Shown in pieces: positions 1-64,000 of a stretch of DNA of 64,000 nucleotides. The notes beneath the pieces were generated by a model that was not told the origin of the DNA, did not search any database, and saw nothing but the letters and a program-made list of their open reading frames with translations. The stretch covers positions 4,250,001-4,314,000 of the forward strand of contig NZ_CP133548.1 of the NCBI RefSeq assembly GCF_031198435.1, read 5' to 3'. This DNA comes from Pleionea litopenaei. GTDB taxonomy: Bacteria; Pseudomonadota; Gammaproteobacteria; Enterobacterales; Kangiellaceae. Position numbers and translations under genes: made by a program. Positions within the stretch are counted from its first letter, which is position 1; each line of letters begins with the position of its first letter.

Positions 1-1
1 A

Positions 2-451
2 GTATTCAACGAATTAGTTGGATACAAGGTCACTTTTAAACAGGATAATCACTCTAAGTCTCAAAAAGGAGTGCTTAGAGGGCTGCATTATCAATTGAAT
101 TCACCTCAAGGTAAGTTAGTGCGCGTAATCAAGGGAAGTGTGTTTGATGTAGCGGTTGATTTAAGAAGGTGCTCTAGTACATTTGGTCAATGGTATGGAG
201 TAACTTTAAGTAGCGAAAATAAGAACTTAATTTGGGTACCGCCCGGGTTTGCGCATGGTTTCGTCGTATTAGAAGATGAAACTGAAGTTTTATATAAAGC
301 AACGGAGTTTTACGCTCCTAAAGATGAGTATTCAATCTTATATAATGATCAAGATATAGGTATTAATTGGCCGAAGTTAGACTCTGAAATACTATTGTCA
401 GCGAAAGATACTAATGGGCTAACTTTTGCTGCGGCCCCATATTTTAAGTGA
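2..451 (+). CDS. rmlC: dTDP-4-dehydrorhamnose 3,5-epimerase, 5' end outside window
   Basis: This enzyme epimerises C3 and C5 of dTDP-4-keto-6-deoxyglucose in dTDP-L-rhamnose synthesis. The reading frame is open from base 2, so the N-terminus lies outside the window; the GTG at 71 is an internal Val, not the start. Family marks are VLRGLHYQ with the catalytic His, the DVAVDLRR strand, FAHGFVVLED and a YND..IGINWP tail. The visible 149 residues fit the C-terminal four fifths of a protein of about 180 residues. The next gene starts 7 bases downstream, so it is probably cotranscribed with upstream sugar genes that are not visible. A close dTDP-sugar 3-epimerase cannot be excluded without the missing residues. 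Confidence 0.93.
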   Translation, partial: VFNELVGYKVTFKQDNHSKSQKGVLRGLHYQLNSPQGKLVRVIKGSVFDVAVDLRRCSSTFGQWYGVTLSSENKNLIWVPPGFAHGFVVLEDETEVLYKATEFYAPKDEYSILYNDQDIGINWPKLDSEILLSAKDTNGLTFAAAPYFK

Positions 452-458
452 GAGAAAA

Positions 459-1592
459 ATGTCGATACAATTGTTTACCCCGAATTTCCGTGTTGAAGAA
501 TGTCTAGAAGAGGTTCGTGAATGCCTTGAAAAAGGTTGGACTGGTCTAGGCTTTAAAACTCAAGAAATAGAAGAAAAATGGAAAGAATATACGAAGCTGC
601 CTTATGCTCACTTCTTGTCTTCTGCTACCGCTGGTCTTCATTTAGCTCTAGAGATTTTCAAGAGAGAAAACGGCTGGGACAATGATGATGAAGTCATTAC
701 TACACCACTAACCTTCATCTCGACAAATCATGCAATTCTTTATGCGGATATGAAGCCTGTGTTTGCTGATGTCGATGAATATCTATGCTTGTGCCCTGAG
801 AGTGTTGAAAAAGCCATAACAAGTAAAACCAAAGCGTTAATTTTTGTTGGCATAGGTGGTAATGCGGGGCAGTATAATCGTATTAGAGAACTTTGTACGA
901 AGCACAATATCAAGTTGGTCTTAGATGCCGCTCATATGGCTGGCACTAGAATTAATGGAAATCATGCTGGATTCGATGCCGACGTTTCTGTTTTTAGTTT
1001 TCAAGCAGTAAAAAATTTACCAACTGCTGATTCCGGAATGATTTGCTTCCAAGATGAAGCATTGGACAAACGAGCTCGAAAATTATCATGGTTAGGTATT
1101 GATAAAGACACCTTCGCTCGATCTGCGAACAAAGGGGCTTATAAATGGCGGTATGATGTCGATGAAATAGGCTATAAGTATCATGGTAATTCTATTATGG
1201 CTGGTTTAGCACTTGTAGGTTTGAAATATTTAGACAGAGATAACGCTTTTAGAAGGCAGTTGGCATCTTGGTATCGTAGTGAACTAAAAGATTGTGATGG
1301 TTTGACTGTCGTTCCGGTTTCGGGAGACTGTGAGTCTTCTCATCATTTAATACAAATTCGTGTTCAAAATAGAGATTCGGTTTTACAGAAATTAAATGAC
1401 GCACAGATATATCCTGGCGTTCATTACAGCTCTAATATTGAATATGGACCTTACAAGCGAGAGTTAAGTGACTTTCCGAAGTCAACGGCAGCTAGTAACG
1501 AAATTATTTCATTACCTATGCATATGAATTTAACTTTTAATGATGTCGTAGCGATCACAACTGAATTAAAACGCATTGTCTCTGCTTCTTAA
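459..1592 (+). CDS. DegT/DnrJ/EryC1-type PLP-dependent sugar aminotransferase
   Basis: This is a 377-residue fold-type I aminotransferase that puts an amino group on a keto-sugar nucleotide. The ATG at 459 follows a GAGAGAAAA purine stretch and gives the usual family length; a TTG at 426 would overlap rmlC and adds an unrelated extension. Family features are SSATAGLHLAL near residue 50 (PLP phosphate binding), the VLDAAHMAG segment with its Asp, and FSFQAVKN containing the Schiff-base Lys. Its place behind rmlC suggests a dTDP-linked keto sugar (Qui4N, Fuc4N or Fuc3N type). The exact substrate cannot be read from the sequence. Confidence 0.88.
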   Translation: MSIQLFTPNFRVEECLEEVRECLEKGWTGLGFKTQEIEEKWKEYTKLPYAHFLSSATAGLHLALEIFKRENGWDNDDEVITTPLTFISTNHAILYADMKPVFADVDEYLCLCPESVEKAITSKTKALIFVGIGGNAGQYNRIRELCTKHNIKLVLDAAHMAGTRINGNHAGFDADVSVFSFQAVKNLPTADSGMICFQDEALDKRARKLSWLGIDKDTFARSANKGAYKWRYDVDEIGYKYHGNSIMAGLALVGLKYLDRDNAFRRQLASWYRSELKDCDGLTVVPVSGDCESSHHLIQIRVQNRDSVLQKLNDAQIYPGVHYSSNIEYGPYKRELSDFPKSTAASNEIISLPMHMNLTFNDVVAITTELKRIVSAS

Positions 1593-1607
1593 ACGCACGG
1601 TGAAGTT

Positions 1608-2564
1608 ATGAATGAAGAGCAAAAAGTTTCAGTAATATTAGTTAACTATAATCAACTGGAATATACGATAAAGTGTGTACAGTCGATTTTAAATTCAAAT
1701 TACTCAAACTTCGAGATAGTCATTATTGATAATTGCTCTAGAGACGAGATTTACAGTTCGCTTGTTGATAGTTTTAAAGAGTACGACAAAGTTAATCTTG
1801 TTAGGAGTGATACGAATTTAGGGTACGTTGGAGGCGTTAATCTAGGATTGGCACTTTCGTCAAAAGCTAGTCCCGAGTATTTTTTAATAATGAACAATGA
1901 CACCTTGATAGCTCAAGAGTCAATGGGAACTTTTGTAGAAACCTGCAAGCGACACGGTAACAAAATCATTGTATCTGGAAAGGTCTATAATTACGGCACA
2001 GAAGATAGTTTACAGTATATCGGTCAGCGAGAAGATCCTGAAGGCGGGATTAATCAAGTATCTATCGTTAAAAATCGTGATGAAAAAGATATTGGTCAGT
2101 ATGACTCTGAAATGGAAATGGGCATGCTTGATGATATCTATTGGATGTTCCCGAAAGCTTTATATGAAGAAATAGGTGGTTACTCCGAATACTTTTTTCT
2201 TTACGGAGAACAAAATGAGTTTGCATTGAGAGCAAAGAAGGCTGGATATAAGCTCATTTATACACCTAACGCAAAGCTTTGGCATGAAGGTGGTGCGTCG
2301 ACTTGTGATGGGAACAAGAAATCACCAAGAATAGAGTACTGGACTACTATGGCAACATTGAAGCTTGCTGTACTTCATTTACCAGAAGGTAAAAAGGAAC
2401 AGTTTGTTTCAAAATGGATAATTAGAATGATGCTTAAGAAGATTTATTTGTTCTTATTCAGAAAAGGAAACTTCAATAGCATTAAAGCGGTGTACGTTGC
2501 TTGGCGTCACTTTAAAGTTTGGCGAGAAATTAAGTTTAAAGATAACGGTTACAATCCATTTTAA
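1608..2564 (+). CDS. Family 2 glycosyltransferase, rhamnosyltransferase-like
   Basis: This is a 318-residue inverting GT-A glycosyltransferase that should add one sugar of the repeat unit on the cytoplasmic face. The N-terminus VSVILVNYNQ and the IDNCSRD segment are typical of GT2. A metal-binding MNNDT motif lies near residue 100, and an ED/EN-type acceptor region (YGEQNEFALRAKKAGY, WHEGGAST) lies near residue 205. The C-terminal 60 residues are basic and amphipathic and probably membrane-associated. The start ATG at 1608 is 15 bases behind the aminotransferase stop. Donor and acceptor are unknown. Confidence 0.88.
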   Translation: MNEEQKVSVILVNYNQLEYTIKCVQSILNSNYSNFEIVIIDNCSRDEIYSSLVDSFKEYDKVNLVRSDTNLGYVGGVNLGLALSSKASPEYFLIMNNDTLIAQESMGTFVETCKRHGNKIIVSGKVYNYGTEDSLQYIGQREDPEGGINQVSIVKNRDEKDIGQYDSEMEMGMLDDIYWMFPKALYEEIGGYSEYFFLYGEQNEFALRAKKAGYKLIYTPNAKLWHEGGASTCDGNKKSPRIEYWTTMATLKLAVLHLPEGKKEQFVSKWIIRMMLKKIYLFLFRKGNFNSIKAVYVAWRHFKVWREIKFKDNGYNPF

Positions 2565-2601
2565 AAATGCGCGTATTGAAGCGATTAATTTGAGTAAAGT
2601 A

Positions 2602-3621
2602 ATGTTTGAAAATAAAGTTTTAATGATTACAGGTGGTACCGGCTCTTTTGGAAACGCTGTTTTAAAACGTTTTCTAGATACCGATATAGGCGAAATAAGA
2701 ATTTTTTCTCGTGATGAGAAAAAACAAGAAGATATGCGATTAAAATATCTGAGTCCGAAGCTTAAGTTTTATATCGGTGATGTAAGAGATCTTTCTGCAG
2801 TATCAAATGCTACACGTGGCGTTGATTATTTATTTCATGCGGCCGCATTGAAGCAAGTACCCTCATGTGAATTTCATCCCATGGAAGCAGTCAAAACAAA
2901 TATTATTGGAACCGATAACGTATTAGAGGCGTGCATTCAAAATAGCGTGAAAAAAGTAGTATGTTTGAGCACCGATAAAGCGGCATATCCGATAAATGCG
3001 ATGGGAATTTCAAAAGCAATGATGGAAAAAGTCATGGTTGCCAAATCCCGAATGGCTGATGATAGCGTAACCACAATTTGTGGTACGCGCTATGGAAACG
3101 TGATGGCGTCTCGTGGCTCGGTTATTCCGCTTTTTTTAGAGCAAATTAAAGCGGGTAAGCCACTCACTATTACCGATCCGCTTATGACGCGATTTATGAT
3201 GACGTTAGAAGATGCAGTTGAGCTAGTTCTGTTTGCTTTCGAGAATGCCAACAATGGTGACTTGTTCGTTCAAAAAGCGCCTGCTGCCACTTTAGAGGTT
3301 CTTGTCGAAAGCATAAAAGGACTAATGCGTGCACCAGAGCATCAAGTCAATATTATAGGCACTCGTCATGGGGAGAAGTTATACGAAACTTTATTGAGTC
3401 GTGAAGAAATGTGTGCCGCTGAAGATCTTGGAGACTTTTTTCGAGTGCCTCCAGATTTAAGAGATCTTAATTATAGTAAGTTTGTTGATATTGGTGAGGG
3501 AAGTATTTCGCAATCAGAAGACTATAATTCTCATAATACAAAAAGGTTGAGCGTTAAAGAAATGTCAGAGCTTCTAATGAAGCTAGATATTGTAAATAAA
3601 GATATATCAGAGAAAGATTAG
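2602..3621 (+). CDS. wbjB: UDP-GlcNAc 4,6-dehydratase / 5-epimerase (CapE/WbjB/FnlA type)
   Basis: This is the first enzyme of UDP-L-FucNAc (or L-QuiNAc/L-PneNAc) synthesis: it dehydrates UDP-GlcNAc at C4/C6 and inverts C5. It is an extended SDR of 339 residues counted from the ATG at 2602; the frame is open upstream to 2497, but that part overlaps the GT2 gene and is not conserved-looking. The nucleotide-binding ITGGTGSFGNAV is at residues 10-21. The active-site segment STDKAAYPINAMGISK (about 123-138) has Met where most SDRs have Tyr, as in CapE. The wbjC and wbjD homologues follow directly, which supports the pathway call strongly. Confidence 0.92.
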   Translation: MFENKVLMITGGTGSFGNAVLKRFLDTDIGEIRIFSRDEKKQEDMRLKYLSPKLKFYIGDVRDLSAVSNATRGVDYLFHAAALKQVPSCEFHPMEAVKTNIIGTDNVLEACIQNSVKKVVCLSTDKAAYPINAMGISKAMMEKVMVAKSRMADDSVTTICGTRYGNVMASRGSVIPLFLEQIKAGKPLTITDPLMTRFMMTLEDAVELVLFAFENANNGDLFVQKAPAATLEVLVESIKGLMRAPEHQVNIIGTRHGEKLYETLLSREEMCAAEDLGDFFRVPPDLRDLNYSKFVDIGEGSISQSEDYNSHNTKRLSVKEMSELLMKLDIVNKDISEKD

Positions 3622-3622
3622 A

Positions 3623-4732
3623 ATGAAAGCGTTAGTTACCGGGCATAAAGGATTCATAGGCAAGAATCTTATGCTGAAGTTGGCTGAACAAGAGATTGAG
3701 GCGGTTACTTTTGGTCGTGAAGATGATACCTCCTCACTAAAAAGTTTGGTAAAAGATATTGATATTATTTTTCACTTAGCCGGCGTAAATAGACCTTTGG
3801 ACAACGAAGAGTTTTATCAAGGTAATACGCAGTTAACTGAAGAATTATGTAAAGCATTGAAAGAAACAAGCTCTCGAGCGACAGTCGTGTTTACATCTTC
3901 GATACAAGCTGAGTTAGATAACGATTACGGAAAAAGTAAAGCTGCCGCAGAAGCATTGTTAGAAGAGTTGAGCGAGAGCAATTTAAATCCGATTTTAAAT
4001 TATCGACTGCCTAATATCTTTGGTAAGTGGTGTCAGCCTAACTACAATTCGTTTGTGGCTACCTTCTGTAATAATATCGCGAATAATATTGATATTACTA
4101 TCCATGATTCAGACGCAAAAGTTAACTTAACTTATATTGATGATTTGTTGGATGATTTTAGTCAAAATATGAGCTCTTTAGAAAAATTGCAAGGTTATAA
4201 AAGCTTATCACCTTCGATTGTATATTCGAGCACGGTAGGTGAAGTCGCAGACGCCATTCGTAAATTCAAAGACAGTCGTAAAACATTAGTTACTGAGTCA
4301 GTTGGCAATGGTTTTAATCGAGCTCTCTATGCCACGTTTCTTAGTTATTATCCTACTCATGACTTTAGCTATGGTGTTCCGTTATATGGCGATGAGAGAG
4401 GAATGTTCGCTGAATTAGTGAAAACTAAAGATAGTGGACAGTTTTCATTCTTTACTGCTGGTCCGGGTGTAACTCGAGGCGGCCATTATCATCACACCAA
4501 AAATGAAAAGTTTATAGTGGTGAGTGGTCAAGCTCGATTTGGATTTCGTCATATGGTTACCGGTGAAAAATACTATCTAGAGGTAAGCTCAGAAAAACCT
4601 CAAGTTGTTGAGACTATTCCTGGATGGAGTCATGACATCACAAATATTGGCAGTGACGATATGATCGTTTTACTATGGGCAAATGAAATTTTCGATAGAA
4701 ATAAACCTGATACTGTAGCGAGTAAAGTATGA
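3623..4732 (+). CDS. wbjC: UDP-2-acetamido-2,6-dideoxy-hexose reductase/epimerase with cupin tail (CapF/WbjC/FnlB)
   Basis: This bifunctional enzyme performs C3 epimerisation in its C-terminal cupin and NADPH-dependent C4 reduction in its N-terminal SDR, the second step to UDP-L-FucNAc. VTGHKGFIGKN marks the Rossmann start (residues 5-15), FHLAGVNRP follows, and the catalytic YGKSK is present. The last about 110 residues form a cupin with GGHYHHTKNEKF and WSHDITN metal/active-site His residues. The length of 369 is normal. It starts one base after the wbjB stop and overlaps wbjD by four bases, so translation is probably coupled. Confidence 0.93.
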   Translation: MKALVTGHKGFIGKNLMLKLAEQEIEAVTFGREDDTSSLKSLVKDIDIIFHLAGVNRPLDNEEFYQGNTQLTEELCKALKETSSRATVVFTSSIQAELDNDYGKSKAAAEALLEELSESNLNPILNYRLPNIFGKWCQPNYNSFVATFCNNIANNIDITIHDSDAKVNLTYIDDLLDDFSQNMSSLEKLQGYKSLSPSIVYSSTVGEVADAIRKFKDSRKTLVTESVGNGFNRALYATFLSYYPTHDFSYGVPLYGDERGMFAELVKTKDSGQFSFFTAGPGVTRGGHYHHTKNEKFIVVSGQARFGFRHMVTGEKYYLEVSSEKPQVVETIPGWSHDITNIGSDDMIVLLWANEIFDRNKPDTVASKV

Positions 4733-5862
4733 GTGACAAGCTTAAAGTTGTGACGGTGGTAGGAACGCGGCCAGAAATTATAAGACTGGCTAAAGTTATG
4801 CGTCGTCTTGATGATTATTGCGAACATATCATCGTACACACAGGGCAAAACTATGACTACGAATTAAATCAAATTTTCTTTGATGAGTTAAAAATTCGAA
4901 AACCAGATTACTTTCTGAATGCAGCCGGTAGTAATGGCGCAGAGACGATTGGAAAAGTCATTATCGAAGTTGATAAGGTACTTGAAACAGAGAAGCCTGA
5001 GTGCTTGTTAGTACTAGGCGATACTAACAGTTGTATGGCTGTCGTGCCGGCTAAGCGAAGAAAAATTCCTGTTTTTCATATGGAGGCGGGGAATCGTTGT
5101 TTTGATCAACGTGTTCCAGAAGAAATAAACCGACGAATTGTTGATCATACAGCTGATGTAAACTTGACCTATAGCTCCATCGCGCGAGAGTATTTGTTAA
5201 GAGAAGGCTTACCTCCTGACTTGGTAATTAAGACTGGTAGTCCAATGTTTGAAGTTTTAAATAGCTACCGTGACGATATTGCTCAGTCAAAAATATTAGA
5301 GACTCTGGATCTTGAAAAGAATGAGTATTTTGTTGTGAGTGCTCACAGAGAAGAAAATATAGAGTCGGATAAGAACTTTTTAAATTTAGTTGATAGCTTA
5401 AATACAATTGCAGAAACCTTCGATAAGCCAGTGATCGTATCAACACACCCAAGAACTAGAAATAAATTAGATAAACTTAACTTAAAATTTCATTCGAACA
5501 TAAAGTTCTTAAAACCACTTGGGTTCATAGATTACAATCATTTGCAGATTAATTCTTCTGCCGTACTATCTGATTCTGGAACCATTAATGAAGAATCTTC
5601 TATTTTAAATTTTCCTGCGTTAAATATTCGTGAAGCTCATGAGCGACCGGAAGGAATGGAGGAAGCTGCCGTGATGATGGTGGGGCTCAATAAGAATAGA
5701 ATACTTCAAGGATTAGCTATCTTAAAGGATCAGAAAACTGGAGATGAACGGAATTTGAGACAAGTTTACGACTACTCTATGCCCAATGTTTCTGACAAAG
5801 TAGTACGCATTCTTCATAGCTATACTGATTATATTAAAAGAGTTGTATGGCGTGAGTCATAA
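4729..5862 (+). CDS. wbjD: UDP-L-FucNAc C2-epimerase, WecB-like (CapG/WbjD/FnlC)
   Basis: This non-hydrolysing UDP-N-acetylglucosamine 2-epimerase family member of 377 residues makes the last C2 inversion to UDP-L-FucNAc in this context. Diagnostic segments are VVGTRPEIIRLAKV (8-21), HTGQNYDYELNQIFF, LVLGDTNSC, the FHMEAGNRCFDQRVPEE region with catalytic acids, and HREENIE with a catalytic His. The ATG overlaps the wbjC stop (ATGA). A true WecB making UDP-ManNAc is the alternative, but the adjacent wbjB and wbjC make the L-FucNAc role much more likely. Confidence 0.92.
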   Translation: MSDKLKVVTVVGTRPEIIRLAKVMRRLDDYCEHIIVHTGQNYDYELNQIFFDELKIRKPDYFLNAAGSNGAETIGKVIIEVDKVLETEKPECLLVLGDTNSCMAVVPAKRRKIPVFHMEAGNRCFDQRVPEEINRRIVDHTADVNLTYSSIAREYLLREGLPPDLVIKTGSPMFEVLNSYRDDIAQSKILETLDLEKNEYFVVSAHREENIESDKNFLNLVDSLNTIAETFDKPVIVSTHPRTRNKLDKLNLKFHSNIKFLKPLGFIDYNHLQINSSAVLSDSGTINEESSILNFPALNIREAHERPEGMEEAAVMMVGLNKNRILQGLAILKDQKTGDERNLRQVYDYSMPNVSDKVVRILHSYTDYIKRVVWRES

Positions 5863-7027
5863 CAAATATATTGCTTATGTAGGACCATTTTCCTTTCCTA
5901 ATGGTGGTGCCGCGGCTCGTAGAATTCTAGGTGTGTCTAGGTCAATCGAAGATGCTGGGTACCAAGTTATTATCGGAACAGGTGATTTAAGCGAAGGCTG
6001 TACTGATTATGAGCTTAGTGAAAACATTCGAGTAAAATACTTAAATGAGCGGACGGGTGAAAACTTACCAAAATTGCTTAAGTACTTAAAATATCTCTCT
6101 ATGGGTAAAGTTACTGTTGAATGGTTGGATGATTTGGAGGTTAAGCCAGAAGCGGTAATTTTATATAGTGGATATTCGCCGTATTTACTGCGACTTTTAA
6201 AGTGGTGTAAGAGAAATAATGTCAAATTGATTTTTGATGCAGTTGAATGGTATGACCCTCCATCGCGTATTCACGGCATTCTGAACCCTTATTATTGGAA
6301 TATAGAGCTAGCTATGCGATGGCTACTTCCGAAAACAAAAAATGTCATTGCAATAAGTAGCTATTTAGAAAAGTACTATCAAGATAGAAAATGTAATACT
6401 GTAAGAGTACCTCCTACTTTAGATACTGAGCTAACTCCCTATCAGCTTAACTTAAACAAGCGCGGGAAAGTTCATTTAGGGTATGCTGGTAGTCCTGGTC
6501 ACAAAGATTATCTAGAAAATATTGTCTCTGCTCTTTTCCAGTTGGAAGAAGCTCGAGATAAAATTTGTCTGAACCTTATTGGCCTTACCGAAGATGACGT
6601 ATTGAAATTTGAAATTTTTAAAAGTCAAGGCATAACCAAGCTACCGAGTAATATACACTGTTACGGCAGGGTGTCTCACAGTGAAGCGGTAGAGCGAATT
6701 AGCCACTGTCATTACACTATTTTTGTTCGATCGGACAAAAGATATTCAAAGGCAGGGTTTCCAACAAAATTTGTTGAAAGCTTGGCTCTTGGCACTCCAG
6801 TAATTACCAACCTTACAAGCGATTTAAAAGAGTATTTAGTTGATGGCGTAAATGGGATCGTAGTTGATAACGAAAGTGATACTGCCATTGTTAAGGCATT
6901 AAATAAAGCTATACAGCTTGGTGAAGAAGGGGCGTTAGGTTTAAGAAGTCGATCGAGAGAAGGCGCTATAGAGAGTTTCGACATTAGACAATACATATCT
7001 AAAATTATAAGTTTTTTAGCACTGTAG
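5852..7027 (+). CDS. Family 4 glycosyltransferase, possible L-FucNAc transferase
   Basis: This is a GT-B retaining glycosyltransferase of about 391 residues. The start is uncertain: a GTG at 5852 and a TTG at 5843 are in frame, both overlapping the end of wbjD. N-terminal YVGPFSFPNGGAAARRI is the usual glycine-rich acceptor-side loop. The C-terminal half has LGYAGSPGHKDYLEN and the EX7E-type donor segment (KFVESLALGTPVITN). In other UDP-L-FucNAc clusters the gene after the 2-epimerase is a GT4 enzyme (WbjE/WbuB) that transfers L-FucNAc, so that role is inferred here from position only. Confidence 0.82.
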   Translation: MSHNKYIAYVGPFSFPNGGAAARRILGVSRSIEDAGYQVIIGTGDLSEGCTDYELSENIRVKYLNERTGENLPKLLKYLKYLSMGKVTVEWLDDLEVKPEAVILYSGYSPYLLRLLKWCKRNNVKLIFDAVEWYDPPSRIHGILNPYYWNIELAMRWLLPKTKNVIAISSYLEKYYQDRKCNTVRVPPTLDTELTPYQLNLNKRGKVHLGYAGSPGHKDYLENIVSALFQLEEARDKICLNLIGLTEDDVLKFEIFKSQGITKLPSNIHCYGRVSHSEAVERISHCHYTIFVRSDKRYSKAGFPTKFVESLALGTPVITNLTSDLKEYLVDGVNGIVVDNESDTAIVKALNKAIQLGEEGALGLRSRSREGAIESFDIRQYISKIISFLAL

Positions 7028-7413
7028 ATTAATATGCTGGAATTGATGTGAGCCTAGAGTACAGAAGTGAAATTGATGGTCAGAGAGCGATTCCAGAATT
7101 AAGTATGATATTTTCCAAGCGGGAATAGAATTTTTTAGGTAGTAAAGAAGGTGTTGTAATGATGTAATTAAAGGATACTAAATTACAACCTTATAAGATA
7201 AGGCAGTAAAACCCTGGTATGTTTTGTCTTCTAGAAATTTTTTAAAAAAGCAGCTGCAAGACATCTACTTGCTTTGATTATTCTCCTTATCTGTATATGG
7301 CTATTCGATTTTCTATTCTATGATAACTTAAGATTTTATGGATTAGGTAAAAAAGTATTCTTCGTCAACAGAATATATTGCAAAGAAGATTTGAATAAGT
7401 TTTTAAGGCATCT
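7028..7413 (+). other. 386-base AT-rich gap without an intact gene
   Basis: This is the only long gap inside the polysaccharide cluster. One frame is open from about 7235 to 7450 and reads as a hydrophobic helix (HLLALIILLICIWLFDFLF) followed by a basic stretch. It has no good start and runs into the next gene in another frame, so it looks like a gene remnant. No clear promoter or terminator was found. Confidence 0.5.
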
Positions 7414-8502
7414 ATGGATAATACTGGTTTTAGTAAAAGAGTTTTAATGATTCACCATGGAGTAGGTATTGGTGGTGCTCCAAAGAGTATGTCATATATT
7501 GCTAGACGACTCATCAGAAATGGAGTGGATGTAAAAATCTTGTTTTTAAAAAGATCGGATGCTTTAAAGTTATACGAAGGTATTCCTTATGAAGTGGTTG
7601 GTTTTCCGACTAGATATTTTAGTCATACTTCTAGATGGTATAGGATTTATGAGTTTCCGATAATTGCATTACAATTCATATCTTGGTTTCTTACTTTGTT
7701 TTTTATCGCTCCATATTGGCTATACCGAATAAAACCAAATGTTGTTTACATGAATTCTTCAGTTTTAACAGATTGGCTAATAGCAGCTAAGTGGTTCAAC
7801 AAGAAAACAATAATGCATGTTCGCGAGTCAATTTCACACGGTCATTTTGGGATTCGAAATAAACTTATAAAGTCTTTAATAGAAAAAGCTGCTGATAGGA
7901 CGATATTTTTAAGTGAGCACAACTATAATCAGCTAAATATAAATTCTAAGTTCGAGATAATTCCTAACTATGTCGATATGTCCAACGAGAATGAAAACTC
8001 GATAGATAGAAAATATGACTTTGTGTATTTAGGAGGCCGGTCCGAAATTAAAGGTTTTCGTTATGTACTTAATCTAATCAAATCTCTCAATAACAAAACA
8101 TTTTGTTTATTGGGTTACTATGATGAAGACTCTCTCAGAGAACTGAGTCGATTTGATAATGTCTATGTATTAGGTATTCAGAATGAAGCTCTTACTTTTA
8201 TCAAACAGTCGAAATATTTACTTTATCCAGCAACAACTCCTCACTTTCCTCGCCCAGTGATTGAGGCAATGGCATGTAAGACAGTTCCTATTGCATCTAA
8301 TCTCGAAGGGATAGATGAAATTATAACCGATACAATCGATGGGTATACTGTAGATTTTGATAGTGATGAGATCAGCTTAAAAATAAAGAAGATAATCGAT
8401 TTGAATTATTTTGATGTATCTAATTCAGCTTACGAGAAGTACGTTAAAAATTACAGTATTAAAAATGAAGAAAGAATATTGCAAGTAATTCTTGGTGATT
8501 GA
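7414..8502 (+). CDS. Family 4 glycosyltransferase
   Basis: This is a 362-residue GT-B glycosyltransferase acting at the cytoplasmic membrane. The N-terminus has a glycine-rich loop, GVGIGGAPKSMSYI (residues 14-27). A hydrophobic segment at about 75-105 (FPIIALQFISWFLTLFFIAPYWLY) may anchor it. The donor domain has FVYLGGRSEIKGF near residue 206 and PRPVIEAMACKTVPIAS near 278, with the expected Glu. The start ATG at 7414 is preceded by AAGG. It follows the 386-base gap and precedes the polymerase gene by three bases. Substrate unknown. Confidence 0.85.
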   Translation: MDNTGFSKRVLMIHHGVGIGGAPKSMSYIARRLIRNGVDVKILFLKRSDALKLYEGIPYEVVGFPTRYFSHTSRWYRIYEFPIIALQFISWFLTLFFIAPYWLYRIKPNVVYMNSSVLTDWLIAAKWFNKKTIMHVRESISHGHFGIRNKLIKSLIEKAADRTIFLSEHNYNQLNINSKFEIIPNYVDMSNENENSIDRKYDFVYLGGRSEIKGFRYVLNLIKSLNNKTFCLLGYYDEDSLRELSRFDNVYVLGIQNEALTFIKQSKYLLYPATTPHFPRPVIEAMACKTVPIASNLEGIDEIITDTIDGYTVDFDSDEISLKIKKIIDLNYFDVSNSAYEKYVKNYSIKNEERILQVILGD

Positions 8503-8505
8503 GTC

Positions 8506-9750
8506 TTGAGCTTAAGTTTAACAAAATATAAATATTATTTATTAATACCTTTCATCTTATGGTGTTTGCTTCCCGCGTTATCTTTTAGTTTAGTTGGAAG
8601 AGCGCTTGCTTTTGGTGGGCTTCTTTCTTACTTGTTTATTGTATTTTTAGAGACGGTTGTTAATAAGAGTTCAAAAGTTAGGTACTTTTCGCTGCTTATC
8701 TTTTTCTTAATTCTATTTATTAATATAAGTAATTATGCGTTCTCTAGTTCCGCCTATCATTTGAGGCACTTGCATTTTTCCGTGCTCCTAATGTTTATCG
8801 TAATCGCTAGTCAGATAGCAGAAGCTGATAGTCGAACGGCAAGGAATTTATTTTATGTGGTTTTAATTGCGAACATTACTACGGCTGTGATTACAATTAA
8901 AGCTTTAGGAGTTGATCATAACACCGCACGCTTATTGTCAAAGAGTAATGACGTTTCTCGTCAATTAGCAGGGTCTGGAATTGGTGGGTATGGAGTTATT
9001 TATGCCAATGTAGTAATGCTGCCAATATTACTATTGTTTTTAAAGAAGATTTACAGTTCAGAAAGGATTAGCTTTCTTACTATTACAGTATTTATTAATG
9101 TGCTTGTAACGCTTTTTATGCTGATTAGAGCGCAATACACGATAGCTTTAGCAATAAGTTTCTGTGTCATAGGGTTTATATACTTTAAAAGGATAATATT
9201 TAATCCATACCTGTTGTTTACAGTAACATTAACGATGTTAGGGATTGTTTCATTAACTGATGTGGCTAATGATATATATATTCTAGTGGATCTATTTGAA
9301 GGAACTCGCTATCAAGCAAAAATTATTGATTTGATTGTCGCTAGTGGAGGAGATGGTCAAGAAACAGGAGCTGTCTCTAGCCGTTCTGATGCTTATATGC
9401 TTAGTTTAAACTCATTTTTCGAATACCCAGTGACGGGAGTGCTCGAGTTTGGTTCTAAGATTGGCCATCATTCAGATATCTTAGACAAATATGCACAATG
9501 GGGCTTTTTTCTGGGGTCATTAGTAGTTTATGTGCTTTTGTACTTTCCGCTTAAACTATATAGGTTAGTTAGGGCAGAGGAACGAATTTATATTTTTTGT
9601 TTTGGTGTTGCACTAATATTGGTAGGTCTACTTAATACTTTGGTAATGGAAGTGAGTATTGCTTTTATATTACTTAGTATCTTTTACTCCATTTTTTACT
9701 TAGTTGAAAAAGATAAATATGAAGAATGTTCTAAAGCAACTGTTTGCTAA
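8506..9750 (+). CDS. wzy: O-antigen polymerase-like membrane protein (Wzy)
   Basis: This is a 414-residue integral membrane protein with about ten to eleven hydrophobic segments. It has a large hydrophilic loop near residues 255-335 (EGTRYQAK, GGDGQETGAVSSRSDAY, then FGSKIGHHSDILDKYAQWG). That loop resembles the Wzy/WaaL superfamily loop that carries Arg and His residues. Such proteins polymerise undecaprenyl-linked repeat units in the periplasm. Wzy sequences vary greatly, so the call rests on topology and on a Wzx-like flippase two genes later. The start is a TTG at 8506, three bases after the previous stop. Confidence 0.8.
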   Translation: MSLSLTKYKYYLLIPFILWCLLPALSFSLVGRALAFGGLLSYLFIVFLETVVNKSSKVRYFSLLIFFLILFINISNYAFSSSAYHLRHLHFSVLLMFIVIASQIAEADSRTARNLFYVVLIANITTAVITIKALGVDHNTARLLSKSNDVSRQLAGSGIGGYGVIYANVVMLPILLLFLKKIYSSERISFLTITVFINVLVTLFMLIRAQYTIALAISFCVIGFIYFKRIIFNPYLLFTVTLTMLGIVSLTDVANDIYILVDLFEGTRYQAKIIDLIVASGGDGQETGAVSSRSDAYMLSLNSFFEYPVTGVLEFGSKIGHHSDILDKYAQWGFFLGSLVVYVLLYFPLKLYRLVRAEERIYIFCFGVALILVGLLNTLVMEVSIAFILLSIFYSIFYLVEKDKYEECSKATVC

Positions 9751-10291
9751 TATCTGGTTTGTTTTTGTGCTGATAAGGCTGAAGATATTTTCCAAAGTAT
9801 TAGGCTTTAAGTATGTCTGTCGAATGATCACTTTACTAGACGAAAGATTGTTAGTGAATGTTTTAAGAAGTTTTGGTGCAAAAATTGGTGAAAATGTTGA
9901 TATCGGTTATGGCATAATGTTTCATAACTGCAAAGACTTTCGTAATCTTACGATCGGTGATAATTGTCATATTGGAAAAGAATGTTTTTTTGATTTAAGA
10001 GATAGGGTTAGTATTGGAAACGGTGTGGTGATTTCAATGCGCACGACTTTCTTAACACATATTGATATGACCAAAAGTGAGCTGTCAAAGTATTATCAAG
10101 CATACCATGCCCCCGTAGTGATACAGGATAATGTTTACATAGGTGCCGTTTCCACCGTTCTTTCAGGAGTCGAGATTGATGCTAATAGTTTGATTGGCGC
10201 AAACTCTTTGGTTAATAAGAGTTGTCTTCCTAATTCTATTTATATCGGTGTCCCCGCGAAGTTAAAAAAGGCTATTAATTTCGATGAGTAG
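9719..10291 (+). CDS. Left-handed beta-helix acyltransferase (LbH, WbbJ-like)
   Basis: This is a 190-residue transferase of the hexapeptide-repeat family, likely to acetylate a sugar of the glycan. Imperfect [LIV]-G-x4 turns run from about residue 55 to the end (VDIGYGIMF, LTIGDNCHIGKECFF, VSIGNGVVIS, VYIGAVSTVLSGVEI, LIGANSLVN). The tail SIYIGVPAK is typical of WbbJ-type O-acetyltransferases. The ATG at 9719 is preferred; it overlaps the wzy end by 32 bases. An in-frame TTG at 9704 is possible. The acyl group and target sugar are inferred, not shown. Confidence 0.85.
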   Translation: MKNVLKQLFANIWFVFVLIRLKIFSKVLGFKYVCRMITLLDERLLVNVLRSFGAKIGENVDIGYGIMFHNCKDFRNLTIGDNCHIGKECFFDLRDRVSIGNGVVISMRTTFLTHIDMTKSELSKYYQAYHAPVVIQDNVYIGAVSTVLSGVEIDANSLIGANSLVNKSCLPNSIYIGVPAKLKKAINFDE

Positions 10292-11768
10292 CTATAAAGC
10301 CTTGGTCAAGGCTACAACAATAATAGGCTTAGCTAGACTTGTAGAAGTTTTAGTATCACTTGTTAGAGTTAAATTAAGTGCACTTTACTTAACTGTCTCA
10401 GAGCTAGGTGTTTTTAATCAGTCAGCTATATTATCAGAACGACTATCACAGTTCACTCTTCTAAAGATAAGCGACGGTTTGACTAAGCAAGTTGCTGAGT
10501 CTAATCAAAACGAAGATGCTGGCAGAATCATTTCAGAATTATTAAAAGGTTATTTGATTTTAAGTTTTGTTTTTACTCTATTGTCGAGTTCATTAGTGCT
10601 TTTATTTTACAGTGATATCGCTAGGTTAATGTTTGGTGATACTTTGTATACTAAGTTTGTATTGATTGCGCTTATTAGTCTACCTATTTTGGTTTTGAAC
10701 AGTATTCCACTATCGATTTTACGTGGCTTTAGCGATATGAAGAGTATTGCTAAAGGTAGAGTTTATAGTTGCCTGATCAATGCCTTGCACATTATTCCTT
10801 TAATCATACTTTACGGAGTTGATGGTGCTGTAGTCTCAATATTGGTTAGTAATTTAATAATTTTTATTATAAACATGGTGTTGGTTAGTCAATACCGAAG
10901 GAAATTTAACTTGAGACTTAAGTCGATAATATTATCTAAGGTTTCTAAAGATAACTTTAGAGAACTATTATCTTTCTCTATTTTTGGTATGACAATTGGT
11001 GTTTACATCATAATTAGCGAGTTTGTCTGCAGATCAATTGTAGTTAGTGAGCTAGGTATTGAGGCGATAGGAGTTTATGCTCCAGTTATAATGCTCTCGA
11101 GTATGTTGACTGGTTTTCTAATACCTTCTGTGACAACATTTTTGTACTCTAAACTATGTGAAAGTAAAAATAGTAGCGATATTTCAACCCTCCTTAATCA
11201 CGGGTTGCGTATCTCAACTTTAGCATTAATCCCTGTGCTTTTTATAGGTGTTTCTTTTAAAGAGATATATATAACGGTTTTGTATACCTCAAGCTATTTG
11301 GAAGCAGGAAAGTATCTGCCTTTTCATTTACTGGGTTTAGTATTTACTATTTGGTTTTCAGTGATGTCACAGTCTATGGCGTCAACTGGAAGAATAGTAC
11401 AACACGGATTCTTCAGGTTTTTCTATTTGACTTTAGATATAGTCGTGACCTTTGTATTTGTTAATAAGTATGGCTTGTATGGATGGATGCTAAAGCATAT
11501 GGTTAGCCCTATTTTGTTTTCGGCGGTTTATTTCCTATATTGTAAAGCCAATATGGGGTTTAGGCTAAAGTTAGAAAATGTAGTCTTAATGTCTTATCTT
11601 ATAGTCGTCGGAGTTGTGTTGGCGGTTATAGATGATTTTATTGTTAAACAGTCTATTGTTTTTATGATTGCCAGTATCATTTTAGTATCGCTTACCCCAT
11701 TGCTCATGAGCCAAAGTGAAAAAGCTGCAATAAAAAAAATGTTGTTCATTAAAAGTAATGATAAATAA
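10284..11768 (+). CDS. wzx: Wzx-type polysaccharide flippase (MOP superfamily)
   Basis: This is a 494-residue polytopic protein with about 12-14 hydrophobic helices. The N-terminus (TTIIGLARLVEVLVSLVRVKLSALYLT) matches the first two helices of Wzx/PST transporters, and the repeated pattern of paired helices fits the MOP fold. It would move undecaprenyl-diphosphate-linked repeat units to the periplasmic leaflet for the Wzy-like polymerase. The ATG overlaps the acyltransferase end by eight bases. The sulfotransferase gene starts eight bases after the stop. Confidence 0.88.
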   Translation: MSSYKALVKATTIIGLARLVEVLVSLVRVKLSALYLTVSELGVFNQSAILSERLSQFTLLKISDGLTKQVAESNQNEDAGRIISELLKGYLILSFVFTLLSSSLVLLFYSDIARLMFGDTLYTKFVLIALISLPILVLNSIPLSILRGFSDMKSIAKGRVYSCLINALHIIPLIILYGVDGAVVSILVSNLIIFIINMVLVSQYRRKFNLRLKSIILSKVSKDNFRELLSFSIFGMTIGVYIIISEFVCRSIVVSELGIEAIGVYAPVIMLSSMLTGFLIPSVTTFLYSKLCESKNSSDISTLLNHGLRISTLALIPVLFIGVSFKEIYITVLYTSSYLEAGKYLPFHLLGLVFTIWFSVMSQSMASTGRIVQHGFFRFFYLTLDIVVTFVFVNKYGLYGWMLKHMVSPILFSAVYFLYCKANMGFRLKLENVVLMSYLIVVGVVLAVIDDFIVKQSIVFMIASIILVSLTPLLMSQSEKAAIKKMLFIKSNDK

Positions 11769-11776
11769 GAGATTTT

Positions 11777-12556
11777 ATGTTTAAAAAAGATTATCAAAAA
11801 ATTCATTCAAGCAAGTATGTTTTCGGCTATCTGGAGAAAAATGTAGAGCGGCATATTTGGTTAGTTTGCTCTCCCAAATCAGGTTCTACTTGGTTGTCTA
11901 GAATTATACAAGATTTACTAAAATGGAAAACGGTAAAGCTCGTTCCTGCGTTTGGCAATAGAGAGCAAGAAGTTGATCTTTCTACCATATTAGCTGCTGG
12001 TGTAAAAGGTGACTTGTTTTCTCCTCACTTACATTGTCGCTACAGTGATTATACAGGAAGTATAATAGATGCTATGGGCTCCAAAGTTATTCTACAAACT
12101 AGAAATATCTACGATACCATTGTTAGCTTCTATGATCACATTCAAAAGGAAGGCCCTACCTTTCCGAGTGGTTATATGAATCAAGAGTGTTGGGATCAAC
12201 TAGACGAATCGAGCCGATATGAGTATTTGGTAGAACTCGTTACCCCTTGGTACTTTAATTTTTATTGCAGTTGGTATTTCTCGAGACATTTTCAAGAAGA
12301 GAAAGTTAAACTCGTAACGTATGAAGAACTCAAAAATAATCCAGTAGAAACCGTGTCTAAAGTATTGGATTTTTGTGATGTTAGTATAAGTAAAGAGCGA
12401 ATAGAGACTTCGATTGAAAAAGGTAAGAAGAAGAATACAAGACAAAATAAGGGTATTATTGGACGCGGAGATCAGTTGTCTGATGAGCTGAAGTCAAAAG
12501 TAAAGGGTTATACGAAGTTTTATCCTGGCGTAGACTTTTCTCCAATGGGGATTTAA
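11777..12556 (+). CDS. PAPS-dependent sulfotransferase
   Basis: This is a 259-residue Sulfotransfer_1-type enzyme that moves sulfate from PAPS to an acceptor, here most likely the cluster's glycan or lipid-linked repeat. The 5'-phosphosulfate loop CSPKSGSTWLSRI is at residues 31-43. The 3'-phosphate-binding helix QTRNIYDTIVSFYDH is at 107-121. A Lys/Arg-rich C-terminal loop (KGKKKNTRQNKGIIGRG) corresponds to the usual PAPS-binding RKG-type region. The gene sits inside the glycan operon and is followed two bases later by a GT4 gene. Sulfated surface glycans are known in marine bacteria; the acceptor is inferred. Confidence 0.85.
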   Translation: MFKKDYQKIHSSKYVFGYLEKNVERHIWLVCSPKSGSTWLSRIIQDLLKWKTVKLVPAFGNREQEVDLSTILAAGVKGDLFSPHLHCRYSDYTGSIIDAMGSKVILQTRNIYDTIVSFYDHIQKEGPTFPSGYMNQECWDQLDESSRYEYLVELVTPWYFNFYCSWYFSRHFQEEKVKLVTYEELKNNPVETVSKVLDFCDVSISKERIETSIEKGKKKNTRQNKGIIGRGDQLSDELKSKVKGYTKFYPGVDFSPMGI

Positions 12557-12558
12557 TA

Positions 12559-13722
12559 ATGTCGTTGGGTGGGAAAACAGTCTTGTTAGTGGCAAATTCG
12601 GCTTTTACGATTTTAAATTTCCGGAAAGAGCTAATTCAAAAACTTCAAGATATGAACTGCAACCTTGTTGTCGCTTGCCCCAAAAAATGCTCTCTAATGC
12701 AAAGTGATAATGTAGAAAGTGAATTTACAAAAGCGGGAATAAAGTTTTTTGAGTTGTCGCTCTCTCGATCTGGCGTTAATCCGCTATCTGAAACAGCTTT
12801 GTTTTTCGGGCTGCTCAAAATAATTAAGTCGGTTAAACCATTTGTGGTTTTGAATTACACGATTAAGCCAACAATCTACGGATCTTTAGCGGCATGGATA
12901 AAAAGAGTTCCTGTTATTTCTTCAAACATAACGGGAATCGGCTTTGTTTTTACATCGAAAGGGATTAAAGCAAGGTTGTTAAGAATCTTGATAAGTATTC
13001 AATATAAGTTAGCGTTAAGTGTGAATTCATTGATTTTTTTTCAAAATAAAGATGACCTTGCACTTTTTAAAGATAAAGGACTTGTTAAACGGACTGCATC
13101 GAATATTAAAGTAATTAATGGTTCAGGGGTTAATACTAAAGTCTTCGTTGTGAATGATCGACAGTTAAAAGAAGTTCGCTTTCTGTTTGTGGGTAGATTA
13201 TTAAAGGATAAAGGTATCTATGAGCTTATCGAGGCGACTAAAAAGATAAAGCAAAACTTCCCTAATGTAGTCGTTAGCGTTGCGGGTGCTTTGGATGATA
13301 ACCCTTTAAGCTTAAAAAAGTCGGAGTTGGATTCTTTAAGAGCGAACAATGTTATAGATTATTTAGGTGTTATCAAAGACATGGCATCGGTATATAGACA
13401 ACATAACGTGTTTGTACTGCCGTCATATCGAGAAGGAACTCCAAAATCCACGTTAGAAGCAATGAGTATGTCGATGGCTGTCGTTACGACTGATGCACCA
13501 GGTTGCAAAGAAACAGTGGAAGATGGTGTAAACGGATATTTAACCAAGGTTGGAGATAGTGAATCCTTGTATCAAGCGATGTATAAGCTTGTTGATGATC
13601 TTAGCACCGTCAATAAATTTGGAAAAGCCAGCAGAGAAGTGGCTGTTAACAAGTTTGATGTAGAGAAAGTGAATGAAATAATCGTTTCTGAACTAGGCTC
13701 TAAGGCAGAGTTATCCTTGTGA
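12559..13722 (+). CDS. Family 4 glycosyltransferase (PglA/CapM-like)
   Basis: This is a 387-residue GT-B enzyme. The N-terminus VLLVANSAFTILNFRKELIQ and the LNYTIKPTIYGSLAAW and SNITGIGFVF segments (about 95-135) are typical of glycosyltransferases that add the second sugar to an undecaprenyl-diphosphate-linked sugar (PglA, WbpY, CapM). The donor domain has FLFVGRLLKDKGIYELIEA near residue 215 and PSYREGTPKSTLEAMSMSM near 290. The stop overlaps the next GTG start by four bases. Its position just before the epimerase and initiating transferase fits a second-sugar role. Confidence 0.87.
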   Translation: MSLGGKTVLLVANSAFTILNFRKELIQKLQDMNCNLVVACPKKCSLMQSDNVESEFTKAGIKFFELSLSRSGVNPLSETALFFGLLKIIKSVKPFVVLNYTIKPTIYGSLAAWIKRVPVISSNITGIGFVFTSKGIKARLLRILISIQYKLALSVNSLIFFQNKDDLALFKDKGLVKRTASNIKVINGSGVNTKVFVVNDRQLKEVRFLFVGRLLKDKGIYELIEATKKIKQNFPNVVVSVAGALDDNPLSLKKSELDSLRANNVIDYLGVIKDMASVYRQHNVFVLPSYREGTPKSTLEAMSMSMAVVTTDAPGCKETVEDGVNGYLTKVGDSESLYQAMYKLVDDLSTVNKFGKASREVAVNKFDVEKVNEIIVSELGSKAELSL

Positions 13723-14627
13723 TTTTAGTAACGGGAGCTTCCGGCTTTATTGGTCAAAATTTAATTAACTATATTTTGTTGAATACGAACGAATCAGTTT
13801 TAGCGGTTACTCGCTATCTCGATAATAAGAACTCATCTGAGCGAGTAGAGTGGGTTAGTTGGGATATGCTAGAGCAAACTACGGATCGAATGTTTTCAAC
13901 TAGCTATTATCTTTCAGAGCCTGCCCATAAGCCAGATAACGAAGAATTACAAATAGAACTAGAAATTGCCAACGAATATCGAGAAAAGTTTTTGCGCTTT
14001 CTCACAAAGAACAGTACCAGAAGTCTGGTCTACCTAAGTAGCTCTAATGTTATGGGAACATCACTATCACCAAGCTGTAATGAAGATAGCCAGCCACAAC
14101 CAGTTACTCGAATGGCAATTTATAAGCTTGAAACCGAAGCTAAGTTTCAAGAGTTTTGCGAGTCACGAAGCTTTTCTTGTGTCGTTCTTAGGAGTTCATT
14201 GGTTTATGGTCAAGAGCCTAAAGGCAATTTATTGATATTGAGTAAGCTAGTTTCGAAAATAAGAGTCGTTCCGTTTAAAGCGAATACGAATAAGCGTAGG
14301 TTGATCAGTGTCGAGTCTTTATGTGAACTGATGATTCACATAATCAGTCGTAAAAATACCGGACACGAGATGTTTTTAGTGTCCGACGATATTGAGTATA
14401 ATACTTCGGATATTCTTAATTATTATCAAAGATTGAGTAATCAAAAAGTGTTGTATATTCCATTACCTGTAGCACTCTTTAAAATTTTTCTAAAGATGCT
14501 GGGGAAATCGAAATTGTATGACTCATTGTTTGGAAATTATCAATTTGATTGTTCCAAACTGTATCGACTATCAGGTTGGAAGCCATCACACCCAACCATG
14601 CAGTCATTTTTCAGTAATAGCGCATAG
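13719..14627 (+). CDS. Divergent NAD-dependent epimerase/dehydratase next to the initiating transferase
   Basis: This is a 302-residue extended SDR. ILVTGASGFIGQN (2-14) is a good nucleotide-binding loop. The gene order matches wbpV/wbjF, whose products reduce the 4-keto sugar made by WbpM to give UDP-D-QuiNAc or UDP-D-FucNAc for the initiating transferase. The sequence is unusual: the active-site Tyr of YxxxK is replaced by Met132 (M-A-I-Y-K136), and the common HLAA segment reads STSYYLSEPAH. Met at this site is known in WbpM and CapE dehydratases. Catalysis is therefore uncertain. The start GTG at 13719 overlaps the GT4 stop. Confidence 0.72.
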   Translation: MILVTGASGFIGQNLINYILLNTNESVLAVTRYLDNKNSSERVEWVSWDMLEQTTDRMFSTSYYLSEPAHKPDNEELQIELEIANEYREKFLRFLTKNSTRSLVYLSSSNVMGTSLSPSCNEDSQPQPVTRMAIYKLETEAKFQEFCESRSFSCVVLRSSLVYGQEPKGNLLILSKLVSKIRVVPFKANTNKRRLISVESLCELMIHIISRKNTGHEMFLVSDDIEYNTSDILNYYQRLSNQKVLYIPLPVALFKIFLKMLGKSKLYDSLFGNYQFDCSKLYRLSGWKPSHPTMQSFFSNSA

Positions 14628-14637
14628 CGGTGTCCTC

Positions 14638-15228
14638 ATGCTTAATGTCATAGCGATTAGATTTTTTGACATAGTTTTCTCTCTGTTTGGGTTAGTCTTT
14701 GGACTTCCTCTAATGTTGTTGATTGCGATTATTGGCTACTTCGATACAAAAAGTCCGATTTTTATGCAAACGAGAATAGGACTAGGGAAAAGGGAGTTTA
14801 CCTTGGTTAAATTTCGGACTATGAGAGTTGGTACTGCTTCAGTGGCAACTCATTTAGCAAACTCTGCTTCAATTACTAAATTTGGTAATTTTTTGCGTCG
14901 CTCAAAGCTGGATGAATTACCTCAATTGTGGAATGTATTGAAGGGTGATATGAGTTTGGTCGGCCCGAGACCAAATTTGCCGACTCAAGCAGAATTAATA
15001 ACCTGTCGCGACGAGTTAAATATATACTCTTTTAGACCAGGTATCACGGGTTTGGCCCAAATCATGGAGATTGATATGTCAAAACCAGAGCTTCTAGCTA
15101 AGACTGACGCCGAAATGTTAAAGAGTTTAAGTGTCTTGACTTACTTCAAATATATACTCTTAACTGCCATTGGAAAAGGTTCCGGTGATCGAGTAAAAAG
15201 CGATAACGCTTCGAAAAAACTTGATTAA
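14638..15228 (+). CDS. Small monotopic phosphoglycosyl transferase (initiating sugar transferase)
   Basis: This 196-residue PglC/WcaJ-core enzyme moves a sugar-1-phosphate from UDP-sugar to undecaprenyl phosphate, starting the repeat unit. It has one re-entrant hydrophobic helix (residues 3-32), then SPIFMQTRIGLGKREFTLVKFRTM with the FRTM mark, the SKLDELPQLWNVLKGDMSLVGPRP block with its Asp-Glu dyad, and FRPGITGLAQI. The ATG at 14638 gives a normal length; the frame is open upstream inside the previous gene. Its neighbours (SDR and WbpM-type dehydratase) suggest UDP-QuiNAc, UDP-FucNAc or a related UDP-bacillosamine-like donor. Confidence 0.93.
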   Translation: MLNVIAIRFFDIVFSLFGLVFGLPLMLLIAIIGYFDTKSPIFMQTRIGLGKREFTLVKFRTMRVGTASVATHLANSASITKFGNFLRRSKLDELPQLWNVLKGDMSLVGPRPNLPTQAELITCRDELNIYSFRPGITGLAQIMEIDMSKPELLAKTDAEMLKSLSVLTYFKYILLTAIGKGSGDRVKSDNASKKLD

Positions 15229-15292
15229 TCAAAGACTTTAGTCAATATTTTATAATTAACTTTTATACGCTCAAATTCCTAGAAGGTGATAA

Positions 15293-17230
15293 ATGGGCAT
15301 GCTTTCTCAGTTAGTTTCATATTTTTTAGAATCTCCTCGGCCAGTAAAACGGTTTTTAACACTTTGTTATGATGTCGCGACTTTATTGACATGCATGGGG
15401 TTTGCAATATGGCTTGACAATGGTGCTGCCTATGTATGGACTAAAAGTGATATTTTAGTCAGTTTTTTTACATTAGTATTTTCAATAGCTATTTTTGTGC
15501 GACTTGGTTTTTATCGAGCAATTCTTAGATATATTGGTGTAAGAGCTATTTCTGTGCTGTTTGTTGGGATAACTTTAAGTACATCAATATTCAGTTTCTT
15601 TAATTTATTTATCCACAATTCTACAAGTCTAGTTTTAGCCGTCTATTATTGGTGTTTTTTAATTATATCGATTGGTGGCTCTCGATTACTTTTTAAATCT
15701 TACATGCACTCGCTGGATCAAACCATTACTCCAGTAGCCGTTTTTGGGGCGGGTGCCGCAGGGCGTCAGCTGGTTTCGGCGCTCTCACACGGTAATATTT
15801 ATCGTCCGGTATTTTATTTAGATGATGATTATTCGATTAAAGGCTCCGAAATTAACGGTATTAAAGTTTACCACCCTACTGAATTGAATGAGGCTCTTGC
15901 AAAGCACAGCGTTGCTCAAGTGTTTTTAGCGTTACCTTCTGCTACTGCAACTCAACGAAATAATATATTAAAAAAATTAGAGCCTTTTCCACTAAAGGTC
16001 AAAACGATCGCGGGTATGGAAGACATAGTTACAGGTAAAGTTAAAATTGAAGAAGTTCGAGATATCGACTTGGAAGATTTACTTGGGAGGGAGTCTGTTG
16101 CTCCAAATGAAGAGCTTCTTGAATCTTGTATTTCAAGTAAAGTGGTTATGGTTACAGGAGCAGGAGGATCGATTGGCGCTGAGCTTTGTCGTCAGATCAT
16201 TGTATTAAAGCCAAAAACTTTAATACTTTATGAACTGTCTGAATATGCGCTGTATGCTATTGAAAGAGAGCTATCAAAAACTATTAAACGAATGAATTTG
16301 AATGTTGAGTTAGTGGCTTTGTTAGGCTCTGTTCAACACAAAGGTCGTTTAACTAAAAGTATGAAAGCGTTTAAAGTGCAAACCGTTTATCACGCAGCAG
16401 CATACAAACATGTTCCAATTGTGGAGCATAACATTGTTGAAGGGATCCGAAATAATGTTTTTGGAACCTTGCATGCTGCTAAAGCTGCAATTCAAGCCGG
16501 AGTTCAAAGATTTGTTTTAATTTCCACCGATAAAGCGGTACGTCCTACAAACATCATGGGGGCAAGTAAACGTGTTGCTGAGTTGGTATTACAGGCATTG
16601 AATAACAAGTATGATTCTACTTTATTTACCATGGTTCGGTTTGGAAACGTATTAGGCTCTTCAGGTTCTGTTGTACCGCTATTTAGGGAGCAAATAAAAA
16701 GTGGCGGGCCAGTTACGGTTACTCACCCGGATATTATTCGATATTTTATGACTATTCCAGAAGCGGCTCAATTAGTTATTCAAGCAGGGGCAATGGGCAA
16801 GGGCGGAGATGTTTTTGTTTTGGATATGGGAGAGCCTGTAAAGATAGCATTGTTAGCAGAGCGTTTGATTCATCTTTTAGGTAGAACAGTAAAGTCAGAA
16901 AAATATCCAAATGGCGATATAGAAATTCAATATTCAGGACTCCGACCAGGAGAAAAGTTATTTGAAGAGTTATTGGTTGGAGATAACGTTGAGGGTACAG
17001 AGCATCCGAGAATTATGTCTGCAAATGAAGAGCATCTGAGCTGGGATGATATGAAAAAGGCACTTGATGCACTCGACAGTTTCTGTGAAGAAATGAGATG
17101 TGATGATATTGTTCAGTTACTTCATCGCATGCCGACTGGCTATAACCCACAACATTCAGTTTGTGATTTGTTGTGGCAACATGAAGAGCCGTCGAATGAT
17201 AAAGTTGTGCAGTTTAAAACCCTAAGTTAG
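15293..17230 (+). CDS. wbpM: Membrane UDP-GlcNAc 4,6-dehydratase (WbpM/PglF type)
   Basis: This 645-residue enzyme dehydrates UDP-GlcNAc to the 4-keto-6-deoxy sugar used for the first sugar of the repeat unit. Four transmembrane helices lie in residues 15-130. A Rossmann-like domain starts near 150 (VAVFGAGAAGRQL). The catalytic SDR domain starts near 285 (VMVTGAGGSIGAEL). The active-site block STDKAVRPTNIMGASK (about 411-426) carries the Ser-Met-Lys arrangement of WbpM/PglF. This gene ends the cluster: a 62-base gap separates it from the previous gene and a strong terminator follows. Confidence 0.95.
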   Translation: MGMLSQLVSYFLESPRPVKRFLTLCYDVATLLTCMGFAIWLDNGAAYVWTKSDILVSFFTLVFSIAIFVRLGFYRAILRYIGVRAISVLFVGITLSTSIFSFFNLFIHNSTSLVLAVYYWCFLIISIGGSRLLFKSYMHSLDQTITPVAVFGAGAAGRQLVSALSHGNIYRPVFYLDDDYSIKGSEINGIKVYHPTELNEALAKHSVAQVFLALPSATATQRNNILKKLEPFPLKVKTIAGMEDIVTGKVKIEEVRDIDLEDLLGRESVAPNEELLESCISSKVVMVTGAGGSIGAELCRQIIVLKPKTLILYELSEYALYAIERELSKTIKRMNLNVELVALLGSVQHKGRLTKSMKAFKVQTVYHAAAYKHVPIVEHNIVEGIRNNVFGTLHAAKAAIQAGVQRFVLISTDKAVRPTNIMGASKRVAELVLQALNNKYDSTLFTMVRFGNVLGSSGSVVPLFREQIKSGGPVTVTHPDIIRYFMTIPEAAQLVIQAGAMGKGGDVFVLDMGEPVKIALLAERLIHLLGRTVKSEKYPNGDIEIQYSGLRPGEKLFEELLVGDNVEGTEHPRIMSANEEHLSWDDMKKALDALDSFCEEMRCDDIVQLLHRMPTGYNPQHSVCDLLWQHEEPSNDKVVQFKTLS

Positions 17231-17265
17231 CATTAAAAGAATATAAACTGCAGTAACGCAAAGTC

Positions 17266-17300
17266 ACAAAAAAAGCGCTCATTAGAAGCGCTTTTTTTGT
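17266..17300. terminator. Bidirectional rho-independent terminator
   Basis: A perfect 14-base inverted repeat (17266-17279 with 17287-17300, loop of 7) has GCGCT at the top of the stem and runs of A and T at its foot on the two sides. It lies between the converging wbpM gene and the gene ending at 17314, so it can stop transcription from both. Confidence 0.9.
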
Positions 17301-17313
17301 GTTTAGAAAACCT

Positions 17314-18567
17314 TTATTTTACTAGCTTTTCAACTAAAGCCTTTAAGTCATCCATTTCTTTTTTAAGCTCAGAGATTTCTGCATCTTTCTGATCAAGCTT
17401 TTGTTTCAGTGCTTGTATCGATGCTAAAGCAACACCGTTAACGTCTGATACAGATATTCTATCTTTTGCTTCACCGTTTAACCCGAATGCTGCGTGGAAG
17501 TCTTCAGCCATTGGGCCAATATGGAGCGTGTTATCACTGTTTCGAATATAGTTCCACTTCAGAATATCTAGGCTTGCGACAGTGTTTAAAATGTCAAAAA
17601 CATTGATGTTAGAGAAGTTTTCTTTAGAAATTCTGCTCGAAGTATAAGTCGTACCGTTTGCAATTAAGTCACCGCTGATGGTTAGGTTCCCATCGTAACT
17701 TAAGCTGAACTCTTGACCGACACCTGTCGCATTTGCAATACCAAAGCTGCCATCATCATGTCGACTTTGCATGTTCCAACCACTAGGAAGACCAGGGCCT
17801 GGGTTTGTATCTTCAAAAGAAATAATTGAGCCGCCATTGTTAACAATTTTGATACCTCGAACGAAGCCATTCGAAGTGTTGGTATTTTCTAGAGTTAAAA
17901 TAGGCTCCAACGAAGCTACATTTCCTCTTACATGTAAAGGAGATTCTGGGCTAGATGTTCCCATTCCAATTTCGCCGTTGGCTTGAATATCCAACGAGCT
18001 TTCTGGCGCTCCTGGTCGAATTCTAAATGGTAGTCGGCTGCCATTGGTTACGTCGCGAATAAAAAAGTTCGCTTCATTGCCACCGACATCCCACGCTTGC
18101 GAAGTAAAACCTGAAGAACCGTCTTGATCAAGACGCAGTGTTGGCGTGTTGCCATTGACATAGTGTAAGTCGACGGCAGGGTTTAAAGTGCCGAAACCGA
18201 CGTCGCCATCTGATTCAACGACCATTGCATTTGCGCGCGCACCTGCTTCAACCCGAAAAGGAATTCTACCCGCGGTTGCATCTTCAATTGCTAGGTAGCT
18301 CGCGCCACCATTATTGCTGTCGTTAGCAACGATCGTCCAATCGTTACTTGGAAAAGAGCCGCTACTACTGGTGTCGTCAAATTTTAGGCGAGTGTTATTT
18401 TCTTTCATTCTAATGGTATCGAAACCAAAGTTTTCACCATTAACACAGTCATTACCAACACACTCACTGAAGGTAACGATTAAGTCATCATTGATCACTT
18501 GGTCGGCGATGACTAATGCACCAAATAACCCGACGGCAACGGCTGAACTGATTGCTGATTTTCTCAT
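17314..18567 (-). CDS. Exported protein with S74-type intramolecular chaperone domain
   Basis: This is a 417-residue protein. The N-terminus MRKSAISSAVAVGLFGALVIADQ looks like a signal peptide. Residues 40-290 hold at least two similar beta-rich blocks (NDWTIVAND..GGASYLAIEDAT..RIPFRVEAGA and QAWDVGGNEANFFIRDVT..RLPFRIRPGA). The region at about 305-385 matches Peptidase_S74: SSRISKENFSN, LKWNYI, HIGPMAEDFHAAFGL and VNGVALASIQALKQ. The last 35 residues form a predicted coiled coil. S74 domains trimerise phage tail spikes and some bacterial surface proteins and then cut themselves off. A clear ribosome site (AAGGAGAAGG) precedes the ATG. The function is unknown. Confidence 0.82.
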   Translation of the reverse strand: MRKSAISSAVAVGLFGALVIADQVINDDLIVTFSECVGNDCVNGENFGFDTIRMKENNTRLKFDDTSSSGSFPSNDWTIVANDSNNGGASYLAIEDATAGRIPFRVEAGARANAMVVESDGDVGFGTLNPAVDLHYVNGNTPTLRLDQDGSSGFTSQAWDVGGNEANFFIRDVTNGSRLPFRIRPGAPESSLDIQANGEIGMGTSSPESPLHVRGNVASLEPILTLENTNTSNGFVRGIKIVNNGGSIISFEDTNPGPGLPSGWNMQSRHDDGSFGIANATGVGQEFSLSYDGNLTISGDLIANGTTYTSSRISKENFSNINVFDILNTVASLDILKWNYIRNSDNTLHIGPMAEDFHAAFGLNGEAKDRISVSDVNGVALASIQALKQKLDQKDAEISELKKEMDDLKALVEKLVK

Positions 18568-18586
18568 TTTCCTTCTCCTTCAGGTC

Positions 18587-19015
18587 TTATTTATCAATGC
18601 CAAGGGCTTTTTTATCGACTTCGATGAGGCTACTGTCTACCATCATGCCATTCTTAACACGGAAAGATCCTGAAGTTCGAATTGCTTCAACGCGTTTGCG
18701 AACTGCTTGTCCTCGGCCGTTGAAATCATCAACCACGACTTCTTCACCAAGCTCTTTAATTTCAAGTACTTCGAACTTATACAACCCATCTTGAGAGAAC
18801 CCCATATCTCCCGCAGAGACAATGGCATCACCTGAAAAACTTGCTGATTTGTAGTTGAACTGCTCTGGGCCGCTGACTTTAACTTCAACGCGGTTCCCAT
18901 TAATTGAAGACGGTACTGCAAGTGTGTTATCAGCAATTGATAATTTACCAGCGGATACGGATGTAGCCAGTCCAGTGGCTACTAAAGCCGCCAGTACAGT
19001 AGTATGCAGGCGCAT
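18587..19015 (-). CDS. Small exported protein of unknown function
   Basis: This 142-residue protein has a clear Sec signal peptide (MRLHTTVLAALVATGLATSVSA, cut before GK). The mature part is beta-rich and hydrophilic with no Cys and no family that I recognise. A good AGGAGGG ribosome site lies upstream of the ATG. The stop is 19 bases before the S74 protein start, so both are probably one operon. The pair is divergent from the giant surface protein gene and may work with it at the cell surface; that is inference from position only. Confidence 0.8.
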   Translation of the reverse strand: MRLHTTVLAALVATGLATSVSAGKLSIADNTLAVPSSINGNRVEVKVSGPEQFNYKSASFSGDAIVSAGDMGFSQDGLYKFEVLEIKELGEEVVVDDFNGRGQAVRKRVEAIRTSGSFRVKNGMMVDSSLIEVDKKALGIDK

Positions 19016-19232
19016 AACTCCCTCCTAAGATTATATGTATTGTTGTAAATGTATGAGCTAGGTTGTAAAAGTTTGAACTAGGTCACATTGAATAGTAGCA
19101 CCGGGCCCAAGTAACAGCAATCTCGAATACCTAATAAAAGGGTTCGAAAAACGAATTATTTCATAAGATTAAAGCTACAAACCGTCTAAGCGAAAAACTA
19201 CTTGGTTGTTATCAAGACTGTCGTCTAAACTG

Positions 19233-19248
19233 TGTGACACTGTTCACA
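19233..19248. promoter_or_regulatory. CRP/Vfr-type binding site
   Basis: The sequence TGTGACACTGTTCACA is a perfect match to the conserved halves TGTGA-N6-TCACA. It lies in the 265-base divergent intergenic region, 33 bases before the GTG start of the giant surface protein and 218 bases before the oppositely oriented small exported protein. Closeness to the start suggests either repression or a class II promoter with a short leader. Confidence 0.6.
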
Positions 19249-19280
19249 AATAATAATGACACACTTCGAAGGGGGTACTG

Positions 19281-22200
19281 GTGGATTTTCATTCAGCAGG
19301 AAAGCAGTCTCGCAGGTTTTTAAAATCATTAATCTTATTATCATCAGCAGGCATCAGTGGCGCTTTATGGGCGGTTCCCCCAAGCTTCTCCACCAGCTTT
19401 AACTCCTCCACCATTGGCCCGGGCAACGAGTCAACCTTGACTTACACCATTACTAACGGTGATAGCTTCGCAATTACTGATTTAGCGTTTTCCAATACGC
19501 TGCCTGCAGGGGTGACTATTTCGGCTAACCCAAATGCGAGTTCGACGTGTTTAAATGGATCGTTTTCTGCTCCTGCCAACGGAACGACCATATCGATCGC
19601 CGACTATGCCGTCGAACCTAACTCAAGCTGCAATGTAACGGTCGCTGTCACCGCGAGTGCCGCCGGCAGTTACAGCAATGTGACGGATGATTTGACGTCG
19701 AGCGAAGGCAATAGTGGAACAGCCTCAGCGACGTTAACGGTTGATACTGGACGCCCTAATATTGAGCTATCGATCACACCTAGTTCAATGAGTCGTGGTG
19801 ACATCGCCCAAGTACAGGTGGTTTTCGATAATTCACTCAACGGTTCGTTAGAATATAACTTTCAGTCGACCATCAGTTTACCTGGCGGATTAGCCGTTGC
19901 AGATTTTCCTGACGTGCAAACAACTTGTACCAACACTTCCGTGACGGCTAACTCAGGTTCAGACGTAGCAACCATTACCCCCACCGGAACCATGACGCTG
20001 GGCGCAGGAGCGAGTTGTACATCAACGTTTAATGCAGTCGCCACTGGGGTTGGAAGTTACCTGGCAACCAGCAGTTTAACCTATCTCGATTCAAATACTT
20101 TTACGAATACCGTCGCGGGCTTTTCATCTGCCAGCGTTGATATTGCGACGTCAGCTGCATTAATTTCATTTTTGAATAATCCGGTCGCTCCGGGAAGTTC
20201 GACCGACCTAGAAATTACCTTGGCCAATACTGACCGGTCGAACTCAGTGACCAATGCCGCTTTTACGATTGATTTAGATGCCGCGCTCTCAGGCTTAGTC
20301 GCAACTGGTTTACCGCTTTCCGATATCTGCGGCAGTGGCTCGTCAGTATCTGGCACGTCTGTTTTATCGTTTACGGGAGGAGCGATCTCTGCGGGCAGCA
20401 CTTGTACCTTTACTGTCCCCGTTACTGTGCCGGGTGGAGCGGCCGTCGGCACCTATACTGGCACTAGTTCAGACATTACCTGGGATATTGGTGGTAGCGG
20501 TGAAGTGAAAAGTGGTGCCAATTTTTCATTGAGTATTACGCAAGCACCAACTTTAGCGATTAATTTTGTTGATAGCGATGCAGTCGGGGGCGGCTCGACC
20601 AACGTCGAATTTACCATTACCAATACAGACTCTGCTAATGCGGCGACGGCGATCACATTTCGAGCGAGCATCAGTGACTTAGTTTCCGGCTCGTCATTTT
20701 CAAGTTTACCGGCGAGTGGCTATTGTGGGGCTGGCTCTACGGCCAGCCAGGCGGTTATTACCGATGAGCTATACTTGCTTGTCTCAAACGCACAGTTAGC
20801 GGCTGGAGCAAGTTGTACTTTCACCGTAGGTATAAACATTCCTCAAGGCGCGCCAGCCGGAGTCTCAACGCTTCAGTCGTCGGACTTTTCTGCCACAGTG
20901 AATGGCTCGACATTAACCGGAGAAACGGCAAGTGACAGTATTAATATTGTGGGTGGACCATCACTCAAGTTAGCATTAAGTGAACTATCGATTAATCCAG
21001 GCGATACAACGACGGCAACCTTTACTCTGGCTCACAGCGCCAGCGCTTCAGCGAACGCAACAAGCATGGCTTTCACGCTTGATCTTGATGCGGCCATCTC
21101 AGGTTTAACAGCGGTTGGTCTGCCTTCTGTAGATGTGTGTGGTACGGGCTCGCAGATCAGCGGTACGAGTACTTTAACGTTTACCGGTGGAAGTCTTGCT
21201 CCCAATGAAACCTGTAGTTTTGATGTCACATTACAAACCCCCGGCAGTGTTAGTTCGAATATATATACGCTTACGACTAGCAGCCTTGACGCTCAAGTCT
21301 CAGGGCTATCAACGTCTTCGATAGCGGGCTCAGCGTCTTTGCAGGTGTCGAACCTCGAGGCTGCCATGGCGTTTACTAATCTGCCGGTCGCGCCTGGTGG
21401 AACCGCGAATTTAGAAGTAACTTTAACTAATGCTAGTGCGACAGAAGCGCTAAGCGCTGTCGTGTTTACTTCGAGCATTTCGAGTACGCTAAGTGGAATG
21501 ACGGTCACCGGATTACCCGCCAACGATATCTGTGGTGCTGGTTCACAAGCGACTGGAACAACTACTTTGATAGTAAACAATGGCAGCCTAGCGGCGGGCG
21601 GAAGCTGTACTTTTACCTTGAGCTTAAGTGTTCCTGGCGGAGCCAGCGATGGTACTTATCCATTGGTAACCAGCAATATTGGCTTTACTGAAAATGCGGT
21701 CAATATCAATATCAACAAAATCAGTACGACTTTGATCGTAGAAACGGATGTTGCGCCCAATGTCACTTTAACATCATCCGCTTCACCCAGTACCAGTGTC
21801 AGTCCGATTCCTGTCTCGATGGTGTTCAACGAAGATGTGACGGGATTTGATGTTTCCGATTTAACCGGCAGCGTCACCAATGGTTCCTTGAGTAATTTTC
21901 AAGCAATTTCAGCGTCTGAATACTCGGTCGATATAACCCCGGCAGCAGCTGGAGACGTTACGCTGCAAGTTCCGGCGAGCTCTGCTATCGACAGTGGAAC
22001 CAATGGTAACAATGTATCTGATGTACTTACGATTACCTATGATCCCGTTGCATTTATTCTTCCGACGGCTGTCATTGGCGCTCCGGATCAATCATTGACC
22101 AATACAGGACCGGTTAATTTTGCGGTTACTTATTCTAATGCTGATCAGGTGAGTCTTGATGATGTCGAAGTGGTTCTGGTGACCACAGGCACGGCAACCG

Positions 22201-25200
22201 GTGATGTCTCGGTAGCGAATGGAAATACGACAACGCCAACCGTTACCTTGTCAAATATTACAGGAGAAGGAAGCATTGCCATTAGCCTGACGTCAGGCAC
22301 CGCTCGAAACAGTTTTGGAAATGCGGATGCGGTTGGCACAAGCGCGGCATTTAATGTTGATAATACGGCTCCGGATGTGTCGATCTCTTCGGCAGCACCT
22401 GATCCCACCAATGCTGCTTTTGATGTGACGTTTACCTTTACTGAAGCGGTTAATGATTTTGTAAATACCGATGTTACAGCATCAAACGCGTCGGTTTCGA
22501 CCTTATCCGGTGGCCCGGTTGTTTATACCGCAACAATAACGCCAGACACGGACGGAACCGTGACATTGGATGTACTCAACTCTGTTGCTTCAGATAGCGC
22601 AGGAAATGGCAACACCGCCGCAACCCAATATAGCGTTCTGTACGATGCAACGGCACCCAGCGGGTATGATATCAACATTGACCAATCGTTTATTAATGCG
22701 GCCAATGATACGGCGATGAGTTTTAGTTACACCGGAGCCGAAGTTGGCGCTGATTATAATTATTCGGTCTCTGACGGATCGTCCCAAGTTTCTGGCGTTG
22801 GTACCATCGCGAGCGCGAGTGATAGCGTCACGGGTATCGATGTGAGTGGGTTGGCTGAAGGAACCTTGACATTAACCTTTGTGTTAACGGACCCCGTTGG
22901 AAACATGGGTGTTGCGATTACCGATACCGTAATCAAGCAATACAATGATGCACCCGTGATCACCGAGGGAGCCACCATCACGGTTAACATGAGTGAAGAT
23001 AGCACTCCTACCGCATTTAATTTAACGTTGAATGCAACGGATCCAGAAAATGAAAGTTTAACTTGGAGCGTGATTTCATCGGCGATCAATGGTGTAGCGG
23101 ATGCGACGGGCACAGGCAACAGCCAAGTGGTCAGCTATACGCCTCTTGCGAACTACAACGGCAGCGATAGCTTTGTGGTTGAAGTGACTGACAATAATGC
23201 GCTTGAACCTTTGACCGATAGTATTACCGTTACCGTACAAATCACGGCGGTCAATGATGCTCCGACATTTACGTCCAGTGCTCCAGTCGTAGTGGCTGAA
23301 GACGCACTTTATACGTATTCAATAACGACAAACGATATCGATGCTGGTGATACATTAGCGATTACTGCGAGTGTTATCCCTTCGTGGTTGAGTTTAGTCG
23401 ATAATGGTAATGGCACGGCAACCTTAGCTGGCTCTCCAACCAACGATGATGTCGGTGTGCACTCAGTTACTCTTTTGGTAACTGATAGCAGTGGTGCATC
23501 GGACAATTCCGCGACACAAAGTTTTAGTGTGGCGGTTTCTAATACCAATGATGCACCGACCTTTACTTCAACTCCGGTGACGGTCGCGACGGAAGATCAG
23601 GCCTACAGTTACGCTGTCACTGCCGCTGATATCGATGTGGGTGATAGCATCGCGATCACCGCGACAGTATTACCAAGTTGGTTGACATTAGTCGACAATG
23701 GAAATGGAGCAGCGGTCTTATCGGGTACGCCACTCAATGAACACGTTGGAAATCACTCGGTTACCTTAGTCGTGACCGATGATAGCGGTGATGTAAACGA
23801 TACCGCGGCTCAGTCATTTGTTGTTGCGGTGGCCAATACCAATGATTCTCCCTCGGGCTTGCCAGTTATAACGGGGACTTTGCTACGGAATGAAACATTA
23901 ACCGCAGACACCTCTGGGATCAGTGATGACGATGGTTTGGGAACCTTTAGTTATCAGTGGTTGCGAAATAGCAACCCAATCGCGGGTGCTTCATCCGCAA
24001 CATACACGCCGGGCGTTGATGATGTCTGGCAAATACTGAGTGTAACGGTTTCGTACACTGATTTAGGTGGCAATCCAGAATCGTTAACCAGTGCTCCAAC
24101 TGGCGCAATTTCTGATCTCGATTCGGATGGTGATGGAATTTACGATTTAGAAGAGGGAACTGGCGACAGTGACGGTGACGGTACTCCTGACTATTTAGAT
24201 CCCGACAGTGATAATGATGGTATCCCTGATTCTGAAGAGGGAACTGGCGATAGTGATGGCGATGGCACTCCAGACTATTTAGACACGAGCCTCGATGAAG
24301 ACAGTGATGGTATTCCAGACATTATTGAGTCGGAGAGCAACCGCGATACCGATGGTGATGGTTTGCGAGATTTTGAAGATCCTGACAGTGATAATGACGG
24401 ACTAACTGACTTAGAAGAATCGGGAGTTTCAGGTATCGATACCGATGGTGACGGTATCGATGATTACTATGATGTTGATCAAACCGGAGGTGTCGACGCT
24501 AATGGTGATGGCATTGATGACGCGGTCATGCCACTCGACTCTGACAATGACGGCATTCCTGATTACATTGATCGCGACAGCGATAATGATGGCATTCCCG
24601 ACGCTTTAGAAAATGAGTTTGCTTTCCGAACCGTGAGTTTGAGTAAAGCTATGAGCTACCAGAGAATGATGGCCATCGATACCGACGGTGATGGAATCTT
24701 AAATCATGTTGATCCAGACAGTGACAATGATGGTTTGAGCGACGCGATTGAAGCGCAAATCGTTATGGTGGATACAGACGGTGATCAAATCATTGATCAG
24801 TTCGATGTTGACGTAACCGGAGGTGTTGATGCCAATCAAGATGGTGTCGATGACAACGCAACACTCGTAAATTCTGATAACGATAATACACCCGATTTGT
24901 TAGACCTAGATTCCGACAACGATGGTCGGTTTGATATCGTTGAAGCGGGATTAATTGATAGTGACTTTGATGCGTTGATTGATAACCCAACCGATGCAGT
25001 TGTTATCGCGCCCGATACGGATAATGACGGCACACCAGATTACCTCGACCTTGATAGCAATGATGACTCAACCTGGGATATCGAGAGCACTGGAGCGGCG
25101 ACTCTCGATCTAAATGGTGATGGGCAAATTGATGATGCATCGAGTGACCCAGACAACGATGGTATTGTCGATCCGCTCGATGATGAGCCTAATCAGTTTG

Positions 25201-26513
25201 GAACTCAGCCAGATCGCGATGGTGATGGTGTTCCGGGTCGTATCGATCGAGACGATGATAACGACGGTATTTCCGATGTTGCTGAAGGCTTGCTTGATAG
25301 TGATGGAGATGGACTGATCGATGCGTTAGACAGTGACAGCGACAATGACGGATTGAATGATGCGTTTGAAACGGATCGTCCTCGGTTAAGTGGCATAGAT
25401 ATCGATCGCGATGGTATTGACGACGCTGTTGATGTTGATTTTGTGGGCGGAAATGACAGCGATAATGACGGTGTCGCTGATCAGTTTAGGCTTGCTGATA
25501 CAGACGGAGATGGCACGCCTGATTATCTTGATACTGATAGTGATAACGACGGGATTTCAGACCAAGAAGAGCAACTGACGGTAATTCTTGGTGGAACTGA
25601 TGTCGATAATGATGGACTGGATGATGTCGTCGATGCGACGCAAACCGCAGGAGATGACGCAAACGGTGATGGACAAGTTGATCGTTCGATTGACTCGTCA
25701 GACTTAGATGGCGATGGTTTACTTGCTTTCCGAGACAGCGACACCGACGGCGATGGTATTGCCGATGGTGATGAGAATGGCGATTTCAATAATGATGGTA
25801 TTAATGATCGCTTACAGACCGATCCCGGAGTATCTGTTGACTCAGGTAGCGGCTCTGTTGGATGGATGATGTTAGGGTTGTTGGCTCTGTTTCCATTGCG
25901 CAAACGCAAAAAAGGTAAGACAGATTTAAAACTGCCTTTTGCTCGCATATGGCTGGGTTCATTTGTGTCGTTTATTGCATTGAGTGTTCCTAGTCTCGTC
26001 AGTGCCGATGACCAATGCTTACGTGAACAAAGTTCATGTTGGTATCTTGGGTGGGGTATTGGTCGCGCGCAACATGATATCAAAGATGGGCAAAGTGCTT
26101 GGAAGGTGAGTGACAATGATGGTCAATACGGCACAGTATTTGTGGGTGTCGACTTTAGCTCTCACTTATATTGGGAATTAGCGTATGAACAGTTAGGGCG
26201 TGTTCAACTTCGAAACCAAAATCCAGCCATTAATGTACCTGGCAGTGTTCGCTTCGACAGCTTGAGTACATCATTGGGTGTATGGTTAAGACCGCACTCT
26301 GCGGACTGGAATTTAGGTCTGTCGGCGGGTATTTCGGTGAGAGATGAGAAACCTCAAAATGTTCAATTTAATAGTGGTGATGACTCTATGGTAATGTACG
26401 GAGTAGCTGTGAAATGGAGCGTGACAGAGACCACCGATATTAAAACCAAGTTTACCTATTATGATAACGATACAAATGTCTTTGGCGTGTACCTAATTCA
26501 AAGATTTGACTGA
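19281..26513 (+). CDS. Giant multidomain surface protein with TSP3 repeats, sorting-like segment and C-terminal beta-barrel
   Basis: This is a 2410-residue exported protein starting at GTG 19281, behind AAGGGGG. A signal peptide with a twin-Arg-like start (residues 1-31) is followed by several DUF11-like beta repeats of about 130 residues (to about 840), each with a CGSGS..SG motif. Ig-like and cadherin-like domains follow (about 845-1610; APTFTSTPVTVATEDQAYSYAV type). Thrombospondin type 3 repeats rich in DSDGDGTPDYLD follow (about 1612-2185). At 2189 there is GSGSVGWMMLGLLALFPLRKRKK, which resembles GlyGly-CTERM/rhombosortase-type sorting tails. Instead of ending there, the frame continues with a second signal-like helix (to about 2243, SADDQC) and about 165 residues of beta-barrel-like sequence ending in RFD. 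An adhesin or matrix role is likely. Confidence 0.85.
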   Translation: MDFHSAGKQSRRFLKSLILLSSAGISGALWAVPPSFSTSFNSSTIGPGNESTLTYTITNGDSFAITDLAFSNTLPAGVTISANPNASSTCLNGSFSAPANGTTISIADYAVEPNSSCNVTVAVTASAAGSYSNVTDDLTSSEGNSGTASATLTVDTGRPNIELSITPSSMSRGDIAQVQVVFDNSLNGSLEYNFQSTISLPGGLAVADFPDVQTTCTNTSVTANSGSDVATITPTGTMTLGAGASCTSTFNAVATGVGSYLATSSLTYLDSNTFTNTVAGFSSASVDIATSAALISFLNNPVAPGSSTDLEITLANTDRSNSVTNAAFTIDLDAALSGLVATGLPLSDICGSGSSVSGTSVLSFTGGAISAGSTCTFTVPVTVPGGAAVGTYTGTSSDITWDIGGSGEVKSGANFSLSITQAPTLAINFVDSDAVGGGSTNVEFTITNTDSANAATAITFRASISDLVSGSSFSSLPASGYCGAGSTASQAVITDELYLLVSNAQLAAGASCTFTVGINIPQGAPAGVSTLQSSDFSATVNGSTLTGETASDSINIVGGPSLKLALSELSINPGDTTTATFTLAHSASASANATSMAFTLDLDAAISGLTAVGLPSVDVCGTGSQISGTSTLTFTGGSLAPNETCSFDVTLQTPGSVSSNIYTLTTSSLDAQVSGLSTSSIAGSASLQVSNLEAAMAFTNLPVAPGGTANLEVTLTNASATEALSAVVFTSSISSTLSGMTVTGLPANDICGAGSQATGTTTLIVNNGSLAAGGSCTFTLSLSVPGGASDGTYPLVTSNIGFTENAVNININKISTTLIVETDVAPNVTLTSSASPSTSVSPIPVSMVFNEDVTGFDVSDLTGSVTNGSLSNFQAISASEYSVDITPAAAGDVTLQVPASSAIDSGTNGNNVSDVLTITYDPVAFILPTAVIGAPDQSLTNTGPVNFAVTYSNADQVSLDDVEVVLVTTGTATGDVSVANGNTTTPTVTLSNITGEGSIAISLTSGTARNSFGNADAVGTSAAFNVDNTAPDVSISSAAPDPTNAAFDVTFTFTEAVNDFVNTDVTASNASVSTLSGGPVVYTATITPDTDGTVTLDVLNSVASDSAGNGNTAATQYSVLYDATAPSGYDINIDQSFINAANDTAMSFSYTGAEVGADYNYSVSDGSSQVSGVGTIASASDSVTGIDVSGLAEGTLTLTFVLTDPVGNMGVAITDTVIKQYNDAPVITEGATITVNMSEDSTPTAFNLTLNATDPENESLTWSVISSAINGVADATGTGNSQVVSYTPLANYNGSDSFVVEVTDNNALEPLTDSITVTVQITAVNDAPTFTSSAPVVVAEDALYTYSITTNDIDAGDTLAITASVIPSWLSLVDNGNGTATLAGSPTNDDVGVHSVTLLVTDSSGASDNSATQSFSVAVSNTNDAPTFTSTPVTVATEDQAYSYAVTAADIDVGDSIAITATVLPSWLTLVDNGNGAAVLSGTPLNEHVGNHSVTLVVTDDSGDVNDTAAQSFVVAVANTNDSPSGLPVITGTLLRNETLTADTSGISDDDGLGTFSYQWLRNSNPIAGASSATYTPGVDDVWQILSVTVSYTDLGGNPESLTSAPTGAISDLDSDGDGIYDLEEGTGDSDGDGTPDYLDPDSDNDGIPDSEEGTGDSDGDGTPDYLDTSLDEDSDGIPDIIESESNRDTDGDGLRDFEDPDSDNDGLTDLEESGVSGIDTDGDGIDDYYDVDQTGGVDANGDGIDDAVMPLDSDNDGIPDYIDRDSDNDGIPDALENEFAFRTVSLSKAMSYQRMMAIDTDGDGILNHVDPDSDNDGLSDAIEAQIVMVDTDGDQIIDQFDVDVTGGVDANQDGVDDNATLVNSDNDNTPDLLDLDSDNDGRFDIVEAGLIDSDFDALIDNPTDAVVIAPDTDNDGTPDYLDLDSNDDSTWDIESTGAATLDLNGDGQIDDASSDPDNDGIVDPLDDEPNQFGTQPDRDGDGVPGRIDRDDDNDGISDVAEGLLDSDGDGLIDALDSDSDNDGLNDAFETDRPRLSGIDIDRDGIDDAVDVDFVGGNDSDNDGVADQFRLADTDGDGTPDYLDTDSDNDGISDQEEQLTVILGGTDVDNDGLDDVVDATQTAGDDANGDGQVDRSIDSSDLDGDGLLAFRDSDTDGDGIADGDENGDFNNDGINDRLQTDPGVSVDSGSGSVGWMMLGLLALFPLRKRKKGKTDLKLPFARIWLGSFVSFIALSVPSLVSADDQCLREQSSCWYLGWGIGRAQHDIKDGQSAWKVSDNDGQYGTVFVGVDFSSHLYWELAYEQLGRVQLRNQNPAINVPGSVRFDSLSTSLGVWLRPHSADWNLGLSAGISVRDEKPQNVQFNSGDDSMVMYGVAVKWSVTETTDIKTKFTYYDNDTNVFGVYLIQRFD
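24118..25820 (+). repeat. Coding repeats for thrombospondin type 3 calcium-binding motifs
   Basis: Dozens of degenerate copies of a GAT/GAC-rich unit encode D-x-D-x-D-G-x-x-D loops within the giant surface protein. Units such as SDGDGTPDYLD recur almost exactly at 24171 and 24255. Copies vary in spacing (11 to about 25 residues), so this is a protein-level repeat and not a DNA satellite. Each loop is expected to bind calcium and stiffen the stalk. Confidence 0.85.
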
Positions 26514-26587
26514 TAACGAAGTAACCGATTAATCATAAGTTAATTTGGCAACTCAAAGGGTTGTCCTTTAAAACCAAAAATAAACAG

Positions 26588-26624
26588 GCTGCTCAGATTT
26601 CTAAATGAGCGGCTTTTGTTTTTT
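26588..26624 (+). terminator. Rho-independent terminator after the giant surface protein
   Basis: An eight-pair stem (GCTGCTCA with TGAGCGGC, one G-U pair, loop of 10) is followed by TTTTGTTTTTT. It lies 75 bases behind the stop and 16 bases before the next gene. Confidence 0.75.
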
Positions 26625-26639
26625 AAACCTAGGGAATAG

Positions 26640-29600
26640 ATGATGACAATAAAAAGTAAACTAACCTATATTTCATTAGCTGCATCTCTTCTGGCATCTT
26701 TTCCTGCCTTAACGGCACAGCCAGTAGATACCATTATCAACGAAATTAAAGAGCTAGAGAAAAATCGAGACCCAAAATGCTATGCAACGGCATCACGATT
26801 AGAAAACTTTATGTTTGGTACGCCACTTACCAGCGATGCAAGGTTTAACAAAAATCTTTCTCAAAAAGAATGGGCGAGAGGCGTCTGGAAGCACGCGTCG
26901 GCAATCGCAAAGAAACAAGGGAAAACAGAAGTTAGTAAAGATGTGTTAATGCAAGCAATTGAAGAAAACTTCAAGTTTTCTCAGGGCGCGGATGGTCATT
27001 GGACAGTGACGTTTCCTAAGAATAGAGAAATTCGAATTAATCAAGTGGATAAACGACACTACTCAACGGTTGCTTATGCCTTAAGAGCAATATTGGCCGT
27101 TCAACAAGAAGCTTTACTGAGTGGTGATAGCACTCTAATTCCGCTAACGGATGATGCGGTCAAAGAGTTTAAAGAGAGTTTGGATTTTTTAAGTTTGTCG
27201 GTCTTAAAAGTAGCCGACACGCAAGCTCGAAATGATAATCAATATGAAGTGTCATTGAATCTTTTTAACGATACTTGGAGAGCATTGGCTGGTAATAAGT
27301 TTGAAAAAATAAACAAACCTACCATTGCGACGAATGCACCTGTTTCATTAGCCTTAGTTAAAAAGATTATTGCCCAAAAGGTAGCTTCTTATAAGGTGTA
27401 CAACAATATTGCTAATCAACTTTTTGTGAGAAACCTGCAAGTTTACTACGCGCGTCTAACGTGGCCTGAAGGTGAGCAAGAAGGTGCCAGTTTTAAGAAC
27501 TTATTTGAAAAAACTATGATTCAATTTGCGCACGATATCTATGTCGGTGCTGAAAAAATTGCTATCAAAAATGGGCACTCAGTGATTCAGGAGAGTGATG
27601 TTAGCGAACTTATGGAAGTCTTTATTCCTCATCAAATAGATGAATATGAAGATGCGGTATTCTTTTATCACTTGCCGCGCGACGAGCAAATAAAACTTGA
27701 AGCTTATGATATGGATTCCTTTCGTGACAGTGGCATTCACTGGCGGTATTTGGAATATGTGATCGATAACCCTTCATTTGTCTCTTATCGACAGCCAGAT
27801 CCTTTCGCATTAGAGCTAATCGTAGAAAATATTGCTCAGTTTGGTGTATTAAGTTTACGTGTCGCTGGTATGGTTGGTAAAGAAAAAGGCGCAGAACGCT
27901 TAAGTGAGTCTTTGTATATTGAAGGTTTAAAAAGAATCCAAAGCAAGATCAATAAGCACGTAGCAACCACACCAGAGCAAATTAAAACGAACCAGCTCGC
28001 ATCAGCGACAGAGGCGAAAACGTCCGTCAATTCATCTGGAAAGATGTTCACTGACGTATCTTCTCAAATGGGTGTTGATCATCTACATCGTTCTGCAGAT
28101 TGGTTAAATCGATTGCTTCGCAGTTACTTAAAGAAAACCGATGAGGTTGGTGTGATCACAATTCCTCCTGCATTTGGTGGAAGTGGTGTTGCTGCTGAAG
28201 ATCTTAATAACGATGGCTACATGGATCTGTTAGTGCTTAGTGGCATGGGTAATAAGCTGTATCTCAATAGAGAAGGTAAAAGGTTCGAAGACGTAACAGA
28301 GAGTGCTGGCTTAAACTGGATTCGTGAAGAAGACAATTTACCAGGTGAAGTACGACAACCCATCATTGCTGATTTGAATAATGATGGACTTCAAGACATC
28401 GTTATCACTTACGTCAATGATAAGCATCGAGTATATCAAAATCTTGGAAATGAAACCTTTAAAGACGTTACTAATATTGCTTCACTTGGTGGCGTAGGTT
28501 TAATTGGCGGGCCTGCAACGGTCGCCGATTTTGACAATGATGGCTTACTGGATATTTATGTGACCTACTTCGGACACTACACCAAAGGAATTCTTCCAAC
28601 TTTAAAACGACGAAATGACAACGGCCTTCCGAACCAATTATTTAAAAATATTGGGGGGTTTAAGTTTAAGAATGTGACCGCTGGCAGCGGCACAGACAAC
28701 ACTGGATGGACGCAAGCCGTCGGACATACTGATTTCAATAGAGATGGTTTACAAGACATTATTGTGGGTAATGATTTTGGAGTGAATGCCTACTTGCAAA
28801 ATATGGGTAACATGAAGTTCAAAGATGTGTCGAGTGACATAGGAACGGATAAACCATCATATACGATGAATATAGGCATTGCCGATTTAAATGCTGACCT
28901 ATACCCAGACATTTATATTTCTAACATTGTGACCATGAATAAAGATGAGAAGTACGTTCTACCAAATGAAGACACAACGATGAAGTTTAATGCTGAAAAA
29001 CTTGCCAATATGCGAGTCGTTGAGGCAAATGACCTGTTTTTGTCGGGATCAAATACCAAAGGAGAACTTCAGTATCAATTGAGTGATGCCGTAGGGCGAG
29101 GGTATTCCTCTACAGGTTGGTCATGGGATGCAGACTTCTTTGATTTCGATAATGATGGTGATAATGATCTTTATGTACTGAATGGAATGAATGAGTTCAA
29201 TATTTATTCTAGCCGAAATCCTTACTATCAAGATCCCAACGATAAGGCGATGAAAGACATATTGATGCCTGTATCAGATAAAGAATCGAACGTCTTTTTC
29301 ATTAATCAAGGTGGTCGATTGCTCAACCAATCAAAACTATCAGGATTAGACTTACTCGGTAACTCGCGAAGTGCTGCTTATCTTGATTTTGATAATGATG
29401 GTGATTTAGATATCGCGATGAATAACTTCCATGAAAAAGCCAACTTTTTTGTGAACAACTTATCGCGACCAGAGCACAACTGGTTGAAAATTAAGTTAGA
29501 GGGTGATCCAAGTAAAGGTGTCAGTCGAGATGCGGTAGGTGCGACGATTCTTGTGTATACCGAAAGCGATCAGATTATTTGGCGCGAAGTTCATAGCACT

Positions 29601-29777
29601 ATCGGATACCTTTCTGTGCACCCAAAGGAACAGCATGTCGGATTAGGCGCCGCGCAAGTTAAGAAGATAGAAGTACTGTGGCCGAATGGGAGTAAGCAAG
29701 AGTTTTCGGGTTTAAAGGTGAATAAACAATACCTACTTAAGCAATCCGGACAAGCACTAGAGTTTGCTAAAAAGTAA
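26640..29777 (+). CDS. Exported FG-GAP/VCBS repeat protein with ASPIC/UnbV domain (CRTAC1-type)
   Basis: This is a 1045-residue protein with a Sec signal peptide (residues 1-26, cut after ALTA). Residues 30-460 are a helical domain that I do not recognise. It contains three similar helix-turn-helix stretches near 80-108, 295-328 and 402-433. From about 468 a beta-propeller of FG-GAP repeats follows (FGGSGVAAEDLNNDGYMDL, PATVADFDNDGLLDIYVT, IGIADLNADLYPDIY), with DxNxDGxxD calcium loops. The C-terminal 90 residues are an ASPIC/UnbV domain (VGATILVY..REVHSTIGYLSVHP..HVGLGAAQ..VLWPNGSKQ). The start may be ATG 26640 or 26643. The next gene follows after one base. The role is probably in cell-surface or periplasmic binding. 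Confidence 0.87.
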   Translation: MMTIKSKLTYISLAASLLASFPALTAQPVDTIINEIKELEKNRDPKCYATASRLENFMFGTPLTSDARFNKNLSQKEWARGVWKHASAIAKKQGKTEVSKDVLMQAIEENFKFSQGADGHWTVTFPKNREIRINQVDKRHYSTVAYALRAILAVQQEALLSGDSTLIPLTDDAVKEFKESLDFLSLSVLKVADTQARNDNQYEVSLNLFNDTWRALAGNKFEKINKPTIATNAPVSLALVKKIIAQKVASYKVYNNIANQLFVRNLQVYYARLTWPEGEQEGASFKNLFEKTMIQFAHDIYVGAEKIAIKNGHSVIQESDVSELMEVFIPHQIDEYEDAVFFYHLPRDEQIKLEAYDMDSFRDSGIHWRYLEYVIDNPSFVSYRQPDPFALELIVENIAQFGVLSLRVAGMVGKEKGAERLSESLYIEGLKRIQSKINKHVATTPEQIKTNQLASATEAKTSVNSSGKMFTDVSSQMGVDHLHRSADWLNRLLRSYLKKTDEVGVITIPPAFGGSGVAAEDLNNDGYMDLLVLSGMGNKLYLNREGKRFEDVTESAGLNWIREEDNLPGEVRQPIIADLNNDGLQDIVITYVNDKHRVYQNLGNETFKDVTNIASLGGVGLIGGPATVADFDNDGLLDIYVTYFGHYTKGILPTLKRRNDNGLPNQLFKNIGGFKFKNVTAGSGTDNTGWTQAVGHTDFNRDGLQDIIVGNDFGVNAYLQNMGNMKFKDVSSDIGTDKPSYTMNIGIADLNADLYPDIYISNIVTMNKDEKYVLPNEDTTMKFNAEKLANMRVVEANDLFLSGSNTKGELQYQLSDAVGRGYSSTGWSWDADFFDFDNDGDNDLYVLNGMNEFNIYSSRNPYYQDPNDKAMKDILMPVSDKESNVFFINQGGRLLNQSKLSGLDLLGNSRSAAYLDFDNDGDLDIAMNNFHEKANFFVNNLSRPEHNWLKIKLEGDPSKGVSRDAVGATILVYTESDQIIWREVHSTIGYLSVHPKEQHVGLGAAQVKKIEVLWPNGSKQEFSGLKVNKQYLLKQSGQALEFAKK

Positions 29778-29778
29778 T

Positions 29779-32067
29779 ATGAGAAAAATAGTGTTACTCA
29801 TCGTAATGAATGTTGCGATGTATGTTAGTTTAGTGGAGGCTCAAGAGTATCTTGAGCCTCCACTACTACCCAAGACTGAAAAACAGCTGTTTAAACAGTG
29901 GGAGCGAGTTGCATCTACACGCGGTAAAGCAGTGAAAGAAAGCCTAGAAACCGAGGGGCTTTATTTGAACCAACTCATCAATAGCTCTTCTCCCTATTTA
30001 TTACAACATGCCTTTCATCCAGTGAACTGGAAGCCATGGAGTACCGATGTTTTTAATTCGGCGAAGTCAAGCGGTCACTTGATTGTTCTCTCTATCGGTT
30101 ATTCAACATGTCATTGGTGCCATGTAATGGCAAGAGAGAGTTTTTCTGATGAAGAGGTCGCGACAGCAATTAACAAAGATTTTTTAGCCATTAAAGTTGA
30201 TCGCGAAGAATTACCAAACATTGATCATTATTATAAAAGCTTGTTAGAAGTCGCAAAAGGAACGGCAGGCTGGCCTATTACGGTCGTTATTGATTCAAAT
30301 GGCACGCCAATATTTATCGACAGCTATCTGACAAAACAACAATTGTTGAATCTGCTTCCTCGCCTGGCTAAATTATGGAGGGATAATCCATCCTTTTTAT
30401 TAGCTACCGGAAAAATGCTTGAAAACTCGCTATCGAAGAGTGATGTGAATCGTGGCTCAGATAAAAAGTTGTTAGCGTTAGATGAAGTAATTGAACGATT
30501 GAGTAATAACTTTGATTCGGTTAACGGTGGAGCTCAAGGGAACACTAAATTTCCCAATGAAGTGATGCTGAATTTTTTAATTAACTCTCTTCGATGGGCC
30601 GAACCTAGCAATCGAATCAGTGAACTAAATAACAATAAAGTTGCGAATTTTCTTGAAGGTACGCTCGAAATGATATCGAGTAGAAATTTAAGAGATCATA
30701 TAGAAGGTGGTTTTCATCGATATGCAACCGATAGCGAATGGCTAGTGCCCCATTTTGAGAAAATGCTTTACAATCAAGCTCAACTATCTTTAGTGATGCT
30801 GGAATATTCCCGATTTTCAAATCAGGAATCGTATCTTAATATAGTTAATGAAACATTGAGTTTTATTTTGCGGGCAATGTACCATAACGATAAAGGGTTT
30901 TATTCAGCCTTAGATGCGGAGCTAGAACAAACGGAAGGTGGATTTCATACCTTCAGTAAAATAGAGTTGGAATCGTTGGATTTAAACCTAGAAGGCGTAG
31001 TGATAACGCCCTTCAAAGATCGTTTTATCGTTTCATTTGTCGACGCAAATACAAAAAGTAAAGCGATAATGCAGTTGCATCAACAGCTGTTAACCATACG
31101 ACAATCAAGAGCGTCACTTCATCGTGATGAGAAAATCATTACTTCTTGGAATGCGTTGACCGTCAAAGCTTTCGCTCGTTCCTATATCGTTCAACACAAC
31201 CAAGAGCATCTCTCTATATCAAAACAAATAGCAGAACGACTATGGCATCGCTTTGACAAGCAAGAAGGGACGTTAATGCGCTTGTCGGATGATTCTAATA
31301 AGACGCCCTATTTATTGTTAGAAGACTACGCGTTTTTAGCGGATGCGTTCATCGAGCTGTATGATGCTACCAGTGACAGACTTTGGCTCAACCGTGCAAC
31401 AACATTGTATGGTGTTCTAGAGCATAAGTTTTATCAAGACGATGGGACGCTATTGGCAAGCTATCCTCACCAAGCTGGTATCGCCAATGTTCGCTTACTC
31501 GATGATGAAGTAATGACGCCTGCTGCAGTGGTCGTCGAAGTTGCCGAAAAGTTGCATCGTCGTGGGACATTAAAAGCACCAGAAAAGAGAATTCCTCAGC
31601 TACTTAATCGACTGACATCTGTTGTGAATGAACAACCTCAGGCAACTTTAGCACTGGCTGACGCTTTGTACCGGTTGAAATTTGGAAGTCGTCAAAGTGT
31701 GCGCTACTTTGCGCAAGGTTTTGGCAAAGTTGTCTCGAAATGCATGGAGGTTGTATCCAACCGATGTAATAAGATGTCCTTCGATATTCAGTTAGCAGAA
31801 GGTTGGCATATTAACTCAACCCACCCGAAACAAGATTATTTGCTGCCGACCGTGGTTCAAAATGTGAGTGACACTAAGATTGAGTACCCTGCAGAGCGCT
31901 TAGTTAAGTTGGGTTTCGAGAAAGAGCCTTTAAGTGTCTTTGAAGGTTCTTTTTCAATCAAGCTCTATAAGCAAAAAGACTTCGCTACCCAAGTTATTGA
32001 ACTTCCTTTACAAGCTTGCAGTGACTCCATCTGTTTACAGCCTGAGCGATTGAGCTTTCGTTTTTAA
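29779..32067 (+). CDS. Exported DUF255/YyaL-type thioredoxin-like protein with DsbD-N-like C-terminal domain
   Basis: This is a 762-residue protein. A signal peptide is present (MRKIVLLIVMNVAMYVSLVEA). Residues about 58-190 are a DUF255 thioredoxin-like domain: LINSSSPYLLQHAFHPVNW, then CHWCHVM with Cys111 and Cys114. Residues 220-640 look like the alpha-helical barrel of YyaL/SSP411 proteins (GGFHRYATDSEWLVPHFEKMLY). The last about 115 residues resemble the N-terminal domain of DsbD: LAEGWHINSTHP, and a Cys747-Cys752 pair followed by LQPE, like the active site of that domain. A periplasmic redox role is inferred. ATG 29779 is preferred over the in-frame TTG at 29764. It is cotranscribed with the FG-GAP gene. 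Confidence 0.85.
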   Translation: MRKIVLLIVMNVAMYVSLVEAQEYLEPPLLPKTEKQLFKQWERVASTRGKAVKESLETEGLYLNQLINSSSPYLLQHAFHPVNWKPWSTDVFNSAKSSGHLIVLSIGYSTCHWCHVMARESFSDEEVATAINKDFLAIKVDREELPNIDHYYKSLLEVAKGTAGWPITVVIDSNGTPIFIDSYLTKQQLLNLLPRLAKLWRDNPSFLLATGKMLENSLSKSDVNRGSDKKLLALDEVIERLSNNFDSVNGGAQGNTKFPNEVMLNFLINSLRWAEPSNRISELNNNKVANFLEGTLEMISSRNLRDHIEGGFHRYATDSEWLVPHFEKMLYNQAQLSLVMLEYSRFSNQESYLNIVNETLSFILRAMYHNDKGFYSALDAELEQTEGGFHTFSKIELESLDLNLEGVVITPFKDRFIVSFVDANTKSKAIMQLHQQLLTIRQSRASLHRDEKIITSWNALTVKAFARSYIVQHNQEHLSISKQIAERLWHRFDKQEGTLMRLSDDSNKTPYLLLEDYAFLADAFIELYDATSDRLWLNRATTLYGVLEHKFYQDDGTLLASYPHQAGIANVRLLDDEVMTPAAVVVEVAEKLHRRGTLKAPEKRIPQLLNRLTSVVNEQPQATLALADALYRLKFGSRQSVRYFAQGFGKVVSKCMEVVSNRCNKMSFDIQLAEGWHINSTHPKQDYLLPTVVQNVSDTKIEYPAERLVKLGFEKEPLSVFEGSFSIKLYKQKDFATQVIELPLQACSDSICLQPERLSFRF

Positions 32068-32185
32068 TAACCAAAGTTGCTAAGCATATAGCCAGTATTC
32101 AGTGTTTTCGCGCGTTAGATACTATGGTAAAATCGCGCACGTTTTATCCAGTCAGTACACACTTTGATTAATAAAGGAACAATCA

Positions 32186-33898
32186 ATGTCCAATTTGAAT
32201 GCCCCTCATGGTGGTGAGTTAGTCGACCTCATCGCATCTGAACAACAACTAGAAGGTTTAAAGTCTGAAGCCGGTAACTTAGCTTCTTGGGATTTAAGCC
32301 ATCGTCAGTTGTGCGATATTGAATTATTGTTGAATGGTGGTTTTTCACCATTAAATGGATTTATGACAGAAAGTGATTATCAGTCAGTTTTAGATAATAT
32401 GCGCTTAGCCGACGGTACTTTATGGCCGATGCCAATCACCCTAGATGTCTCTGAAGATTTTGCGGCCAAGGTTGCGGTTGGCGATAAAGTCACGTTACGT
32501 GATCCTGAAGGCGTGGTGATTGCGGTTCTTGAGCTATCTGATAAATGGGTACCGAACAAGACCGAAGAAGCAGAAAAAGTTTATGGTGCGGCCGACGAAG
32601 CACATCCCGCGGTAAACTATTTGTTCCATAAAGCGGGCAATGTTTATTTAGGTGGTAAGGTAATCGGGTTAGAGCTACCCAATCACTACGATTACAAAGC
32701 ATTGCGCGACACGCCTGCAGAGCTTCGTGCCAAGTTCGCGAAATGGGGCTGGCGTAAAGTGGTGGCGTTCCAGACGCGTAACCCAATGCACCGTGCGCAT
32801 CAAGAGCTAACATTCCGTGCGGCGCGTGAACAAGAAGCCAACCTATTAATTCACCCGGTTGTAGGTATGACCAAGCCTGGTGATATCGATCATTACAGCC
32901 GCGTTCGTTGTTATGAGCACATTTTGAATCAGTACCCGGAACAAACCACTATGTTGAGTTTGTTACCCTTAGCAATGCGAATGGGTGGCCCACGTGAAGC
33001 TTTATGGCATGCGATTATTCGTAAGAACTATGGCTGTACTCATTTGATTGTCGGCCGTGATCACGCTGGCCCAGGTAAAAACTCTCAGGGTGAAGACTTT
33101 TACGGTCCGTATGACGCTCAAGAATTATTGCAGCAACATGAAGAAGAACTCGGCATTAAAATGGTGCCTTTCCAAATGATGGTTTATGTGAAAGAAAAAG
33201 CCGAATACATGCCGATTGATGATGTTGAAGAAGGCATGACGGTTCTTAATATTTCTGGAACCGAAGTTCGTCGTCGTTTACAAGAAGGTTTAGAAATCCC
33301 TGATTGGTTCTCTTACCCAGATGTTGTTGAAGAGTTACGTAAAACCAAACCCCCTCGTCACAAGCAGGGCGTCACCGTTTTCTTTACTGGACTATCGGGT
33401 GCCGGTAAGTCAACCATCGCCAATGCGTTAATGGTTAAATTGCTTGAAATGGGCGGTCGCCCGGTGACTTTACTTGATGGTGATTTGGTTCGTAAGCACT
33501 TATCGAGCGAATTAGGTTTTAGTAAAGAGCATCGTAACATCAACATTTTGCGTATCGGATACGTGGCCAGTGAAATCACTAAAAATGGTGGTTTTGCGAT
33601 TTGTGCTCCTATTGCCCCTTACAAACAAACGCGTCGTGAAGTTCGCGAAATGATTGAAGAGCAAGGTGGATTTGTTGAAGTGCATGTGGCGACTTCTCTC
33701 GAAGAGTGCGAACGCCGCGATCGTAAAGGACTGTATGCATTGGCACGTGAAGGTAAGATTAAGGAGTTCACAGGAATATCCGATCCTTATGAAGCACCAG
33801 AAACGCCTGAACTTTATATCGACACCGTCGATTGTACCCCTGATGAAGCGGCACAGCGTGTGTTGTTAAAGCTTGAAAGCATGGGTTTTATTAAGTAA
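32186..33898 (+). CDS. Bifunctional sulfate adenylyltransferase / APS kinase (Sat-CysC)
   Basis: This 570-residue enzyme makes APS from ATP and sulfate and then phosphorylates it to PAPS. The sulfurylase domain (1-390) has FQTRNPMHRAHQE near residue 195 and VGRDHAGPGKNS near 290, both active-site motifs of the homo-oligomeric (Sat) type. The APS kinase domain starts near 395 with the P-loop GLSGAGKSTIANAL and continues with LLDGDLVRKHL, CAPIAPYK and EFTGISDPYEAPE. AATAAAGGAAC precedes the ATG. The fusion supplies PAPS either for assimilation or for sulfotransferases; the glycan cluster in this window has one. Confidence 0.95.
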   Translation: MSNLNAPHGGELVDLIASEQQLEGLKSEAGNLASWDLSHRQLCDIELLLNGGFSPLNGFMTESDYQSVLDNMRLADGTLWPMPITLDVSEDFAAKVAVGDKVTLRDPEGVVIAVLELSDKWVPNKTEEAEKVYGAADEAHPAVNYLFHKAGNVYLGGKVIGLELPNHYDYKALRDTPAELRAKFAKWGWRKVVAFQTRNPMHRAHQELTFRAAREQEANLLIHPVVGMTKPGDIDHYSRVRCYEHILNQYPEQTTMLSLLPLAMRMGGPREALWHAIIRKNYGCTHLIVGRDHAGPGKNSQGEDFYGPYDAQELLQQHEEELGIKMVPFQMMVYVKEKAEYMPIDDVEEGMTVLNISGTEVRRRLQEGLEIPDWFSYPDVVEELRKTKPPRHKQGVTVFFTGLSGAGKSTIANALMVKLLEMGGRPVTLLDGDLVRKHLSSELGFSKEHRNINILRIGYVASEITKNGGFAICAPIAPYKQTRREVREMIEEQGGFVEVHVATSLEECERRDRKGLYALAREGKIKEFTGISDPYEAPETPELYIDTVDCTPDEAAQRVLLKLESMGFIK

Positions 33899-33918
33899 AA
33901 GCTTTGCTTACGTTGTTT

Positions 33919-33945
33919 AAAAAGCCGAATTTATTCGGCTTTTTT
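33919..33945 (+). terminator. Rho-independent terminator after sat-cysC
   Basis: AAAAAGCCGAA and TTCGGCTTTTT form an 11-pair stem around a four-base loop, with a T run at the 3' foot. It begins 21 bases after the stop codon. Confidence 0.9.
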
Positions 33946-34062
33946 CAATTTGGGGCGATAAAAAATGTTTGCGACGCGTTAACGATTGAAATCGATGCGT
34001 TGTTTTGCATGGATATCTTCAAAACTACCGACTGTGATGGTTGTGTAAGGTAAAAAAAGTTT

Positions 34063-35868
34063 ATGGAAAAATTTTGGGTATTAGGTACGGTTGCAGCTTG
34101 TTTTGCGGCATTACTCTTCAGTCGTAAACCCCCTGACTTGATATTCGCGGGCGGGCTCTTACTGTTGCTTCTCACTCAAAGTGTGTCCGTGGAAACCGCG
34201 TTGAGTGGGTTTGCAAACCCCGGCCTTATCACCATTGCTTGTTTGTACATTGTTGCTGCGGCTATTCGCGAGACTCAAGCGTTGAAGCCATTAATGAACT
34301 GGGTATCGTCGGGTAAACCCTCCGATCGAGTGTCTCTGTTTAAATTCACTTTTCCGACTTCTTTATTAAGCTCCTTACTTAACAATACACCCATTGTGGC
34401 GGCGTTGATTCCAGAGGTGAATCGATGGAGTAAGAAGTTAGGAAAGCAACCCAGTCAGTTTCTATTACCGATCAGCTATGCTGCGATTCTAGGCGGAACC
34501 TGTACCTTAATTGGAACCAGCACCAATCTGTTAGTGTTTGGTTTTGTTCAACAGTCTTCCTTTGCCGATCAGCTGGGCTTTTTCGATATTAGTCTCATCG
34601 GTGTTCCGGTGACTTTAGCTGGCTTGCTATACATATTAATTGCGTCTCGCTGGCTTCTTCCTAAACGAGCCTCATCAGAGTCGACCTTGCGTAATACGCG
34701 AGAGTATTGTGTTGAAATGATTGTTGAAGACACCGCGAGTATCGTTGGTAAGTCGATTGAACAAGCGGGATTACGTCATCTCCATGGATTGTATTTAATC
34801 GAGGTGGTTCGAGGAAACTTGGTGTTAGCCGCGGTTGGGCCGAATACGATTTTAGAGGCCGGCGATCGACTGGTCTTTTCTGGGCTGGTTAACTCCATCA
34901 GTGAGTTGTTAGATATCGACGGATTGACGCTCGCCGAAGAACAGGTCTTTAAGTTAAGCAGCGACGAAACGAGTGACTCTGAGTCACAAGCGGCACGACG
35001 GTTTGGTCAAGCAAGATTAGTCGAGGCAGTGATAGGTAACAACAACCCATTCATCGGCAAAACCATCAAACAAGTAAAGTTTCGGAAGCACTATAACGCC
35101 GCGGTTATTGCCGTGGTTAGAAACGGTTCTCGGGTAATGCAGAAAACCGGCGATATTATGATTCGACCTGGTGATACGTTATTAATGTTGGCACGACGCA
35201 GTTTTACCGAGCAACATCGTTATTCGCGCGATTTTTTGTTGGTTAATGGTCTAGAAGAATTGAGTCTTGATAGTAACAGCAAAGCGCCATGGTGTTGGTT
35301 AGCTATTGGAAGCATGGTCGGTCTGGCAAGCTTTAATATTGTGCCTGTGGTTATTGCGGCAATGGTTGCATCGGCCATTGTGTTGCTTAGTCGCTGCGTC
35401 ACATTTGATCGGGCAAAACAAAGTCTCGATTTACAAGTGTTGCTAACCATTGGGCTGGCTTTCGGAATCGGTGGTGCGCTGACCGACTCTGGAGCTGCCA
35501 ACATGCTAGCGACGAGTGTACTGTCAGTCTTTGGGCAAAATCCATTGGCGTTATTGGTTGCCGTCTATTTAATTACGGTTTTATTGACCGAAATGGTGAC
35601 GAACAATGCGGCGGCAGTCATTTCCTTTTCTCTGGTAGCAGGAATCGTAGAGTCACTGGGGTACAACCTGATCCCTTACGCCGTTGTAATTATGGTTGCA
35701 GCCTCAGCGAGTTTTATTTCGCCCATGGGTTATCAAACCAACTTAATGGTTTATTCTGCGGGCGGCTATCGCTTCAGCGATTACCTCAGATTCGGACTAC
35801 CTTTAAGTTTAGTCGTCGGTGTGCTGACCTTGGTACTGGTACCGATATTTTGGACACTTACCCTCTAA
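34063..35868 (+). CDS. SLC13-family permease with two RCK_C (TrkA-C) domains, possible sulfate transporter
   Basis: This is a 601-residue polytopic protein. About six helices at the N-terminus include SSLLNNTPIVAALIP and GGTCTLIGTSTNLLV, the repeated SNT-type motif of DASS/SLC13 transporters. Two cytosolic RCK_C domains (about 215-295 and 320-395; VGKSIEQAGLRHLHG.. and IGKTIKQVKFRKHYNAAV..) interrupt the fold. The second half carries TEMVTNNAAAVIS and SFISPMGYQTNLMV. This layout matches SAC1-like and related bacterial sulfate or thiosulfate carriers. Position directly after sat-cysC supports sulfate as substrate, but tricarboxylate or other anions remain possible. Start ATG 34063 chosen for length. 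Confidence 0.83.
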   Translation: MEKFWVLGTVAACFAALLFSRKPPDLIFAGGLLLLLLTQSVSVETALSGFANPGLITIACLYIVAAAIRETQALKPLMNWVSSGKPSDRVSLFKFTFPTSLLSSLLNNTPIVAALIPEVNRWSKKLGKQPSQFLLPISYAAILGGTCTLIGTSTNLLVFGFVQQSSFADQLGFFDISLIGVPVTLAGLLYILIASRWLLPKRASSESTLRNTREYCVEMIVEDTASIVGKSIEQAGLRHLHGLYLIEVVRGNLVLAAVGPNTILEAGDRLVFSGLVNSISELLDIDGLTLAEEQVFKLSSDETSDSESQAARRFGQARLVEAVIGNNNPFIGKTIKQVKFRKHYNAAVIAVVRNGSRVMQKTGDIMIRPGDTLLMLARRSFTEQHRYSRDFLLVNGLEELSLDSNSKAPWCWLAIGSMVGLASFNIVPVVIAAMVASAIVLLSRCVTFDRAKQSLDLQVLLTIGLAFGIGGALTDSGAANMLATSVLSVFGQNPLALLVAVYLITVLLTEMVTNNAAAVISFSLVAGIVESLGYNLIPYAVVIMVAASASFISPMGYQTNLMVYSAGGYRFSDYLRFGLPLSLVVGVLTLVLVPIFWTLTL

Positions 35869-36008
35869 TCATTGTTAAGCAACGCTTCAAATCGATTAGA
35901 GGGACTAAGAACTGCGCCGCTAAAACAGCGATTGCAAGGCCTTGAATCCTTTATTAATTGGCGTAACTCATTTAAGATCCAAGCTTTTACAAGAAAGGAA
36001 AGCCAGTT

Positions 36009-36896
36009 GTGAAAAAAGTAACCAAAGCGGTAGTGCCAGTAGCTGGGCTAGGAACGCGTATGCTGCCTGCCACCAAAGCCATCCCGAAAGAGATGTTGCC
36101 GATAGTTGATAAACCGCTGATTCAATATATTGTGAATGAATGCGCCGATGCCGGAATTACTGAGATTGTTCTTGTCACTCATTCCTCAAAAAATGCCATA
36201 GAAAATCACTTTGACACCTCATTTGAGCTAGAAACGACACTGGAAAAGCGGGTAAAGCGTCAGTTATTAGATGAAATCCAGTCAATTTGCCCCAAAGATG
36301 TCACCATTATGCATGTGCGACAAGGGGTTGCTAAGGGGCTAGGTCATGCGGTTTTAACCGCCAAACCCGTGGTGGGTGACAACCCTTTCGTGGTGGTACT
36401 CCCTGATGTGATTATCGACCAATATCAGGCGGATTTAAAACGTGAAAACTTAGCGGCGATGATCGACCGATTCAACGCTACTGGTCATAACCAAATTATG
36501 GTGGAGCCGGTGCCGATGGAGAAAGTTGAGAAGTACGGAATTGTCGATTGTGATGGCGCGACGGTTACGCCGGGTGAATGCGCAGAAATTAAGCAAATTG
36601 TCGAGAAACCAAAACGAGAAGAAGCGCCATCGAATATGTCTGTGGTGGGTCGATACGTTTTCTCTGAAACTATTTGGGACTTATTAGCGACAACACCACC
36701 TGGTGCGGGCGACGAAATTCAGTTGACCGATGCCATAGCCGCGTTGCTCGACAAAGAGATGGTAGAAGCTTTTCTAATGACGGGTAAGTCACACGACTGT
36801 GGCTCAAAACTTGGTTACATGAAGGCCTTTGTCGAGTATGGTTTGAACCATGATGAAGTGGGTGAAAAGTTTGCAGAGATATTGAAAAATATCTAA
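36009..36896 (+). CDS. galU: UTP-glucose-1-phosphate uridylyltransferase
   Basis: This 295-residue GalU makes UDP-glucose from UTP and glucose-1-phosphate for glycan and lipopolysaccharide synthesis. The N-terminus [25 protein letters not shown] is diagnostic (nucleotide-binding G-x-G-T-R and Lys). [21 protein letters not shown] and [11 protein letters not shown] follow, and the tail has [17 protein letters not shown]. The start is GTG 36009 behind AAGAAAGGAAAG. The UDP-glucose dehydrogenase gene follows after 62 bases, so UDP-glucuronate supply is the likely shared task. Confidence 0.96.
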
Positions 36897-36921
36897 AAAT
36901 GGTATTTGGTTTTTAATTTAA

Positions 36922-36937
36922 CAGACATACCTGTCTG
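36922..36937. promoter_or_regulatory. Small inverted repeat between galU and ugd
   Basis: CAGACA-TACC-TGTCTG forms a six-pair palindrome in the 62-base spacer, 22 bases before the ugd start. No T run follows, so it is not a terminator. It could be a weak operator or a hairpin; nothing else supports either. Confidence 0.3.
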
Positions 36938-36958
36938 ATTTAGCGTTGAGATAAATAA

Positions 36959-38299
36959 ATGAAAGTCACCGTATTTGGTATAGGTTACGTTGGGTTGGTA
37001 CAAGGCGCCGTGCTGGCATCCGTCGGTCACGATGTACTCTGTGTGGATGTTGATCAGAGTAAAGTCGACAACCTTAAAAAAGGACTTATTCCCATTTATG
37101 AGCCAGGCCTAACGCCCTTGGTCGAAGAAAATGTGGCTGCTGGTCGATTAGATTTCACCACGGATGCTGAGCGAGCGGTAAACCATGGCGATTTTCAGTT
37201 TATTGCGGTAGGAACTCCGCCAGATGAAGATGGTTCTGCTGATCTCAAATATGTGTTGAGCGTTGCAGAAACCATTGCAACTCACATGCAAACGCCGAAA
37301 GTCGTCATCAATAAGTCCACCGTACCAGTGGGCACGGCGGATAAAGTCACGCAGAAGATTTCCGAAACGCTACAAACCCTAAGCAAGTCCGTCGAATTCT
37401 CTGTGGTGTCGAATCCTGAGTTTCTTAAAGAGGGCGCTGCAGTAAATGACTGTTTGCGTCCGGATCGAATTATCATTGGCACGTCTGACGATGCGGTCGA
37501 AGAGAAAATGCGCGAATTATACGCGCCCTTTAATCGTAACCATGACAAGATCATCGTGATGGATGTGCGCAGTGCCGAGTTGACCAAATACGCCGCGAAT
37601 TGCATGTTGGCCACCAAGATTTCTTTTATGAATGAAATGTCGAACCTCGCTGAAAAGCTTGGCGCAGATATTGAAGCCGTGCGTCATGGCATCGGTTCGG
37701 ATCCTAGAATTGGCTATCAATTTATTTATCCTGGCTGCGGCTACGGCGGGTCATGTTTTCCAAAAGACGTGCAAGCGCTTATTCGTACTGCCAATGCCAT
37801 TGGCCATAAGCCATCGATTCTAGAAGCGGTGGAGGCGACCAACTACGCGCAAAAAGATAAATTATTCGCGTATTTGAGTGACTTTTTTAATGGCGATCTT
37901 GCCGGAAAAACCGTTGCTCTTTGGGGCCTGAGTTTTAAACCCAATACCGATGACATGCGTGAAGCCTCGAGTCGTCGCTTTATGGAAATGGCTTGGGAAG
38001 CAGGGATGAAAGTCCAAGCGTTTGATCCAGAAGCGATGGAAGAAACACAACGAATTTACGGGCAGCGTGATGACCTAGTATTAGTCGGAACGAAGGAAGG
38101 GGCCTTAAAAGGCGCAGATGCGCTAGTGATTTGCACCGAATGGAGCCAATTTAGAGCGCCAGATTTTGCATTAATCAAATCCAGCTTAACCACACCGGTC
38201 ATTATCGATGGGCGTAACATGTTTGAACCCGAGCGCGTTGAAGACAAAGGCATTGCTTATTATGCCATCGGGCGTGGGCGCTCGGTTCAAGCACAGTGA
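36959..38299 (+). CDS. ugd: UDP-glucose 6-dehydrogenase
   Basis: This 446-residue enzyme oxidises UDP-glucose to UDP-glucuronate with two NAD+. The N-terminal Rossmann fold starts [56 protein letters not shown] and the active-site Cys in [16 protein letters not shown] (about 259-274) are all present. The C-terminal domain has [18 protein letters not shown]. It is larger than the 388-residue E. coli enzyme and matches the 440-residue Pseudomonas/Rhizobium class. UDP-glucuronate would feed surface polysaccharides. Confidence 0.96.
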
Positions 38300-38388
38300 G
38301 GGTTGAGGTCGTTCGTCGACACCCGTAGAAAACTGAACGCTGTCACAGTTCTTCGTCGATGGGTCAAACTATATTCGTAATAAATACA

Positions 38389-38409
38389 AGCCCTTGCTAG
38401 CCAAGGGCT
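38389..38409 (+). promoter_or_regulatory. Hairpin in the thrS leader region
   Basis: AGCCCTTG and CAAGGGCT form a perfect eight-pair stem with loop CTAGC, 81 bases before the thrS ATG and 90 bases after ugd. No T run follows, so it is not a standard terminator. In E. coli thrS is controlled by threonyl-tRNA synthetase binding leader hairpins; whether this one acts so is unknown. Confidence 0.35.
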
Positions 38410-38490
38410 CCCACCTTGATATAAAATCAGCGGCTTACTTAGCGATCCGCTAAAATTTTAACGTTAACGAATGGATATAAAAGGTATCTC

Positions 38491-40416
38491 ATGCCAGTAA
38501 TTACGCTCCCTGACGGTAGTCAGCGACAATTTGATAATCCGGTAACCGTCTATGACGTTGCCAATGACATAGGGCCAGGTTTAGCGAAAGCAGCGCTAGC
38601 GGGCACGGTTGATGGAAAAGAAGTCGATACCAGCTTCACCATCACCCAAGACGCCGACGTGTCAATTATCACCGAGCGTGACGAGGCCGGGCTCGACGTT
38701 TTGCGTCATTCATGTGCCCATTTGCTGGCCCAAGCAGTGAAGGAGTTGTTTCCAGAAGCGCAAGTGACCATTGGTCCTGTGATTGATAACGGCTTTTATT
38801 ACGACTTTGCTTACGAGCGTCCTTTTACGCCCGAAGACTTAACCGCAATTGAGAAGAAAATGGCTGAGTTGACCAAAGCCGATTTTACCGTTGAGCGCAG
38901 TGAAATGCCGCGCGATGAGGCGGTCACCTTCTTCCGCGAGATGGGCGAAGAATACAAAGCAGAAATTATTGCCAGCATCCCAACCAATGAAGCCATTTCA
39001 TTGTATCGCCAAGGCGACTTTATCGATCTTTGTCGTGGTCCGCATGTACCTAGCACCGGTAAATTAAAAGCATTCAAGCTAATGCGTGTATCGGGTGCTT
39101 ACTGGCGCGGTGATTCGAACAACGAGATGTTGCAGCGAATCTACGGGACCTGCTGGTCGAATAAAAAAGATCTTAAGCAATATTTGCATCGCTTAGAAGA
39201 AGCTGAAAAGCGCGATCATCGTAAACTCGGTAAACAGCAACACTTATTCCATTTTCAAGAAGAGTCTCCAGGAATGGTGTTCTGGCACAACGATGGCTGG
39301 TCAATTTTCAAAACCCTTGAAAGCTATATTCGTGGTGTTTTAAAGAAGTTCGACTATCAAGAAGTGAAAGCGCCACAGGTGCTTGATCGCAGTTTATGGG
39401 AAAAGTCGGGCCATTGGGAAAAGTTCAAAGACGACATGTTTACAACCGAGTCGGAAAATCGCACTTATGCGGTAAAGCCGATGAACTGTCCTGGTCATAT
39501 TTTAATTTATAATCAAGGGCTTAAGTCTTATCGAGATTTACCATTGCGAATCGCTGAGTTCGGCTCCTGTCACCGTAACGAGCCTTCTGGCGCATTGCAC
39601 GGGTTGATGCGGGTGCGTGGCTTTACTCAAGACGATGCCCATGTTTTTTGCACCGAAGATCAAATTCAAGATGAAGTCGCTATTTTAATCGACATGATTT
39701 ATCAAGTTTATGCCGATTTTGGGTTCGAAAAAATCGAAATTAAACTCTCCACACGCCCAGAAAAGCGAGTGGGCAGCGATGAAATCTGGGATAAAGCCGA
39801 GCAGGCTTTAGCCGATGCGCTCAAGTCGAAAGGCATAGAGTACGAATTGCAACCCGGAGAAGGGGCGTTTTATGGCCCGAAAATCGAGTTCTCACTGCGT
39901 GATTGTCTCGATCGCGTGTGGCAATGCGGTACGGTTCAGCTCGATTTCTCAATGCCAGGTCGTTTAGGCGCTGAATACGTTGCCGAAGATGGCAGCAAGC
40001 AAACCCCGGTCATGATCCACCGTGCTGTATTGGGGTCATTGGAGCGTTTTATCGGTATTTTGATTGAAGAATACGCCGGTAAATTTCCACCTTGGTTGGC
40101 GCCAACGCAAGCCGTGGTGATGAATATTACCGATAAACAGGCCGATTTTGCGCAAAAAGTAGCAAATTCTTTGAATAATAAAGGGTTTAGAGCCAAAGTA
40201 GACTTGAGAAACGAGAAAATCGGCTTTAAAATTCGCGAGCACACTTTAGCGCGTGTTCCTTTTCTGCTTGTGGTCGGTGACCGCGAAATGGAAGAACAGC
40301 AGGTTGCGGTAAGAACCCGAAACGGAAAAGACTTGGGTTCGTTGTCAATTGAGGCGTTTGAGGCCATATTAAACGACAGCATAGCGCAGCTCGGTAGAAA
40401 CAATCTGGAGGAGTAG
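38491..40416 (+). CDS. thrS: Threonine--tRNA ligase
   Basis: This 641-residue class II aminoacyl-tRNA synthetase charges tRNA-Thr. The N-terminal TGS domain begins [14 protein letters not shown]. The editing domain carries [16 protein letters not shown] (HxxxH zinc-like site) and [16 protein letters not shown]. Catalytic motifs are [10 protein letters not shown] (zinc Cys), [22 protein letters not shown] (motif 2) and the TARW-type motif 3 region ([21 protein letters not shown]). The anticodon-binding domain is the last 110 residues. It heads the translation block; infC begins four bases after its stop. Confidence 0.98.
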
Positions 40417-40419
40417 ATT

Positions 40420-40968
40420 ATTAAAGGTCCAAGAGGCAAAGGCGGTCCTGAGAAGCGATCGCAACGAATGAACGACGAAATTACAGCGAAAGAAGTCCGA
40501 CTTATAGGAGCCGACGGTGAACAAGTCGGTGTTATGAATACCCGCGAGGCACTTGCGCAAGCCGAAGAGCTTGAGTTGGATCTCGTTGAAATTTCGCCCG
40601 ATGCTAGCCCTCCAGTGTGTCGGATTATGGATTACGGTAAGTTTTTATTCGAGAAGAAGAAAGCTGCCGCAGCGGCCAAGAAGAAACAGGTCCAAGTACA
40701 GATTAAAGAGATTAAGTTCCGCCCAGGAACCGACATTGGTGACTACAATGTCAAGCTACGTAACTTAATCAAGTTTTTAGAGCACGGCGATAAAGCGAAA
40801 ATTACGGTGCGCTTCCGTGGTCGAGAAATGGCTCACAAAGAGCTGGGTATTGAGTTACTTCAGCGAGTTGAGAAAGATTTAGAAGAGTACGGTGAAGTCG
40901 AATCTAGACCCACCATGCTTGGGCGTCAGATGACCATGGTTATCGCGCCAACTAAAAAGAAGAAGTAG
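40420..40968 (+). CDS. infC: Translation initiation factor IF-3, ATT start
   Basis: IF-3 keeps 30S subunits free and checks the start codon. The 182-residue frame starts at ATT 40420: GGAGGAG at 40407-40413 sits six bases upstream, and the reading [21 protein letters not shown] matches the basic N-terminus of IF-3. The first ATG in frame (40468) would remove the conserved N-terminal tail. A second ATT at 40417 is too close to the ribosome site. AUU starts are the known basis of IF-3 autoregulation in enterobacteria. The body has [13 protein letters not shown] and [15 protein letters not shown]. It follows thrS directly. Confidence 0.96.
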
Positions 40969-41079
40969 TTAACGTTAAAACACGTTAGCAACAAACGCAT
41001 TGCAATCCGTTGGTCTAGGCTACCGGATTCAATACGCATCTCTTGCGGTCTATTCGCAACCGACTTGGGATGAAACGGG

Positions 41080-41151
41080 GAACAAGCAAATACGCTTGTT
41101 CAATTAAATAACGCTGTTGTGCGCAATAAAACAGACAACCTTGTTGTTGTC
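41080..41151 (+). promoter_or_regulatory. Structured leader before rpmI-rplT
   Basis: The 273-base gap after infC holds two perfect hairpins: GAACAAGC/GCTTGTTC at 41080-41101 (loop of 6) and GACAAC/GTTGTC at 41134-41151 (loop of 6). Neither has a T run. In other bacteria L20 represses this operon by binding a folded leader upstream of rpmI, so this is a candidate L20 operator; no match to a described fold was tested. Confidence 0.4.
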
Positions 41152-41241
41152 GGCCAACAGATAGTCGAAAACTGACCGTCACTCAGCTTGTCTGAGGCGA
41201 TGAGTGGTTTGAGACAATGGTAACGAATGCGGAGTTTTACC

Positions 41242-41439
41242 ATGCCAAAGATCAAAACAGATCGCGGCGCAGCCAAGCGCTTTAAAAAAACCGGCAAAGG
41301 TGGCTACAAACATGGCCAATCTCACTTACGTCACATTCTGACTAAGAAGAGCTCTAAGCGTAAGCGTCAGCTTCGTCATTTGAAGATGATCGCGCCTGCT
41401 GATGTTGCTCAGCTTAACCGTCAGTTACCGTACTTATAA
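41242..41439 (+). CDS. rpmI: 50S ribosomal protein L35
   Basis: This is a 65-residue basic ribosomal protein. The N-terminus [20 protein letters not shown] and the [18 protein letters not shown] segment are diagnostic. The ATG at 41242 is preferred; an in-frame ATG at 41227 adds MRSFT, which is not part of the family. rplT starts 15 bases after the stop, in the conserved infC-rpmI-rplT order. Confidence 0.97.
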
Positions 41440-41454
41440 GTGGAGGGTTGAACC

Positions 41455-41814
41455 ATGCCAAGAGTAAAACGTGGAGTCACCGCACACAAACGTCACAAAA
41501 AAGTTTTAAAGTCAGCCAAAGGTTATTACGGCGCTCGTAGTCGCGTTTTCCGCGTCGCGAAGCAAGCAGTAATCAAAGCTGGTCAATATGCTTACCGTGA
41601 CCGTCGTCAGCGTAAGCGTCAATTCCGTGCATTATGGATCCAGCGTATCAATGCTGCGAGCCGTGAGTGTGGTTTGTCGTACAGCAAATTCATCAATGGC
41701 TTGAAAAAAGCTTCTGTTGAAGTGGATCGTAAGATCCTGGCGGATATTGCGGTTTATGATAAAGCCGCTTTTGCAGCCCTAGCTGAAAAAGCTAAAGCTG
41801 CCCTGTCTGCGTAA
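41455..41814 (+). CDS. rplT: 50S ribosomal protein L20
   Basis: This is a 119-residue protein that binds 23S rRNA early in large subunit assembly. [19 protein letters not shown], the [21 protein letters not shown] stretch and [18 protein letters not shown] are family signatures. GGAGGG precedes the ATG. In several bacteria L20 also represses its own operon. A terminator follows 35 bases after the stop. Confidence 0.98.
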
Positions 41815-41849
41815 GTAAGACACAGTTCCAACTTTGGAATGCCTTACGA

Positions 41850-41880
41850 GGGGAAGGGCCGAACGTCCTTCCCCTTTTTT
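41850..41880 (+). terminator. Rho-independent terminator after rplT
   Basis: GGGGAAGG (41850-41857) pairs with CCTTCCCC (41867-41874) around a nine-base loop and is followed by a run of six T. It ends the infC-rpmI-rplT transcript. Confidence 0.92.
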
Positions 41881-41982
41881 ATTTCGTCTTGTGCCAATTT
41901 ATTATTGGTGAAGCCTGAGAAGATTTGAAAAACTGACAGATGTTCAATTAATCAAATCAGTTAGATAGAAGCGTAAATAAAG

Positions 41983-42041
41983 AAATATTGTCTCAATAAA
42001 TTGAAGGTTTAAATAGTCATGGTTTTATTGAGACAATATTT
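41983..42041 (+). promoter_or_regulatory. Long perfect inverted repeat in the pheS leader
   Basis: AAATATTGTCTCAATAAA (41983-42000) is the exact reverse complement of 42024-42041; the loop is 23 bases. The right arm is followed by a few more T and ends 29 bases before pheS. It could be an attenuator-type terminator of the pheST transcript or an operator for a dimeric protein. No Phe-rich leader peptide like E. coli PheM was found upstream. Confidence 0.6.
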
Positions 42042-42061
42042 TTTAAGATGCAATTGATTAG

Positions 42062-43087
<1,026 letters not shown>

Positions 43088-43207
43088 GCGTCGCATCGAG
43101 TTTTTCAAAGCAATGAGTGCTTTGCAACAGAATAATAATTTTGACATTTTGACAAAACGTAAAATATCTAACGTGATTGTCAGCAGTAACAGCAACGGAT
43201 TTTAGTC

Positions 43208-45586
43208 ATGAAGATCAGTGAAAAATGGTTAAGAGAATGGGTTAACCCTGCAGCGACCACCGATGAGTTAGCCGCACAGTTAACAATGGCTGGTTTAGAG
43301 GTCGATGCAGTTGAAGTGTTTGGCGACACCTTAGATGGCGTTGTCGTAGGGCAAATTGTACAAGCTGAACAACACCCAGATGCCGATAAACTGCGCGTGT
43401 GCAGCGTCGATGTTGGTGGCGATGAAGCGTTGCAAATTATTTGCGGTGCGCCGAATGCGCGAGCGGGCATTAAAGTTGCGGTAGCAACCATTGGTTCGGT
43501 ATTGCCGGGTGACTTTAAAATTAAAAAAGCGAAATTGCGTGGTGTCGCGTCGCATGGAATGTTGTGCTCTGAAAAAGAGTTAAATATTTCAGAAGAAAGC
43601 GATGGCATTATGGAGCTACCAGAGAACGCGCCCATCGGTGAGTCATTGGTCAAATACTTAGATTTGATCGATACCGTTATCGAAGTGGATTTAACGCCTA
43701 ATCGTGGCGACTGTTTAGGCATGCGCGGTATCGCTCGTGAAGTGGGTGTTAATCATCAAGCAGATGTTACCGAAGTTGCCTGCGATCCTGTTGCGCCAAC
43801 CATTGATGACACCATTTCCATCGAACTGGCTGCGCCAGAAGCCTGTCCTCGTTATGTTGGCAGAGTGATCCGTAACATTAACTTAGATGCGCAAACACCC
43901 AATTGGATGAAGCAGCGTCTTGAGCGTGCCGGAGTTCGAGCGATCGAACCGTCAGTTGATATTACTAATTATGTGTTATTAGAACTGGGTCACCCGATGC
44001 ACGCGTTCGATTTAGCGCAAATCGACGGTGGCATTGTGGTCCGCTACGCAAAAGCCGATGAAAAGCTCGTGTTACTCGACGGTAAAGAAGTTAGCCTCAC
44101 AGAAGATACACTACTGATTGCCGACAGCAAAAAGCCATTGGCCATTGCTGGCGTAATGGGAGGCGAACATTCAGGCATTAATGAGCAGACCAAAGACGTG
44201 TTGCTCGAAGCCGCTTTTTTCCAACCCATCGCTTTAGCCGGTAAAGCTCGAGAGTATGGCTTGCACACCGATGCGTCGCATCGTTTTGAGCGTGGGGTCG
44301 ATTATCAATTGCAGCTCGCGGCGATGGAACGGGCGACTCAACTAATGCTGGATATTTGTGGTGGTGAACCGGGGCCGGTGATTGATCAGCAAGTGGCTGA
44401 GCAGATGCCGCAAAAAGCCCCCGTTTCTTTGCGCCGTGCTCGCATTACTCGGCTATTGGGTATCACCCTTGAAGACACTCAGGTAGAAGATATCTTAACC
44501 CGTTTGGGCATGACCTTAACCGATAACGGTGAAGGTTGGACCGTTGAAGTGCCATCTTATCGTTTTGATATCAGCATTGAAGAAGATTTAATTGAAGAGT
44601 TAGTGCGAATTTATGGTTACAACAATGTGCCATCACGCTTACCACAAAATGACATGGCCATGGTGGCGCGTCCGGAGCATAAAGTTCGAAAGTCAGCTAT
44701 TCGTAACTTACTGGTTGCAAGGGGTTACCAAGAAGCGATTACTTACAGCTTTGGTGAACCCGAATTGATGCAAAGCATTAATCCGAATGTGCCCTCCATT
44801 GAACTCTTGAACCCAATATCGTCTGAGCTGTCTGTGATGCGTACGTCTTTGTGGCCAGCATTGATAAAGGCAGCAGAGTACAACTTTAATCGCCAACAAG
44901 ATCGCGTTCGTTTATTTGAGTTAGGATTGCGTTTTGAGAACCACGATGAAGGCCTCAAGCAAGTGCCAACACTGGCCGCGGTGATTGGTGGTCACTTACA
45001 AGCTGAGAGCTGGGAAGGAAAGAGTCGCCCTGTGGATTTCTACGATTTAAAGGGTGACTTGGAATCTATATTAAAATTAACTGTAAATTCAGGCAGTTAT
45101 CTGTTTAAATTAGAGGAACATCCAAGTTTGCATCCGGGGCAGTCGGCACGTATCTATCGTGGCAACAAAGCGGTCGGATGGCTGGGTAAATTGCACCCAA
45201 TGAAGAAAAAATCTCTTGGGTTAGAGCAGGATTTGTACCTGTTTGAGCTGGATTTATCGGCGATTAATAAGAGAAAGTTGCCTAAATTCGCTGAATTGTC
45301 ACGATATCCTTCGATTCGACGTGATCTTGCAGTGGTTGTTGACGAGTCAGTAGAAGTGGCGCAACTTATTGATTTAATTAGACAAACGGCTGGAAATCTA
45401 CTAAAACATATAAATATCTTCGACGTCTATCGCGGTGACGGAGTAGAAACGGGTAGAAAAAGTGTTGCGCTGGCTATGATTTTACAGCATGCTACGCGAA
45501 CGCTGAAGGATGCCGAAGTTACCGCGATTGTCGATAAGACGGTAAAACAGCTCGAAACCCAACTTGGAGCGGTGTTACGAGATTAA
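43208..45586 (+). CDS. pheT: Phenylalanine--tRNA ligase beta subunit
   Basis: This is the 792-residue tRNA-binding and editing subunit. It contains the N-terminal OB/EMAP-like tRNA-binding domain (residues 39-150; HPDADKLRVCSVDVGG, ICGAPNARAGIKVAVA), the B3/B4 editing region (ITNYVLLELGHPMHAFDL), the B5 domain, the inactive class II-like core (ELVRIYGYNNVPSRLP, NPISSELSVMRTSLWP) and the C-terminal FDX-ACB domain (RYPSIRRDLAVVVDESV). The ATG at 43208 is standard. ihfA follows after 18 bases, the usual gammaproteobacterial order. Confidence 0.98.
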   Translation: MKISEKWLREWVNPAATTDELAAQLTMAGLEVDAVEVFGDTLDGVVVGQIVQAEQHPDADKLRVCSVDVGGDEALQIICGAPNARAGIKVAVATIGSVLPGDFKIKKAKLRGVASHGMLCSEKELNISEESDGIMELPENAPIGESLVKYLDLIDTVIEVDLTPNRGDCLGMRGIAREVGVNHQADVTEVACDPVAPTIDDTISIELAAPEACPRYVGRVIRNINLDAQTPNWMKQRLERAGVRAIEPSVDITNYVLLELGHPMHAFDLAQIDGGIVVRYAKADEKLVLLDGKEVSLTEDTLLIADSKKPLAIAGVMGGEHSGINEQTKDVLLEAAFFQPIALAGKAREYGLHTDASHRFERGVDYQLQLAAMERATQLMLDICGGEPGPVIDQQVAEQMPQKAPVSLRRARITRLLGITLEDTQVEDILTRLGMTLTDNGEGWTVEVPSYRFDISIEEDLIEELVRIYGYNNVPSRLPQNDMAMVARPEHKVRKSAIRNLLVARGYQEAITYSFGEPELMQSINPNVPSIELLNPISSELSVMRTSLWPALIKAAEYNFNRQQDRVRLFELGLRFENHDEGLKQVPTLAAVIGGHLQAESWEGKSRPVDFYDLKGDLESILKLTVNSGSYLFKLEEHPSLHPGQSARIYRGNKAVGWLGKLHPMKKKSLGLEQDLYLFELDLSAINKRKLPKFAELSRYPSIRRDLAVVVDESVEVAQLIDLIRQTAGNLLKHINIFDVYRGDGVETGRKSVALAMILQHATRTLKDAEVTAIVDKTVKQLETQLGAVLRD

Positions 45587-45604
45587 AGCCTTGAGGGGTT
45601 GTGT

Positions 45605-45907
45605 ATGGCATTAACCAAAGCGGATATGGCAGAGCGTTTATTTGAGGAATTAGGCCTGAATAAACGCGAAGCTAAAGAAATGGTTGAAACGTTTTTTGAA
45701 GAGGTGCGCAGCGCATTGGAAAAAGGCGAGCAGGTGAAGTTGTCAGGGTTTGGGAACTTCGATTTGCGCGACAAGAATCAACGACCGGGTCGTAATCCAA
45801 AGACCGGCGAAGAGATCCCAATTTCAGCGCGGCGTGTAGTGACATTCCGTCCAGGACAAAAACTTAAGGCCCGGGTAGAGGCGTATGCTGGAAGCGAGCA
45901 ACAATAA
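45605..45907 (+). CDS. ihfA: Integration host factor alpha subunit
   Basis: This is a 100-residue HU/IHF-family DNA-bending protein that works as a dimer with Ihf[29 protein letters not shown] and [28 protein letters not shown] are diagnostic of the alpha subunit; RPGRNPKTG is the beta-arm tip with the intercalating Pro. The ATG at 45605 is chosen over a TTG at 45599. Its end overlaps the MerR-type gene by 23 bases. Confidence 0.97.
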
Positions 45908-46244
45908 CGAATTACAACCGATACCGGCCAAGCGTTACTTCACCATTGGTGAAGTGAGTGACTTGTGTCAGGTAAAACCACACGTATTGCGCTACTGGGA
46001 GCAAGAGTTCCCGCAGCTGCATCCAATAAAGCGTCGTGGTAATCGTCGTTACTATCAACGTGAAGATGTGATGGTGATCCGTCAGATCCGTGAACTGTTA
46101 TACGATAAAGGCTTCACCATTGGTGGTGCGCGTCAGCAGTTAGAAACGAGTGAAGAGGGCGAGCAAGATAGCAAGCTTTCGGGTGACGTGGTCAAAATGT
46201 TGATCAACGAACTTGAAGATGTGGTGCGTATTCTTCGTACCTGA
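45885..46244 (+). CDS. MerR-family transcriptional regulator
   Basis: This is a 119-residue regulator. The winged helix-turn-helix starts near residue 16 ([30 protein letters not shown]), followed by [37 protein letters not shown] and a short dimerisation helix. There is no effector-binding domain and no Cys cluster. Small MerR-like genes at this place behind ihfA are common in gammaproteobacteria; their target is unknown. A terminator follows 30 bases after the stop. Confidence 0.93.
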
Positions 46245-46273
46245 TCAATCCCTATACATTCAGTGAGTTATCC

Positions 46274-46306
46274 AAAAGCAGTCCTCGAAAAGGATTGCTT
46301 TTTTTA
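46274..46306 (+). terminator. Rho-independent terminator after the ihfA-MerR unit
   Basis: AGCAGTCCT pairs with AGGATTGCT (one G-U pair, tetraloop-size loop) and is followed by a run of seven T. It ends the pheST-ihfA-MerR transcript before the tRNA gene. Confidence 0.88.
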
Positions 46307-46359
46307 TATAAATCGTTATCATTGCTGCCTCGTTGAAAAGCCCGAGTGGCAGACGAAAT

Positions 46360-46436
46360 CGGAGCGTGGCGCAGCCTGGTAGCGCACTTGCATGGGGTGC
46401 AAGGGGTCGGAGGTTCGAATCCTCTCGCTCCGACCA
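46360..46436 (+). tRNA. tRNA-Pro, anticodon GGG
   Basis: This is a 77-base tRNA with acceptor arms CGGAGCG/CGCTCCG and an encoded CCA end. The D arm is GCGC..AGCCTGGTAGCGC. The anticodon stem is CTTGC/GCAAG with loop ATGGGGT, so the anticodon is GGG, reading CCC and CCU. The T arm is GGAGG-TTCGAAT-CCTCT. It marks the border between the housekeeping block and the NRPS region. Confidence 0.97.
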
Positions 46437-47221
46437 ATTTTTTCTCATCTACCAATAGTGAGTGACTTTCTACTCAATCTGAAAGCTTTCTGAAGTTTAG
46501 GTATAAAACTTCAATTCAAATGAAGAATAGCTGTTTCTTAATAAAATACGCGTATTGTCAACGAGATCTTTGAATTTTCCTAACTGCAATAATCTTATGG
46601 GGCTGCTAAGAGTCGAGAGAATCTAGAGAATCGATCGAGTTGATTCAATAGACTTAAAGAGTTTGATGGCCTATGTGTTAGATAAGTCCTTATTTTAGAT
46701 TTGTTCCGGCAGTTGAGTAATGAATATTTCAATTTTTAAACTCAAATGGAAATGAGCAGTATTGAGACAGTTAATAAATACTTTGTTGTGAGATGATAGG
46801 ATTTAAACGGAGTGCCCTAAGAGTGGTTCATTATCGAAACGACGGGCGAATTATTATCCAAGGTATTTATGGTGTTTTAATGTCAGAGAGAGAGCATTAA
46901 GACATAAAGAGGCGCAACCTCAATGGTTTGTAAACCTACTGTAGTCATGGTTGTTTAATGCCATTATAAATAAGCCCTTTTAGAGTTCAAAGGTGGCTTG
47001 TCGATACCCTTCAAATAACGTTAGAATTGAAGTGCAAGAATAGATAAGGGAATATCGTCACCTATCGATTCTGTTTATTACTAGCGGAGTTGAATAGACA
47101 AACTAAGAGTTTGCGGAATTTTTCACATAAGGTTAATAGTGTAATTTAAACCTTTTCAAGGGAGAATTAGCAATGGACTTCTTCAAAAAATGCAATTAGG
47201 ACAATTACATAAACAAAGCTT
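46437..47221 (+). other. 785-base region without a recognisable gene
   Basis: All frames are short and broken and no protein family, tRNA or terminator was recognised. A mini-frame at 47173-47199 with a good ribosome site is the only coding-like signal. The region separates tRNA-Pro from the NRPS-linked genes and may hold promoters of the esterase gene or decayed DNA. Confidence 0.5.
47173..47199 (+). CDS. Possible eight-codon leader peptide before the esterase gene
   Basis: ATG GAC TTC TTC AAA AAA TGC AAT TAG reads MDFFKKCN. It is preceded by AAGGGAGAA with good spacing, whereas the esterase ATG 22 bases downstream has no clear ribosome site. It may serve translational coupling or control. 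A chance occurrence is just as possible. Confidence 0.25.
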   Translation: MDFFKKCN

Positions 47222-48505
47222 ATGCTTAAATTGAAACTACTGATTTTAATGATATTTACGTCCACCAGTCATCTTTGTGCAGCTAAAGCTCCAACTTCTG
47301 ACGAAGTAGAAGCTGCTGAACGCTATTTCACGTCACCTATTTCGATGAAACTATGGCGAGCAAGTATAAATGATAAAGATGCAATTGATCGTTTTTTCGA
47401 AACGCTTGAAGGTAATCATGTGGTTGAGCCGCTTTCATCTAAACCGGAAAGCGTTGTGGTAACTTATTTTGTAAGAGGTTCAAATGAAACGGATTATATG
47501 ATGCTATCAGGTGGCCCCGATTTTTTTGGGTTACGGTTTAAGAAATTTGCTCAAAGCTCAATATATTTTTGTGTTCAGACCATACCAATCGATGCTTCGT
47601 TTAATTTTGGAATTAATGAATTTAAAATTCAATATATGCCAAATAATATAATTGAACAGTCAATGGACCATATTGTGGATGGGGTTGTTGTAGCACCTGA
47701 CGCGCCAAAAAGTGAATTTTTGACTGAGTCGAAAGAGAATCTATATCTTCCGATGAAAGAAACCCGGATAAAAAGCAAAGCATTAAAAGAGTCTTGGCCA
47801 GTTAACTTATATGTACCGCGTGATTTAGACCATTCAAAACCGATCAAACTATTAATACAACTAGACGGAGAAAACTTTAACAAACCGTTTAATTCGTCCA
47901 AACCATGGGAAGCATGGACTCCTTTACCAACAATTGTTAATAATTTAGCACTCAAAAATAGAATTGCACAAACGATTTTAGTTTTAGTTCCGAACCAAGG
48001 TCAACGTTCTACTATTTTGCTAAAAGATTCTTTTTCGGATTTTCTAGCTCTAGAGTTGCCTGCTAATATTTTGAAAAAGTTGAATGTGAAAAGCTTTGAT
48101 GGTGTTTACATTTCTGGACCAAGTCGCGCAGGTTACACCGCGATAAATACTGCATATCGTCATTCAGATATTATCGCTGGAGTCTTATCTCAATCTGGAT
48201 CATTTTACTACACATTTGACGAATCTGACGCCAATTGGCCAATTTATCCCAAATATGAAGGCCATCTTTTAGAACAGATTAAGTCAAAAAAATTTACACA
48301 ACAGCGCTTTTATCTCGATGTCGGCTTGTATGATTTGGGAGCCGCGCGAGTTGGCGCTAATCGTCAATTAAAGGATATTTTAAAGTTTAATGGAGCTAAG
48401 GTTAAGTACAATGAGTATAACGGCGGACATTCACACCTAAATTGGCGTCAACAAATAAGTACAGGCTTGATATTTCTTCTTAAACCTAATATTACTACTA
48501 ATTGA
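47222..48505 (+). CDS. Periplasmic esterase of the Fes/IroE (enterochelin esterase) family
   Basis: This is a 427-residue alpha/beta hydrolase. A signal peptide (MLKLKLLILMIFTSTSHLCAA) puts it in the periplasm. The N-terminal 180 residues form a beta-rich Fes-N-like domain (ESVVVTYFVRGSNETDYMML). The catalytic region has LLIQLDGENF, the nucleophile Ser301 in SGPSRAGYTA, and His403 in GGHSHLNWRQ, which matches GGH..W of Fes and IroD. Such enzymes cut ester bonds of catecholate siderophores. Next to the NRPS genes it suggests a siderophore or an ester-containing peptide. Other ester substrates remain possible. Confidence 0.78.
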   Translation: MLKLKLLILMIFTSTSHLCAAKAPTSDEVEAAERYFTSPISMKLWRASINDKDAIDRFFETLEGNHVVEPLSSKPESVVVTYFVRGSNETDYMMLSGGPDFFGLRFKKFAQSSIYFCVQTIPIDASFNFGINEFKIQYMPNNIIEQSMDHIVDGVVVAPDAPKSEFLTESKENLYLPMKETRIKSKALKESWPVNLYVPRDLDHSKPIKLLIQLDGENFNKPFNSSKPWEAWTPLPTIVNNLALKNRIAQTILVLVPNQGQRSTILLKDSFSDFLALELPANILKKLNVKSFDGVYISGPSRAGYTAINTAYRHSDIIAGVLSQSGSFYYTFDESDANWPIYPKYEGHLLEQIKSKKFTQQRFYLDVGLYDLGAARVGANRQLKDILKFNGAKVKYNEYNGGHSHLNWRQQISTGLIFLLKPNITTN

Positions 48506-48679
48506 CTTTTTAATTTAAAGAAAGTGTTCCATTCCTAAGTTCTAGCAGATTTAATCGATAAGTCTGCCTTGATATATATGCTTATAGTTTTCGTTTTTTC
48601 AGTTTACCAAAACCTATAAGTTAATGAACAATAGTTCAAACTCCTCAAATACAGTAAAAGTACAGTTAAAGTATTAGTG

Positions 48680-48712
48680 ATCAGCCAATGACCATGAACA
48701 TCATTGACTGAT
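48680..48712 (+). promoter_or_regulatory. Imperfect inverted repeat before the phosphopantetheinyl transferase gene
   Basis: ATCAGCCAATGA (48680-48691) and TCATTGACTGAT (48701-48712) match at 11 of 12 positions, with a nine-base loop. It lies 47 bases before the ATG in a 254-base gap. No T run follows. It could be an operator or a leader hairpin. Confidence 0.35.
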
Positions 48713-48759
48713 GAAATAAGAAGCGGCATCATCAGTAAAAAGAATGATGGTAAATATTT

Positions 48760-49503
48760 ATGTCGATTGAAATATCGGATAACGAAGTTCATGTATGGAG
48801 GGTATTTGATCGTAGCTATGATCAAAAGGACTTCAAATATCGTTATTATCAGCTTCTCAACAGCGCCGAACATACTCGATATCAAAGCTTTAAATTCGAC
48901 GAAGATAGACATCAATTTCTTGTAACACGAGTGATGTTGAAGAAGGTATTAAGTCAATATGTCTCTCAGATTAAACCCTCACAGTGGTGTTTTGATTATA
49001 ATAAATATGGAAAACCGAAAATCTCTTCTAATCTGTTAGAACAAGCGGTTCATTTTAATATATCGCACACTAGGGACTGTATTCTATTAGCTATAAGTAT
49101 TCGCTGTTCAGTGGGCGTCGATGTTGAGTCGCTCTATATCGATGATAAAGTTCTCGATATAGCACCAGATGTATTTAATACCGAAGAGCTCGACTATCTT
49201 AAAAAATCGAACTATAAGTCTTACAAAGCCAGATTTATGCAATTATGGACACTAAAAGAAAGTTTTATAAAAGCCAAAGGTAAAGGTTTGTCAATGCCGT
49301 TAAGTGACTTTAGTGTAATACCTAATAACGATTCTTGTGGCAATGCGACATTACATACCTATAATGAAGATTCTACTGACATTTACTCGCTGAGATCTTT
49401 TTATCTTAGAAATGATCTTGTCGCTGCTATCGCCGTTCGTACAAATACAAGCAAAAAATTTTTCTTGGAGCACATGTTAGCAGATGAACTAGTAAATGAT
49501 TGA
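48760..49503 (+). CDS. Sfp-type 4'-phosphopantetheinyl transferase
   Basis: This is a 247-residue enzyme that loads coenzyme A-derived phosphopantetheine on carrier protein Ser residues and so activates the NRPS. Motifs: FNISHTRDCILLAIS (about 103-117), VGVDVESL with the Mg-binding Asp/Glu (about 120) and LWTLKESFIKAKGKGLSMPL (about 162-181) with the Trp-x-x-Lys-Glu-x-x-x-Lys signature. The start ATG 48760 has only a weak ribosome site (GATGG). The gene ends three bases from the convergent thioesterase gene. Confidence 0.93.
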   Translation: MSIEISDNEVHVWRVFDRSYDQKDFKYRYYQLLNSAEHTRYQSFKFDEDRHQFLVTRVMLKKVLSQYVSQIKPSQWCFDYNKYGKPKISSNLLEQAVHFNISHTRDCILLAISIRCSVGVDVESLYIDDKVLDIAPDVFNTEELDYLKKSNYKSYKARFMQLWTLKESFIKAKGKGLSMPLSDFSVIPNNDSCGNATLHTYNEDSTDIYSLRSFYLRNDLVAAIAVRTNTSKKFFLEHMLADELVND

Positions 49504-49505
49504 AC

Positions 49506-50336
49506 CTAATTGATCTCGGTGGCTAGACTTATTTTTTGAGTCGACTCTAATCCGTTTAATGTTTGATTTATTATTAGTCGAAGTTTAATGGATAGTTCAT
49601 AAATATTCTTATCGATATAAAAATGATCGCCTTTTATATAATATAGCGAAGGTTCTTGGCTAAAGAAATTTCCCCAGCTAAGCAAGTCACTTTTAGTAAT
49701 ATTCCTGTCCTCTGTTCCTCCAAAGATCGATAACGGGCAATTAAATTGAACTTTATCATGGTTGATATAGGTATCAGCAATCGTAAAGTCGGCTCGAAGC
49801 AGGGGTAACAATAATTCCATCAACTCTGAGTTTTCGAGTATCTCCAATGGAGTGCCATTAATATTAGCGAGCTCACTCTTGAACTCATCGTCATTTAGAT
49901 CGAAAAAAGTATCTTCTCTTGGCAATACATGTGGGCCACGGCTAGCGGAAGCAATAAAATGCCTAGGTTTTTCTAACTTTAGTTCATGAGACTTTTTAAG
50001 TATTTCAAATGCAACACGAGAACCCAAGCTGTGACCAAACATTATGTATGGGCAAGTGGTGAATTTTGGAAACTCACCCATCAGTTCATCAATCATGTCT
50101 TGCATGGTTGTGTGTGGTTTTTCAAAGATTCTATCTGCACGTCCAGGTGGCTGCGCAATGATTAGTTGTACTTCACTGGGTAAAAACTTTATCCAATTAA
50201 TATAACTTGCTGCACTGCCTCCAGCATACGGAAAGCAAATTAAATTTAATTTGGCGTCAGGTCTTGATTGAGGTAAGAAAAAACTATTGCCCATAAATTT
50301 AAGTTTGAGATGAACGAAAACGTCGTAGTCTATCAT
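49506..50336 (-). CDS. Type II thioesterase (TEII), first of two
   Basis: This is a 276-residue alpha/beta hydrolase that removes wrong or stalled groups from NRPS carrier proteins. CFPYAGGSAASYINW (34-48), AQPPGRADR (61-69), FGHSLGSRVAFE with nucleophile Ser103, and GGTEDRNIT and GDHFYID with the catalytic Asp and His are all in place. The start is uncertain: ATG 50336 or the ATG at 50294 (MGNSFF), the latter giving a length nearer to the family norm; neither has a clear ribosome site. It is the only gene of the NRPS region on the - strand. Confidence 0.9.
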   Translation of the reverse strand: MIDYDVFVHLKLKFMGNSFFLPQSRPDAKLNLICFPYAGGSAASYINWIKFLPSEVQLIIAQPPGRADRIFEKPHTTMQDMIDELMGEFPKFTTCPYIMFGHSLGSRVAFEILKKSHELKLEKPRHFIASASRGPHVLPREDTFFDLNDDEFKSELANINGTPLEILENSELMELLLPLLRADFTIADTYINHDKVQFNCPLSIFGGTEDRNITKSDLLSWGNFFSQEPSLYYIKGDHFYIDKNIYELSIKLRLIINQTLNGLESTQKISLATEIN

Positions 50337-50411
50337 ACGAAAGAGAATTAAATAGGCCTTAAAAATTTAATCGATATTTTAATCGCAAAAAGAGAAGAGT
50401 GTTTGTTCTCA

Positions 50412-50430
50412 AATAATGATAATTGTAATT
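50412..50430. promoter_or_regulatory. Candidate Fur box
   Basis: AATAATGATAATTGTAATT matches 14 of 19 positions of the classical Fur consensus, including an unbroken TAATGATAAT. It lies between divergent genes of the NRPS region. If Fur binds here, iron would repress the cluster, as expected for a siderophore. The surrounding DNA is very AT-rich, so a chance match is possible. Confidence 0.45.
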
Positions 50431-50586
50431 TTAAACTTTTATTTTACATTCTTAGGTGTTAGTTTCGATTTCGAAATAAGGATTGTATCTCAAAAACGGG
50501 AAGATAATTTTTCAATAATAAAAGTGCAAAGTTAAAGAGTTAACATAATTAAAAATTTATAAAGGAAGTGTTATTTCATAATGAGT

Positions 50587-50603
50587 TAACTCGTAACGAG
50601 TTA
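50587..50603. promoter_or_regulatory. Candidate operator upstream of the oxygenase operon
   Basis: TAACTCG-TAA-CGAGTTA is a perfect seven-base inverted repeat, overlapping a second palindrome GAGTTAACTC. It ends 52 bases before the oxygenase ATG, a typical place for a repressor or activator site. The regulator is not visible. Confidence 0.4.
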
Positions 50604-50655
50604 TATTGTGAATGATTGCTTTTGATTTGGAAGGACTTATTTAAGGGTAATAAAA

Positions 50656-51441
50656 ATGCGCGAGCACATTGACGCTGTTCGTAGTAAAGGGTATAGCATT
50701 ATTCGTGGAGCTTTATCCTTTCAAGAAGTAGCATCACTCAATCAATCCATTGATCAGTATTTACAGCAATATGAATTAGGCGTTGTATATGAAGATGAAG
50801 AGCCGATAGATTCCAATCGTACCGTTCGAGCGATTCATGGCCCTCATTTATACGATCAATCGTTTTTGAATTTAACAAGGAAGTCTGAATTTAAAACTTT
50901 ATGTCAGGCGCTTGTCGATGAAGAGGTCTATGTACATCAATTCAAAATCAATATGAAGCAAAGTGGGTATGGTAAGCGCTGGCCGTGGCACCAGGATTTT
51001 ATATTTTGGAATAAAAATGATCATATTGAACATGAGCGCCTACTAAATATTGCGATTATTTTAACTAAAACCTCTCATGAGCATGGCCCGTTATGCGTCA
51101 TCCCTAATAGTCATAGAATGGGGAACCTTTGCAAAAAGATCGATAGCCAAAGTGCAGGATGGGGTCAAGATGTATCTTCAAACTTAACATATCAAGTCGA
51201 TCGTCATACCGTTGAACCACTTATTCGTGATAACGGGCTTGAGTTTATTGTTGGTGAACCAGGTGATGTGTTTGTGTTCAATCCACAAATTGTTCATTGC
51301 TCGTCGGATAACATTTCCATCGCTGATCGGAGACTCCTGATCATTACCTACAATGCTATAAACAATGCGCCAACACGACCTTCATCTCGTCCAGAGTTTT
51401 TGTGTGCAAAAGATGTTTCTTCAATTTTTTCAACTTCATAA
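50656..51441 (+). CDS. Phytanoyl-CoA dioxygenase-like Fe(II)/2-oxoglutarate oxygenase
   Basis: This is a 261-residue PhyH-family enzyme. The iron triad is visible: His112 and Asp114 in WPWHQDF, and His214 in NPQIVHCSSDN; the 2-oxoglutarate-binding Arg is in DRRLLIIT (225-226). GPLCVIPNSHRMG is the typical middle motif. Because the Asp is intact, this is a hydroxylase and not a SyrB2-type halogenase. PhyH enzymes often hydroxylate free or carrier-bound amino acids in NRPS pathways, which fits the A-PCP protein three genes on. It starts the + strand biosynthetic operon; the thioesterase follows after 11 bases. Confidence 0.88.
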   Translation: MREHIDAVRSKGYSIIRGALSFQEVASLNQSIDQYLQQYELGVVYEDEEPIDSNRTVRAIHGPHLYDQSFLNLTRKSEFKTLCQALVDEEVYVHQFKINMKQSGYGKRWPWHQDFIFWNKNDHIEHERLLNIAIILTKTSHEHGPLCVIPNSHRMGNLCKKIDSQSAGWGQDVSSNLTYQVDRHTVEPLIRDNGLEFIVGEPGDVFVFNPQIVHCSSDNISIADRRLLIITYNAINNAPTRPSSRPEFLCAKDVSSIFSTS

Positions 51442-51452
51442 TTTAAGAAAAG

Positions 51453-52175
51453 ATGCTTAATACCATGTTTAATAGTACGAAACCCTTAATTATTTGTTTG
51501 CCGTTTGCTGGCTCCGGTGCTTCCTTCTTTGTGCCATGGCAAAACCTTACTGATAAGGTTGATATTCATCCAGTGCAACTTCCTGGTCGAGAAAAGAGAT
51601 TTATGGATAGCCCATTTACTGATTGCCACGAAGCTGCCAATGGTATTTTGGAAGAGCTGCAACATAGTTTGTCAAAGGAGCGGGAGCTAATTGTTTTTGG
51701 TCACAGTCTTGGTGCTGTTTTAGCTTTTGAGACGGCTAAAAGATTGGAACAGTCAGGATTTAACGTTTGCCGGCTTATTGTAAGTGGCTCACCTGATCCT
51801 TGGAATCAACGCAGTACTCGAGCATCTGATTTAGAGTGTGACGATGAATTTGTTGAGCAAGTGATTAAGTTTTCTGAGTTTACTCATCCAGCTCTTGAAG
51901 ATGAAATGATGAAGGAATTGTTGATTCCAGTTCTAAGAGCAGACGTAACCATGCACGAGAACTATACACCTAAATCAGATTTACCTGCTGAGTTTCCAAT
52001 TGCAGCACTAAGAGGAACGCAGGATCTTCTTGTCAGTGATGAACAAATCAGATTATGGAGCAAGGCCACTAAATCAGAGTTCCAGCAGAAAGAGTTTTCT
52101 GGCTCTCATATGTATTTTGTCGATAACCCAAAACCATTAGTTGATTTTTTTGAAGATGTATCTAGGCCGCAATAG
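51453..52175 (+). CDS. Type II thioesterase (TEII), second of two
   Basis: This is a 240-residue GrsT-like enzyme. ICLPFAGSGASFFVPW (14-29), VQLPGREKRFM, FGHSLGAVLAFE with nucleophile Ser85, the Asp in RGTQDLLVSDEQ and the His in FSGSHMYFVD form a complete catalytic set. ATG codons at 51453 and 51465 are both possible. It differs clearly from the - strand TEII, so the two may serve different carrier proteins, or this one may release the product of the single-module A-PCP protein. Confidence 0.92.
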   Translation: MLNTMFNSTKPLIICLPFAGSGASFFVPWQNLTDKVDIHPVQLPGREKRFMDSPFTDCHEAANGILEELQHSLSKERELIVFGHSLGAVLAFETAKRLEQSGFNVCRLIVSGSPDPWNQRSTRASDLECDDEFVEQVIKFSEFTHPALEDEMMKELLIPVLRADVTMHENYTPKSDLPAEFPIAALRGTQDLLVSDEQIRLWSKATKSEFQQKEFSGSHMYFVDNPKPLVDFFEDVSRPQ

Positions 52176-52189
52176 CGTTAGGTTGTGCT

Positions 52190-53014
52190 ATGAGATTAAA
52201 AAATAAAGTCGCGTTAATTACTGGTGCAGCACGAGGTATTGGGCGTTCTATTGCTATTAATTTTGCACAGCAAGGTTGTGACCTAATACTGCTTGATGTC
52301 GGGCAAGATATTGCCGGTGTTTCTTATTCGCTTGGTAGTGAGAATCAATTAGAACACACGGCAATGCTCTGCCGTGATTTAGAGGTCGGAGTGCTTTCCG
52401 GATTAGCTGATGTTAGAGATGTAGAACAAATTGAGCTTATTGTAACGGAAGGGCTCGCTCGATTTGGGAAAATTGATGTTTTAGTTAATAACGCAGGTAT
52501 TGCAACACCATCAGGTAAGATCGTTCACGATATTGAAGAGTCTGATTGGCAATTAATGCTAGATGTAGATTTAAATGGTGTTTGGCGTATGACAAAGTCA
52601 GTCGGGAGAATTATGAGTCAGCAACGAAGTGGTAGCATTATTAATATCGCTTCGACAGCAGGTTTGGTTGGATATAGGTATTTTTCTGCTTATGTTGCAG
52701 CTAAACACGGTGTCATTGGATTGACTAAAGCTTCTGCACTAGATTATGCGCCATTAAAAATTCGGGTAAATGCGATTTGTCCTGGTTCGGTGCGGGATGA
52801 TGATGTGCTCGAAGGAAAAATGTTAGTTGAAATTGCCAAAGCAATTAAAGTCAATGAGCAAAATCACGAATCATTATTTGTCGAATCGCATCCTCTCAAT
52901 GAGTTAGTCGAGTGCAGCGATATAGCTAATGCGGCTATATGGCTAGCTTCAGACGACGCTGTAAGAGTCACAGGCAGTGTTACCACAATAGATGCAGGTT
53001 TTACCGTTAAATAG
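52190..53014 (+). CDS. Short-chain dehydrogenase/reductase
   Basis: This is a 274-residue classical SDR. ALITGAARGIGRS (8-20) binds NAD(P), VLVNNAGIATPSG is the NNAG motif, INIASTAG supplies the catalytic Ser and YVAAKHG is YxxxK. A short insert near residues 40-60 (VGQDIAGVSYSLGSENQLEHTA) resembles SDRs of the carveol/mycofactocin-type group. Between the oxygenase and the A-PCP gene it may oxidise a hydroxylated aminoacyl intermediate to a keto form; this is inferred. It is 14 bases after the thioesterase stop. Confidence 0.88.
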   Translation: MRLKNKVALITGAARGIGRSIAINFAQQGCDLILLDVGQDIAGVSYSLGSENQLEHTAMLCRDLEVGVLSGLADVRDVEQIELIVTEGLARFGKIDVLVNNAGIATPSGKIVHDIEESDWQLMLDVDLNGVWRMTKSVGRIMSQQRSGSIINIASTAGLVGYRYFSAYVAAKHGVIGLTKASALDYAPLKIRVNAICPGSVRDDDVLEGKMLVEIAKAIKVNEQNHESLFVESHPLNELVECSDIANAAIWLASDDAVRVTGSVTTIDAGFTVK

Positions 53015-53052
53015 TCTTTGTATGAATTGTTACCCAATGTGGATTGTTAGTA

Positions 53053-55986
53053 ATGAATTTTAATGAAAAGCTTAGCGTTAATTTAAAATATGATGAGTTA
53101 AGTCATAGGCTAGGCTATAGCAATTCTGTTTCGTTGTTAATTAGTCAATTAAACAAGTCAAAATTAATTTCTCAGTTTCAGAAGATTCAGAAAGCTCTAG
53201 AGAAGAGTGACTGCGTTTGGTTATCAAGTTTAAGCGCTCAAATCTTTGAGGAAGAGGGAACTTTAGTAGGAGAGGAGTCCCAACAACGCTTTTGTGCAAA
53301 AGAGCAGTCCAGATCTTTCTCGCCATTAACACCTTGTTTTGTTCGAGTCGTAATTAAAAAGTGCACAGACCCGAGTGGCTATCTAATAGTTATTTCAGGA
53401 AGTAAAAGTTTACTATCGTTTTCAGAACTTAAAAAGTTACTAAGCATACTTTTCAGTGAATCTCCCATCGACTTTGATATTGACCCACCTGCGCTGCCAG
53501 CTAGACTGACCGGTCGAAATACGATTGGTTTAGAGTCAAATAAGATCAGGTGTTTAAGTAAGCAAGAAAGTATTACTCGACGACTCAACAATTTAATTAT
53601 CGACTCTACTTCATTGATACTAGCTTCAGAGGTTTTATCTCAAGCTATGTTTGATAATGCGGCAACACTATTATTTGACGTATGTGGGGATTATGAATTT
53701 GAAGATAAAGAGTCATTAAAACGTTGGTCTGGAACGCTAGAGTCTAGTCAAAGTGTTACGTCTTTTAAGAGCCGTTGTTTTAAATATTTAGAAACAATAG
53801 ACTCAGATTCCATTGAAGATACCTGCTGCCAATTGAAAGGTAATTGCCAGCATTTAATAGGCATCAATCATTATCAGCTCGACAGTTCTTTAATTAATGT
53901 TCAGTGTGTGAAAATTCTTAATGCCAGCACTCATAGCTTGTTATCACCTCTACAAGTTTCACTGATAAGCGACCCCAAAGGCGAGCAAATTATTAATGTT
54001 AGTTACCATTCAGAGTATTATGATACACAAGATATACAATCGTATTTAGATTCTCTACTTTATATTGCTAAACAACTCTTCGATGAGAAAATTCAGTATT
54101 TAAAAGATATTAAATTTATCCCTCCTTTAAACCCGTGTTTGATTGTTGAGGAAAATGAAGGTGACAGTTGCGAAGTGCGGAACTCTTGTTCGCTGACGCA
54201 AGCATTTGAAAAGCAAGTGGAGCAACAGAGTGAGCGTATTGCCGTAACGTTTAACAATAGACATCTAACATACAATGAGCTTAATGATTATTCAAATCAG
54301 TTAGCTAACTTATTCATTGAGGAGTTGGGTGTATATCAGTGCCGAGTTGGGTTGAAGTTAGAACGCGATGAATGGATGATAGTTGCAATGCTGGCTGTAC
54401 TTAAGACGGGCAGCGTTTATGTACCTATTGACCCTGCTACGCCAGTAAAACGCACGAAATACATCTGTGAAAACTCCGATATTGCGCTGTTGATTGACTC
54501 GAATAAAATTCAAGAACATCAAAGTCAATATGAGTTGCATCAACTTAGTCAACTTATTGAGCGCTCAAAAACATACAAGCCCAATGCCCCTGTAATCAGT
54601 GAATCAGATAATGATGCTTATATTATCTATACATCGGGTTCGACTGGGAACCCTAAAGGAGTAAGTGTTCCTCACGGAAATGTGATTAATCTCGTTGAAG
54701 GTTTGTCGGCAGTATATGATTTTAACGAGAACGATGTTTGGTCGGTTTTTCACTCATTTGCATTTGATTTCTCAGTATGGGAAATATGGGGAGGCCTGTT
54801 AACTGGAGGCCGACTGGTGATCGTTCCCTTCGATACCTCTCGAGATTCTAATTTATTCTCTAATCTAGTGCGCGAGCAAAATATAACGATATTGAGCCAA
54901 ACGCCGTCGGCATTCTATCAGCTCCAATTAACTGATGATTTGGGAGAAAACTGCCAACAAGTTAGGTTTGTTGTTTTTGGAGGTGAATCTCTGAATTGCA
55001 CGTTTCTTCGACCTTGGTTTGAAAAAATTCCATCCTCACAAAATTGTAAGCTCTTAAATATGTATGGAATTACTGAGACGACTGTTCATGTAACTCATCG
55101 TGAAGTTACACGACAGGATTCATTGGTAGGAAGCCAATCAGTTGGAATACCAATTCGAGGCTGGAATTTTCATATATTAGATGAATTGGGGCGTTGCCTG
55201 CCCGCTAATTCAATCGGCGAAATTTATGTCTCAGGTAGCGGCTTAGCCAGTGAGTACTGTAACCAGGTGGAACTAACAAAAGAACGGTTTTTCATACATC
55301 CGGAGCTTAACCGACGAGTGTATCGAAGCGGAGATAAAGGGGCTGTTAATCATGCGGGAGAGTTACTGCATCTCGGAAGAATTGATAATCAAGTGAAGTT
55401 ACGAGGGTTTAGAATTGAGCTCGAAGAGATTAGCAATCAATTGTTAAAGATGCACCCGGTAGTTCAAGCGGTGACGGTATTGAATCTCAGACGTGAAAAT
55501 GACCCCGCTTCTGCAAGGATCGATGCTTACGTTATTTTGGATAGTGAATTTGAAAGCTGTCCATATGCAGCGCTTCGAGAAGTGTTGCCAGAATATATGA
55601 TCCCATCTTCTATTTATAGCGTCGCAAAGATACCTCTTACTAATAACGGAAAAGCGGATACCTCCAACTTAAACGATCATGTTCTCAATGTTGTTAGTAA
55701 AGATGTGAACTCAAGCTTTTTTGCTTCTCCTGAGTATCAAGATAATAAAGACTCAACTGATACTCTCGTTATTAAGGAAAAGCTAGTTGACATATGGAGT
55801 GAACTATTTGAGGTGGAAGTGACTTCAAATGATAACTTTTTTGATCTAGGTGGTAACTCACTTTTTGCAATTAGAATGAAGAAGAACCTTAAAAATAAGG
55901 GATTGCCTGATATACATCTTCGAGAGTTGTATCAATTTCAGAATATTGAAGCTTTGGCGGTTCGCGTAAAAGAGCTGCTTGGATAA
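53053..55986 (+). CDS. Single-module NRPS: degenerate condensation-like domain, adenylation domain, peptidyl carrier
   Basis: This protein has about 977 residues (ATG 53053; an in-frame TTG lies at 53044). The first about 360 residues resemble the C-terminal lobe of a condensation domain but show no HHxxxDG, so it is probably inactive or a docking part. The adenylation domain runs from about 375: YIIYTSGSTGNPKG (A3), FHSFAFDFSVWEIWGG (A4), NMYGITETTVH (A5), YRSGDKG (A7) and NGKAD (A10). By hand alignment to GrsA the pocket code is D-F-W-S-V-G-M-V-H-K, close to the threonine code. The carrier has FFDLGGNSLF with Ser936. It would load one amino acid for work by the neighbouring oxygenase and SDR. 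Confidence 0.9.
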   Translation: MNFNEKLSVNLKYDELSHRLGYSNSVSLLISQLNKSKLISQFQKIQKALEKSDCVWLSSLSAQIFEEEGTLVGEESQQRFCAKEQSRSFSPLTPCFVRVVIKKCTDPSGYLIVISGSKSLLSFSELKKLLSILFSESPIDFDIDPPALPARLTGRNTIGLESNKIRCLSKQESITRRLNNLIIDSTSLILASEVLSQAMFDNAATLLFDVCGDYEFEDKESLKRWSGTLESSQSVTSFKSRCFKYLETIDSDSIEDTCCQLKGNCQHLIGINHYQLDSSLINVQCVKILNASTHSLLSPLQVSLISDPKGEQIINVSYHSEYYDTQDIQSYLDSLLYIAKQLFDEKIQYLKDIKFIPPLNPCLIVEENEGDSCEVRNSCSLTQAFEKQVEQQSERIAVTFNNRHLTYNELNDYSNQLANLFIEELGVYQCRVGLKLERDEWMIVAMLAVLKTGSVYVPIDPATPVKRTKYICENSDIALLIDSNKIQEHQSQYELHQLSQLIERSKTYKPNAPVISESDNDAYIIYTSGSTGNPKGVSVPHGNVINLVEGLSAVYDFNENDVWSVFHSFAFDFSVWEIWGGLLTGGRLVIVPFDTSRDSNLFSNLVREQNITILSQTPSAFYQLQLTDDLGENCQQVRFVVFGGESLNCTFLRPWFEKIPSSQNCKLLNMYGITETTVHVTHREVTRQDSLVGSQSVGIPIRGWNFHILDELGRCLPANSIGEIYVSGSGLASEYCNQVELTKERFFIHPELNRRVYRSGDKGAVNHAGELLHLGRIDNQVKLRGFRIELEEISNQLLKMHPVVQAVTVLNLRRENDPASARIDAYVILDSEFESCPYAALREVLPEYMIPSSIYSVAKIPLTNNGKADTSNLNDHVLNVVSKDVNSSFFASPEYQDNKDSTDTLVIKEKLVDIWSELFEVEVTSNDNFFDLGGNSLFAIRMKKNLKNKGLPDIHLRELYQFQNIEALAVRVKELLG

Positions 55987-56020
55987 AGCTCCTTGGATAA
56001 AGTTGCTTGGAAAATGACAA

Positions 56021-57478
56021 ATGGAAATAGAAATTACTTTAGATGATGAAGATCTAGATTGTAAAGAACAGGTAAGTGACATTACTGAAGACGAGATAGA
56101 GTCTGTAAATGGATTCTATTCAGAGTCATACAAGAAATTGATGTTGTTGCTTAAAAAGAATGATGCAATGCGCGCTTTTCGTTTTGATAAGTACTCTGAT
56201 GCTGTGTCGCCTGTTATGCATGGTTATCAGTTTGAGATTTCTAACTGGCCAGTATTGATTTCTAACGATCATCTAAAGGAATACCAGTATTTTATAAAAA
56301 TGCTACCTTCTCTTTACATAAAATCATTAAATGCATTTGGTGATAAGTTAAATGGTATTGATTTTGAAAGCTTCTTTGCTTTGCCACAATACTATTTAGA
56401 TTTGTATTTGCGACTCAATGTCCAACCCGACGAACTTTATATTCGACATGATTTTGTTTACTCCGATAAGCAAATGAAACTTATTGAGTCCAATGTTGGC
56501 TCGTCGCTAGGTGGTTGGCAACATGACTGGTTAGAGCCTGCATTTAAAAGTACTTTGGGCCCGCTTGAAGAGCAGTTTGGTTTGCGTTTAATTAGGAAAA
56601 CTGTGGCCGATGCGTTCTTCTCATTTAATACTCGCTTAGCCAAGCGTGTAAAGCCTCATCGAGATGAGGTAAATATTTTGTTTTATTACACAGATAGCAC
56701 GCCGGAAGAGCAGGCTATGGTGGAAGTTGTGATCGAGCAAATGTGTGAAAAGATTAAACCAAAGGATGTTAGCAAAGTAACCACCATTCTATTTGAGGAT
56801 TTCAATATTTTCGAATTTAAATCAGACGGTAGAATGTTTTATGAGGGAAGCGAAGTTGACGTAATGCTTGTTGATGATGGACTAATCCCTGATCAGTTCT
56901 CATTGCGATTATACACTTCCATTTTGAGTAAAAATGTTATTTTTTTCGACGGACTACTCGGTAGCTTGATTGGTAATAAGGCCATGTCAGCGGTGCTTCA
57001 TGAAGAAAGAATAGCGTCTATTTTTTCACCTGATGAGCAAGAGTTTATAAGTAAATACGTACCATGGACGAAAATAATGACCTCTGGAGTCGTAAGCTGG
57101 AAAGGCCAATCATTTAAATTGTCGGAGCTACTTAAAGACCAGAAAGACGCATTTGTAATTAAGAAGACATTATCGTTACAGGGAGCGGATGTCTTTGTTG
57201 GTCGATCGTTAACTCAAAGTGATTGGAATGACTTAGTTGACGAAAAAGTATCGACTTCAGAATGGGTTGCTCAAGAATTCTGTGCTCCTGATTATATTAT
57301 TACGACAGACTCGAAAGGCGAATTAAAACGCTTTGATGCGGTTTGGGGGATTTTCGATATTGGGACTCAGTATGGCGGAGCATGTGTTAGAGGCCAGTTA
57401 ATTGATGGGTTAAATGACAAAGTTATAAATGCGGCCAAGGGCGCTGTTGATTTTCTTGTGTTTGAAGAGAGTGAATAA
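56021..57478 (+). CDS. ATP-grasp-like ligase, glutathionylspermidine synthase-type fold
   Basis: This is a 485-residue cytosolic protein without signal or membrane segment. The first 30 residues are strongly acidic. LIESNVGSSLGGWQHDWLEPAF (about 150-170) and FVIKKTLSLQGADVFVGRSL (about 385-405) look like the nucleotide and substrate-binding parts of the circularly permuted ATP-grasp group, with late Glu/Asp-rich segments for Mg. No closer family was recognised. ATP-grasp enzymes form amide bonds from carboxylates and amines. Position 34 bases after the A-PCP gene suggests a part in making a building block or linking it to the peptide. Confidence 0.6.
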   Translation: MEIEITLDDEDLDCKEQVSDITEDEIESVNGFYSESYKKLMLLLKKNDAMRAFRFDKYSDAVSPVMHGYQFEISNWPVLISNDHLKEYQYFIKMLPSLYIKSLNAFGDKLNGIDFESFFALPQYYLDLYLRLNVQPDELYIRHDFVYSDKQMKLIESNVGSSLGGWQHDWLEPAFKSTLGPLEEQFGLRLIRKTVADAFFSFNTRLAKRVKPHRDEVNILFYYTDSTPEEQAMVEVVIEQMCEKIKPKDVSKVTTILFEDFNIFEFKSDGRMFYEGSEVDVMLVDDGLIPDQFSLRLYTSILSKNVIFFDGLLGSLIGNKAMSAVLHEERIASIFSPDEQEFISKYVPWTKIMTSGVVSWKGQSFKLSELLKDQKDAFVIKKTLSLQGADVFVGRSLTQSDWNDLVDEKVSTSEWVAQEFCAPDYIITTDSKGELKRFDAVWGIFDIGTQYGGACVRGQLIDGLNDKVINAAKGAVDFLVFEESE

Positions 57479-57594
57479 GCATTGAAGAAAAGTATTTAGT
57501 AATAAATATGTCAGTAAATCGTCAATTAAATTAAGTAAAGAAAATAAAGTTAAAGCAATAATATTAAAAAAAGTAACGATATTGAGCTCATTTT

Positions 57595-57622
57595 TTGAAT
57601 TGAAAAAGTTAACTATTATAAT
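57595..57622 (+). promoter_or_regulatory. Candidate sigma-70 promoter of the acylase-exporter-NRPS operon
   Basis: TTGAAT at 57595-57600 and a perfect TATAAT at 57617-57622 are 16 bases apart. The acylase start is 18 bases further on, after GGGAG at 57631. The preceding 162-base gap is almost entirely A and T, so the spacing match could be by chance. Confidence 0.45.
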
Positions 57623-57640
57623 GAATTTTAGGGAGTTATT

Positions 57641-60097
57641 TTGTTTAAATCCTATCCATTAACCAGTCGGTTCGCCTTCTTTTTAGTAATTCCGATTATA
57701 GTTGTCGCAACAATAAGCTTGCTTCGACTTTATGGCTCATTGCCGCAAGAGCAAGGCAAAGTGAGTATCCGAGGCCTGTCTTCAGAAGTAACAATTTCAA
57801 GAGGAAAGCATTCCATCGTCTCGATTCAGGCAAAGCATGACGAAGACGTATATTTCGCTATGGGATTTGTTCATGCTCAAGATCGGTTATGGCAACTTGA
57901 GTTACAAAGGCATATTTCTCAAGGTCGATTAAGTGAGCTATTCGGCCGAGCATCTCTGAAAAGTGATGTGTGGATAAGAACACTAGGTATTTATGAGTCC
58001 GCCAAAGATTCTTGGGAACATTTAACGCCAGAATCTCGTCAGTCGTTAACCGCTTACACTGCGGGAATCAACGCATGGATTGAACAAGAGAATCCGCTTC
58101 CGACTGAGTTCGTCGCGTTGGGCGTTGAGCCAGAATCTTGGAATGAACTTGATTCGTTAGCTTGGATGAAGATGTTTGCTTTGAATTTATCCAATAATAT
58201 GTGGCGAGAAATTGAGTTTTTGTCAGCGAGTCAAGTGCTTTCAAAAGATAAGATGAATTTTCTTTTCGACAATAACAATCAAGATCTTATTTATACTTCA
58301 ACATATCAAGATTTGCTGAAGATAATTCCTATCGAAGAACTATCAAAAGTTCGCGAAGACCTTGAGACTAATTTACACATTGGGGGAAAAAACGTCGGAA
58401 GTAATGCTTGGGTGGTCGCCGGAAAGTTCACTGAAACCGGGCTACCGATATTGGCTAGCGATCCTCATTTAAGTTTGCAAATTCCCTCGCTTTGGTATGC
58501 CGTAAAGCAAGAAGGAAGTCAGCTGAATTCTACTGGGATGAGTTTAGTTGGTTTACCGTTGGTCATATTTGGTAAGAATGAAAACATTGCTTGGGGTGGC
58601 ACAAGCATGTTGGCAGATGTGCAAGACTTGTACATTGAGCAACTTAATCCAGAGAATAACTCACAGTATCTATATAATGGTCAATGGATAGATTTTGATG
58701 TTAGAACAGAGTCTATAAAAATCAAGACCGACTCTCCTGAGTTTATGAATAGACCATTAAAGCCTATCGATATACAAATAAGAAGTACTGTTCATGGTCC
58801 AATTATAAGTGACGCAGCAGATGGTTTTGAATCTCCAGTATCGTTAAGTTGGACTGCGTTAAAGCCAGGCGATACCACTTATAACGCACTTTTTGAAATT
58901 AACTATTCAGAAAATTATTCAAGTTTTCGAAATGCATTATCTAAATTTGTCGCACCAACATTAAATTATATTTATGCCGATACCAAAAATAATATTGGAT
59001 ATGTTGCAGCAGGCAACATTCCCATTCGAAAGAGTGGGAATGGTCAATATCCAGCAGAGGGTTGGAACAGTGATTATATGTGGCAGGGCTATATAGAAAA
59101 GAACATGATGCCGAGTAGCCTTAATCCAAAGCAAGGATACATTGTCTCAGCAAACAATAGAATCGTCGATTCCAGTTACCCATTTTTTATCTCGAAAGAT
59201 TGGGCATCGCCAGAACGAGCGATGCGTATAGAAGAGTTGTTATTAGATAGGATTGCAAAGAAGCAGCTGATCGATTCACGCTACTTTAAACAAATGCAAG
59301 GGGATACTGTTGATATATCGGCAAAGCGATTCGTATCACTTATTAGGAACATGAATTCCGAAGTACCCATAGAAAAAGAGGCCATCGAATTGGTAAAAGC
59401 GTGGGATGGTGATATGTCAAAAGATAGTATAGCTGCATCAATATTCCATGTTTGGATGAAGAACTTAAAAAGTCAGATGTTCTCAGATGACCTATTTAGT
59501 TATTGGAATAGAAAGGACGAGTCACGCGCTTTATCTAAAGTTTGGAGAAATACGACTAATGCACAAATCTACAGTGCTCTTTCCAATGAACGCTCGAACT
59601 GGTGTGACAATATTACAAGTGAAGAAGTGGAGTCATGTGACTATATACTACATTCCAGTTTACGAATCGCATTAAAGGAATTAATTAAGCTCAGAGGAAA
59701 AGATATTGAAGATTGGAGTTGGGGTGAACTTCACTATGTATCTCTTGAACACCAACCTTTTGGCCAAGTTAACGCACTAAATCTACTTTTTAATCGAACT
59801 TTATCGACGGGGGGCTCGCCGAACACAATCAATGTGGCCGATGCTCAGTTTCGTCAGTCGAAAGGCTATGTTCAAAGCTTTGGGGCGGGATTTCGTCAAG
59901 TTATAGAGTTGAGTAATGAGTCGAATGGTTATTATTTTATGAATTCTACAGGACAGTCTGGCAATGTATTTAGCGACTATTACGACGATATGTTCGAGCG
60001 CTTTTTTAACGTTGAATATATTGATTTCGAAGAGTCTTTAGCGCCGTCAAATGCGACTAAGCTCGTCTTGGCATCTGACAGTGTATCAAGGAAATAG
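57641..60097 (+). CDS. Penicillin acylase-family Ntn hydrolase, PvdQ-like
   Basis: This is an 818-residue precursor starting at TTG 57641, five bases after GGGAG. Residues 7-30 form a signal anchor or signal peptide. The alpha part has FAMGFVHAQDRLWQLELQR (72-90). Self-cleavage should occur before Ser254 in NVGSNAWVVAG, making Ser the N-terminal nucleophile of the beta part; SDPHLSLQIPSLWY, GTSMLADVQDLYIE and ANNRIVDSSYP follow in normal order. PvdQ-like enzymes remove the fatty acid from a pyoverdine precursor in the periplasm. The PvdE/SyrD-type exporter gene starts two bases after the stop, which supports a similar maturation role here. Confidence 0.88.
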   Translation: MFKSYPLTSRFAFFLVIPIIVVATISLLRLYGSLPQEQGKVSIRGLSSEVTISRGKHSIVSIQAKHDEDVYFAMGFVHAQDRLWQLELQRHISQGRLSELFGRASLKSDVWIRTLGIYESAKDSWEHLTPESRQSLTAYTAGINAWIEQENPLPTEFVALGVEPESWNELDSLAWMKMFALNLSNNMWREIEFLSASQVLSKDKMNFLFDNNNQDLIYTSTYQDLLKIIPIEELSKVREDLETNLHIGGKNVGSNAWVVAGKFTETGLPILASDPHLSLQIPSLWYAVKQEGSQLNSTGMSLVGLPLVIFGKNENIAWGGTSMLADVQDLYIEQLNPENNSQYLYNGQWIDFDVRTESIKIKTDSPEFMNRPLKPIDIQIRSTVHGPIISDAADGFESPVSLSWTALKPGDTTYNALFEINYSENYSSFRNALSKFVAPTLNYIYADTKNNIGYVAAGNIPIRKSGNGQYPAEGWNSDYMWQGYIEKNMMPSSLNPKQGYIVSANNRIVDSSYPFFISKDWASPERAMRIEELLLDRIAKKQLIDSRYFKQMQGDTVDISAKRFVSLIRNMNSEVPIEKEAIELVKAWDGDMSKDSIAASIFHVWMKNLKSQMFSDDLFSYWNRKDESRALSKVWRNTTNAQIYSALSNERSNWCDNITSEEVESCDYILHSSLRIALKELIKLRGKDIEDWSWGELHYVSLEHQPFGQVNALNLLFNRTLSTGGSPNTINVADAQFRQSKGYVQSFGAGFRQVIELSNESNGYYFMNSTGQSGNVFSDYYDDMFERFFNVEYIDFEESLAPSNATKLVLASDSVSRK

Positions 60098-60099
60098 TT

Positions 60100-61836
60100 A
60101 TGAAATTATTTAGTGCGTTCACATCAAAAGCTCCCAATCGAGTCTTTTTATCTATCATACTTGGGGCGCTTGCAGGTGTTGCATATTCGTTGCTTATTCC
60201 AATTGTGGTGAGTAGTTTAACCGAAAGTACGGATGGGATCTTATATGTATCAGCTCAAGTAGAAACCTTTCTTAGCTACGAAGTTGCGAATTATGATATC
60301 GCCACAGTGTTTTTATTTACTTGCATATTTATATTGGTTGCTAGAACGGCGTCTCAGATTATTCTGATGCGTGTTTCGATGAATGTTACAACCGATCTTC
60401 GTGTACAACTATATGAAAGAATTACTCGTGCTCCTATTGATAAGTTAGAAAAGATGGGCTCTTCTAAACTGATCGCAACCATTACGACGGATGTTGGTCG
60501 CATCGTTGCTGGCTCTCGAATGTTACCCGATCTTTTAATGAATAGCGCGACACTTATAGGAATGCTTGGGTTTCTATTGTTTTTAAATTCAGCCGTATTT
60601 TGGTTTGTTTTAAAGACAATTTTAGTCGGAGTTATCACTTATCAAATACCTATGTTTCTAGGTAATCGCTACTTTGAGAAATCAAGAGAAAGTGTAGATG
60701 CGTTGCAAGAGTCTATTCGTGGATTAATTTACGGTGCTAAAGAATTAAAGCTAAACAAAGATAAACGTGAAAGTTACTTTAAAGATGTGCTTTTACATAA
60801 CGAGTACGCAGTTTTAAATGCGGATAAAACGGGTAATTCAATAGTAAGTGCTGCAAACAACTATGGTGATCTAATTAGTTTCTTTGTAATAGGGATAGCT
60901 GCATTTATTTTTGTGAATTATCAGTCTGTCAGTAAGGTTGAATTGATAGCTGCTATTATGGCATTGCTTTATATAACAACTCCATTGGCTGTAATTATAA
61001 ATTTTGTCCCAGGGATTCTTCGTGCTCGGATATCCTTGAATAAGGTTAAAAGGCTACTTAATGAGCTTCCGAAAGAAGAGGTTTCTGACGCTATTGATAA
61101 CTTAATAGATTGGGAATCCTTGAAGTTTAACAATGTTGAGTTTCAACATTCTTCTCCAGATGAATCAGAAGGTTTTAAAGTTGGCCCCGTGAATTTTCAT
61201 ATTAACCGTGGAGAAGTTACTTTTATAGTTGGAGGTAACGGTTCTGGTAAGTCGACTCTTAGTAAGTTGATTACCTTGCACTATCAAACAACTAATGGAG
61301 ATATTTACTTTTCTGAGACTAAAGTAGATAAAGACACAGTTTCAAGTTGCCGAGAAAAAATTAGTGCTATTTACTCTGATTATTACTTGTTCGATAGATT
61401 GCTCGGAAATGTAAGTCAAGAAAACCAAGATGTCATAAATCGTTTACTGGTTGATCTCAACCTCAGTGAGAAAGTTTCAATTTCTAACGGCAGGTTTTCG
61501 ACAACGTCATTATCAGACGGACAACGTCGTCGCCTTGCTCTACTAGTTTCGTTTCTGGAAGATAAAGACTTGTATGTTTTTGATGAGTGGGCTGCTGATC
61601 AAGATCCCATGTTTAAAGAGACTTTTTATCATCAAGTATTACCTACGTTGAAAAACAAGGGAAAAGCGGTTGTCGTAATCAGTCATGATGATCGCTATTT
61701 TGATGTCGCTGACAAAATATTAGTAATGGAAAATGGACAGTTAATAGATTGTTTAACTGAAGCGGACGTCATTATCAAACGAACTAGAGAAAAATCAATT
61801 ATTCAAGACTCATCTCGTACAGTCGAAATGGTTTGA
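60100..61836 (+). CDS. Cyclic peptide export ABC transporter (PvdE/SyrD family)
   Basis: This is a 578-residue half-transporter with six predicted membrane helices in residues 15-310, fused to an ATPase domain. Walker A is VGGNGSGKSTLSKL (about 377-390), the signature is TSLSDGQRRRLAL (about 468), and Walker B is YVFDEWAADQDP (about 492), the last being a hallmark of the PvdE/SyrD group. Such pumps move acylated nonribosomal peptides across the inner membrane. It is cotranscribed with the acylase upstream and the NRPS 31 bases downstream, so the substrate is most likely this cluster's peptide. Confidence 0.93.
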   Translation: MKLFSAFTSKAPNRVFLSIILGALAGVAYSLLIPIVVSSLTESTDGILYVSAQVETFLSYEVANYDIATVFLFTCIFILVARTASQIILMRVSMNVTTDLRVQLYERITRAPIDKLEKMGSSKLIATITTDVGRIVAGSRMLPDLLMNSATLIGMLGFLLFLNSAVFWFVLKTILVGVITYQIPMFLGNRYFEKSRESVDALQESIRGLIYGAKELKLNKDKRESYFKDVLLHNEYAVLNADKTGNSIVSAANNYGDLISFFVIGIAAFIFVNYQSVSKVELIAAIMALLYITTPLAVIINFVPGILRARISLNKVKRLLNELPKEEVSDAIDNLIDWESLKFNNVEFQHSSPDESEGFKVGPVNFHINRGEVTFIVGGNGSGKSTLSKLITLHYQTTNGDIYFSETKVDKDTVSSCREKISAIYSDYYLFDRLLGNVSQENQDVINRLLVDLNLSEKVSISNGRFSTTSLSDGQRRRLALLVSFLEDKDLYVFDEWAADQDPMFKETFYHQVLPTLKNKGKAVVVISHDDRYFDVADKILVMENGQLIDCLTEADVIIKRTREKSIIQDSSRTVEMV

Positions 61837-61867
61837 AGGATTTAGTAAAACGTCTATTGGATTGAAT

Positions 61868-62755
61868 ATGTCTCAAGATTTAGAAAATAAGTTAGCGCTT
61901 ACGCTAACTCAATCAGACATCTATTATGATCAACTGCATAATAAAAATAGTCCTCTATATAATATAGGTGGCTATATTTGTTGTGGATCGGTTGATGTTA
62001 GTCGTATGCAACAAGCCTATCGAACGTTGGTAAGTAATCATGATGCATTTGGTATTCGTATTATTAGCAAAAATAATGACGTATATCAGTTTATTTCAAA
62101 TGAACGCGACGTTACTTTGCCGATCATTGACTTTAGTCATGAGGACAATCCGGAGCAGTCTGCGCGGGTGTGGATAGATAACTTATTTGAAACTCCAATA
62201 GAATTTGAAAATACTCAGATTTGCAAAGGGTTCTTACTAAAAATAAATGAGCAGGACTTTAGATATTTAGGATTTGCACATCATTTAGCAATGGACGGTT
62301 GGGGTTTTACCAATTTATCACATTGTCTAGCGGATTATTACAACTCAGGGAGTGCGGACGAAGTAGTAACTGGTTGGAACGATGTTGTTTTAAAAGATAT
62401 TAGTTATCGAGAAAGTAATCGATATCAAAAAGACGCAGAATACTGGTCTAGTCGTTTCTCTAATCTCCCTAAAGCAATGTTAACGCCTTATTATGAAGGC
62501 GTCTACCACTCAACCGAACATGTAAGAAGTAAACGTTCCCGTAGCTATATTAATCGGTCTTTGTTTAATGCTATTGAACAGTTTTGTCGATCTGAGAATG
62601 CCTCTTCTGCACAGTATTTTCTCGCGATACTTTGCGTGTATTTTTCGCGAGTGACTGGTCATTCTAATTTATCGTTTGGAATTCCTACTCATAAACGAAC
62701 GGATAAGTTGCAAAAAAAATGCTCGGCGTTTTTGCGAGCGTCAATCCATTTTTAG
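61868..62755 (+). CDS. NRPS, first condensation domain up to a frame disruption
   Basis: This is the N-terminal part of a large NRPS. ATG 61868 is preferred over TTG 61862. The condensation domain opens with LTLTQSDIYYDQLHNKNSPLYN and has the catalytic motif HHLAMDG (His138 to Gly144). At 62712-62719 a run of eight A shifts the frame: the present frame continues only to LQKKCSAFLRASIHF and stops at 62755, while the proper continuation MLGVFASVNPFLVDV lies in the -1 frame. The cause may be a sequencing slip, a real mutation, slippage at the A run or phase variation. Confidence 0.85.
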   Translation: MSQDLENKLALTLTQSDIYYDQLHNKNSPLYNIGGYICCGSVDVSRMQQAYRTLVSNHDAFGIRIISKNNDVYQFISNERDVTLPIIDFSHEDNPEQSARVWIDNLFETPIEFENTQICKGFLLKINEQDFRYLGFAHHLAMDGWGFTNLSHCLADYYNSGSADEVVTGWNDVVLKDISYRESNRYQKDAEYWSSRFSNLPKAMLTPYYEGVYHSTEHVRSKRSRSYINRSLFNAIEQFCRSENASSAQYFLAILCVYFSRVTGHSNLSFGIPTHKRTDKLQKKCSAFLRASIHF

Positions 62756-64000
62756 TCGATGTTGATCCTAGTGCCGACTTTAACTCGTTATTACGTAAAA
62801 TCTCAAGGTTGCAGAAAGCAGATTTTAGACATCAAAAATATCCGATAGGTGCTATTATTCGGGATGTAAAGAGTAATAAGAAATCACGTTTATACGATGT
62901 TGTATTTAATTACTTAAAAACAGATTACAGCGACCTCTATTTTGGTACTCATAACGCAGAGGTTATTTACTCCAGTCATAATCATGACCCGGTTCCTCTT
63001 ACATTTACCATTTGGGATGGGGATAGTGATGATATAGAAATTCAGTTAGATTTCAACATGGCTTATTTTAACGCCGACGAAATCGATGCACTGACCGACA
63101 GATTTCACTTTTTGTTTCAACACGCGTTAGAAAATCATGCGCTTCCCATTCAAGAACTATCAATTATTACGCAGCAGGAATTTGAAAAATATTCATTGCC
63201 TAGCGTAAGCGTTAAAGCAACGTTTTTACAATCTTGGTCAGAGCAAGTCAATGCCCGCAATACGCAGGTAGCGGTTCGCAGTGGCGATGAGTCTTGGTGT
63301 TACGGTGAGCTAGAAGAGCAAGCGAATCGAGTGGCGAACTGGCTCAGTGCACAGGGTGTGCAAAAAGGCGATGTGATAGGAGTGTGTTTAGAGCGCAGCT
63401 TACCTTTAATGAGCCATTTGTTGGGTTGCCTAAAAGTCGGTGCGGCGTATTTGCCGCTGGATCCCAGTTACCCCGAACAACGCTTGCAGTACATGTTAAG
63501 CGATAGCCAAGCGCAATGGGTGTTGGTTGATGACGAGCATCCGGCATTTAAGCGTGAGGGCGTCAAGGTGTTCAATATTGCGTCGACGGATTATCAAGCG
63601 GCGTTATTTGCAAGTGCATCTGAGTATCGTACCGAGGTAAAGGCAGGCGATTTGGCTTACCTGATTTACACGTCCGGCTCAACGGGCCAGCCGAAAGGTG
63701 TGATGGTGAGTCATGGCAACGTAGCGAACTTTTTAATGAGCATGCAAGAGCAACCCGGTTGCCAAGTCGGAGATCGTTTATTGGCGGTGACACCGATCAG
63801 CTTCGACATTCATGTATTGGAATTATTTTTACCGTTGATAAGTGGTGCGGAAGTGGTGCTGTGTCGTCGAGAAGACAGTGTCGATGGAGCGCGTTTGTCG
63901 GCACAGTTAGCGGAGCATGAAATCACGATGATGCAAGCGACCCCGATGACTTGGCGGTTGTTGCTCGACAGCGGAGAGTGGCCCACAGGGGTTATTTTGA
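62719..64000 (+). CDS. NRPS continuation: rest of condensation domain and adenylation domain, runs off the window
   Basis: The frame is open from ATG 62719 to the window end. It completes the condensation domain (VFNYLKTDYSDLYFG, then the closing LSIITQQEF) and enters an adenylation domain near 63200: YGELEEQANRVANWL (A1 region), LKVGAAYLPLDPSYP (A2), YLIYTSGSTGQPKGVMVSHGN (A3) and ISFDIHVLELFLPLISG (A4). Visible pocket residues by hand alignment to GrsA are D-I-L-Q, which begins the usual glycine code. GC content rises sharply at about 63240. The 3' end is outside the window, so the ATG is probably internal to one long gene rather than a true start. Confidence 0.85.
   Translation, partial: MLGVFASVNPFLVDVDPSADFNSLLRKISRLQKADFRHQKYPIGAIIRDVKSNKKSRLYDVVFNYLKTDYSDLYFGTHNAEVIYSSHNHDPVPLTFTIWDGDSDDIEIQLDFNMAYFNADEIDALTDRFHFLFQHALENHALPIQELSIITQQEFEKYSLPSVSVKATFLQSWSEQVNARNTQVAVRSGDESWCYGELEEQANRVANWLSAQGVQKGDVIGVCLERSLPLMSHLLGCLKVGAAYLPLDPSYPEQRLQYMLSDSQAQWVLVDDEHPAFKREGVKVFNIASTDYQAALFASASEYRTEVKAGDLAYLIYTSGSTGQPKGVMVSHGNVANFLMSMQEQPGCQVGDRLLAVTPISFDIHVLELFLPLISGAEVVLCRREDSVDGARLSAQLAEHEITMMQATPMTWRLLLDSGEWPTGVIL

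Follow-up and report, generated by a model that had tools for sequence, protein, structure and literature searches.

How does a large exported protein whose surface stalk ends in a sorting tag come to continue, in the same reading frame, into a second signal segment and an outer membrane barrel, and what becomes of the two halves? The question is raised by one gene in a 64,000-nt stretch of the Pleionea litopenaei genome (NZ_CP133548.1, positions 4,250,001 to 4,314,000), hereafter called the window, whose first letter is position 1. An earlier note on this DNA had read the gene as two exported proteins joined in one, and had offered two fates for the product: cleavage that parts an anchored stalk from the barrel, or a barrel that is its own anchor. 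We favor, with a probability of roughly 0.8, a polyprotein on which rhombosortase and signal peptidase each make one cut in the inner membrane, yielding a lipid-anchored surface stalk and a barrel partner in a 1:1 ratio.

A single reading frame joins a tagged stalk to a barrel

Positions 19281..26513 of the window (plus strand, as for all parts of this gene) form one uninterrupted open reading frame of 2410 aa, which runs through stalk, sorting tag, linker, second signal and barrel to a TGA stop codon (26511..26513). The order of these parts is observed directly, and the earlier description of a sorting-like tail followed in frame by a second signal and a barrel is borne out. The frame opens with an N-terminal signal peptide read from the sequence, SRRFLKSLILLSSAGISGALWA, followed by VPP (19281..19373, boundary set by eye). 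The surface stalk (19374..25844) carries DUF7933, Big_12, Big_9, He_PIG and cadherin-like domains and then Asp-rich TSP3-like repeats, on which TSP3_bac scored 16.0 bits only (cut-off 25).

The internal GlyGly-CTERM sorting tag (25845..25910) has all three parts of such tags, a Gly/Ser motif, a hydrophobic helix and basic residues. The GlyGly-CTERM model TIGR03501 scored above cut-off on the tag region and 14.3 against 15.5 on the whole protein, and the 200 residues that follow the tag set it apart from an extreme C-terminal placement with 0–5 residues after it. The tag has no cysteine, and the MYXO-CTERM model TIGR03901 gave at most 19.6 bits on it (cut-off 20). By analogy with VesB, as described in the accessible text of PMC6219818, rhombosortase would be expected to cut at the Gly-Ser motif that opens the tag. 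The basic linker RKRKKGKTDLKLPFAR (25899..25946) overlaps the tag end and is predicted to be cytoplasmic from the charge pattern of the junction set described below. It is followed by the second signal segment IWLGSFVSFIALSVPSLVSA (25947..26006), where signal peptidase I would probably cut after VSA. The mature barrel (26007..26510, 168 aa) is OmpA-type: Pfam OmpA_membrane or OMP_b-brl scored above cut-off, and the structure model shows the matching fold with eight strands, one of them drawn as two pieces. It shares 14% identity with the transmembrane domain of E. coli OmpA, which is encoded as a separate gene. The window protein ends with the barrel, with no OmpA cell-wall-binding domain after it, and a terminator scan of 26400–26760 found none. 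A separate second barrel of the same family lies elsewhere in the window genome (L066, G000:C1:3942284-3942784; 183-aa frame, E 4.4e-10).

The fusion recurs in relatives

The same fusion was found in relatives, where the earlier note had proposed to look for it. The window tail matched 17 of 40 genomes of the family. A profile of 15 tails (alignment A1) matched 22/40 family, 117/394 order and 68/369 class genomes, many of these matches being ordinary OmpA-type genes. Eighty-five loci were fetched, most of them for a long frame or a match over the full length, with two split barrels among them. A script with a loosely defined Gly/Ser motif recognized this motif, the first helix, the basic linker, the second helix and the barrel in 72 of the 85, from 56 genomes. 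Three more loci (L117, L119 and L145) fit by eye, giving 75 Gly-type fused loci in 58 genomes, window included. Four further fused loci had a JDVT-CTERM tag in place of GlyGly-CTERM; L093, L131 and L134 are of the JDVT type and were kept out of the Gly-type counts. The unfused loci among the 85 were L054 (a fragment), L124, L125, L135 and L142, together with the split barrels L052 and L053. L136 was Gly-type by the script, yet matched no tag model.

When named genomes were scanned for the window tail itself, no relative was confirmed, in a search that may leave out near records. A1 had no stretch conserved enough for such a scan, so a second alignment that includes the stalk end (A2) was used and its best 80 matches were taken. 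Among the matches listed, the arrangement occurs in named genomes including Steroidobacter gossypii (L162) and Marinibactrum halimedae (L175) and in bins of Woeseiaceae, Oleiphilus and Granulosicoccaceae. It is also present in L155, whose bin carries the label Rhodothermales; the contig may be misplaced.

The stalks vary in type. Among ten stalk pieces, matches above cut-off were to Big_9/cadherin (two), to DUF11, fn3 and TSP3_bac, and to an InlB B-repeat accompanied by a legume-lectin match; of the remaining pieces, one had a weak HYR match under cut-off and three were unmatched. Several fused genes can occur in one genome (four in G407, four in G669 and three in G761, as script-classified loci). 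L054 (G003:C34:6056-6394), from the genus of the window, is a short frame in which a stalk-end-like stretch runs straight into mid-barrel with neither tag nor second signal, and is perhaps the remnant of a fused gene. L135 (G587:C79) and L142 (G654:C9) have same-family barrels near the N-terminus of the frame, followed by 497 and 439 more residues. The outer membrane barrel model TIGR04565 (OMP_myx_plus) matched five of the 15 A1 fused tails at E ≤ 1 (best 2.5e-7), which, judged from the model name, may hint at a link to myxobacterial barrels.

A second tag and protease pair shows a similar pattern

Some fused stalks end in a GC...DP..PLL-like motif, and ten fused tails were tested with the NCBIfam JDVT-CTERM model (cut-off 27). 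Six scored above cut-off (L093 31.2, L131 34.1, L134 34.0, L164 41.8, L178 33.4, L244 32.5), two scored below (L176 11.9, L226 25.6), and L186 and L136 were unmatched. The JDVT-CTERM protease MrtJ was found above cut-off in all three JDVT-fusion genomes searched (G473, G542 and G609), compared to two of 15 other, hand-chosen fused genomes (G705 and G709; P 0.012). One of these two, G709, itself encodes a JDVT stalk in split form.

The genes also lie close together. In G609 and G709, a TSP3-rich JDVT-CTERM protein (43.9 and 46.0 bits, respectively), a barrel and MrtJ are encoded consecutively, and in G542 the barrel gene and MrtJ overlap by 4 nt. On the rhombosortase side, the gene for a giant protein with a Gly-rich terminal tag in G684 (called by eye; no model match) overlaps the rhombosortase gene, and next comes a barrel gene in convergent orientation whose product has an OmpA domain; in G705 rhombosortase lies 41 nt downstream of the fused gene. 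Stalk, barrel and protease therefore recur together, fused or separate.

Gly-type fusions co-occur with rhombosortase

A rhombosortase gene, which the earlier note had suggested looking for, is present in the window genome (TIGR03902, 151.5 bits, cut-off 84) at G000:C1:4234620-4235072, ~15 kb before the window. At E 10 or below, TIGR03501 matches nine times in that genome. Six of these proteins end 0–4 residues after the tag, and the other three matches comprise a false one within a membrane protein, one without a locus and the internal tag of the window.

In the class sample, rhombosortase scored above cut-off in all 23 genomes with a Gly-type fusion, compared to 126 of 369 overall (hypergeometric P 4e-12) and 22 of 41 with only unfused barrel matches (Fisher P 3e-5 versus fused), these P values, like the others given here, being too small owing to genome relatedness. 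Class-sample hits in frames of at least ~475 aa were checked for this comparison, and no fusion was present in those of G445, G749, G454:C7 (two hits), G590 (three hits), G691 and, on the 9-kb side, G669:C5. Unfused G445 has no rhombosortase, and G576 carries a JDVT-type fusion (32.5 bits), hence its place outside the unfused group. The four genomes with JDVT-type fusions have rhombosortase as well. In the order sample outside the window's own family, it was present in 20 of 20 fused genomes, against 231 of 394 in the order sample overall. Within the family it occurs in 38 of 40 genomes, so that the family cannot test the link between fusion and protease; among its 16 fused genomes only G027 (55% complete) gave no match above cut-off.

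These data bear on the reading in which there is a single cut, with signal peptidase freeing the barrel while the stalk either stays in the inner membrane on its intact tag helix or is released by some other protease. The accessible text of PMC3237569 places GlyGly-CTERM tags at the end of the protein, where at most five residues follow the helix, so an internal tag might not be accepted by rhombosortase. TIGR03501 is also weak or silent on many fused tails, matching at E up to 1 in four of the 15 A1 rows and, on three other fused tails, scoring above cut-off (L119), below it (L084) or not at all (L117), with the consequence that many tags were called by eye or by the loose script. Against a single cut, one Gly of the motif is invariant across the 15 A1 rows, every Gly-type fusion of the class sample and of the order sample sits in a rhombosortase-positive genome, with G027 of the family sample the sole exception, and JDVT-CTERM with MrtJ repeats the pattern for a second tag and protease. 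We consider a single cut very unlikely.

Charge and cleavage motifs at the junction

Junction statistics were taken from 69 distinct junctions of the 72 script-classified loci, with L109 excluded since the script had mis-set its first helix. The net charge of the linker averaged +3.65 and was +2 or more in 68 of 69, compared to mean charges of –0.33 for the ten residues before the first helix and –1.17 for the ten residues after the second. This is the pattern expected for a predicted out-in-out topology. An [AVSG]xA motif followed the second helix in 62 of 69 junctions, compared to 66% of shuffled windows (P 5e-6), and strict AxA in 35 of 69, compared to 31%. Four named loci among the matches listed, all from Granulosicoccaceae (L176, L178, L186 and L226), have a second segment that ends in a lipobox instead, as would a working lipoprotein signal. 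The four may reflect one event; one of these tails scored above the JDVT-CTERM cut-off, two scored below it and one was unmatched. None of the 69 Gly-type junctions had a lipobox by a stricter test, which does not count the label given to L044 by the looser script.

If translation started again within the linker, two proteins would be made and a cut at the tag would not be needed. In-frame ATG, GTG or TTG codons are present in 62 of 72 linkers, and in 12 of 72 a start is preceded by an SD-like motif, including G023, G039 and G026 at a locus next to a gene that we take to be tuf. However, an ATG is found in 28 of the 72 only, ten have no start codon at all, and the window linker has three TTG codons, none with an SD-like motif. 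The frame also stays open across the junction. In close pairs, dN/dS there was 0.09–0.18 in six of nine, one pair had no replacement change and dS was saturated in two, so the open frame through the junction is under purifying selection in close pairs. An internal start is very unlikely, and we set it aside as a general explanation on the start-codon counts.

The remaining fate offered by the earlier note, in which the protein stays uncut and the barrel acts as the outer membrane anchor of its own stalk or as an autotransporter-like exporter, has less support than cleavage. The order of passenger and then barrel is indeed that of autotransporters. The translocator barrels of autotransporters (type V) have twelve strands, whereas the window barrel is OmpA-type with eight. 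Two hydrophobic helices and a positive loop separate stalk from barrel, and the split relatives described below encode the two as separate proteins. On fold and topology we set aside the self-anchored and autotransporter readings, which we regard as highly improbable. Of the two fates, the one with more support is cleavage that leaves the stalk anchored and sets the barrel apart, as a predicted rather than an observed event.

Split orthologues at a shared locus

In one genus, at the single syntenic locus beside the presumed tuf gene, the arrangement is fused in G023, G039, G026 and G024, whereas G021 and G037 have it split, with a barrel gene that has its own ATG and signal-like start and overlaps the stalk gene by 14 nt. 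The split stalk of G021 ends SGGSSSVILLIMLMTMLITRRLKRGYINDFK, with a nearly identical ending in G037; its tag was called by eye, TIGR03501 giving 12.7, under cut-off. The TSP3-like stalk end in G021 (L033) also matched NF047638 weakly, at 24.3 bits against a cut-off of 350; this model describes a TSP3-repeat protein of myxobacterial cell-cell cohesion, and the match probably reflects shared repeats only.

In an unrooted barrel tree of 109 rows (78 fused, 31 separate; 108 different), built by a quick method, the split barrels of G021 and G037 are sister to those of fused G023, G026 and G039 (support 99), within a mostly fused clade. The fused or separate state needs at least nine changes on this tree, five of them forced by well-supported branches. 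Joining or splitting has occurred several times. The idea of two exported proteins joined in one gene is borne out. The two relatives with two genes recall the missed stop by which the earlier note thought its reading might fail. A missed stop or a sequencing error has a negligible chance of being right, and we reject it, because G004 of the window's genus is fused with its gene order unchanged, the split relatives' own genus has four genomes fused at the same locus, and the fusion recurs in 75 loci of 58 genomes.

Proposed processing and relation to known systems

We infer both cuts, the lipid, the export routes and the partnership of stalk and barrel, as follows. The first signal peptide would lead the stalk through Sec until the GlyGly-CTERM helix stops transfer, so that the basic end of this helix stays cytoplasmic. 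Re-entry into the membrane would come with the second signal segment, which would lead the barrel through Sec. Rhombosortase would cut at the Gly-Ser motif, and the new C-terminus of the stalk would gain a lipid-type group, as in VesB. Signal peptidase would cut the second segment, releasing the barrel to the outer membrane, and the leftover would be a short two-helix piece. Stalk and barrel would be supplied 1:1 by one gene and might be partners of one surface adhesin, like TraA and TraB, an idea that we base on the 1:1 complexes of these two proteins.

In VesB of Vibrio cholerae, according to the accessible text of PMC6219818, cleavage leaves the second Gly exposed, and the protein receives a glycerophosphoethanolamine-containing group ahead of type II secretion. 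VesB and other V. cholerae GlyGly-CTERM substrates have the same three-part tag and the same protease family as the window protein, but their tags are C-terminal with neither second signal nor barrel, as far as the accessible text of PMC6219818 and PMC13393428 goes. TraA and TraB of Myxococcus xanthus are a tagged surface adhesin and its partner barrel, which form 1:1 complexes and whose genes overlap by 4 bases (PMC3325183, PMC12045341, accessible text), compared to 14 nt in the split relatives here. They differ from the window protein in being two genes and in having MYXO-CTERM and a PA14-like head, and we liken them by architecture, not sequence. As TraB-like traits, four loci (L017, L018, L019 and L032) have an OmpA cell-wall domain after the barrel, above cut-off, and L018 has a TSP_3 match before it (24.9, cut-off 25).

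The closest precedent is MXAN_5598 of M. xanthus, an adhesin with an internal MYXO-CTERM, a barrel and an OmpA domain, which its authors liken to TraA plus TraB and for which they suggest a two-gene fusion and processing of the N-terminal part (PMC11980579, accessible text). The accessible text of that report names this one protein, contains no survey and mentions internal MYXO-CTERM motifs as rare. MXAN_5598 and the window protein share a large adhesin-like stalk, an internal sorting tag and then an outer membrane barrel. MXAN_5598 carries MYXO-CTERM and an OmpA cell-wall domain and goes with MrtX, a myxosortase of the glutamic intramembrane protease type, whereas the window has GlyGly-CTERM and rhombosortase and no such domain. 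Since MXAN_5598 has been described, the arrangement is not new in kind; new here are the rhombosortase and JDVT/MrtJ versions, the breadth, the split relatives and the gene clusters. The accessible, mostly non-subscription literature on these tags and proteases yielded no published internal GlyGly-CTERM or JDVT-CTERM with a barrel. Non-terminal sorting tags are reported to be functional in LPXTG and ArtA substrates (cited in the accessible text of PMC11980579), with different enzymes and organisms.

More tentatively, and at somewhat below even odds, these genes may represent a general class of surface polyprotein: contact receptors or adhesins that, like TraAB, have two parts but are synthesized as a single chain, which is then cut by an intramembrane sorting protease and signal peptidase I or II. 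Such a class would have a fixed 1:1 ratio, at least two tag and protease pairs (GlyGly-CTERM/rhombosortase and JDVT-CTERM/MrtJ) besides MYXO-CTERM and several kinds of stalk, and would be widespread in Gammaproteobacteria. If the double-cut reading is right, rhombosortase and MrtJ would be able to act on internal tags, and there would be secreted bacterial polyproteins whose pieces leave by separate routes, as a surface stalk and an outer membrane barrel. A set of tagged surface proteins would also have a named barrel partner, which could explain how their stalks are held or presented, and a TraAB-like role would become testable far beyond myxobacteria.

The fused gene is flanked just upstream, on the opposite strand (17314–18567, minus), by a gene whose 417-aa product contains an endosialidase chaperone domain (Peptidase_S74). 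After it, 26640–33898 encodes an FG-GAP/UnbV_ASPIC protein (1045 aa), a DUF255 thioredoxin-like protein with a DsbD_N-like end (767 aa) and a bifunctional sulfate adenylyltransferase/adenylylsulfate kinase (570 aa). Judged by length and N-terminus, these genes seem to follow in the same order behind the fused gene of G004 (L153).
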